30,294 bases of DNA from a virus: positions 1-30,294 of the IMG/VR virus record IMGVR_UViG_3300022074_000242. One strand, 5' to 3'. Shown here piece after piece: positions 1-30,294 of this stretch. The first letter of the stretch is position 1. Every line of letters starts with the position of its first letter. The notes below the pieces were generated by a model that saw nothing but the letters and a program-made list of their open reading frames with translations, searched no databases and was not told where the DNA came from. Both the position numbers and the translations under genes were made by a program.

Positions 1-323
1 CAAAGGCTGACACCGCAGGGCCAACATTCACAGGCACAGTAACGATTCCCGTCATTAACCTGGGGGGTACAACTGTTACCTCTACTGCGGCAGAGATTAA
101 TCTGCTTGACGGAGTTACTGCTGGAGCTGTAGTTAACGAAAAAGCTGTAGTGTATAGCGATGCTGGTCAGGTTAAAGCAACTACGTTGTCTATTGGTGAT
201 TGGGTAATTAAGGTTGACACCAACGAGCTAGTGTTTGAGTACGACAGTACGGAAGTATTTAAGGTAGGTACTGACGGCGCTATTACTTCTGCCGATAATG
301 TCACAGCTTTTGGTACTATCTAA
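1..323 (+). CDS. Tail fibre protein, C-terminal part (5' partial)
   Basis: This open frame enters from the left edge with codons starting at base 3 and ends at TAA 321-323, leaving 106 residues. The sequence is rich in Thr, Val, Gly and Ala. It contains TSTAAEINLLDGVTAG, a motif family repeated in tail fibres of marine phages, followed by a beta-rich end with a FEYDSTEVFKVGTDG stretch typical of fibre C-termini. It probably forms the distal part of a trimeric fibre that touches the host surface. Its stop codon shares one base with the ATG of the next tail gene, which suggests translational coupling. The start lies outside the window. The fibre-like role is well supported by composition and context; receptor and exact fold are unknown. 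Confidence 0.75.
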   Translation, partial: KADTAGPTFTGTVTIPVINLGGTTVTSTAAEINLLDGVTAGAVVNEKAVVYSDAGQVKATTLSIGDWVIKVDTNELVFEYDSTEVFKVGTDGAITSADNVTAFGTI

Positions 324-910
324 TGGCCTTACAAAGTAGCGGTGCAATTAGTCTTGATGATATTCACGTAGAAGCAGGAGGTACTACAGGTACGCTTGCG
401 TCTATTAATGACTCTGACATTAGAGATCTAATTGGCAAGACTGCTGATACTACTATGGCCTTTAACGAGTGGTACGACGCTAGTGCTGGTACAGTTATTA
501 CTGTTACCCAAGGCATTAAGAGTTTAGCGCAAGCAACCTATTATGGTTTCGAGGACGGTACACCTACAGGTTCAGTATCTCCAACCACTGTAAATGGAAA
601 TACTATAACAGGCATGACTATAAAGTCTGTTTATCGAACATCTTCAAGTTCTGGTACGTCTTTTACAATTGACGTTAGTTATGGGATTTCCAACGCAATA
701 GGCGCAGACGAGTTTACAAGTTTTTCATTTATAGCAAACGGTACGCTTACAACTCTTTCAACGTCAGAAGCTAGCACATCAACGATAGGCGGAGGTTTTA
801 TACGTAGATGGGCATGGTCAGCTTCTAATGGTTTGGACAGTACTGAAATAACAAACATAAATGCTGAATGGGATGGCTCAGGCGATGTAGAGGTAACCTT
901 TAGACCATGA
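323..910 (+). CDS. Tail/fibre-associated structural protein
   Basis: This 195-residue protein starts at an ATG overlapping the previous stop (TAATG). The N-terminal 55 residues carry the pattern SGAISLDDIHVEAGG, then INDSDIRDLIGK and FNEWY. I recognise this as an N-terminal module found in tail or fibre-associated proteins of many marine phages. The remainder is Ser/Thr/Gly-rich and predicted to be beta-structured, with no cysteine and no signal peptide. The position directly after a fibre C-terminus suggests a fibre accessory or attachment protein. It overlaps the next gene by four bases. The module resemblance is from memory of the family; the precise role is inference. Confidence 0.65.
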   Translation: MALQSSGAISLDDIHVEAGGTTGTLASINDSDIRDLIGKTADTTMAFNEWYDASAGTVITVTQGIKSLAQATYYGFEDGTPTGSVSPTTVNGNTITGMTIKSVYRTSSSSGTSFTIDVSYGISNAIGADEFTSFSFIANGTLTTLSTSEASTSTIGGGFIRRWAWSASNGLDSTEITNINAEWDGSGDVEVTFRP

Positions 911-1134
911 GAACACTTATATACGACACTCCTTTAGCAGATGCTATACACCTTGAAGGCACAATAGAATCTGAAGCTATTACGCAAGATACACCCGTAC
1001 CGTTTCGAGTGCCCGTTATACGCGTTGATGGTGTCATTGATATGGATGCAACCGTAGCGTTAGTACATGAAATGGAAGATCGGATAGATCAAGAGATAGC
1101 TGAGGGTTTAATAATTGGTCGAGTACCTGTCTAA
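907..1134 (+). CDS. Small hypothetical protein in tail module
   Basis: This protein of 75 residues starts at an ATG overlapping the previous stop by four bases and ends in a one-base overlap with the next ATG (TAATG). It is acidic, with a beta-like first half (VPFRVPVIRVDGVIDMD) and a C-terminal helix rich in Glu and Asp (residues about 50-68). It has no membrane segment, cysteine cluster or recognisable catalytic motif. Its place between a fibre-associated protein and the lysis genes suggests a virion or assembly factor. I do not recognise the family. Confidence 0.6.
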   Translation: MRTLIYDTPLADAIHLEGTIESEAITQDTPVPFRVPVIRVDGVIDMDATVALVHEMEDRIDQEIAEGLIIGRVPV

Positions 1135-1601
1135 TGATCGACCCTGTAACCGCTATTGCTGGGGCAACCAAAGCCTTTGCTATGGTGCAGGGGATGGTTC
1201 AGGCTGGGCGATCAGTAGAAGACACTATGGGGCAGATTGCTTCTTGGTACGGACATGCTAGTGATGTTCTATATCAAGAGCAGAAAGCAAACAAAGTATC
1301 ACCGTTTAGAAAAGTAGTTTTTAGTAAGAGTGTAGAGGCCGAAGCAATAAAAGCCTTTGCACGAAAGAAGAAGATACAAGAGCAACAGCGAGAGATTTTG
1401 TTAATGATTCGCTACGCTTACGGGGATGATGGCTTGCGAGAGTTTCGTGAGTTAAAAAGAAAGATAGTACAAGAAAGGCAGGATACTATTTACAGACAGC
1501 AAGAACTAAAAGAAAACATGCTTTTAAGTTTATTTGCTGTGGTACTTTCAGTAATTAGTTTTGGTTTACTTTCAGCAGTGGTAAGGGAAATTAAAGGATG
1601 A
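1134..1601 (+). CDS. Helical protein with C-terminal membrane segment
   Basis: This 155-residue protein is mostly helical. Residues about 85-130 are rich in Lys, Arg, Glu and Gln and could form a coiled coil. Residues about 130-150 (LSLFAVVLSVISFGLLSAVV) form one clear hydrophobic segment followed by a short basic tail. It lies just upstream of an XhlA-like gene and a holin, with four-base overlaps, so it probably belongs to the lysis cassette or to a membrane-bound step of entry or exit. The single C-terminal anchor could suit a spanin-like or holin-regulating protein, but there is no lipoprotein partner visible. Family not recognised with certainty; homologues appear in podophage lysis regions. 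Confidence 0.6.
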   Translation: MIDPVTAIAGATKAFAMVQGMVQAGRSVEDTMGQIASWYGHASDVLYQEQKANKVSPFRKVVFSKSVEAEAIKAFARKKKIQEQQREILLMIRYAYGDDGLREFRELKRKIVQERQDTIYRQQELKENMLLSLFAVVLSVISFGLLSAVVREIKG

Positions 1602-1783
1602 GCAGAGCAGAAGAGTTATTAGCGAGACTTGAAGGGCATGAAAAGGAGTGCCTTGTTCGCTATGAAATGATTCAAAGACAGCTTGATACAGCAACCAAAG
1701 ACATTGCTAGCAACCGTCAGGCTGTTTATGCGCTATATCCTTTTATTCTTGGTGCCTTGGTATTTGTTGAGTACATACGATGA
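1598..1783 (+). CDS. XhlA-like coiled-coil membrane protein
   Basis: This 61-residue protein has the architecture of the haemolysin XhlA family: an amphipathic N-terminal helix (residues 1-40, with LLARLEGHEKE and MIQRQLDTATKDI) followed by one C-terminal transmembrane segment (residues about 43-58). XhlA-type proteins sit in the inner membrane and act with holins during lysis. It overlaps the upstream gene by ATGA and runs into the holin start by four bases, so the lysis genes are translationally coupled. The call rests on layout, size and position, not on a catalytic motif. Confidence 0.6.
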   Translation: MSRAEELLARLEGHEKECLVRYEMIQRQLDTATKDIASNRQAVYALYPFILGALVFVEYIR

Positions 1784-2124
1784 TGCAAGCTTTGATTGGC
1801 CCTGTAGCAGATCTTATTGGCGGACACCTCAAGCGTAAGTCAGAGGAAAAGAAAGCCGTCCATGAAGCCAAGATGGTTTCTATACAACAAGATGGCAACT
1901 GGGAAAACATCCATGCTAACAACGCAAGCAGTTCGTGGAAAGATGAGTGGTTTACTATTTTGTTTTCGGTGCCATGTGTCTTGGCATTTTTCCCTGAAAT
2001 GGTTCCTGTAGTTATGTCGGGGTTTGAAGCATTGGATGCTATGCCTGAGTGGTACAAAGGTTTTTTGGGTGCGGCAGTAGCGGCGTCCTTTGGCCTGCGT
2101 GGCCTGGCTAACTGGAGAAAGTGA
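1780..2124 (+). CDS. Holin, 3-TM type (Holin_3TMs-like)
   Basis: This protein has 114 residues. An N-terminal amphipathic helix (LIGPVADLIGGHLKRKSEEK) is followed by a central SSWKDEWFTILFSVP motif that opens the first strong hydrophobic stretch, then a segment around PEWYKGFLGAAVAASFGLRG. The pairing of SWKDEW and PEWY...FGLRG is characteristic of the Holin_3TMs family, first described for gene-transfer-agent release. Holins form inner-membrane lesions that time lysis and release the endolysin; here the likely partner is the M15 peptidase at 21445-21789, far away in the window. It starts with two adjacent ATGs, and the first overlaps the XhlA-like gene. Confidence in a holin role is high, in the exact subfamily moderate. 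Confidence 0.8.
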   Translation: MMQALIGPVADLIGGHLKRKSEEKKAVHEAKMVSIQQDGNWENIHANNASSSWKDEWFTILFSVPCVLAFFPEMVPVVMSGFEALDAMPEWYKGFLGAAVAASFGLRGLANWRK

Positions 2125-3347
2125 TGTCTGTTTCGCGCGGTTATGATGCACCAATAAATGAGCGAGATTTGCTTGGTGATGGCGGCGGTGGCTTAGGTAG
2201 TTTTATGTTTAACTATGGACCTAGCGGCGCTCCAAGCAATGCACCCCCTACCGCATTTGAAAGAGGCATTACTCGAGCAGATCCCAGTGAGTTCGGTATG
2301 CTTGCTAGTCTTAGCAACGATGAAATGCCTCCGCCCGGAGAAGATCAAAGACCGTCAGATACGTTCGGTGGTGAAGACAGCCCATTCGACATTATTATGC
2401 GAACAATTGTTGGCGAAATAGGAAATCCGGAAGATATAAGCCCGCAAGTAGTAGCTGTGCTTAATGGTTTTCTTGACGGCTCAAGCTCGGTTGAACTCGA
2501 AGAAGTAGGCAGGGAAATAATTGAGGCTGGCGGCTTTGAGGAATGGTTGGCTACCCAAGATATTGTGCTTGGAGATCCGGGCGGTATAGAAGATACAACC
2601 CAATCGTCAACGGAAATTATTTTTGATGAGAATGGAAACCCTGTTGAAATAATTATCGACCCAACACTAATTACTCTTCCACCTATTTTAGGGGCTCCGG
2701 AAACTCCTACTACAACTGAGCCTGCTGGTGGTGGTGGCTCTAGTGAAGGAGACCCTTCAGAAGAAGACGTAGATGAAGCAATAAGGCAGTTAGAAGAGTA
2801 TGGCGACATAGCCGATGACGCTGGTTACAACCCTCCCTCCATGCCTGATGACGGAGTTATAGGCATCCCTGATTATTTTATTGTTGATGAAGACGGAAAC
2901 GTAAGGGTTATGGGAGATGAAGGCCGCATCGTCCCTCCCGATCGTGTACCTGATCACGTTGATGTCGACACGCCCGGAACTTATCCGGAAAGTGGATATG
3001 TGCGTGACGATCAAGCTGAACCAGCCACAAGCCCTGCGCCATCGGGTCCCAATATTGTTATAGCGCCTTCTGGCGGTGGTGGCGCTGGTGGCGGTGGTGG
3101 CGGCGGTGGAGAGCCTACAGGCGGAACTGGCGGCGGTACTGGTACAGGAGCAGGTTCTGGCTCAGGCTCAGGATCCGGCTCAGGATCTGGAGCAGGCACT
3201 GGCGGCGGTCAAGCAAGTGGAATGTTTGATCCTAAATTTAGACCTTATATGGCAAGTGTAAATTATCAGCCTGTAGCAATGCCTGGCTTAGTTCTTCCCG
3301 ATTATGTTCAAGGCTTAAATGGATTGTTTAAGAGATTATCTAAATGA
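2121..3347 (+). CDS. Gly-rich acidic low-complexity virion protein
   Basis: This 408-residue protein has three parts. Residues 1-200 are acidic and loosely helical. The middle is rich in Asp, Glu, Pro and Gly with FDENGNPVEI and IVDEDGNVRVM beta-hairpin-like motifs. Residues about 310-365 are a long Gly/Ser tract built of GGGG and GSGSGS repeats. The last 40 residues are ordered-looking again (MFDPKFRPYMASVNYQPVAMPGL). It lies between the holin and the tail adaptor, overlapping both by four bases. Long Gly/Ser linkers with a conserved C-terminus suggest an extended virion or assembly protein. No family is recognised; an acidic scaffold or chaperone for tail assembly is possible but unproven. 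Confidence 0.6.
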   Translation: MMSVSRGYDAPINERDLLGDGGGGLGSFMFNYGPSGAPSNAPPTAFERGITRADPSEFGMLASLSNDEMPPPGEDQRPSDTFGGEDSPFDIIMRTIVGEIGNPEDISPQVVAVLNGFLDGSSSVELEEVGREIIEAGGFEEWLATQDIVLGDPGGIEDTTQSSTEIIFDENGNPVEIIIDPTLITLPPILGAPETPTTTEPAGGGGSSEGDPSEEDVDEAIRQLEEYGDIADDAGYNPPSMPDDGVIGIPDYFIVDEDGNVRVMGDEGRIVPPDRVPDHVDVDTPGTYPESGYVRDDQAEPATSPAPSGPNIVIAPSGGGGAGGGGGGGGEPTGGTGGGTGTGAGSGSGSGSGSGSGAGTGGGQASGMFDPKFRPYMASVNYQPVAMPGLVLPDYVQGLNGLFKRLSK

Positions 3348-3991
3348 ATTATCTAGACATAATGAACAATGTACTGCGCCGTCTTAGAGAAGAAGAGGTT
3401 ACTAGCGTATCTGAAAATACATATGCAAAGATGGCTGGCGACTTTATTAACGATGCTAAACGACTGGTAGAAGAGGCCGCTGACTGGTCTGCACTTAGAG
3501 ACACAATCGTTATTAGCACTACCGCAAGTGACAACCAATACTCACTGACTAACTCAAGTGACAATGTAAAGGTAATGTCGGCGCTTAATGATACTCAAAA
3601 TTGCTTTCTCTCTTACCAGACTAAAGATTGGTTTAATGAGCAACTTTACATTAGCTCTATTGTTGATGGCGCTCCAAGGTATTACACCTTTGATGGGCTT
3701 GATGCTAATGGCGACACGCAAATGCTTGTTAGCCCAAGACCTGATGGAGTTTACTCTTTGCGGTTTGATGTCATAAAAAGACAAGCTGATTTGTCTTCTG
3801 ATGCTGATGAGCTTCTTGTTCCGCAAGCGCCTGTAATTCATCTTGCGGTAGCTTTGCTTGCGCGAGAGCGTGGTGAAACAGGCGGTACTTCTACAGCTGA
3901 ATACTTTGCTATTGCAGACAAGTATCTATCTGATGCCATTGCTATTGATGCGGCAAAGCATCCAGAAGAGATGATCTTTAGGACTATCTAA
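3344..3991 (+). CDS. Tail-tube adaptor protein (T7 gp11/P22 gp4-like role)
   Basis: This protein has 215 residues. The start MNYLDIMNNVLRRLREEEV and the following helix (FINDAKRLVEEAADWSAL) match the N-terminal helical bundle of phage tail adaptors. The middle has a beta-domain with YSL, YYTFDG and LRFDVIKRQ strands, and a C-terminal helical part follows (HLAVALLARERGE). Adaptors of this class form a dodecameric ring under the portal and connect it to the nozzle. The next gene is the nozzle candidate, one base after its stop, which supports the call. It overlaps the upstream gene by four bases. No unusual residues seen. The structural class is inferred from pattern and order of genes. Confidence 0.75.
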   Translation: MNYLDIMNNVLRRLREEEVTSVSENTYAKMAGDFINDAKRLVEEAADWSALRDTIVISTTASDNQYSLTNSSDNVKVMSALNDTQNCFLSYQTKDWFNEQLYISSIVDGAPRYYTFDGLDANGDTQMLVSPRPDGVYSLRFDVIKRQADLSSDADELLVPQAPVIHLAVALLARERGETGGTSTAEYFAIADKYLSDAIAIDAAKHPEEMIFRTI

Positions 3992-3992
3992 T

Positions 3993-5720
3993 ATGGCACA
4001 AGAACTACGCAGTATTAATCTTGTAGCACCAGCGTTTAAGGGAATTAACACTGAGGATTCCCCTATTGCTCAAGACCCTTCGTTTGCGGAAATAGCGGAT
4101 AACGCTGTTATTGACAAGAGAGGACGTATTGCGGCGCGCAAAGGCCACACTGTTCTTACTACAGATAAAACGGCATTAGGCTCTGAAGCTATTCGAGATG
4201 TTCACGAGTATAGAAACACCTCTGGTGCTACTACTGTTTTGTCTGTAGGCAACAACAAGGTAATGACAGGAACGAGTACCCTTACAGATATATCGTCCTC
4301 TATTAGTATCAGCGCAAGCAACTGGAAGATCGTAAACTTTAATGACAAAGCTTATTTTTTCCAGCGTGGAACACAGCCTTTGGTATACGACGGCACGGTT
4401 AGCCCCGCCACTCTTACTCAGCTAACGGGCATTACTGCGGCCCAATATGGTAATGAAGTTATATCTGCTTATGGTCGCCTTTGGACTGCAGACACAGTCA
4501 GCAATAAGTCTACGGTTTACTGGTCTGATCTATTAATTGGTAATGACTGGTCTGGTGGTACTAGCGGTAGCATTAACATAGCTAAGGTGTGGCCTGACGG
4601 CTACGACGAGATCGTTGCTTTAGCCGCACACAACGGCCTCCTTATTATTTTTGGACAGCACAGCATTGTTGTTTATCAAGGTGCTGAAGCACCAGCAACG
4701 ATGGCCTTAATTGATACTGTAGCGGGTGTTGGGTGTGTAGATAGAGACACTATCCAACACACGGGCACTGACGTGTTGTTTTTGTCACATACTGGATTGC
4801 GTAGCTTTGGTAGAACAATACAAGAAAAGTCTATGCCCATTAGCACACTGTCTAAAACTATTACTAAAGACATTATTGAACTAATACAAGATGAGAATAC
4901 TTCTTACCGAGCAGTCTATAGCCCAGAAGAAAGCTTTTACTTGCTTACCTTTGTTGGTCAAAACACAACATATTGTTTTGATTTAAGAGGCAATTTAGAA
5001 AATGGATCTTTAAGAGCAACACGCTGGCCTAACTCTGTATTTACAGCGTATGAGCGGCTAGAAAACGGCAAGTTATATATAGGATCTACTAATGGAATTA
5101 GTGAATACAAAAGTTATTTAGATAATGGGTCGCCTTTCCGATTTAAGTATTACAGTCCAAGCCTTACGTTTGGCGATTCTTCGCGTCTTAAGTTTATCAA
5201 GAAGATTAACCCTACGATTATTACGTCCAGCAATACAGACATCTTTATTAAGTTTGCTTATGACTTTAACACCAGCTACAGAAATACAACCTTTACTGTG
5301 CAGGGTGCGCCTGTAGCAGAGTTTGGCGCTTCTGAATACGTTTCTTTTTCTGAGCTGTCAGGGTTTACGATAACGTCTACCCTAACAAACGGAATCTATG
5401 TTGTTGATAAGTTTCTAGGAGATTTTGCTACTGCCCCTACAACAGGATCTGGCGGTGGATCTTTGTTAAACGGCGACAGTTACTTTAATACAACGGACGA
5501 AAAAACGTACGTTTATATTACAAATGCTTTTGTAGATATGGATACATTAACTGTGTCTGCATCTAAAGAGTTTACAGGAGGTGCTTCTACTACGCGTAAG
5601 GCACTAAACGCAGGTGGAAGTGGTTCTACTGTTGTTGTTGGCCTTGAGGCTGACATCAATGGAAGCGCATTGTCACTACAAGAAATTAATATATTGGCCT
5701 TAATAGGTAAAACATTATGA
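3993..5720 (+). CDS. Tail nozzle protein (tail tubular protein B-like)
   Basis: This protein has 575 residues. The opening (NLVAPAFKGINTEDSPI, DNAVIDKRGRIAARKGH) is the characteristic start of podophage nozzle or hub proteins: a short strand, an unmarked loop, then a repeat of beta-propeller-like blades. Propeller-like segments continue through NKVMTG, WSDLL, DGYDEIVALAAHNGLLIIFGQHSIVVYQG and residues about 250-380. A C-terminal beta-domain contains a GSGGG linker. Nozzle proteins form a hexamer at the distal end of the tail through which DNA leaves. It directly follows the adaptor and overlaps the next gene by four bases (ATGA). Length is somewhat below that of T7 gp12. Strong call by motif and position. 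Confidence 0.8.
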   Translation: MAQELRSINLVAPAFKGINTEDSPIAQDPSFAEIADNAVIDKRGRIAARKGHTVLTTDKTALGSEAIRDVHEYRNTSGATTVLSVGNNKVMTGTSTLTDISSSISISASNWKIVNFNDKAYFFQRGTQPLVYDGTVSPATLTQLTGITAAQYGNEVISAYGRLWTADTVSNKSTVYWSDLLIGNDWSGGTSGSINIAKVWPDGYDEIVALAAHNGLLIIFGQHSIVVYQGAEAPATMALIDTVAGVGCVDRDTIQHTGTDVLFLSHTGLRSFGRTIQEKSMPISTLSKTITKDIIELIQDENTSYRAVYSPEESFYLLTFVGQNTTYCFDLRGNLENGSLRATRWPNSVFTAYERLENGKLYIGSTNGISEYKSYLDNGSPFRFKYYSPSLTFGDSSRLKFIKKINPTIITSSNTDIFIKFAYDFNTSYRNTTFTVQGAPVAEFGASEYVSFSELSGFTITSTLTNGIYVVDKFLGDFATAPTTGSGGGSLLNGDSYFNTTDEKTYVYITNAFVDMDTLTVSASKEFTGGASTTRKALNAGGSGSTVVVGLEADINGSALSLQEINILALIGKTL

Positions 5721-6520
5721 GCAATGGAACATTTGGAAATTTTGGAGCAACTCAGCTTGGCGGCTTGCTCGGTGCGTTAGGTCTTTATAGTGCTTATAGT
5801 GACCTTGGAAGTCTTGGCAGAACTGGGCGACAAGCCGGGCAAGATCTTGCTGATTTGCAGTTACAGCAAACTCAGTTTAGACCTTATACAGTAACGACTG
5901 CTACAGGTGGACAATTTGGCATGATGCGCGATCCATCTACTGGAGCCATGACATATCAAATGAGTGCGTCTCCTGAAGAGCAGGCATTTCAAAGAAGCCT
6001 TTTTGGTGGAGCTGGTCAGTTTTTTGATCAAGCGGCTCAAGATCCTGCTGTTCGTGAGCAAGAGATTTACGATCAAATTCAAGCGGCTACTGCTCCACAG
6101 CAAATGGCAGAGCGGCTTGGGCTTGAAGAAAGACTAGCGGCTCAGGGTCGCCTTGGCGTACAGACAGCGCAGTTTGGGGGCACTCCAGAGCAACTAGCCA
6201 TGGAGAAAGCTCAACAACAAACAATGGCTCAAGCGCGTCTTAATGCGGCACAACAGGCTAGACAAGAGCAGGCTGGCTTAGCGGCTCTTGGTCAACAGTA
6301 TTTAATGGGTAGTTACTTGCCTCAACAGCAAATGCTTGCGGCTTTTGCGCCAGGGCAAACTGCTTCCGCTCAACAGCAACAAGCTCAATTGTATGGTGCT
6401 GGATTGTTTGGCGAAGCAACAGCATCAGGCATTGATGCATTGCTTGGTGCAGGTCTTGGTCGAGCTAATATCGTAGGCGCGGCTTCTACCGGCTTACTCT
6501 CAGGGGCATTTGGAGGTTAA
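5717..6520 (+). CDS. Gln/Ala-rich internal virion protein
   Basis: This 267-residue protein has a glycine-rich beginning (FGNFGATQLGGLLGALGLYSAYSDLG) that could insert in or lie along a membrane, a short beta region with GGQFGMMRDPSTGAM, and a long helical part from about residue 85 to 230 full of Gln and Ala. The C-terminus is hydrophobic and Gly/Ala-rich. This composition is common in podophage ejection proteins, which leave the capsid before the DNA and help build a trans-envelope conduit. It is the first of three consecutive genes of that character, ending with the lysozyme fusion. Internal protein status is inferred from gene order and composition. Confidence 0.6.
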   Translation: MSNGTFGNFGATQLGGLLGALGLYSAYSDLGSLGRTGRQAGQDLADLQLQQTQFRPYTVTTATGGQFGMMRDPSTGAMTYQMSASPEEQAFQRSLFGGAGQFFDQAAQDPAVREQEIYDQIQAATAPQQMAERLGLEERLAAQGRLGVQTAQFGGTPEQLAMEKAQQQTMAQARLNAAQQARQEQAGLAALGQQYLMGSYLPQQQMLAAFAPGQTASAQQQQAQLYGAGLFGEATASGIDALLGAGLGRANIVGAASTGLLSGAFGG

Positions 6521-6522
6521 TC

Positions 6523-7932
6523 ATGGCTAGATTTGGAAGAGATTTTGTTCGAGGAGCAACTCAACCTGCGTATCTTGAAGGGTTATTTCAGGCAGGCAAA
6601 AACATAGGAGGCTATAGTCGAAAAAAAGAACAAATCCAAAATTCTAGAGAGGCGTTTAATATCTATGAGCAGGGACTTGCATCTGCGCGTGATGCAAACG
6701 TGGGTGGTCTTAGTGCGGCTACTTCAAAGCTTTCTGGAATGCTGTCAGAAACTACAGACGAAAACGTAATGTCTGACTTAATGCAAAAAATATCTAATCT
6801 TGGGAAGCTAACGACAACAACAGAAACAGCAAAAGCCTCTAGGAATGTAGATGATTTAATTAAAGCAGAGGATTTTCTTGAAGAACTAAAGGGCAAAGGC
6901 GAAAACATAACAGCAAATGAATCACGGATAATGGAGGGCGTTCAGCAACGAGTAGATCAGTTGCGTGGTGATGCCGCTGTTGTTACTTCTGCAAATGCAA
7001 AGCGTCGTGATTTTCGGATTGCAAGTCTTACAAAAAATGAAGCTCTTGCTGTAGCAGAAGCAAATGCTATGAAAAGAGATATGAGTCAGTATCAACCGGG
7101 ATCAGCTCAATGGGCTGAAGCATCTAAAAAATATCAAGGTAAGTTTGGATCTGAGTTAGAGGCTTTAGAAAAAAATCTTCTTAAGGTTCAAACAGAAAAG
7201 CTTGATGCTATAGATAAGATAAACAAAAGAACTCCCTTGAATGAAGAAGATGTTGCAACACTAAAAGAGGCAGGGTTTAAACCAACTAAAGATATTCTTG
7301 CAGATCGAAAAAGACTCGAAACAATTCGAGATGAAAAAACTAAAAGATCTATAGCTACCGCATTTCGTTACCTTGATCCCGCAACAGCCGGACTTGCTCG
7401 TGCGACTGTTATTGACCGCTTGCGAGAAATTGTTAAAGAAGGCGACCTTGAAGATTATCCGATTATGGAAGACATGGAGGACAAGGTCTTAAAAATTCTT
7501 GAAAATCCTGATGAGGTAGAGTTGTTTTTAGGTAGGGTTGAGGGCGCTCCTCGAAGAGAAATTGACAATATTGTAGATAGTTATTTAAGAGACCAATTTC
7601 CAACGAAATTTAAAGAAATGGAAAAAGAGATTCAACGCAAGTCTGGTATTTCGTCTGTTAAGCGTGGGGCTATTAGTGAGATTGCTAGCGCAACCAATGC
7701 GGCTAGAGGTACTGCGGCGTTTGAAGCAGGTCTTATTGATGAAGACAGACCGCTACAGCCGGGAGAAGAAGGTTACTTTGATCTTGAAGATCCAGAAGAT
7801 GCTGATCGTGCAATGATTGCATATGAAAGACAACAAAAGAAAAAGCAAAAGTCAGCGCAGTTGGAAGCAGAAAAAGGCGTTATGGGTGGAGAAAAAGAAA
7901 GTATTGGTTTCTTGCGCGGATTAAACCGATAA
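6523..7932 (+). CDS. Helical internal/ejection protein
   Basis: The protein has 469 residues, and nearly all of its length appears alpha-helical and highly charged (Lys, Glu, Arg, Asp), with heptad-like stretches around residues 60-160 and 195-240. There are no transmembrane segments, cysteines or enzyme motifs. The last 50 residues include a very basic and Gln-rich helix (YERQQKKKQKSAQLEAEK). It starts two bases after the previous stop and is followed by an eleven-base gap and the lysozyme fusion. Gene order (Q-rich protein, coiled protein, giant lysozyme protein) parallels the internal core protein trio of T7-like phages, so I infer an ejectosome component. Confidence 0.6.
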   Translation: MARFGRDFVRGATQPAYLEGLFQAGKNIGGYSRKKEQIQNSREAFNIYEQGLASARDANVGGLSAATSKLSGMLSETTDENVMSDLMQKISNLGKLTTTTETAKASRNVDDLIKAEDFLEELKGKGENITANESRIMEGVQQRVDQLRGDAAVVTSANAKRRDFRIASLTKNEALAVAEANAMKRDMSQYQPGSAQWAEASKKYQGKFGSELEALEKNLLKVQTEKLDAIDKINKRTPLNEEDVATLKEAGFKPTKDILADRKRLETIRDEKTKRSIATAFRYLDPATAGLARATVIDRLREIVKEGDLEDYPIMEDMEDKVLKILENPDEVELFLGRVEGAPRREIDNIVDSYLRDQFPTKFKEMEKEIQRKSGISSVKRGAISEIASATNAARGTAAFEAGLIDEDRPLQPGEEGYFDLEDPEDADRAMIAYERQQKKKQKSAQLEAEKGVMGGEKESIGFLRGLNR

Positions 7933-7943
7933 ACAGGTAGCTT

Positions 7944-10900
7944 ATGTCCAAAGAGATGATTAAAGACAACGAGGGCAAAAGCCTTCGTGTCTATTTAGAT
8001 ACAGAAGGTAAAAAAACTGTTGGCTATGGTCATCTAATTGACTCTGGATCTCCTGTTGATATTCGGAACCTTAAAGAAGGAGACAGAATATCGGCTGAAA
8101 GAGCCGAGTCTTTGTTTGAAGAAGACTATGAGTTTCATGCTAAAGCCGCAGAAAAAATACCTGGCTTTGATAAGGCATCTCCTGAACAGCAGGATGCCTT
8201 GGTTGATCTTACTTTTAATATGGGTCCTAACTGGCATAAAAATTTTAGTCAGTTTAGTGATGCCTTTAAAAAAGGAGATTACCAAACGGCCGCAAGAGAA
8301 CTTGAGGATAGTGATTGGTATGGCCAAGTAGGTGACAGAGCGCCTCGCATTGTCGAGATGATATCCGTTAAAAGTCCTGATAGCTTGCCTCCTACTCAAG
8401 TTAAGCCAGCAAAACCAAAAAGCAAAGTAGACTTTAGTCGAATTGTTGTGGGTCCAGACGAGGTAGTAGCTAAAGCTAACACCACTAAAAAACCTAAAGT
8501 TGATTATAGGAATATCATTGCTATTCCCGATTCAGCCGTTGAGTCTCTTCAGTCTGTTGGAGAAGCCGAAGCACAGCGTATTAAAGGGCTTGCAACCGAA
8601 TTTGGTGAAGGTATTACGCTAGGGTTTTTAGGCGAACTTGCCGCTGTTGCTGAGGCCGCTACATCCGATAAGTCTTATCAAGAAGCAAAAGACGATTACG
8701 AGATAGCCAGAAGAACATTTGCACGAGAGAATCCGTCTCTTGCATACCATGCTGTCCCATTAGAGCTTGCGGCAACCATACCCACAGGTGTTGGTCTTGC
8801 TAGAGGTCTTGCAAAGGCTGGTATAAAAACTGCAACAGGTCAGGTAGGAATCGAAGGTGTTGTTCATGGCGCGGCAACTGGCGAAAGCTTTGAAGAACGT
8901 GTAATTGGCGGAACCTTACAAGGTCTCGGCGGAATGGCGCTCGGCAGGATTATTGACTACGCCATAACGCCATCGAAATCCGGCGGATTAAAAACAGACA
9001 AAGACCTTGAAGCTGACCGGGCTCTTGATCCTGATAATATTGCCGAAGCAGACAGCATTCAAAGAGCAGATGCTCAAAGATTTTTTGATGAAGTTGATGA
9101 CCCGGCTTATAGAAAAAAACCGTTGTCTGAAGCAGAAACAGTTGGTGAGCTGTGGGGTGGTTTAAAAACTTCATTTCAAAACTTCTATAATCAAAACCTA
9201 CGTGGTGTATCAGATACGATATGGGCTGAGGTTAGCCCGCAAGTAGGTGCTCTGGTTCAGCGCTTTGATACCAAGGCTTTGCTTACCATAAACAAAGAAT
9301 TTTCTGATCTGTCAGAGCAGTTAATTCCTGTCGCAAAAACAATCAATGAAAGCGAACGCGCTAAAGGTGCGCTACTTGATTACGCCGCAGGCAAAATGAT
9401 TGACCCAGATCAAATGCGATTGCTTCGCGAAGAGCGCAAAAGACTTCGGGCTTCTGGAGTCAAGGGCTCTAAAGAAGCCAAGAAAATGGAAGACAATATT
9501 AGATCTAGCGCCACTGAGCGTTTAATGTCTGAGTTATCTCAAGATTTAACAGCCGAGCAGAAAGTAATACTTAAGCGATATCTAGCTTACAGCTATGCTA
9601 AAAACCAAAAGCTAAACAAGAAAACATTTGGCGCTGACTTTTCGGATGACCTTACTTTCTTACACACTCGCTTAACAAAAGAACAAATTAAGAAACTAAA
9701 AGAAGAACAAAAGTTTACTGACGAGCAAATTGAAGGTTTGTTCGATGACCCTGCGTTTAAAAAAAGAACGCGTGGGTCTTACCTCCGAGGCGATAAAGAC
9801 GCGCCAAATCCTGCTGATTATGACAACCCGCTTATCTCCGACATACAACGCATACAAAGACTTGAGCAGTTATCTCAAATGCAAGATGCATTTAAATTAA
9901 ACATTGCAGGTGCAGTACAGCGAAACGGTGGACGTCCATTAACTCCTAACCAACTAATGGATGAACTTGAGTTCAAACTGTTTGAACGAGGCATTAGTCC
10001 AGAAGGCTCTAAGTATACCCGCCAACAAATATCTAACATGATTATGGGTCAGGAAAAGGCGCCTCACCCTTTAATACAAGCACTTAACTCTATTGCTTAC
10101 GCTACTACACTAGCAGGGCCAATGTCGGCAATCCTTAATCTTGCTGATATTCCACTGCTTGGTGCCAAGTATGGAGGCAAAGCTGTTCGTGAGGGGATTA
10201 AAGAAGCTGACCCGCGGATGCTAACACCATTTAAGAAGCCATCTGATTTAGACCTAAAAGAAATGGGACTAAACAATCAAGTGTTTGGTGAGTTTGTTAG
10301 CCAGTTAAATGAACTTCAATCTGGCGGCACTAATTGGATGATGAAGACAGCTAAGGCCGCAAGACAAAGTGCAGACTTTCTTATGAGGAAGTCAGGCTTT
10401 GCGGCTATGGACGTTGTGGGTAAAAAGGGTGTCATGCGTGGCGTTCTTACTAGTGCGGCAGATGATGCTAAGGCAGGAAAGCTTGCAGATAACTGGGGCT
10501 TTTACTTTAACGACGCAGAGCTAGACATTATTTCTAAACAGTTAAAGGCTCACGGCACTGAATACAGTAAGTATACAGGCAAGGGCAAAGATCTTGTTGA
10601 AGAGTTGATGTTTGCCGGGTTAGGTCAACAGCAGTTAATCAGTGCGGCTGGTCGTCCTGCTGGTTGGGCAAGAAACCCGAACCTTCGACCGCTATGGGCA
10701 TTGCGTGGTTTTGTTATCAAGCAACAGGCGCTGGCATTGCGAGAAGTGGTAGGCAACATTAAGGCTGGCAAGCCAGATAAAGCCGCTGAGTTTATGGGCC
10801 GTTATGCGTTATATGGAGCTGGTGGCTATGCGGTAATTAATGAAGGCCGACAGTTTATCTTTGGTGATGGCAACGTATCCGCAGGGGGATTGGCTCGCGG

Positions 10901-11225
10901 ATACGGTGATGCCTGGGCAAGTTTGTTAACAGCCAATACGCTGGGACTTAATGACTATCAGTACGGCCAGATCCAACAAAATGGATTGCTATACACGTTT
11001 GCTGAAGGAATGATGCCCTTGGCTCCGAGCAGAGCCGCAGACATTGTTGGTACAGCTATCGAAGTAATAGATCAGGAGCGGCCACCTCAAGCTTTTGTTA
11101 CTGAAGTATCTCCTTTAATTAAACAGTCGTTAAGATTTGGTCGAAATGTAGCTGAAAAAACTGGAGCTACAGAAGCTGAAGGTATGTTTACTGAGGGCCT
11201 TAGAACAATAAATACCGAAGACTAA
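7944..11225 (+). CDS. GH24 lysozyme fused to giant ejection protein
   Basis: The protein has 1093 residues. The first 150 form a T4-lysozyme-type (GH24) muramidase: Glu10 in DNEGKSL, Asp19 in YLDTEGKK and Thr25 before VGYGH correspond to the E-D-T catalytic triad of that family, followed by LVDLTFNMG. A linker (residues about 150-200) leads into an almost 900-residue helical region with Gly/Ala-rich hydrophobic patches (e.g. residues 275-335) and a C-terminal domain. The architecture suits an ejected internal virion protein that cuts peptidoglycan locally during entry, as T7 gp16 does with a different (transglycosylase) domain. Its stop codon overlaps that of the opposite-strand NinG-like gene. 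The enzyme call is firm; the ejection role is inferred from size and context. Confidence 0.85.
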   Translation: MSKEMIKDNEGKSLRVYLDTEGKKTVGYGHLIDSGSPVDIRNLKEGDRISAERAESLFEEDYEFHAKAAEKIPGFDKASPEQQDALVDLTFNMGPNWHKNFSQFSDAFKKGDYQTAARELEDSDWYGQVGDRAPRIVEMISVKSPDSLPPTQVKPAKPKSKVDFSRIVVGPDEVVAKANTTKKPKVDYRNIIAIPDSAVESLQSVGEAEAQRIKGLATEFGEGITLGFLGELAAVAEAATSDKSYQEAKDDYEIARRTFARENPSLAYHAVPLELAATIPTGVGLARGLAKAGIKTATGQVGIEGVVHGAATGESFEERVIGGTLQGLGGMALGRIIDYAITPSKSGGLKTDKDLEADRALDPDNIAEADSIQRADAQRFFDEVDDPAYRKKPLSEAETVGELWGGLKTSFQNFYNQNLRGVSDTIWAEVSPQVGALVQRFDTKALLTINKEFSDLSEQLIPVAKTINESERAKGALLDYAAGKMIDPDQMRLLREERKRLRASGVKGSKEAKKMEDNIRSSATERLMSELSQDLTAEQKVILKRYLAYSYAKNQKLNKKTFGADFSDDLTFLHTRLTKEQIKKLKEEQKFTDEQIEGLFDDPAFKKRTRGSYLRGDKDAPNPADYDNPLISDIQRIQRLEQLSQMQDAFKLNIAGAVQRNGGRPLTPNQLMDELEFKLFERGISPEGSKYTRQQISNMIMGQEKAPHPLIQALNSIAYATTLAGPMSAILNLADIPLLGAKYGGKAVREGIKEADPRMLTPFKKPSDLDLKEMGLNNQVFGEFVSQLNELQSGGTNWMMKTAKAARQSADFLMRKSGFAAMDVVGKKGVMRGVLTSAADDAKAGKLADNWGFYFNDAELDIISKQLKAHGTEYSKYTGKGKDLVEELMFAGLGQQQLISAAGRPAGWARNPNLRPLWALRGFVIKQQALALREVVGNIKAGKPDKAAEFMGRYALYGAGGYAVINEGRQFIFGDGNVSAGGLARGYGDAWASLLTANTLGLNDYQYGQIQQNGLLYTFAEGMMPLAPSRAADIVGTAIEVIDQERPPQAFVTEVSPLIKQSLRFGRNVAEKTGATEAEGMFTEGLRTINTED

Positions 11226-11647
11226 TCCCAACTAACAAACTCCAACCACCCCCTTACTCCTGCCGCCCTGTCATTCTCCATGCGGGCGGCTTCTGCTTTG
11301 TAATGCTTGGCTATCTCTTTAACTTCTTTGTGTGCTCGCTTAGCTAAGTCAATGTTCTCAGCCTTTTCTCTAATTAACTCAAGGGCACCTTCGCCGTAGG
11401 TATCAATGTAATGACGTACAAAGTAGTCCGGGCTACTACCAAATCGCTGGTGGCACCCATAGCAGTGAGCAAATGCGTTCATTTTGTCGTACCGTAGGCC
11501 CTTCTTAGCGCGGCTAAAGTAATGAGAGCAGTGCAGTCCTGTGCTATTTGATTCGTATTGCGTGCCACAGCCTTGGCATTTGAACTCATTGCGTATGCGA
11601 ACGCATCTACTGAACCAGTGATCTGCCGCTGTTCTTTTTAGTTTCAT
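11222..11647 (-). CDS. ninG: NinG/Rap-like recombination HNH protein
   Basis: This 141-residue protein has a zinc-binding HNH-type core: Cys24 and Cys27 (CQGCG), His39 and His42 (LHCSHYFSR), then Cys62, Cys65 and His66 (HCYGCHQRF). That arrangement is typical of NinG, the lambda Rap family, which nicks branched DNA and promotes recombination between phage and host DNA. The N-terminus begins KRTAADHWFSRCVRIRN, as expected, and the C-terminal half is helical. It overlaps the NinB-like gene by four bases and is last in a minus-strand operon. Lambda NinG is about 200 residues, so this is a short version. It ends tail-to-tail with the ejection gene. Confidence 0.85.
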   Translation of the reverse strand: MKLKRTAADHWFSRCVRIRNEFKCQGCGTQYESNSTGLHCSHYFSRAKKGLRYDKMNAFAHCYGCHQRFGSSPDYFVRHYIDTYGEGALELIREKAENIDLAKRAHKEVKEIAKHYKAEAARMENDRAAGVRGWLEFVSWD

Positions 11648-12069
11648 TGCAATTGATCCTTTAGTTGTTGAGGGAATGGTACATATACCTGCTTATGCTC
11701 TGAGAGCCACCTAATTAGCACCTCAGCGGCCTCCGATAGTTGGATAGGGGTTAGCTTAGTTGTCGATGACTTGCCGTGCATGGCCTTTATAACGGGCTTG
11801 TACAGGGTCTCTTTAACTAATACTTCTGTAAAGGGTATCTCAAAGCTATCACTGAACGGGTGTCGCACGTAATGCCCTGCATCATTTAGTTCGGTAGCTA
11901 CCTGTCTAAACCACAGGTGCATTGCATTGTTCTGTCTGTCGCTACGCGTAGTGTCCTTAATGTAGTACAGGATTGTTTTGCCTTCCTGCCATTGATCGAG
12001 AACAAAGTTAATGAAGAAGTTAGCCTTATCTTTGCTGTCTACTATCCAGCGGTGTGATGGTTCTGTCAT
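11644..12069 (-). CDS. ninB: NinB-like recombination protein
   Basis: This 141-residue protein matches the NinB (Orf) family in length and pattern: a conserved first strand (WIVDSKDKANFFINF), the motif TRSDRQNNAMHLWFRQVA that marks the family, and a C-terminal helix pair. NinB binds single-stranded DNA and acts with the annealing protein of the phage recombination pathway. It is preceded by a clear ribosome binding site (AAGGAGATAAA before ATG) and shares four bases with NinG. Upstream, on the same strand, lies the repeat block described at 12086-12260, which may hold its promoter or operator. The neighbouring ERF-type annealing protein at 13546 is a likely partner. Confidence 0.8.
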   Translation of the reverse strand: MTEPSHRWIVDSKDKANFFINFVLDQWQEGKTILYYIKDTTRSDRQNNAMHLWFRQVATELNDAGHYVRHPFSDSFEIPFTEVLVKETLYKPVIKAMHGKSSTTKLTPIQLSEAAEVLIRWLSEHKQVYVPFPQQLKDQLQ

Positions 12070-12085
12070 TTTATCTCCTTTTTAG

Positions 12086-12130
12086 TTTGCCCAGTTTGCC
12101 CAGTTTGCCCAGCTGGCCTCTAATGCCCTA
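12086..12130. repeat. Three tandem TTTGCCCAG repeats plus inverted relatives
   Basis: Three perfect 9-bp units TTTGCCCAG occupy 12086-12112, followed by CCAGCTGG (12109-12116) and TAATGCCCTA (12121-12130). Read in reverse these units are CTGGGCAAA, a near match to the CTGGGCATT phase of the block at 12186-12260. The two arms are therefore imperfect inverted copies (7 of 9 bases per unit) separated by a GC-rich spacer. They could pair as a long imperfect stem or bind the same protein in both orientations. They lie directly upstream of the NinB-like start on the minus strand. Confidence 0.8.
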
Positions 12131-12185
12131 GTTTTACCCCCCTATTTGTCGCACTAAGCCCGCTTCCGGCGACGCGACGGGCGCG

Positions 12186-12260
12186 CTAAACGTGGGCATT
12201 AGGGGCATTCTGGAGGTTTTGGGGCATTCTGGGCATTCTGGGCATTCTGGGCATTCTGAT
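12186..12260. repeat. 9-bp repeat block A (GGGCATTCT units), iteron-like
   Basis: Six units lie in the + strand: GGGCATTAG (12194-12202), GGGCATTCT (12203-12211), a ten-base T-rich spacer, then four perfect tandem GGGCATTCT units (12222-12257). The same layout returns at 19902-19976 in the same orientation. The block abuts the stop codon of the RecA-fold ATPase and lies in a 190-base gap before the NinB-like gene. Iterated 9-mers beside a replication-type ATPase are typical of origin iterons or operator clusters; neither is proven. Confidence 0.85.
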
Positions 12261-13399
12261 TACATTGGTATCCAGCGATAGTATTTTTTGCCATGTGCGC
12301 CTCTGCGCTCTAACTTGAGGTTGTTACCCTTGAGTAACTCCATACAGGTGCGAAGCATCTTCTTTGTCACACCGTTTGGATTGATCTCGTTATCGTTAAG
12401 CATGTCAAACAAGTCTGCCTGTGAGTAAAGTTTGTGAGCTTTCATCGAACTGCTAAGGAATATGTACTCGTCTTCGTATTTAGCGATGGCTTTGCCAATC
12501 TTAATCTGCGCAGACTGTTTAGCTTTCATGTCGCTGATGTCATCAGGACTCATAAATTCAACAGAGTCTACGGATTCTTCGTAGCCCACTGTTTCGCTTG
12601 TTTGCTTGTACTTGAACCCACCCTCGAAACTGATCTGGCTTCTATCTTTTTCATTGATTACTAACAACTCTTGGTGGAATGCAAACTTATCATTGAGAGG
12701 ATCAAGTCCAAACATGTTGTCGACATCAGCCTTGAGATCTCCAACACCTTCAAAAATGAGTCGTCCATCCATGCTTCGATGCTTGTTGCAATGCCCCAGC
12801 AATACGACTGTGCCGCCTGCCGCCGCAAATTCTCTAAAGACATGAAGCACGTCACGCATTTCACCCTTGTTCATAACACCTACAAACTTCTTGAGCGTGT
12901 CACAGATAACGATCTTGCCGTCTGCTTCACCCTCTTCCCGGATAGCATTAAGCAATTCGAGCGCCTGATTGGTGTTCCTAAGGTATGGATCGTTGCTGTT
13001 TGCCAGCGTAACCATTGTCATGCCGTGGCGCTTACCTAGTTTAGCTTTCTGCAAAGCGCCCCTAGCCCCATCATCTTCGTTAAAGTAGATGACATCGGAG
13101 CCTTTGATAAGGTTGTTACGAATAGATTGGAATAAGTTGCCTAGAATCCATACGGTCTTACCAGCTCCTGACGGGGCGTATACAAGCGTTACGGTTCCAG
13201 TGGTAATCATGCCGGGGATAACGTCTCTTTCTTTAGCCAGACGCTCCTCAAGCTCTTCTATGCGGTCATTGAGTGCCGCACTGCGTAATCTATCTAAAGC
13301 AGATCTCCCATTCTGCCCTGCCATTATTGGTTTTAACATTGATGTTGGTGCTGTTATTTGGTTCTGCTCATTGCAGTATGCTGACCACTCATCAGTCAT
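12260..13399 (-). CDS. RecA-fold (RepA/AAA_25-like) ATPase, putative replicative helicase
   Basis: This protein has 379 residues. After an N-terminal stretch, a Walker A motif APSGAGKT spans residues 75-82, a Walker B strand ends in IVICDT (Asp167), and a sensor-like VVLLGHCNK follows near residue 200. The C-terminal 90 residues look like a winged helix (LYSQADLFDMLNDNEINPNGVTKKMLRTCMELLK region). This layout fits the RepA-like/AAA_25 ATPases common in phages, used as replicative helicases or loaders. It has a GAGGGG ribosome binding site before ATG and a 146-base divergent promoter region upstream. Being next to iteron-like repeats and opposite an ERF gene supports a replication or recombination role. 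No polymerase is present in this window. Confidence 0.75.
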   Translation of the reverse strand: MTDEWSAYCNEQNQITAPTSMLKPIMAGQNGRSALDRLRSAALNDRIEELEERLAKERDVIPGMITTGTVTLVYAPSGAGKTVWILGNLFQSIRNNLIKGSDVIYFNEDDGARGALQKAKLGKRHGMTMVTLANSNDPYLRNTNQALELLNAIREEGEADGKIVICDTLKKFVGVMNKGEMRDVLHVFREFAAAGGTVVLLGHCNKHRSMDGRLIFEGVGDLKADVDNMFGLDPLNDKFAFHQELLVINEKDRSQISFEGGFKYKQTSETVGYEESVDSVEFMSPDDISDMKAKQSAQIKIGKAIAKYEDEYIFLSSSMKAHKLYSQADLFDMLNDNEINPNGVTKKMLRTCMELLKGNNLKLERRGAHGKKYYRWIPM

Positions 13400-13458
13400 T
13401 TACTGTCCCCTCTATTTTGGTTTGAAAAGTCTTTAACTGTGACTGACATAGCCAATCT

Positions 13459-13464
13459 TGTCAA
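13459..13464 (-). promoter_or_regulatory. Possible -35 hexamer for the ATPase operon
   Basis: On the minus strand this hexamer reads TTGACA, a perfect sigma-70 -35. It lies 60 bases upstream of the ATPase start, directly beside the palindrome at 13466-13480. No good -10 is seen at 16-18 bases; the nearest AT-rich stretch (AGTTAAAG) is about 20 bases away. A phage or host factor may compensate. Confidence 0.3.
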
Positions 13465-13465
13465 T

Positions 13466-13480
13466 AACCTTTAAAAGGTT
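13466..13480. promoter_or_regulatory. Palindromic operator candidate between divergent operons
   Basis: The site reads AACCTTT-A-AAAGGTT, perfect 7-bp arms around one central base. It sits in the intergenic region between the leftward ATPase operon and the rightward erf operon, beside a TTGACA on the minus strand and upstream of a promoter on the plus strand. A dimeric repressor bound here could control both directions. Two direct copies of CAACTCTTT follow at 13483-13491 and 13493-13501. No repressor gene is recognised in the window. Confidence 0.5.
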
Positions 13481-13488
13481 TGCAACTC

Positions 13489-13517
13489 TTTACAACTCTT
13501 TCAAACTTCGATAGTAT
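13489..13517 (+). promoter_or_regulatory. Sigma-70-type promoter for the erf operon
   Basis: TTTACA (13489-13494) and TAGTAT (13512-13517) are separated by exactly 17 bases, a match of five and four of six to the sigma-70 consensus. Transcription would start near 13524, just upstream of the ribosome binding site AAGGAG and the ATG at 13546. It overlaps the CAACTCTTT direct repeats, so regulation through those is plausible. Confidence 0.55.
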
Positions 13518-13545
13518 GGTCTGACCTACCAAAAAGGAGAGCAGT

Positions 13546-13935
13546 ATGAGCAAGCTAATTGAAAAGCTTTTAGAAGTTCAGCGGGAGTTATCTCACGCCA
13601 CGGCTGACGCAGTAAACCCTCATTTTAAAAGCCAGTATGTAAAGTTTGAAGACCTTTGGGACTATGCCAAAGAAGCTTTGAACAGTCACAACATAATGAT
13701 CCAGCAAATTAGTCACGAGTGCGAAGTAGGTGCATGTATTGAGACTGTGCTGTATGGGCATGGCGATTCACTATCGACTGGCAAAATGATTGTGCGAGCA
13801 GACAAGGCCACTGCTCAAGCATTTGGTAGTGCCATTACTTATGCCAAGCGTTACAGCTTATCAATGGCATTGGGTATCGGTGCCGATAAAGATGATGATG
13901 CCAACAATGCAACCTCAAGTAACCGAGGATGGTAA
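13546..13935 (+). CDS. erf: ERF-family single-strand annealing protein
   Basis: This 129-residue protein has the ERF superfamily core: the opening helix KLLEVQRELSHATADAVNPHFKSQY, then YVKFEDLWDYAKEALNSHNI, a strand pair ending in ETVLYGHGDSLSTG, and AQAFGSAITYAKRYSLSMALGI, the signature helix of the family. Such proteins anneal complementary single strands during phage recombination and genome circularisation. It is shorter than P22 Erf (about 200 residues) and lacks the Erf C-terminal domain; it ends in a polar DDDANNATSSN tail. It opens a plus-strand cluster with a promoter and a strong AAGGAG site. The following genes, one with an SSB-like tip, are likely partners. Confidence 0.85.
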   Translation: MSKLIEKLLEVQRELSHATADAVNPHFKSQYVKFEDLWDYAKEALNSHNIMIQQISHECEVGACIETVLYGHGDSLSTGKMIVRADKATAQAFGSAITYAKRYSLSMALGIGADKDDDANNATSSNRGW

Positions 13936-14168
13936 CCAACGAAGAAGAATTCCTTGCGTATATGAAAGTGATACGTGAGGAGTTCGATTTTATTAGCCAA
14001 GTAAAAAGCGCAGTGGCTAACGAAGAATGGGAGGTACTGCGTTGCATCGTAGAAGAGACGCCAAACGAGGTAAAGGAGGCTTTAAATCTGGCGCAGTCAA
14101 AAGGTGGTGTCTTTACTACCTATGAAAACCAAGCAATGAAAATTAATCCATTGAGGAGAACACCATGA
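13929..14168 (+). CDS. Small acidic hypothetical protein
   Basis: This protein has 79 residues, largely helical and acidic in the first 55 (FDFISQVKSAVANEEWEVL, EETPNEVKEALNLAQSKGG), with a basic C-terminal end. It overlaps erf by seven bases and the next gene by four, so it is expressed as part of the same operon. I do not recognise the family. Homologues of similar size occur in phage recombination loci, and a helper of the annealing protein would suit the position, but this is inference only. Confidence 0.6.
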   Translation: MVTNEEEFLAYMKVIREEFDFISQVKSAVANEEWEVLRCIVEETPNEVKEALNLAQSKGGVFTTYENQAMKINPLRRTP

Positions 14169-14461
14169 GTGAAGAGAAAAAATTTGTAGACGGCATGATC
14201 GTCAAACTACCACCAGATACAGCACCGGACTTTGTAAAGCTAAAGCTGTCATTCAAGCTAGATGAGTTTGGTGCATGGATAGGAGCGCAGAAGGCTAGCG
14301 ACCCATCACTTGAGTGGATCAATGTCGAGATCAAAGAAGGTCGATCTGGCAAGTGGTACGCTGAGCGTGATACGTTTAAGCCATCGCCGCAACAGCCAGC
14401 ACGTCAGCCAGCACGTAGTGCGCCACCGCAACCCGTGCCTAACGACGATATCCCTTGGTAA
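14165..14461 (+). CDS. Small protein with SSB-like acidic C-terminal tip
   Basis: This protein has 98 residues. A compact beta-rich domain (residues 1-70: VDGMIVKLPPDTAPDFVKLK, KLDEFGAWIGAQ, WINVEIKEGRSGKWYAERDTFKP) is followed by a disordered Pro/Gln/Ala linker and the acidic end PNDDIPW. Bacterial and phage SSB proteins end in a similar DDIPF tip that recruits repair proteins. It directly follows the ERF operon gene in a four-base overlap with a good GAGGAG site. I infer a single-strand DNA-binding or SSB-mimicking partner. There is no obvious classical OB-fold signature in what I can see by eye. Its stop is followed 40 bases later by a terminator. Confidence 0.65.
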   Translation: MSEEKKFVDGMIVKLPPDTAPDFVKLKLSFKLDEFGAWIGAQKASDPSLEWINVEIKEGRSGKWYAERDTFKPSPQQPARQPARSAPPQPVPNDDIPW

Positions 14462-14501
14462 CTTCCAGTGTGGGGTTTAGGTTCCTTTTCCCCGCACCCT
14501 T

Positions 14502-14526
14502 GCCCCGTTAAACGCGGGGCTTTTTT
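14502..14526 (+). terminator. Rho-independent terminator after erf operon
   Basis: A perfect six-pair stem GCCCCG (14502-14507) and CGGGGC (14515-14520) with a seven-base loop is followed immediately by six T (14521-14526). It ends the erf operon. The next small gene at 14540 begins only 14 bases later, so it depends on read-through or its own promoter. Confidence 0.85.
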
Positions 14527-14539
14527 ATAGGAGAAAGTA

Positions 14540-14713
14540 ATGGCTGAATACGTTTACTACCGTGAACTGTTCGAGATCTTTAAGGCGTACACCACGCCAA
14601 AGCTTATCCGCGTATTGGAATCCCAAGGCATCGAGTATTTGACAGATGCCAAGGGCAAGCCCTTTACTACGCGCTCTGCCATCGAGGGTGCCCTCGGCAA
14701 GTCCGAGTCTTAA
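14540..14713 (+). CDS. DUF4224-like small protein
   Basis: This protein has 57 residues. It starts at an ATG with an AGGAGAAAGTA ribosome binding site. The pattern YRELFEIFKAYTTPKLIRVL, then LESQGIEYLTDAKGKPFTTR and a final helix EGAL, follows the DUF4224 layout: helix-turn-helix-like region, Gly-Ile, a Gly-X-Pro turn and TR. DUF4224 proteins are short phage proteins, possibly DNA-binding. It is encoded just after a terminator and before a second stem-loop, so it seems to be expressed separately from the erf operon. Confidence 0.55.
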   Translation: MAEYVYYRELFEIFKAYTTPKLIRVLESQGIEYLTDAKGKPFTTRSAIEGALGKSES

Positions 14714-14738
14714 CTCGCACCATCGAGCGGCTTCGGGT

Positions 14739-14767
14739 CCCTCCGTGCCTGCGGAGGGGTTCGTTTT
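14739..14767 (+). terminator. Stem-loop terminator after DUF4224-like gene
   Basis: CCCTCCG (14739-14745) pairs perfectly with CGGAGGG (14752-14758) around a six-base loop. The following TTCGTTTTA tract is imperfect, so termination may be partial. It closes the small plus-strand cluster before the leftward operon that ends at 14920. Confidence 0.6.
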
Positions 14768-14778
14768 AGTTGGATAGG

Positions 14779-14871
14779 GGTGGTGCCGTCGGGTTGTCCA
14801 GTGCCAACATCTTGCAAGCATTGTGCCACCGGAGGAAAGGGGTGCGGCGTTTTTGTCCATCGGCACGCCGC
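14779..14871. other. Structured intergenic segment, possible small RNA
   Basis: In the 206-base gap 14714-14919 no ORF is credible. Besides the terminator, I see GGTGG (14779-14783) facing CCACC (14826-14830) with a GTTG/CAAC hairpin inside, and a perfect seven-pair stem GCGGCGT (14844-14850) with ACGCCGC (14865-14871). The region may be a small RNA or part of the convergent 3' ends. Direction is not settled. Confidence 0.3.
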
Positions 14872-14919
14872 CAGCCGACTACCAAGGAAGAGAACTTGCC
14901 TTTGGACTAAGGCATACTA

Positions 14920-15126
14920 TCATTCTCTAAAGCTATATTGCCATTGGGTAGCATCATCGTATCCGTATATGTAATGAATGCTTGAGTTTATATTTGACCT
15001 GCCTTCAATAGCATCATCCCAACCAGCTCGATAATCAGACTTTATTAAGCTTATGTAATCATGCATGTGCCATCCACATGGATCTGCTTCAATTGTAGGT
15101 ATAGCTTTCAAAGGATCTAATGCCAT
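14920..15126 (-). CDS. Small hypothetical protein
   Basis: This protein has 68 residues: MALDPLKAIPTIEADPCGW, then YISLIKSDYRAGWDDAIEG, and a Tyr-rich end. The segment YRAGWDDAIEG resembles the helix of short phage proteins with an [FY]xxGWxxA pattern. It overlaps the previous gene by ten bases and has a nearby AAAGGA site. It is the last gene of the leftward early operon. No function can be assigned. Confidence 0.55.
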   Translation of the reverse strand: MALDPLKAIPTIEADPCGWHMHDYISLIKSDYRAGWDDAIEGRSNINSSIHYIYGYDDATQWQYSFRE

Positions 15127-15431
15127 GTCCTTTGTCCCCCATCAGTTTTAATAATATCCCAGACAACATCTTCTTCATTAATGATGCTGTGACCTTTCCA
15201 GTCGCATAGAAAAATATGAAGATCGACTATTTCCCGGGATGCCATTTGACCCCAAGCTTCGCTGTGTTCTATTTCTGACTCAGCTAAAAAGCTTGCTTCA
15301 ATTTCATCGGCATCCACAAACAAATGCAGGATACCTTCTGCTTCGTTGTAGTCTTCGATGATGGCTCCCATGTAATCGTCAGCATCTTCTTCGATACTAC
15401 CGCGTACGAGAATGTTGATTTTTCCTAGCAT
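15117..15431 (-). CDS. Acidic small hypothetical protein
   Basis: This protein has 104 residues from the ATG at 15431, which has GAGGTGTTTCACA in front; an upstream in-frame start would add five residues without a better site. It is strongly acidic (segments ADEIEASFLAESEIEHSEAW, INEEDVVWD). The first strand LGKINILVRG and DLHIFLCDWKG suggest an alpha/beta fold. Highly acidic phage early proteins sometimes mimic DNA, but no specific family is recognised. It overlaps its neighbours on both sides. Confidence 0.55.
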   Translation of the reverse strand: MLGKINILVRGSIEEDADDYMGAIIEDYNEAEGILHLFVDADEIEASFLAESEIEHSEAWGQMASREIVDLHIFLCDWKGHSIINEEDVVWDIIKTDGGQRTWH

Positions 15432-15600
15432 TGTGAAACACCTCATTTAGTTTCGATATAGGTATACCATCCGAGTGACCGTTGCCCAAGGCTTCAAAAA
15501 CAAACTGTTGCATGTCCTCAAAGGTAGGCTCTCGGTTATGCACCCGGCATACACTAAAGTAAACCCGGAGCAGTGACTCCGGGTAGTAACGATCAGGCAC
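15397..15600 (-). CDS. Small hypothetical protein with GTG start
   Basis: This protein has 67 residues. The start codon is GTG at 15600, chosen because GGAG lies seven bases upstream. It overlaps the preceding stop (TGTGCCTGA). Sequence: a helical protein with LLRVYFSVCRVHNREPTFEDMQ, then GIPISKLNEVFHN. The C-terminus overlaps the next start by 35 bases. The layout of two helices separated by a PTFEDM turn suggests a small helical, perhaps DNA-binding, fold. No family recognised. Confidence 0.5.
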   Translation of the reverse strand: MPDRYYPESLLRVYFSVCRVHNREPTFEDMQQFVFEALGNGHSDGIPISKLNEVFHNARKNQHSRTR

Positions 15601-15808
15601 AATTTTTCTCCGGTTCTTTTTCTATGACGCCAAGAGTCACCTTGATATCCATATCATGTAGCCGCTTAACGCAGTCAGCCAAGTGATCTCTTGCAATATC
15701 AAGATTATGAAGAGCCTCCCAATCTTGATGGTCGATGTAGATATCGAGCGCATCGTGGTATGCACGATACTTCATAGCGTAAGCTTCAACTGCCAATTTA
15801 ATATCCAT
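15593..15808 (-). CDS. Small helical hypothetical protein
   Basis: This protein has 71 residues from the ATG at 15808, which overlaps the preceding TGA (TGATG) and follows a GGAGGCATTTTG ribosome binding site; a TTG one codon earlier is not needed. It is helical (AYAMKYRAYHDALDIYIDHQDW, ALHNLDIARDHLADCVKRLHDM) and ends in a Glu/Lys tail. Possibly a helical bundle or coiled-coil adaptor. Function unknown. Confidence 0.55.
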   Translation of the reverse strand: MDIKLAVEAYAMKYRAYHDALDIYIDHQDWEALHNLDIARDHLADCVKRLHDMDIKVTLGVIEKEPEKNCA

Positions 15809-16170
15809 CAAAATGCCTCCTTACTTTCTAGTTTGTTTAGCTCTTCTTGCAAGTAGTGAATAGATGACTGGATATCTAGCATGGTCATACCAGTCGCATC
15901 AGTGAGTTTGGTTTGAGGTATCTTGTCTAGCTCAGCGTGCGCACTGCATAGATTTGCAATAGCATTTTTGATTCGGTCTCGACCGTCTATGTATGTAACC
16001 TTTTCATCTTTGATGATGTCAGGAAACAGACTCTTAGCTACTACGCGAACAGCGTGAGGGTAAACATTCTCTGGCTTATACAGATCAAGCACGTTTTGAA
16101 TAAGGATTTTGATCTCTGATTCCAACAACTCAGGACAGATCTGTTCAAAGTAAGTTTTGGTTAAGTCCAT
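15808..16170 (-). CDS. Small helical hypothetical protein
   Basis: This protein has 120 residues, mainly helical: YFEQICPELLESEIKILIQNVLDLY, then VAKSLFPDIIK, RDRIKNAIANLCSAHAELDK, and a C-terminal helix with SSIHYLQEELNKLES. Its ATG overlaps the stop of the preceding gene by one base (TAATG). Two cysteines, no catalytic motif, no membrane segment. The long amphipathic helices suggest protein-protein contact. Part of the minus-strand early operon; function unknown. Confidence 0.55.
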   Translation of the reverse strand: MDLTKTYFEQICPELLESEIKILIQNVLDLYKPENVYPHAVRVVAKSLFPDIIKDEKVTYIDGRDRIKNAIANLCSAHAELDKIPQTKLTDATGMTMLDIQSSIHYLQEELNKLESKEAF

Positions 16171-16352
16171 TAGTAAGTCTCCGGTTCGATTGGCTCATCA
16201 GCCGTGTAATTAGAATTGGTTAATACTTCTGGTCGGTACATTGAAAGCTTTGTTTCTTCGCAACGATCACAGACTTTGCATAGTGGAATACCTCTAGCAT
16301 CGTATTCCCACCAAGAGTCTTCACCTTCGTGCATGCAATAACGTAAGTCCAT
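16170..16352 (-). CDS. Small Cys-containing (zinc-ribbon-like) protein
   Basis: This protein has 60 residues from the ATG at 16352, preceded by AAAAGGAGAAGACA. It shows CMHEG near residue 6, then EYDARGIPLCKVCDRCEETK with three cysteines in CxxCxxC spacing (residues about 25-31). The motif YDARGIPLCxVC recurs in small phage proteins and looks like a metal-binding knuckle, perhaps for nucleic acid or protein contact. It follows a GC-rich hairpin downstream of the ArdC-like gene. A longer open frame upstream in the same phase is antisense to nothing but overlaps ArdC and is not needed. Confidence 0.6.
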   Translation of the reverse strand: MDLRYCMHEGEDSWWEYDARGIPLCKVCDRCEETKLSMYRPEVLTNSNYTADEPIEPETY

Positions 16353-16375
16353 TGTCTTCTCCTTTTGGTAGTGAG

Positions 16376-16415
16376 GGATTTCCGCAACCCCCGCCAAAGC
16401 CGGGGTGCGGAATCC
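16376..16415 (-). other. GC-rich intergenic hairpin in early operon
   Basis: GGATT, CCGCA and CCCC on the + strand pair with GGGG, TGCGG and AATCC around a short loop, with two single-base bulges: a 14-pair stem. It lies between the ArdC-like stop and the next start, has no T tract on either side, and so looks like an RNA processing, stability or partial attenuation element rather than a full terminator. Confidence 0.6.
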
Positions 16416-16422
16416 TGAACGG

Positions 16423-17256
16423 CTATGCCGCTTCGTTGTCATACTTTCGCATGAGTTCAAACTGTGACATGCAATACTCGAATGCTTTCTGTGCATCCTT
16501 TGCCGCTGTCGTAATGTAACGAGGGTCAGACTTGATAGCTTTCTGCCATGACTTGATATAGCTGGCATGTTGGCTGATGTCATAGGTCACACCCAGTTGA
16601 GCGCATAGAAAGATAGACCCTAGCTCTGCTACCAACTCTTCTTTGGCATAGTCTTCGTGACCAAACGCACCAGTCAGATCACGATCAAGTCGCTTGCTGT
16701 GACCAGTAGAGTGAATGCACTCATGGTAGAACGCAGATTGATAAGCATCGTCAGATTCAAATTGCCCTGGCATAGGCATTCGGATCTGGTCAGCTGAAGG
16801 TGAGTAGCATGGATTGTGATGCTCTGCATTACTCACTTTAACTTGCAGTGCGTCGGCAATCTCGTTTGGATTTTTTAGTCTGCTTTCACGCAGTGGTATC
16901 TCTGGTAACTCGATACCTGTTTGGTCAATGTTGAATAGGTTGTACACCTTTGCAAAAGCGAACTCCTTTTCAGGATCTTTTTTATCCTTAGCTTTGCTAA
17001 AGAAGATTGCGGGTGTTGCCTTCTGGCCTTTGACGCTACCGCCAAGCTGTTGCACTTGGTTCCATGTCAGCCAGTAAGGTTTGGTGTAGCCGTATTTCCA
17101 GCTGGCAATCATTGCCATCAACTGGTTCGTGCCATTGTATGGGCGTTTGGTTACCCAGTTTTGGTGAAGGCAAGACTGTGACTCCCATGTCTTGCGCCAT
17201 GTAGTCTCGTCTGCCATAGCAGACTCAACGAGTTCAACGATTCGATCGTATTTCAT
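16423..17256 (-). CDS. ArdC-like antirestriction protein with zincin domain
   Basis: This protein has 277 residues from the ATG at 17256 (AAAAAGGAACTGTT ahead); a TTG 13 codons earlier has no such site. The N-terminal 120 residues match the ArdC N-terminal domain (NGTNQLMAM, YWLTWNQVQQLGGSVKGQKATPAIFF), a single-strand DNA-binding fold. The C-terminal half is zincin-like: HECIH at residues 178-182 with a further His186 and a downstream KEELVAELGS helix that may supply a third ligand. ArdC proteins protect incoming single-stranded DNA from restriction on plasmids and are widely found in phages. Flanking genes are small early types. The catalytic fold is clear; the target is inferred. Confidence 0.8.
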   Translation of the reverse strand: MKYDRIVELVESAMADETTWRKTWESQSCLHQNWVTKRPYNGTNQLMAMIASWKYGYTKPYWLTWNQVQQLGGSVKGQKATPAIFFSKAKDKKDPEKEFAFAKVYNLFNIDQTGIELPEIPLRESRLKNPNEIADALQVKVSNAEHHNPCYSPSADQIRMPMPGQFESDDAYQSAFYHECIHSTGHSKRLDRDLTGAFGHEDYAKEELVAELGSIFLCAQLGVTYDISQHASYIKSWQKAIKSDPRYITTAAKDAQKAFEYCMSQFELMRKYDNEAA

Positions 17257-17297
17257 AACAGTTCCTTTTTGGTTTTGGTTGTTAAACTTTATCAAAG

Positions 17298-17513
17298 TTA
17301 TGCAGAGTTATCTAAACTTTCTGCCACTTTTGCCTCTTTTATCAGCAAAATAATTTCTTTTTTGTTGAGACCAAAGTCGATTGCCCATCGAGTAAAGCCA
17401 TCCCAGTCAGCATCGCCGTGGTTAAACAAGTAGTACTCCATATTGTTTAGCACGGTCTCGCCGATCATCCCTTTGGTGTACCATTCAGGATCTAAGCTTC
17501 GTAAGTTATCCAT
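17298..17513 (-). CDS. Small hypothetical protein
   Basis: This protein has 71 residues. It opens with MDNLRSLDPEWYTKGMIGE, continues with NMEYYLFNHGDADWDGFTRWAI, and ends with a helix (LNKKEIILLIKEAKVAESL). Three tryptophans and a central short turn suggest a compact helical fold. It lies three bases after the preceding stop, with a 41-base gap before the ArdC-like start. No family recognised. Confidence 0.55.
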   Translation of the reverse strand: MDNLRSLDPEWYTKGMIGETVLNNMEYYLFNHGDADWDGFTRWAIDFGLNKKEIILLIKEAKVAESLDNSA

Positions 17514-17515
17514 AA

Positions 17516-17740
17516 TTATTTAATTCTCCATATTCTGTAGCCGCCGTCTTCAGATTTGCGGCACAACATTTCGTAACCTAGCTTTTTCCCAGCTTGCCTT
17601 AAGCCTTGAACAATGGGATCGTTACTGCTGTAGGCTCTCTCTACTAGTACGCTATCGTTTACATCCATTTTGCTTACGACGCGCAAATGCTTGCCACCTA
17701 ATACATAGTTAGGTGGTGGTATATGTTTGTCGATTTTCAT
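17516..17740 (-). CDS. Small basic hypothetical protein
   Basis: This protein has 74 residues from the ATG at 17740, chosen because TTAAGGAGTTAAAT lies just upstream; the longer open frame would overlap the previous gene. It is basic, with segments KHLRVVSKMDVNDSVLVERAY, IVQGLRQAGKKLGYEMLCRK, and the end GGYRIWRIK. The pattern strand-loop-helix-strand resembles small nucleic-acid-binding or anti-repressor folds of phages. No family recognised. Confidence 0.55.
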   Translation of the reverse strand: MKIDKHIPPPNYVLGGKHLRVVSKMDVNDSVLVERAYSSNDPIVQGLRQAGKKLGYEMLCRKSEDGGYRIWRIK

Positions 17741-17750
17741 ATTTAACTCC

Positions 17751-17948
17751 TTAAAAGCATTTGTAATGAAGACGCCATTCAAAGTCAGGGTATTCGACTT
17801 TACTGTCTTCGTAATCTCTGATTGCCAAAAGCAACATGCCTTCAACATCTTTGTCAGGTCCGCCATCGAGAGGATAGGCTCGTGTATAACCAAACTCTTT
17901 GTCAGGAGTCACTCGATACTCAACAGATATCCAATGTCTTTTTTCCAT
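17751..17948 (-). CDS. Small hypothetical protein
   Basis: This protein has 65 residues with a clear AAAAGGAACTAGTT site. The sequence EKRHWISVEYRVTPDKEFG, GMLLLAIRDYEDSKVEYPDFEWRLHY suggests a small beta-alpha-beta fold. It is the first gene after a GC-rich intergenic hairpin (17982-18018). No function assigned. Confidence 0.55.
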   Translation of the reverse strand: MEKRHWISVEYRVTPDKEFGYTRAYPLDGGPDKDVEGMLLLAIRDYEDSKVEYPDFEWRLHYKCF

Positions 17949-17981
17949 AACTAGTTCCTTTTAGTAATTAATAAAGCGAGG

Positions 17982-18018
17982 GTTCTTTGCGCCCCGCACA
18001 AACCGGGGGCGCAAGAAC
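17982..18018 (-). other. Strong GC-rich intergenic hairpin without T tract
   Basis: On the + strand GTTCTT-(T)-GCGCCCC pairs with GGGGCGC-AAGAAC around a ten-base loop: 13 pairs with one bulged T. A second small stem (GGGC-TGTC-GCCC, 18047-18058) lies beside it. No T run follows on either strand. It is the counterpart of the hairpin at 16376-16415 and sits between early genes of the same operon, suggesting RNA processing or differential stability. Confidence 0.65.
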
Positions 18019-18069
18019 GTGAGCGTCTCTTGTAATGGCTCAGCTTGGGCTGTCGCCCAGGCATCGCCA

Positions 18070-18240
18070 TCATTTGTCAGACGGACCAACATGTTCATAG
18101 CCCACCATGTCTGTATAAAACTCGCCAACTAACTCAAGCACGTCAGTCATTTCATCCCTGCTTGGATCGTATGGCACCTCTACTAACGCCAAGGTTTTAC
18201 CCTCAGCGTTGTAAACTCGAAAGGTATGCTTATCAGTCAT
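18070..18240 (-). CDS. Small hypothetical protein
   Basis: This protein has 56 residues from the ATG at 18240, which overlaps the end of the preceding gene (ATGACTGA) and has GAGGAG upstream. An earlier start would only extend into that gene. The sequence begins MTDKHTFRVYNAEGKTLALVEVPYD, a beta hairpin, followed by an acidic helix (DEMTDVLELVGEFYTDM). A compact beta-beta-alpha fold is likely. Function unknown. Confidence 0.5.
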   Translation of the reverse strand: MTDKHTFRVYNAEGKTLALVEVPYDPSRDEMTDVLELVGEFYTDMVGYEHVGPSDK

Positions 18241-18655
18241 CGTATGGATACTCCTCTTCTGCTTCGTCATCTTCTATTGACTCATCGCCTAACGAATAGC
18301 CTTCGCTGTAACGCTCAACATCGTACTGGCACATGCCAAGATCAATGCGCTTATCGGCAACGTCAGTAGCCCATTCGACAGCATCGTCTTCGTTCTTTGC
18401 AAGCACCTTAACAATCGACACCACGTTAGTTGTGACTTCAACGCAGTAAACTCGCTTATTGATTTGCTCTTTGAGTTCGATGATACGGTCTTCGGTGTAA
18501 CTTAGTGACATTCGTATCTGTCGCAAGTCTTCGATTGCATCGTCACTCATCTCTTCAGTCACAGATGCATCGTTTAGGTGATGAAGTAACCGACTGCGAT
18601 AGTCGACTAGCTCATGGAATAGACCTTCGAGGTCATTGATTAACTGATCTTTCAT
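18233..18655 (-). CDS. Acidic protein with C-terminal DpnD/PcfM-like fold
   Basis: This protein has 140 residues. The first half is a coiled coil (INDLEGLFHELVDYRSRLLHHL; DDAIEDLRQIRMSLSYTEDRI). Residues about 68-110 read RVYCVEVTTNVVSIVKVLAKNEDDAVEWATDVAD, the beta-beta-alpha layout of the DpnD/PcfM and related small phage families. The last 30 residues are very acidic (DESIEDDEAEEEYPYDD). It overlaps the preceding gene by four bases (ATGA) with a GGAGGA site. The next gene upstream, 18652-18840, carries the same kind of fold alone, so the two may be paralogues. No function known. Confidence 0.6.
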   Translation of the reverse strand: MKDQLINDLEGLFHELVDYRSRLLHHLNDASVTEEMSDDAIEDLRQIRMSLSYTEDRIIELKEQINKRVYCVEVTTNVVSIVKVLAKNEDDAVEWATDVADKRIDLGMCQYDVERYSEGYSLGDESIEDDEAEEEYPYDD

Positions 18656-18840
18656 GCTACGTCCTCCGTTGGTATTACATCTATTTGTACTGCTTCCAAA
18701 TCTAACAAGCGCGGCCTGTCATCTAACAGATCGCCTTCGCGCCATCCGATAATTGCATGGGCTCGTGCCAGGCATTCATCGTCAGCTTCCACCATCACTA
18801 TGTGGCGTGTTGTTTCTATCAACGTGACTATGTATTCCAT
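18652..18840 (-). CDS. DpnD/PcfM-like small protein
   Basis: This protein has 62 residues. The pattern MEYIVTLIETTRHIVMVEADDECLARAHAIIG, an acidic turn and a final strand resembles DpnD/PcfM proteins, short proteins of phages and plasmids with a beta-beta-alpha core. It starts at an ATG overlapping the upstream stop (TAATG) after a GGAGGTAATACAG site. The fold is shared with the C-terminal part of the next gene. Function unknown in this family; regulation of conjugation or defence has been suggested elsewhere but is not shown here. Confidence 0.6.
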   Translation of the reverse strand: MEYIVTLIETTRHIVMVEADDECLARAHAIIGWREGDLLDDRPRLLDLEAVQIDVIPTEDVA

Positions 18841-19001
18841 TACTGTATTACCTCCGCTAATGCATCAATGCCAAACAGCAAGCCGGCAGTTAAGACAGCA
18901 GACATCAACGCCACCATCCACATAAAGTTAAGTAGCGCCATCATCGTTGACAACGCACCAATTACTGCAAACACAACTAACAACACCATCGTTATGTACA
19001 T
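18840..19001 (-). CDS. Small two-helix membrane protein
   Basis: This protein has 53 residues. The start ATG at 19001 has GGAGGATGTAACG ahead. The protein is nearly all hydrophobic: residues 4-26 (TMVLLVVFAVIGALSTMMAL) and 28-46 (FMWMVALMSAVLTAGLLFG) form two membrane segments with a short polar turn, followed by a short tail. Such tiny membrane proteins in early regions may block superinfection or alter the host membrane. It directly precedes the DpnD/PcfM-like gene in a one-base overlap. Real gene status is supported by the ribosome site and coupling; function is unknown. Confidence 0.6.
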   Translation of the reverse strand: MYITMVLLVVFAVIGALSTMMALLNFMWMVALMSAVLTAGLLFGIDALAEVIQ

Positions 19002-19023
19002 CGTTACATCCTCCATCGTTGGA

Positions 19024-19048
19024 TAAAAAGAAAGGGGCCGAAGCCCCT
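19024..19048 (-). terminator. UUCG-loop terminator, minus strand
   Basis: On the minus strand AGGGGC-TTCG-GCCCCT (19048-19033) is followed by TTTCTTTTT. A GC stem, an extra-stable UUCG tetraloop and a U-rich tail form a textbook intrinsic terminator after the 85-residue gene at 19054-19311. The genes downstream (from 19001 leftward) then need read-through or a separate promoter; none is clear in the 22 bases between. Confidence 0.85.
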
Positions 19049-19053
19049 ATCAA

Positions 19054-19311
19054 TTACTTACCTGCGTTAGCTACATCGTGAAGGTACTCGCGTCGCTTCT
19101 CGATTCGCTCCAGCTCGGCCGCGACCGCGTCCTGTACGTTGAAGCTGAGCATCGCTTTGCCGGATTTTGTTTTCCGCTCCCACACCGCAATTTCTAACTT
19201 GCGACCTTCAAATAAAATCTCGCCTTTGTAAGTAGGCGCCTTGTCGGACTTTTCTAGGCCGCGATCGTTTTTGAAGGCGAGGCCGGAGTTAGGATTTAAT
19301 TTCAAAGACAT
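19054..19311 (-). CDS. DUF736-like small protein
   Basis: This protein has 85 residues. The motif SDKAPTYKGEILFEGRKLEIAVWERKTKSGKAMLSFNVQD is close in layout to DUF736 proteins (KAPDYRV...GxEIGAAWKKTSxxGxxYLSVKLDD), short proteins common in mobile elements of Pseudomonadota. Its final 25 residues form a charged helix. It has a clean AAGGAGAAATACT site and is followed by the UUCG terminator, so it can be expressed as a single gene. GC-rich codons set it apart from neighbours. Function unknown; nucleic acid binding is often proposed for the family. Confidence 0.55.
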   Translation of the reverse strand: MSLKLNPNSGLAFKNDRGLEKSDKAPTYKGEILFEGRKLEIAVWERKTKSGKAMLSFNVQDAVAAELERIEKRREYLHDVANAGK

Positions 19312-19336
19312 AGTATTTCTCCTTAGGTAAATTGGT

Positions 19337-19860
19337 GTCGTTTCCGACAGATGCAGGACTCCGACTGACGGGACAGAACTGCAAGGGGGTAGTCCGCGTG
19401 AATCGCGGAGGGTCTGCCCGCGGGTTTTTGCGGGTGGAAACCGTTATTCTCGCGGCCCTTGCGGGGCTGGCGCGGCTGGCGGATCCTAAGCAGATGACGG
19501 TTCGTCATCAATTTGCGTAAGGTAGGCATACACAAGTCTTTGACTTTGGAGCCTAACGTAGGCGCGAGCCGAGGAGACAGAGCAATAATTAACCGACAAT
19601 GCCTACGGCAATGGCGGGTTATTTGAAGCGAGCCTCTTCTGCGGTGTGGCGCGGAAGACGAAGCCGACGAAGACGAATCTCTGATTCGGCGCTCGGGGCT
19701 CGACGAGGCCGACTGACCGAAACGGGAGATCGATAAGGAGCTGTGAGGGTCCTTAGCGGACTCACACATTCAGCGGTGCGCTTGCGTATCGCGTGAATGG
19801 TAGCCGGTACACCCCCACGGGGGGGGTGCCCGGCGTACCGTGAGGGAAGTAGTTCCCACC
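19337..19860 (+). ncRNA. Candidate large structured RNA (novel or GOLLD/ROOL-type)
   Basis: This 524-base, GC-rich stretch lies in an 822-base gap (19312-20133) with no credible gene. It holds many stems that read best on the + strand: 19393-19409 (TCCGCG, loop TGAAT); 19411-19442 (CCCGC/GCGGG core extended by two G-U pairs); 19493-19509 (GATGACG, loop GTT); 19534-19546; 19551-19563; 19635-19658 (nine pairs, one U-G); 19674-19688; 19743-19765; 19767-19799 (14 pairs, CUUG loop, two G-U pairs); 19799-19839 (about 16 pairs); and 19844-19857. GTAGGCAT (19522-19529) can pair with ATGCCTAC (19599-19606) to close a multibranch domain around two of these hairpins; local alternatives for some bases exist. 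The G-U pairs would be C-A mismatches on the other strand. Size and phage context resemble GOLLD and ROOL RNAs; homology is not tested. No clear promoter was found. Confidence 0.65.
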
Positions 19861-19901
19861 CAGATACAAAAAAAGCGGATTTTGGAACCTCAACCCGGGG
19901 T

Positions 19902-19976
19902 CTAAACTTGGGCATTACGGGCATTCTGACCTTTTTCGGGCATTCTGGGCCAACTGGGCCAGCTGGGCATTCTAAA
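19902..19976. repeat. 9-bp repeat block B (GGGCATTCT units), copy of block A
   Basis: Starting CTAAAC as in block A, it shows GGGCATTAC (19910-19918), GGGCATTCT (19919-19927), a ten-base T-rich spacer, then GGGCATTCT, GGGCCAACT, GGGCCAGCT, GGGCATTCT (19938-19973). Order, spacing and orientation equal those at 12186-12260, exactly 7716 bp away. The second and third units of the tandem are diverged and contain CCAGCTGG (19959-19966), which also occurs at 12109-12116. It lies just 3' of the structured RNA candidate. Confidence 0.85.
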
Positions 19977-19993
19977 TAGGGTTTTTGCGGTTG

Positions 19994-20133
19994 CCTTAAC
20001 TTCCTGATTACTAAAGGAATAATCCTACGGTTTTTATTCCGTTAAGTTATAAGGTATAAAGAAGGTTGATCGGAGTCTATTTCATATATAGGATAGGGAG
20101 GGTGGGTTGGTTAATAGGACCCTTTAATTTTTA
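19994..20133 (+). promoter_or_regulatory. Regulatory leader before the packaging operon
   Basis: CTTAAC (19995-20000) and GTTAAG (20041-20046) enclose a perfect seven-pair stem GGAATAA (20016-20022)/TTATTCC (20034-20040). TATAAA (20055-20060) follows a weak -35 (TTTATT, 16 bases before). TTGATC (20066-20071) is 17 bases from TAGGAT (20089-20094). These are weak sigma-70 candidates for the rightward operon. A G-rich run (20091-20110) follows. No gene fits here. Confidence 0.35.
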
Positions 20134-20646
20134 ATGTTGATTACCATAAACAAGAGAGATGCTCACCAGTCAGAGTTGATGGGAGCAGACACAGTTAAGC
20201 TGTGTGAGATGCAGGGATTTCCCCCGAGGTTAGAAAACAAACGCCAGTCTAGGGTAGATGCAAATATTCTAGGATTTAAGGCTGAGTTTGCTGTAGCTCG
20301 TTTACTTCAAGTAGATCCACCGACAGTTAATGTGCTTACTGATGGTGGCGTTGATTTGTGGTTTGATAGTATTTCTATAGATGTAAAAACAACCAACAAA
20401 GAATATGGCCCGCTGGTATTTGATAACGCAAATAAGTTCCAAGCTGACATTGCGGTGCTGGTTGGGCAGTCTGAAAAAGAAAATACGTTAAGGATCAATG
20501 GCTGGATAGATAAACAATCATTCCTATCTAACTCTACGCCACATGATTATGGGTATGGGCCAAGAATAAAAATGGAAGTTAATGAGTTGCGCCCTATAGA
20601 GCAGTTATGGAAAGGCTTGATGGTAAGGAGATTCAGCGATGGCTGA
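20134..20646 (+). CDS. PD-(D/E)XK nuclease-fold protein
   Basis: This protein has 170 residues. The core reads LGFKAEFAVARLL (helix with a conserved Glu), then GGVDLWFDSISIDVKTT: an Asp in the first strand and an I-D-V-K motif in the next, the pattern of the PD-(D/E)XK superfamily. The rest continues the fold with FQADIAVLVG and GWIDKQSFL. Proteins of this kind sit beside terminase genes in several phages and may process DNA ends or branched DNA. The start codon ATG at 20134 has only a distant AGGA; an alternative ATG lies 15 codons later, but the longer form keeps a conserved-looking N-terminus. Stop overlaps the small terminase start by eight bases. Confidence 0.65.
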   Translation: MLITINKRDAHQSELMGADTVKLCEMQGFPPRLENKRQSRVDANILGFKAEFAVARLLQVDPPTVNVLTDGGVDLWFDSISIDVKTTNKEYGPLVFDNANKFQADIAVLVGQSEKENTLRINGWIDKQSFLSNSTPHDYGYGPRIKMEVNELRPIEQLWKGLMVRRFSDG

Positions 20647-21091
20647 AGAAAGTTATGTAAAACGTCGCAAGGCTGAGATTAAAAAAAGAAAGCAGGAGTC
20701 CGGTAGGCCATCCAAGAAAGATTTGGCGGCTAATTCTCCCGGCGGCAGGAAGAAGGTGGGTCGTCCGAAGGGTGATGCTACGATAATCAACGAGTATAAA
20801 TCGCGTATGCTGGCCTCTCCGAAGTCCAAGCGCGTATTGGATACGATATTTGATGCGGCGTTAGACCATGACCACAAGAATCAGGCGGCGGCATGGAAGT
20901 TAGTCATGGATCGGATACTGCCTGTGGCGGCATTTGAAAAAGATGTCGTGCAAAATGGCGGAAAATCTGCTATTCAGATCAACATTACGGGCGTAGGCAC
21001 TGCTGAAGTCAAGGATGTTGGCATGGATTCTAGCGAATTCGATCCCAACACTATCCAACCTACGGTTATTAACCAAGTAAACGAGGATTAA
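20639..21091 (+). CDS. terS: Terminase small subunit (putative)
   Basis: This protein has 150 residues. A very basic N-terminus with RPSKKD and an AT-hook-like GRPKGD, a middle helical part (INEYKSRMLASPKSKRVLDTIFDAALDHDHKNQAAAWKLVMDR), and the end ILPVAAFEKD plus a beta strand (SAIQINITGV). The helix-turn pattern and the position upstream of the large terminase fit small terminases, which recognise the packaging site. It overlaps the nuclease-like gene, and a basic protein, endolysin and small virion gene lie between it and terL. Family assignment is by pattern and context only. Confidence 0.6.
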   Translation: MAEESYVKRRKAEIKKRKQESGRPSKKDLAANSPGGRKKVGRPKGDATIINEYKSRMLASPKSKRVLDTIFDAALDHDHKNQAAAWKLVMDRILPVAAFEKDVVQNGGKSAIQINITGVGTAEVKDVGMDSSEFDPNTIQPTVINQVNED

Positions 21092-21094
21092 ATT

Positions 21095-21448
21095 ATGGCT
21101 AATCAAAAGAAACCCGGTCAAAAGAAAACCGTAACCAAGAGTCCAGTAAAAATAACTCCACGGAAGTTCAGGGACGCATACGACAAAAACTTTGGCAAAT
21201 TACTTGACGAAAACTCATCTAAAATAAGAGCGGCTCGTGAAAAAAACAGATCAACAGATGCCGGAGTTAAAATGATTGAGCAACTTGCGGAAAAAGCTCA
21301 CAAACAAACAGAAAAAGAACTTGGGTATACCAACCTTGAAGCAATAGAAAGGGGTTATCAGAAAAGAACATCAACTCCCAAAGCAAAAGCTGTAACAAAA
21401 GCAAGAGCAACTGTGAAGAGGTACAAGAAAGGCTCTTACAAAAAATGA
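21095..21448 (+). CDS. Very basic small protein
   Basis: This protein has 117 residues, about a third Lys or Arg. A Lys-rich start (NQKKPGQKKTVTKSPVKI), a central helical part (FRDAYDKNFGKLLDENSSKIRAAREK), and a basic tail (KARATVKRYKKGSYKK). No cysteines, no membrane segment. It lies three bases after terS and overlaps the endolysin by four. It may bind DNA in the packaging or capsid process. Family unknown. Confidence 0.55.
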   Translation: MANQKKPGQKKTVTKSPVKITPRKFRDAYDKNFGKLLDENSSKIRAAREKNRSTDAGVKMIEQLAEKAHKQTEKELGYTNLEAIERGYQKRTSTPKAKAVTKARATVKRYKKGSYKK

Positions 21449-21789
21449 AATACTTTAGATTAGAAGAGTTCGACTGCACCCATACAGGTCTTAACGAAAT
21501 GGATCAGGCGTTTTTAGAAAGGCTCGTACAACTAAGGGAGGCTTGCGGCTTTCCTTTTGTGATTACCAGTGGGTATCGCCACGAATCTCACCCCAACGAG
21601 GTGAACAAAAAAAATCCTGGCACACACAACCAAGGGATTGCCGCTGATATCCGCGTAACAAGTGGAGTTGAGCGCATGAACATTGTGCACGAAGCTGTGA
21701 AGATGGACTTCGGCGGCATTGGCGTAGCCAAAACCTTTGTCCATGTCGATGATCGTAAGACAACGCCAGTTATGTGGACGTATTCCTAA
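21445..21789 (+). CDS. Endolysin, M15 peptidase (L-Ala-D-Glu/D-Ala-type)
   Basis: This protein has 114 residues, the size of a minimal M15_3-type peptidase domain. Key residues: SGYR at 42-45, His61 and Asp68 in THNQGIAADI, and His100 with Asp102 in FVHVDD, the zinc ligands and active-site region of VanY/M15 enzymes. These cut peptide crosslinks of peptidoglycan at lysis. No signal peptide is present, so release needs the holin, encoded at 1780-2124. Its position in the packaging operon is unusual but seen in some podophages. The start overlaps the previous gene (ATGA). Confidence 0.85.
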   Translation: MKYFRLEEFDCTHTGLNEMDQAFLERLVQLREACGFPFVITSGYRHESHPNEVNKKNPGTHNQGIAADIRVTSGVERMNIVHEAVKMDFGGIGVAKTFVHVDDRKTTPVMWTYS

Positions 21790-22145
21790 TGCTGTATACA
21801 AAGAACAAGAACCTAACAGACACCAGTACGCAAAAGATTGTAGAAATTCCTCTTGGTTACGTTGCACATTGGAACATGGCGTTTGTAGCTAACCTACATA
21901 ACTCTACTAATGACATTACGTTGTTTATAAAAAAACCCGACCCTAATACTCCAGACGTGTACATTTATAACGGCACTAACATATCGTCAAAAGAAAACTT
22001 GTTGCTTGACGGTAATGCGGTGTTTGTACTACAACCGGGAGACATTATCAGAGCATCAGCAGGTAGTGCGGGCAACATCGAAGTAGTAGTTACGTTTGAT
22101 CTGTTAGAAGCACCAGCGGTGTTCAATAAATTCAATGGATCATAG
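21789..22145 (+). CDS. Small virion/decoration-like protein
   Basis: This protein has 118 residues from the ATG at 21789, which overlaps the endolysin stop (TAATG); a longer in-frame start exists but overlaps more. It is beta-rich: VEIPLGYVAHWNMAFVANLHNS, DITLFIKKPD, VYIYNGTNIS, LLLDGNAVFVLQPGDIIRASAGS, then IEVVVTFDLLE. This looks like a jelly-roll or Ig-like virion protein, similar in style to the protein after the coat gene. Function is unknown; head or tail decoration is likely by composition. Confidence 0.55.
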   Translation: MLYTKNKNLTDTSTQKIVEIPLGYVAHWNMAFVANLHNSTNDITLFIKKPDPNTPDVYIYNGTNISSKENLLLDGNAVFVLQPGDIIRASAGSAGNIEVVVTFDLLEAPAVFNKFNGS

Positions 22146-22151
22146 CTTTCT

Positions 22152-23405
22152 ATGAGTGATCTCAATATAGAGTTACTGCCTTGGCAACAGAAGGTCTGGG
22201 CAGACGATACCCGATTTAAAATTGTAGCGGCTGGCAGACGAACGGGTAAGTCTCGCCTCGCCGCATGGATGTTGATAGTAAATGCTCTGCAGGCCGATAG
22301 GGGACATGTATTCTACGTTGCACCAACGCAAGGACAGGCGCGGGACATCATGTGGCAAACTCTTTTGGAGTTGGGTCATCCTGTTATCGCTGGCAGTCAC
22401 ATCAACAATTTACAGATCAAGCTCATCAACGGAGCTACAATCAGCCTCAAAGGGGCAGATAGACCAGAAACAATGCGAGGTGTTAGCCTCAAGTTCTTAG
22501 TCTTAGATGAATACGCGGACATGAAGCCCGACGTATTCGAGCAAATCCTGAGACCAGCACTTGCGGATCAGAAGGGGTGTGCCATGTTTATTGGTACGCC
22601 AATGGGAAGGAATCACTTCTACGAATTGTATAAGTATGCGGAGTTAGGTGATGATGAAACTTACGCGGCCTACCATTTTACTTCTTACGATAATCCTCTG
22701 CTTGATAAAGATGAAATCAATATTGCTAAAAGGAGTATGTCTAGTTATGCGTTTCGTCAAGAATTTATGGCTTCGTTTGAGGCTCGTGGGTCAGAAATGT
22801 TTAAAGAAGATTGGGTCCGTGTTGAAGAAGACCGAGAGCCCCGTGGTGACTACTACATCGCCATCGACCTCGCCGGCTTTGAAGAAGTCAACAAAAAGCG
22901 CACCAAAAACACGAAGCTCGACGAAACCGCGATCGCCGTCGTCGACGTCTCGGAAGAAGGCTGGTACGTCGAAAACATCATCTACGGCAGGTGGACGCTC
23001 GACGAAACGGCAGTCAAAATCTTCCAAGCAGTAAGAGACTACAGACCTGTATCGGTAGGCATAGAAAGGGGCATAGCCAAGCAAGCGGTTATGTCCCCAC
23101 TTACTGATTTACAAAAGAAGTACGGCACGTTCTTTCGGGTAGAAGAACTAACCCACGGCAACAAGAAGAAGGTCGATAGGGTTATGTGGGCACTGCAAGG
23201 TCGCTTTGAAAATGGATACGTAACACTAAATAAAGGTGAGTGGAACACAAGATTCCTTGACCAACTCTTTCAATTCCCTGATCCTTTGACCCACGACGAT
23301 TTGATAGACGCATTAGCTTACATTGACCAACTAGCAAATGTGGCTTACGACTATGAATACGAAATAGACGACCACGACATTTTAGATATAGTGGCGGGAT
23401 ACTAA
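22152..23405 (+). CDS. terL: Terminase large subunit
   Basis: This protein has 417 residues. Walker A GRRTGKS at 28-34 in a LPWQQKVWADD...KIVAAGRRTGKS start, Walker B LVLDE with Asp119-Glu120, a coupling SAT-like IGTPMG at 147-152, then the RNase H-like nuclease domain with the first metal Asp in YYIAIDLAG (Asp239) and a late acidic pair in THDDLIDALAY. Together these make an ATP-driven packaging motor with headful or cos-type nuclease. The stretch 22848-23030 (residues 233-293) uses strikingly GC-rich third codon positions compared with the rest. Portal follows one base after the stop. Confidence 0.92.
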   Translation: MSDLNIELLPWQQKVWADDTRFKIVAAGRRTGKSRLAAWMLIVNALQADRGHVFYVAPTQGQARDIMWQTLLELGHPVIAGSHINNLQIKLINGATISLKGADRPETMRGVSLKFLVLDEYADMKPDVFEQILRPALADQKGCAMFIGTPMGRNHFYELYKYAELGDDETYAAYHFTSYDNPLLDKDEINIAKRSMSSYAFRQEFMASFEARGSEMFKEDWVRVEEDREPRGDYYIAIDLAGFEEVNKKRTKNTKLDETAIAVVDVSEEGWYVENIIYGRWTLDETAVKIFQAVRDYRPVSVGIERGIAKQAVMSPLTDLQKKYGTFFRVEELTHGNKKKVDRVMWALQGRFENGYVTLNKGEWNTRFLDQLFQFPDPLTHDDLIDALAYIDQLANVAYDYEYEIDDHDILDIVAGY

Positions 23406-23406
23406 T

Positions 23407-25428
23407 ATGAGCGATCTATACGAAGACGACCCCATCCTTATTGAGGAATCTGTTGAAGGGTGGGTAATGACTAAGTGCGAAGACTGGCGAGATTACTATG
23501 AGTCAAACTATGAAGCGCGTTTTGAAGAATACTATCGGCTTTGGCGTGGCATTTGGGACCCTGCTGATAGTGAGCGTAGGTCTGAGCGTAGCCGTATTAT
23601 TTCTCCTGCTTTACAGCAGGCTGTTGAGTCCAATGTTGCGGAGCTTGAAGAGGCAACTTTTGGCAGAGGCAAGTGGTTCGATGTCTCGGATAATCTAGGT
23701 GATACCGAACGCCAAGACGTTTTGTTCTTGCGAAACAAACTTACCGAAGACTTTGAAGAGTCCATGATACGCAAGGCTGTTGCTGAATGCCTTATTAATG
23801 CGGCTGTCTTTGGCACAGGCATTGGCGAGATCGTTATCGAAGAAGTTAAGGAGATGGTGCCTGCTACTCAGCCCATCATGGATGGTGACCTTCAAGCTGT
23901 TGGCGTTAACATCCAAGACAAGGTGAAGGTAAAGCTTCGCCCTGTACTCCCACAAAACTTTTTGATTGATCCTGTTGCGACCAGTGTTGATGAGGCATTA
24001 GGCGTTTGTATTGATGAGTTTGTTAGCCGACACCAAGTCGAGCTTCTTCAAGAGCAAGGCGTTTATCGTGATGAATACGTAGGTCCTGCGGCTCCCGATA
24101 CAGATCTTGAGCCAGATCAAGACATCACAATCTACAATGATGACAAGGTGCGCCTAACCAAATACTACGGTCTTGTTCCCCGTGAGCTACTTGCTGATGC
24201 AGTTGGTGATGATGGCTTAGAAAATGTCGAAGAAGGCAAATACGTTGAAGCTGTCATCGTTATTGCTAACGGTGGGATTCTTCTCAAGGCAGAAGCCAAT
24301 CCTTACATGATGACTGACCGACCCGTAGTTGCATTCCCTTGGGATGTAGTGCCAGGGCGATTTTGGGGAAGAGGTGTTTGTGAGAAAGGCTACAACTCAC
24401 AAAAGGCACTCGACACAGAACTTCGAGCTAGAATTGATGCACTAAGCCTTACTATTCACCCAATGATGGCCTTAGATGCGACAAGGCTACCTAGAGGTGC
24501 TAAGCCAGAAGTACGCCCCGGCAAGATGATTCTGACTAATGGAGATCCTAGAGAGGTACTCCAGCCATTTAACTTTGGTCAGGTCAGTCAGATTACGTTT
24601 GCACAGGCTGGTGCATTACAGCAGATGGTTCAACAAGCTACTGGCGCAGTAGATTCAGCAGGCATTGCCGGAAGCGTAAACGGAGAGGCAACTGCCGCAG
24701 GTATTAGTATGTCACTAGGCGCGATCATTAAGCGCCACAAGCGAACACTAATTAACTTCCAACAGTCTTTCTTAATTCCCTTTGTTAAGAAGGCCGCATA
24801 TAGGTACATGCAATTTGATCCCGAAACTTACCCCGTTGCAGATTACAAGTTTAACGCTAGCAGTACTCTGGGTATTATTGCTCGTGAGTACGAAGTTACT
24901 CAGCTAGTTCAGCTACTACAAACCATGGGTCAAGAGTCGCCACTGTACCCAACGCTAGTTCAAAGCATCATAGACAATATGAACTTATCTAATCGCGAAG
25001 AACTTATTGCGGCTATGTCTCAGGCTATGCAACCTAATCCGCAGGCACAGCAAATGCAGATGGCTGTTCAGCAAGCGCAGATGGCATTCCAGCAATCTCA
25101 GACAGCGGCTCTCAATGCACAAGCGCAAGAGTCTGCGGCAAGAGCAGGCAAGCTGGTTGCAGAAGCGCAAGCTGTGCCGGAAGAGCTTGAGATTGACAAG
25201 ATCAATGCTATTACACGTAACCTTAAGGAAGGTGACCAAGACGACAGAGAGTTTGAGCGTCGTATGAAGGTTGCCGAAGTATTACTGAAAGAACGTCAAC
25301 TCGAAGGAAAAGATAATGTTAACCGACAGAGAACTCCAAATGATCTTCAGCAGGTTCAACAACCAGCTAGAGCCCCTGCGCCGCCAAGTGGAGGAGCTTC
25401 AATCCAAGATGGAGGCTTTAACCAATGA
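23407..25428 (+). CDS. Portal protein
   Basis: This protein has 673 residues, in the size range of P22-like portals. Near the N-terminus: WRDYYESNYEARFEEYYRLWRGI and SRIISPALQQAVESNVAELEEATFG, the region that anchors most podophage portals. Central segments include FPWDVVPGRFWGRGVCEKG and a helical crown-like part; the C-terminus has long Gln/Ala-rich helices (residues about 545-590) and a low-complexity end. The portal forms the dodecameric ring at the capsid vertex that the terminase docks on. Its last 110 bases overlap a short separate frame at 25316 and its stop overlaps the next gene by four. Confidence 0.88.
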   Translation: MSDLYEDDPILIEESVEGWVMTKCEDWRDYYESNYEARFEEYYRLWRGIWDPADSERRSERSRIISPALQQAVESNVAELEEATFGRGKWFDVSDNLGDTERQDVLFLRNKLTEDFEESMIRKAVAECLINAAVFGTGIGEIVIEEVKEMVPATQPIMDGDLQAVGVNIQDKVKVKLRPVLPQNFLIDPVATSVDEALGVCIDEFVSRHQVELLQEQGVYRDEYVGPAAPDTDLEPDQDITIYNDDKVRLTKYYGLVPRELLADAVGDDGLENVEEGKYVEAVIVIANGGILLKAEANPYMMTDRPVVAFPWDVVPGRFWGRGVCEKGYNSQKALDTELRARIDALSLTIHPMMALDATRLPRGAKPEVRPGKMILTNGDPREVLQPFNFGQVSQITFAQAGALQQMVQQATGAVDSAGIAGSVNGEATAAGISMSLGAIIKRHKRTLINFQQSFLIPFVKKAAYRYMQFDPETYPVADYKFNASSTLGIIAREYEVTQLVQLLQTMGQESPLYPTLVQSIIDNMNLSNREELIAAMSQAMQPNPQAQQMQMAVQQAQMAFQQSQTAALNAQAQESAARAGKLVAEAQAVPEELEIDKINAITRNLKEGDQDDREFERRMKVAEVLLKERQLEGKDNVNRQRTPNDLQQVQQPARAPAPPSGGASIQDGGFNQ

Positions 25429-25507
25429 GCAAGAAGGACCCAAGACTGGCACGCGTAGGCGTAAGCGGGTACAACAAGCCGAAGAGAACACCCAGCCATC
25501 CCACTAA
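25316..25507 (+). CDS. Nested small coiled-coil protein across the portal end
   Basis: This protein would have 63 residues, in another frame than portal. The ATG follows a good site (GAAGGAAAAGATA). The sequence shows a clean heptad coiled coil (FNNQLEPLRRQVEELQSKMEAL), then a basic patch GTRRRKR. The frame covers the last 113 bases of the portal gene, where portal itself is low complexity, and the first 83 bases of the following gene. The meaningful helical pattern in a frame that is not selected by its neighbours argues that it is real. Possible assembly helper. Moderate confidence; could still be chance. Confidence 0.5.
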   Translation: MLTDRELQMIFSRFNNQLEPLRRQVEELQSKMEALTNEQEGPKTGTRRRKRVQQAEENTQPSH

Positions 25508-25709
25508 ATCGCATGTTGTAGTTGCGAAAGATGGTGATAAGATCAAGACAATTCGATTTGGTCAGCAAGGTGTAAAGGGTGCAGGCAAGAATCCTAAGAG
25601 CGCAAAAGATAAAGCGCGAAAGAAAAGTTACTATGCCCGGCACAATGCTCAAGACTCAAATCCCAGTAAACTATCTGCGCGTTATTGGTCGCATAAGGTC
25701 AAATGGTAA
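25425..25709 (+). CDS. Small very basic conserved phage protein
   Basis: This protein has 94 residues. Pattern: HVVVAKDGDKIKTIRFGQQGVKGAGKN, a Lys/Arg-rich linker (KARKKSYYARHNAQD), and the end SARYWSHKVKW. I recognise the IRFGQQGV...K..R..Y.ARH....S.RYW..KVKW pattern from small proteins of many phages near portal genes; their role is unknown, with DNA or capsid binding suggested by charge. It overlaps portal by four bases and the next gene by one (TAATG). First of four consecutive very basic proteins. Confidence 0.65.
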   Translation: MSKKDPRLARVGVSGYNKPKRTPSHPTKSHVVVAKDGDKIKTIRFGQQGVKGAGKNPKSAKDKARKKSYYARHNAQDSNPSKLSARYWSHKVKW

Positions 25710-25972
25710 TGGCTAAGGGCGTAAAGCATTACAAGCGTGATGGCACTGAACACAAAGGTGGCACACATAAAATGCCGGATGGTACGCTCCATTCTGGCAA
25801 GTCTCATGGTAAAACGTCGGTAAAACTATTTCATTTTGATGATCTCTCACAGAAAGCAAAGGAGAAAGCAATGCCTGGCTATGGAATGAAGTCAATGAAG
25901 CCTAAGAAGAAAAAACCTGCACTGCCTAAGCGTGGTCAGCGCACAATGACCAATCGAAAGAAAAAGAAGTAG
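25709..25972 (+). CDS. Small basic phage protein
   Basis: This protein has 87 residues from the ATG at 25709 (TAATG overlap with the preceding stop); an ATG two codons earlier is also possible. Sequence: AKGVKHYKRDGTEHKGGTHKMPDGTLHSGKSHGKTS, then KLFHFDDLSQKAKEKA and a C-terminal polybasic tail. The HYKRDGTEHKGGTHKMPDG and H-rich hairpin repeats recur in podophage structural regions. Histidines could bind metal or DNA. No enzymatic motif. Second of the basic cluster. Confidence 0.6.
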   Translation: MAKGVKHYKRDGTEHKGGTHKMPDGTLHSGKSHGKTSVKLFHFDDLSQKAKEKAMPGYGMKSMKPKKKKPALPKRGQRTMTNRKKKK

Positions 25973-25974
25973 TT

Positions 25975-26154
25975 ATGCCCAAGGCAAAGGCAAAGCCTAA
26001 AAAGAAAAGCACGATACCCGCAAACGTAAAGAACAAGGCTCTTTACTCGCGCGTAAAGTCTGAGGCTAAGCGCAAGTTTGACGTTTATCCCAGTGCGTAT
26101 GCTAATGCTTGGCTTGTTAAGACCTATAAAAAACGTGGCGGTACATATGGCTAA
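25975..26154 (+). CDS. Small basic phage protein (LYSRVK...YANAWLV type)
   Basis: This protein has 59 residues. After a Lys-rich start (MPKAKAKPKKKSTIP), the ordered part reads VKNKALYSRVKSEAKRKFDVYPSAYANAWLVKTYKKRGGTYG. Short phage proteins of the type LYxRVKxEAKxKFxxYPSAYANxWLVxxYKxRGG recur next to portal, scaffold and coat genes; their function is unknown. It starts three bases after the previous stop and overlaps the next gene by eight bases. Third of the basic cluster. Confidence 0.65.
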   Translation: MPKAKAKPKKKSTIPANVKNKALYSRVKSEAKRKFDVYPSAYANAWLVKTYKKRGGTYG

Positions 26155-26401
26155 GACAAAAAAAGGTCTTACCAAGTGGTTTAAAGAAGAGTGGGTTGAT
26201 GTTAAGACGGGCAAGCCTTGCGGTCGTAAGTCTGCGAAGAAAAGCAAGCGCCCCTACCCTTCTTGCAGGCCAAAAGCGGTAGCGGCTAAAATGACTGCGG
26301 CAGAAAAACGCTCATCAGCAAAGCGTAAAACTGGGCCAGCAAAAATTAAACATGCAGTAACAGCTTCGGGGCGGAGAAGAAAAACTACTAAAAAAGCCTG
26401 A
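26147..26401 (+). CDS. DUF5872-like basic protein
   Basis: This protein has 84 residues from the ATG at 26147; a longer frame upstream overlaps the preceding gene and has no ribosome site. Pattern: GLTKWFKEEWVDVKTGKPCGRKSAKKSKRPYPSCRP, then KMTAAEKRSSAKRKTGPAKIKHAV. This arrangement of WF.E.WVD, PCGRK and YP.C.P fits DUF5872 as I recall it. Two cysteines in CGRK and SCRP may bind metal. The Lys-rich rest suggests DNA or procapsid contact. Fourth of the basic cluster, followed by a 53-base gap. Confidence 0.55.
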   Translation: MAKTKKGLTKWFKEEWVDVKTGKPCGRKSAKKSKRPYPSCRPKAVAAKMTAAEKRSSAKRKTGPAKIKHAVTASGRRRKTTKKA

Positions 26402-26454
26402 CATTTTTAAAAAACCGTGCTACAAGGCACAAATCAACCAAAAGAGAATGAAGT

Positions 26455-26709
26455 ATGACACCTGAGCTTGAGGAGTATTTTGATAACTACAATACGCTTT
26501 TTAACCATGCAGGTTATAAGCAACTTGTAGAAGAGCTGGCTAACAATGCAAAACAGTTAGCAGACATTCAAACTATTAGCGATCAGGAAGAATTTTTTTA
26601 TCGCAAGGGGCAGGTTACCGCTTTAGCCACAGTAATTAATTTAGAATCAACGATTACTGCGGCGCGAGACCAAGCCGAAGCGGAAGCTCAGGATGAGCTA
26701 AATGTATAA
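26455..26709 (+). CDS. Small acidic helical protein near scaffold
   Basis: This protein has 84 residues, helical throughout: LEEYFDNYNTLFNHAGYKQLVEELANNAKQL, ISDQEEFFYRKGQVTALATVINLESTITAARDQAEAEAQ. This layout (FFYRKGQxxAL with long helices) matches small proteins of many T7-like and marine phages that lie near the scaffold and coat genes; role unknown. It overlaps the next gene by eight bases. Confidence 0.6.
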   Translation: MTPELEEYFDNYNTLFNHAGYKQLVEELANNAKQLADIQTISDQEEFFYRKGQVTALATVINLESTITAARDQAEAEAQDELNV

Positions 26710-26929
26710 AATATACGATTTTCGCTGTGATTGCGGTCGTATATTTGAAAAGATGGTACGCAGTGGAGAGACAATCAGTAGGTGCGATTGTGGCTTGACT
26801 GCTACTAAAATGCTGTCAGCGCCAAAGTGCGTACTCGACGGTTCAAGTGGAGACTTTCCGGGTCGTCACATGAAGTGGGTACGAGAACATGAAAAGGCTG
26901 GCAGAAAGAGCAACCTCCATAATGATTAA
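26702..26929 (+). CDS. FmdB-like zinc-ribbon protein
   Basis: This protein has 75 residues. It opens MYKIYDFRCDCGRIFEKMVRSGETISRCDCGLTATKML, the layout of FmdB-type zinc ribbons (YxFxCxxCG...FE...CxxC...). Both knuckles here are CDCG, so spacing is shortened to C-x-C instead of C-x-x-C. The rest is helical and basic. Such zinc ribbons commonly lie near phage scaffold genes; function unknown. It starts inside the end of the previous gene and is followed by scaffold after 17 bases. Confidence 0.65.
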   Translation: MYKIYDFRCDCGRIFEKMVRSGETISRCDCGLTATKMLSAPKCVLDGSSGDFPGRHMKWVREHEKAGRKSNLHND

Positions 26930-26946
26930 GGTCACGGAGTTTAATA

Positions 26947-27765
26947 ATGTCTAGAGCAACAATCATTGATCTGCCCCCTGAAGAGGACAATGTAGGTCAG
27001 ATTGAAAACGAAGAGCCAGAGGCTCAGCTTCCAACAGAGGATTCTGTAGAAGAAGTTGAACAACCCGAAGTAGAAGAAGTCGACAGCGATATACCCGAGA
27101 AGTACAGAGGTAAGTCTTTAAGGGATGTCGTTCAAATGCACCAAGAAGTTGAAAAGGTGATGAGTCGGCATTCTTCTGAAGTTGGCGAGCTTCGTAAGGT
27201 AGTGGATGAGTACATAGCGACTCAAACACCATCAGCACCTCAACAGAACAATGTTGAGCCTGATAGTGATATTGACTATTTTACAGATCCTCAAGCGGCA
27301 GTTAATCGTGCTATTGAGAATCACCCTAAGATTAGAGAGGCTGAGGAATACTCTACAAACTACAAAAGACAAACTGCTATTGCGGAGCTAAATAACAAGC
27401 ACCCTGATATGCAAGATATATTGTCTGATGAAAAGTTTGCAGATTGGATCAAAGCCTCAAAGATTAGGACTCAGTTGTTTGTACAGGCTGACCAAGAGTA
27501 CAACGCTGATGCGGCTGACGAGCTGTTCTCTCTTTGGAAAGAACGTAAGACAGTTGCCCAGCAAACCGCAAATGTTGAAAAGCAGGTGCGGAAACAGCAA
27601 CTCAAGGCGGCTAATACAGGCAATACGAGAGGCAGTGGTGAGGGGACGAGTAGAAAGACATATCGCAGGGCCGACATTATTAAACTTATGAAAACGGACC
27701 CCGAGCGTTATCAAGCATTGTCATCAGATATTTTGCAAGCGTACGCGGAGGGTCGAGTCAAATAA
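26947..27765 (+). CDS. Scaffold protein
   Basis: This protein has 272 residues. The first 80 are very acidic (EEDNVGQIENEEPEAQLPTEDSVEEVEQPEVEEVDSD region), then a helical middle (residues 85-110; AVNRAIENHPKIREAEEY), and a long basic C-terminal part (KQLKAANTGNTRGSGEGT, KTYRRADIIKLMKTDPERYQALSSDIL, YAEGRVK). Acidic N-terminus and basic coat-binding C-terminal helix are the hallmarks of podophage scaffolds. It lies right upstream of the coat gene. The C-terminal pattern ADIIKLMKTDPERYQALSSDILQAYAEGRVK recurs in marine podophages. Confidence 0.8.
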   Translation: MSRATIIDLPPEEDNVGQIENEEPEAQLPTEDSVEEVEQPEVEEVDSDIPEKYRGKSLRDVVQMHQEVEKVMSRHSSEVGELRKVVDEYIATQTPSAPQQNNVEPDSDIDYFTDPQAAVNRAIENHPKIREAEEYSTNYKRQTAIAELNNKHPDMQDILSDEKFADWIKASKIRTQLFVQADQEYNADAADELFSLWKERKTVAQQTANVEKQVRKQQLKAANTGNTRGSGEGTSRKTYRRADIIKLMKTDPERYQALSSDILQAYAEGRVK

Positions 27766-27782
27766 TCTAAAGGAGATTTGAC

Positions 27783-28808
27783 ATGGCTACTGCAACTTAC
27801 AACCAATCGACGCTTGGCGATGGCGCGGCTCACGCGGCAGGTAACATCGCAAAAGCTGAAGCGGCTACTTTTATTCCAGAAATCTGGAGTGATGAGATTA
27901 TTGCCGCTTATCAGAAAAACCTGAAGATGGCCCCTCTTGTTAAGAAGATCGCAATGTCTGGCAAGAAAGGCGACAAGCTTCACATTCCTAAGCCTGTTCG
28001 TGGAGATGCTAATGAGAAAGAGGCTGACACTGCTGTCACTATCATTGCAAACACAGAAAGCGAACTGACTGTAGATATCGATCGTCACTTTGAGTACTCA
28101 CGTCTCATCGAAGACATCGTTGAAGTTCAGGCTCTTTCTAGCCTGCGTCAGTTCTACACTGAAGATGCTGGTTATGCACTTGCTACCAAGATCGACAATG
28201 ACCTCCACTCGTGTGGTACTGGTTTCGGCAATGGTGGTGCAGTTGTATTTGGTGCGGCTCCAACCGACTATCAGCACACTGGTTGTTTCTTTAATGACAA
28301 CGGCACAACGACTCAGTACACCGACGATACATTGGTTGGCACCATTACAGATGGTGTATTCCAAGATGGTTTTACTGATCGTTTCTTCCGAGACATGATT
28401 CAAAAAATGGATGATAACAACGTCCCAATGGAGAATCGTGTACTTGTTATCCCACCCTCAACTCGTAACGAGATCATGGGCATTGACCGTTATGTATCTG
28501 CTGACTTTGTATCAGGTCAGTCAGTACAGTCTGGTCTTATCGGTAACTTGTACGGTGTAGATATCTACGTATCTGCTAACTGTGCAACTATCGAAGCGGC
28601 GGGAGACAACACTGCGGGAACTGTCGACACTCGTGCGGCATTGCTGTTCCATCGCGATGCGATTGTTCTTGCAGAGCAAATGTCTGTACGTTCGCAAACT
28701 CAGTACAAGCAGGAATACCTTTCAACTCTGTACACGGCTGACTGCCTGTACGGTGTCGAAGTATACCGTCCTGAAGCTGGTTTCGTACTCGCAGTACCAT
28801 CTGCATAA
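27783..28808 (+). CDS. Major capsid protein
   Basis: This protein has 341 residues. It begins ATATYNQSTLGDGAA, followed by FIPEIWSDEIIAAYQKNLKMAPLVKKI, the N-terminal arm and E-loop region typical of HK97-fold coats. Further: GDKLHIPKPVRG, FEYSRLIEDIVEVQ, NRVLVIPPSTRNEIMGI (P-domain strand) and SQTQYKQEYLSTLYTADCLYGVEVYRPE (late A-domain). The ribosome site AAAGGAGATTTGAC is strong and codons are C-ending more than in neighbours, both typical of a highly expressed coat. A terminator follows. Confidence 0.9.
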   Translation: MATATYNQSTLGDGAAHAAGNIAKAEAATFIPEIWSDEIIAAYQKNLKMAPLVKKIAMSGKKGDKLHIPKPVRGDANEKEADTAVTIIANTESELTVDIDRHFEYSRLIEDIVEVQALSSLRQFYTEDAGYALATKIDNDLHSCGTGFGNGGAVVFGAAPTDYQHTGCFFNDNGTTTQYTDDTLVGTITDGVFQDGFTDRFFRDMIQKMDDNNVPMENRVLVIPPSTRNEIMGIDRYVSADFVSGQSVQSGLIGNLYGVDIYVSANCATIEAAGDNTAGTVDTRAALLFHRDAIVLAEQMSVRSQTQYKQEYLSTLYTADCLYGVEVYRPEAGFVLAVPSA

Positions 28809-28816
28809 TGAAACTC

Positions 28817-28845
28817 TGGGGGTCAGAAATGGCCCCCATTCTTTT
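28817..28845 (+). terminator. Terminator after coat gene, with alternative stem
   Basis: TGGGGGTC (28817-28824) pairs with GGCCCCCA (28831-28838), eight pairs including one T-G, followed by TTCTTTT. A second, incompatible stem, GTCAGAAA (28822-28829) with TTTCTGAC (28843-28850), is perfect over eight pairs and would undo it. This could tune read-through into the downstream genes. Confidence 0.75.
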
Positions 28846-28865
28846 CTGACTCAAGGAGAACTCCT

Positions 28866-29159
28866 ATGTCACGCTTAGCACGAGATGTTAACTCTTCAGC
28901 TATCCAATGCCTTCGACCTGGCACAACTCAAACGGTCTCTATTTCAGGTACAGCCGCCTCTTCTACTGCTGTCAGTCAGCGTGTAGCGCGTATTGTTGCC
29001 ACTGTAGACGTACACATTAGCGTTACAGGCACGGCTACTACTAGCGACTACTACATCCCATCTAACACTGTAGAGTTCATTCACACTTATTCAGGAGACA
29101 CCATTAGCTTTATCACTGGCGGAAGCACAGGCACAGCTTACGTATCGGAGATGGACTAA
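28866..29159 (+). CDS. Small beta-rich virion/decoration protein
   Basis: This protein has 97 residues. It is Ser/Thr/Val-rich with beta strands: CLRPGTTQTVSISGTAAS, ARIVATVDVHISVTGT, YYIPSNTVEFIHTYSGDTISFITGGSTGTAYV. This is the layout of small capsid or head-decoration proteins in podophages; the segment P-x-N-T-x-E-x-x-x-x-x-G-D is frequent in such proteins. It has an AAGGAGAACTCCT site, lies just after the coat terminator and shares one base with the next gene's start. Confidence 0.6.
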   Translation: MSRLARDVNSSAIQCLRPGTTQTVSISGTAASSTAVSQRVARIVATVDVHISVTGTATTSDYYIPSNTVEFIHTYSGDTISFITGGSTGTAYVSEMD

Positions 29160-30294
29160 TGTTTTTTGGCTCTAGGCTTAACAGACTAGCTACGTCTATT
29201 AGGCGAGGAATATCTAAATACTCTGTTGGTTCTGACAACCCCGGTCTTGTCTTTGACTTCATTGATAACTTTTATCAGAAGGACAAGAACCAGACTGTTA
29301 ACTTTGATGGAGCCATAACCCACGCCCGTGCTGGCAATGCCACTATGACGGACGGCTATGGGCCTGAGCTTGTAACAAATGGTTCGTTTACGGATAGCAT
29401 TGATGGTTGGTCAGGAGCGGGTTGGGTTTGGTCTAGCAGGGGCGCATCATACGACAGCGGATCAAGCGTCACTGTTGCGTTAAGCCAAGACGTAGCTGTT
29501 GAAGCCGGTAAGACATACATTGTCACCTTCACATTGATAGACGTTTCCGGCGGCACTCCTTCGCTTATGGACGGCGGACAATCGCTTCAATCGCACTCAA
29601 CAAGTGGCAATTATGAATACGTTTATATTGCTGACTCATCCACTTTTGAGTTGGGCTTCAAAGGCGGCGCGGCTACCTTTTATGTAGACAACGTAAGCGT
29701 CCGAGAGATGCCTGTTATCAAATGGGCGCCACATAATCTACTGACGTATTCTGAAGATCCATCATCGTCTCTTACAAGCACTAACGACGCATCGTGGACA
29801 TCAAACAATACTTTGACTGCCACGGCTCAATCAGGCAATCAAACGCCCTATGCTCGTGTTCTAACAACCTTTACGCAAAAAGGGACGTATGTTTTTGCAG
29901 TAGAAACAACAAGCACTACCGTTCAATACCTTACCCTACAAACTCAAATTTTTGATGCGAATGCGAATGGAGTAAGCGTATTTGATATTCAAAGCGGCTC
30001 TGTGAATACAGAGGCATCGCAACATACAGCAACAATTACAGCTACCTCTTCAGGGTTTTTATGCGCTATTGAGTTTGAATTAGATGGCACTGATTTAAAT
30101 GGCTATCTTACAATGGGCTTGTCTGAGGTATCGGGTATACACAGAATTATTGATCCTGATGGAACTGAAAGCGTTACTGTTACTCGTCTTCGCTCTTACC
30201 GCTCTGACTTAGGCGGCATGGTAGACAACCCTGATCGTGGAGACTCATACGTCCCTACAACGTCAGCGGCTAAGTACCTCCCAAGAGTAGGCCA
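29159..30294 (+). CDS. Tail fibre/lectin-domain protein, N-terminal part (3' partial)
   Basis: The ATG at 29159 overlaps the previous stop (TAATG); the frame stays open to the edge (378 residues). It starts MFFGSRLNRLATSIRRGISKY, a possible attachment region. Residues about 75-185 contain GPELVTNGSFTDSIDGWSGAG and a later FYVDNVSV, the pattern of a carbohydrate-binding CBM-type jelly roll (LVTNGxFxxxxxGW...). A second beta-rich domain (HNLLTYSEDPSSS...) runs to RVG, a pattern found in phage lectin-like domains. It probably binds host glycans. The window edge cuts it; the fibre end at 1-323 is not its direct continuation in frame. Confidence 0.7.
   Translation, partial: MFFGSRLNRLATSIRRGISKYSVGSDNPGLVFDFIDNFYQKDKNQTVNFDGAITHARAGNATMTDGYGPELVTNGSFTDSIDGWSGAGWVWSSRGASYDSGSSVTVALSQDVAVEAGKTYIVTFTLIDVSGGTPSLMDGGQSLQSHSTSGNYEYVYIADSSTFELGFKGGAATFYVDNVSVREMPVIKWAPHNLLTYSEDPSSSLTSTNDASWTSNNTLTATAQSGNQTPYARVLTTFTQKGTYVFAVETTSTTVQYLTLQTQIFDANANGVSVFDIQSGSVNTEASQHTATITATSSGFLCAIEFELDGTDLNGYLTMGLSEVSGIHRIIDPDGTESVTVTRLRSYRSDLGGMVDNPDRGDSYVPTTSAAKYLPRVG

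Follow-up and report, generated by a model that had tools for sequence, protein, structure and literature searches.

The window, a 30,294-nt stretch of viral DNA, belongs to a tailed phage, as it carries genes for a large terminase and a portal protein. It contains a gene-free gap, the true extent of which is 19312-20133, flanked by divergent genes: a leftward operon headed by an SSB-like gene and also encoding an ArdC-type antirestriction protein (Table 1), and rightward genes on the + strand that begin at position 20134. Neither a gene family nor a conserved open reading frame (ORF) was found in 19312-20133, and no tRNA was found in the gap. ORFs called mechanically there match relatives only piecewise, on both strands and wherever the DNA itself is conserved. 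Since such matches merely track conserved DNA, a conserved protein encoded in the gap was rejected, in agreement with an earlier sequence-only reading that had seen no credible reading frame in 19337-19860. A direct BLAST search of the gap against phage records gave no match.

Table 1. Features of the gap and of the leftward operon adjoining it
Feature	Position	Strand	Description
ArdC-type antirestriction protein	16423..17295	-	ArdcN + MPTase-PolyVal domains; same operon as the SSB-like gene; start codon uncertain
SSB-like gene	19054..19311	-	PHROG 18154, single-strand DNA-binding protein; heads the leftward operon; conserved hairpin on its template strand
Flanking hairpin	19336..19349	+	TGTCG-TTTC-CGACA; kept in phage relatives as YCGTTKCCGAC
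Long imperfect hairpin	19356..19486	+	basal helix P0: GGA(C)TCCG 19356-19363 with CGGATCC 19480-19486
Helix Pa	19381..19462	+	GCAAGGG 19381-19387 with CCCTTGC 19456-19462
Core element (model R1)	19386..19463	+	stem GCGTGAAT/ATTCTCGC, GCGG/CCGT, internal loop AGGGT/AAA
Apical stem of the core	19414-19421 with 19430-19437	+	part of model R1
Second conserved element, phage-only	19819..19879		G-run, about 20-25 nt, then (TATATATA)GTTCCCACCCAGATACAAAAAA(A)GCGGA; nearly invariant
Promoter-like TTGATC-N17-TAGGAT	20066..20094	+	upstream of the rightward operon; read off the alignment

Folding of the gap and anatomy of its conserved hairpin

The sequence-only reading had proposed 19337-19860 as a candidate 524-nt ornate RNA, such as GOLLD or ROOL or a new class. 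The region does fold better than its shuffled controls: 19312-19880 reached -250.4 kcal/mol on the + strand (z -5.5; z -4.25 on the - strand), and none of 100 shuffles folded as well. The four local helices named in that reading all form; those at 19411-19442, 19635-19658 and 19767-19799 are clearly better on the + than on the - strand, the largest stem (19799-19839) is equally good on the - strand, and the long-range 8-bp helix 19522-19529/19599-19606 (GTAGGCAT/ATGCCTAC) is present. By fold, the strongest pieces are 19337-19495 (z -4.0 with RNA and -5.6 with DNA parameters on the + strand, -2.9 and -2.8 on the - strand) and 19735-19860 (z -4.1 and -3.7, respectively); 19490-19640 is also structured (z -2.7 and -3.6). 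No clear folding excess was seen in 19640-19760 (z 0.4 with RNA and -1.9 with DNA parameters) or in 19860-20133, where z was positive.

Comparative support within the gap is limited to 19336-19486, which forms one long imperfect hairpin of about 150 nt on the + strand with the core consensus AAUYGCGGAGGGUCYGC..GYGGAAACCGYYAUU. Its basal helix P0 shows both-sided changes at six of eight pairs among 14 phages and was recovered unaided by RNAalifold. Helix Pa alternates between GGG/CCC, GAG/CTC and GAA/TTC in relatives, with a conserved CTTG in its 3' arm. At three core pairs, the + strand mostly has G-T/G-U or frequently has U-G, which would leave A-C on the complement. When contexts of about 300 nt were folded, the + strand was the better one in 42 of 47 distinct relatives with RNA parameters and in 44 of 47 with DNA parameters.

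Other noncoding features were noticed in this phage. The 19819-19879 motif, in which TATATATA precedes GTTCCCACCCAGATACAAAAAA(A) in most phage relatives, is almost invariant across phages with otherwise unrelated noncoding DNA, raising the question of whether it is an origin, a packaging site or a transcription site. The sequence at 20066-20094 falls below the promoter-scan threshold and was seen in the alignment instead, where phage relatives keep TTGNNN-N17-TAGGAT followed by GGGAGGGTGGG; it is likely the promoter of the rightward operon. A 72-bp repeat of GGGCATTCTG units occurs at 12186-12257 and 19902-19973, both intergenic, with 82% identity between the copies.

Relatives of the hairpin and covariation

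Relatives were viral contigs carrying the neighbouring genes. Positions 19331-19463 keep about 80% identity in phages with 39-58% identity in the SSB-like protein, while the middle of the gap is unalignable. An RNA spanning the whole gap was rejected, as its 3' half could not be aligned between relatives: about 150 nt are conserved and the remainder can be wholly different even beside a 99%-identical neighbour gene. Neither gap nor relatives gave anything credible in Rfam at gathering or permissive thresholds, a permissive scan of one relative yielding sub-threshold matches only. The sequence-only reading is thus borne out as to a real conserved + strand structure with G-U-type pairs particular to that strand, and not as to its 524-nt extent or its membership of GOLLD, ROOL or another Rfam class; with GOLLD and ROOL the window shares a large structured phage gap, without an Rfam match to either.

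A second phage type (L005/L094, L085, L097, L098, L012 and L055) has a different noncoding region in this gap and no match to the covariance model described below. In L094 (4020-4760), the endonuclease is 99% identical, and the gap is GC-rich and apparently structured noncoding DNA (GTGCCGAAGGGAATCCC..GGGATTACC) with no model match, yet with the same 3' phage motif.

Searching with a gapped pattern of the core turned up 20 viral and 44 bacterial contigs. A covariance model, R1, was seeded with 31 diverse members, the window among them. In the seed alignment, 91.5% of cells were paired and 67 were doubly changed, compared to 24.5 in shuffled alignments. The window scores 67.6 bits (E 2e-17); as the window and its relatives seeded R1, their scores are not independent. 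Independent matches came from plasmids, Pseudanabaena and genomes searched later. In all, R1 finds the core in related phages, bacterial genomes and plasmids. In the final alignment of 69 distinct copies, which was fitted to the model, 15 of 20 pairs were doubly changed, with 92.5% of cells paired (81.1% in shuffles) and 145 doubly changed cells (47 in shuffles). Independent MAFFT alignments agree with this covariation.

Carrier genomes searched held one to five copies. Carriers were rare in our draws of genomes (4 of 274 and 2 of 289, each count including the centre genome). BLAST matches in Ensifer (L206) and Salipiger (L207) were excluded from the family by R1, and an Arthrobacter locus (L125) was a chance pattern match of 16 bits. 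Another phage, L114 (6970-9194), carries the element (70.8 bits) in an imperfect hairpin of about 100 bp, flanked on one side by a small-terminase-like gene and on the other by a leftward-type operon that, as read by eye, encodes a DUF932-like protein, a family also present in the leading region of F.

Genomic settings in plasmids, conjugative elements and phages

The usual opposite-strand neighbour of the element is a gene for an antirestriction protein (ArdA or ArdC) or for SSB. For this gene, the folded strand serves as template in the phage as well as in most of the plasmid and genome contexts. Alpha-, beta- and gammaproteobacteria show such placement at genes for ArdA (PF07275), ArdC (PF08401) and SSB (PF00436), as does a conjugative MOBQ plasmid from the cyanobacterium Pseudanabaena; in phages the gene concerned is SSB-like. 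In most genome loci with a readable gene, the core lies 58-125 nt upstream of the start codon of ArdA, ArdC or SSB.

A relaxase gene often accompanies the element. Of ten genomes searched, seven (eight elements) have a gene for a MobA/VirD2 relaxase about 5-29 kb off on the contig of the element, examples being G010 C10 (4.7 kb), G094 C127 (5.6 kb), G017 C46 (7.4 kb) and G004 C3 (8.6 kb). Two Aureimonas show a weak TraG-type match 2.5-3.3 kb from the element, and in pDSHI03 relaxase and coupling-protein genes adjoin it. A BLAST search with a Rhodobacterales-type copy matched 223 plasmids, 150 of them typed as conjugative, although the permissive limit (E up to 10) means that the count includes chance matches. 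In all three plasmids checked among these, SSB or a relaxase adjoins the element; one of the three, the Sphingobium plasmid, has a copy below the R1 cut-off used. In L136 (5766-7420), two copies lie 1.5 kb apart, each upstream of a different gene (87 and 110 aa); neither gene has a Pfam match, both are candidates for establishment or anti-defence genes, and the contig also holds a relaxase and a T4SS gene.

The element is also present on rolling-circle plasmids. Plasmids of about 6 kb from Klebsiella and Enterobacter carry it at 54 bits; in these copies AAGG/CCTT stands in for GCGG/CCGT, and there is a GAA triloop. An E. coli plasmid carries a 40-bit copy. Genes for Rep_1 and for a MobQ relaxase are both present on the Enterobacter plasmid, whose copy is intergenic between two + strand genes, upstream of rep and on the rep sense strand. 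In replicons of the Rep_1 type, the rep-sense strand is the one displaced as single-stranded DNA (ssDNA). The copy is therefore a structured intergenic element on the displaced strand, as judged from the orientation of rep. Single-strand origins (sso) sit on this strand of rolling-circle replicons (PMC4595007).

Apical loops were compared with those expected of DNA and of RNA. CGNAG loops make up 28 of 60 distinct apical stem-loops (9.3 in shuffles); among the same 60, there were no TNCG and two GNRA loops. GNA and GNNA loops form extraordinarily stable DNA mini-hairpins (PMC4686876), and the G4 complementary-strand origin and the phiX174 F-G gap contain GGCGAAAGCC and GCGAAGC. The loop of the window itself is GGGTTTTT, which is not GNA, and GNA triloops occur in RNA as well, so that loop type favours ssDNA without proving it.

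Acting molecule, precedents and alternatives

Gene neighbours, the folded strand, C-GNA-G loops and presence on the displaced strand of rolling-circle plasmids together favour ssDNA over RNA as the acting molecule. We consider it probable that the conserved + strand hairpin (19336-19486) is a cis-acting single-strand initiation signal (ssi/sso), possibly doubling as an ssDNA promoter like Frpo; the acting form, the host enzyme and the role in the phage are what we infer from these settings. We propose that: the + strand would be exposed as the T-strand after conjugation, as the displaced strand of rolling-circle replication, or at some point while the phage replicates or enters; this strand would then fold into the long imperfect hairpin; a putative host enzyme (RNA polymerase or primase) might recognise the conserved core and start RNA there; and this RNA would read leftward into ardA, ardC or ssb, in conjugative elements and phage alike. 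With that direction of reading, one event could both prime the second strand and express antirestriction and SSB proteins early. The promoter half of this model is weak, as a shared -35/-10 pair on the hairpin arms, sought by eye, was not consistent: CTTG/TTGA is kept on the 3' arm, and no consistent -10 was seen.

Precedents exist for several parts of this proposal. Transcription from the folded T-strand upstream of ssb is known for Frpo (PMC11541004), and the Frpo/ssi ssDNA promoters of conjugative plasmids (Masai & Arai 1997, as cited in PMC11541004) share with the element a long imperfect hairpin, on the template strand and immediately upstream of ssb and antirestriction genes. The region upstream of F ssb folds like the element. 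However, the F leading region and F Frpo lack an R1 sequence match, and the element differs from Frpo in that no shared -35/-10 was seen by eye and in occurring also on rolling-circle plasmids and in tailed phages. The sso of rolling-circle plasmids and sso1 of ICEBs1, a precedent for a role shared by conjugation and rolling-circle replication (PMC4595007), are likewise structured, strand-specific and intergenic, near a relaxase gene or upstream of rep; the element differs in being found in Proteobacteria and on one cyanobacterial plasmid. The G4 origin and the phiX174 F-G gap resemble it in their hairpins with GNA or GNNA loops. When R1 was run against the F, G4 and phiX174 single-strand sites there was no real match, the best (14.3 bits, phiX174) arising through the arms alone. 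By sequence, the class thus appears to match neither Rfam nor the F, G4 and phiX174 regions tested, though it may coincide with a published ssi site of pIGRK or a related plasmid. STAXI (RF01728) also lies near SSB and antirestriction genes, and its authors considered ssDNA (PMC2864571); it consists of tandem pseudoknots with UUCG loops, whereas the window has one hairpin unit, and RF01728 had no match in the window or relatives at the Rfam gathering score. EGeRS1 of pLS20 (PMC8708921) is, like the gap, a structured region (400-750 bp in EGeRS1) upstream of ardC. As pLS20 transfers its non-template strand, a structure ahead of ardC does not suffice by itself (PMC8708921); the element folds on the template strand. 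The ssDNA model requires the folded strand to be the transferred one in its carriers; if it is the opposite strand the model fails, as argued for pLS20 (PMC8708921). Two further observations count against it: a tailed phage with double-stranded DNA has no obvious single-stranded entry phase, and on several Rhodobacterales chromosomes the element lies between ordinary genes.

The foremost alternative is a new class of structured noncoding RNA made from the + strand, divergent to ardA/ssb; it would serve mobile elements as a small RNA in regulation or anti-defence. Covariation and G-U pairs suit RNA equally and do not separate it from ssDNA, the antirestriction neighbours suit an anti-defence RNA, and at some ardA loci the core is followed on its 3' side by a terminator-like hairpin and T-run. 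However, the T-run is absent at most loci, no convincing or conserved sigma70 promoter for a + transcript was found upstream of the element in 25 loci, and an RNA would favour GNRA or UNCG loops, not the GNA loops that dominate. As such an RNA would also leave both the template-strand placement at ssb/ardA and the presence on rolling-circle plasmids unexplained, we regard this explanation as unlikely. Less likely still is a cruciform promoter of the phage N4 kind, in which the hairpin is extruded from supercoiled duplex, or a structured site where a protein binds and regulates the leftward operon. The element does usually adjoin an early or establishment operon, and N4 promoters use small DNA hairpins, but extrusion is poor when the arms are long, imperfect and contain G-T wobbles, a bias towards one strand is not expected of a duplex site, and a virion RNA polymerase was not noticed in the window. 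A leader role for the - strand RNA, in which the element would be the 5' UTR of the leftward ardA/ssb transcript and act in attenuation or translational control, would fit its short distance from the start codons but is very improbable, since the - strand folds worse and has A-C mismatches in place of the dominant pairs, and the Rep_1 plasmids have no annotated leftward gene beside it.

Returning to the single-strand initiation signal, we suggest more tentatively that the element may represent a widespread and undescribed class of ssDNA-acting hairpins, common to conjugative plasmids and ICEs, rolling-circle plasmids and double-stranded DNA tailed phages; such a hairpin would start RNA, prime the second strand and turn on antirestriction and SSB genes. 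The element ties these three kinds of mobile DNA together, and if it is an ssDNA signal, mobile DNA would have an undescribed means of starting up in a new cell. Only a few plasmids have yielded known ssi-type sites or ssDNA promoters, which are difficult to detect from sequence. As this class has a covariance model, it is directly searchable, and its copies could point to establishment genes, among them unknown anti-defence genes adjoining the element. If the proposal is true, the early operon of these phages would be exposed as, or read from, single-stranded DNA, which raises the question of why a phage with double-stranded DNA keeps a single-strand signal before its SSB/ArdC operon.
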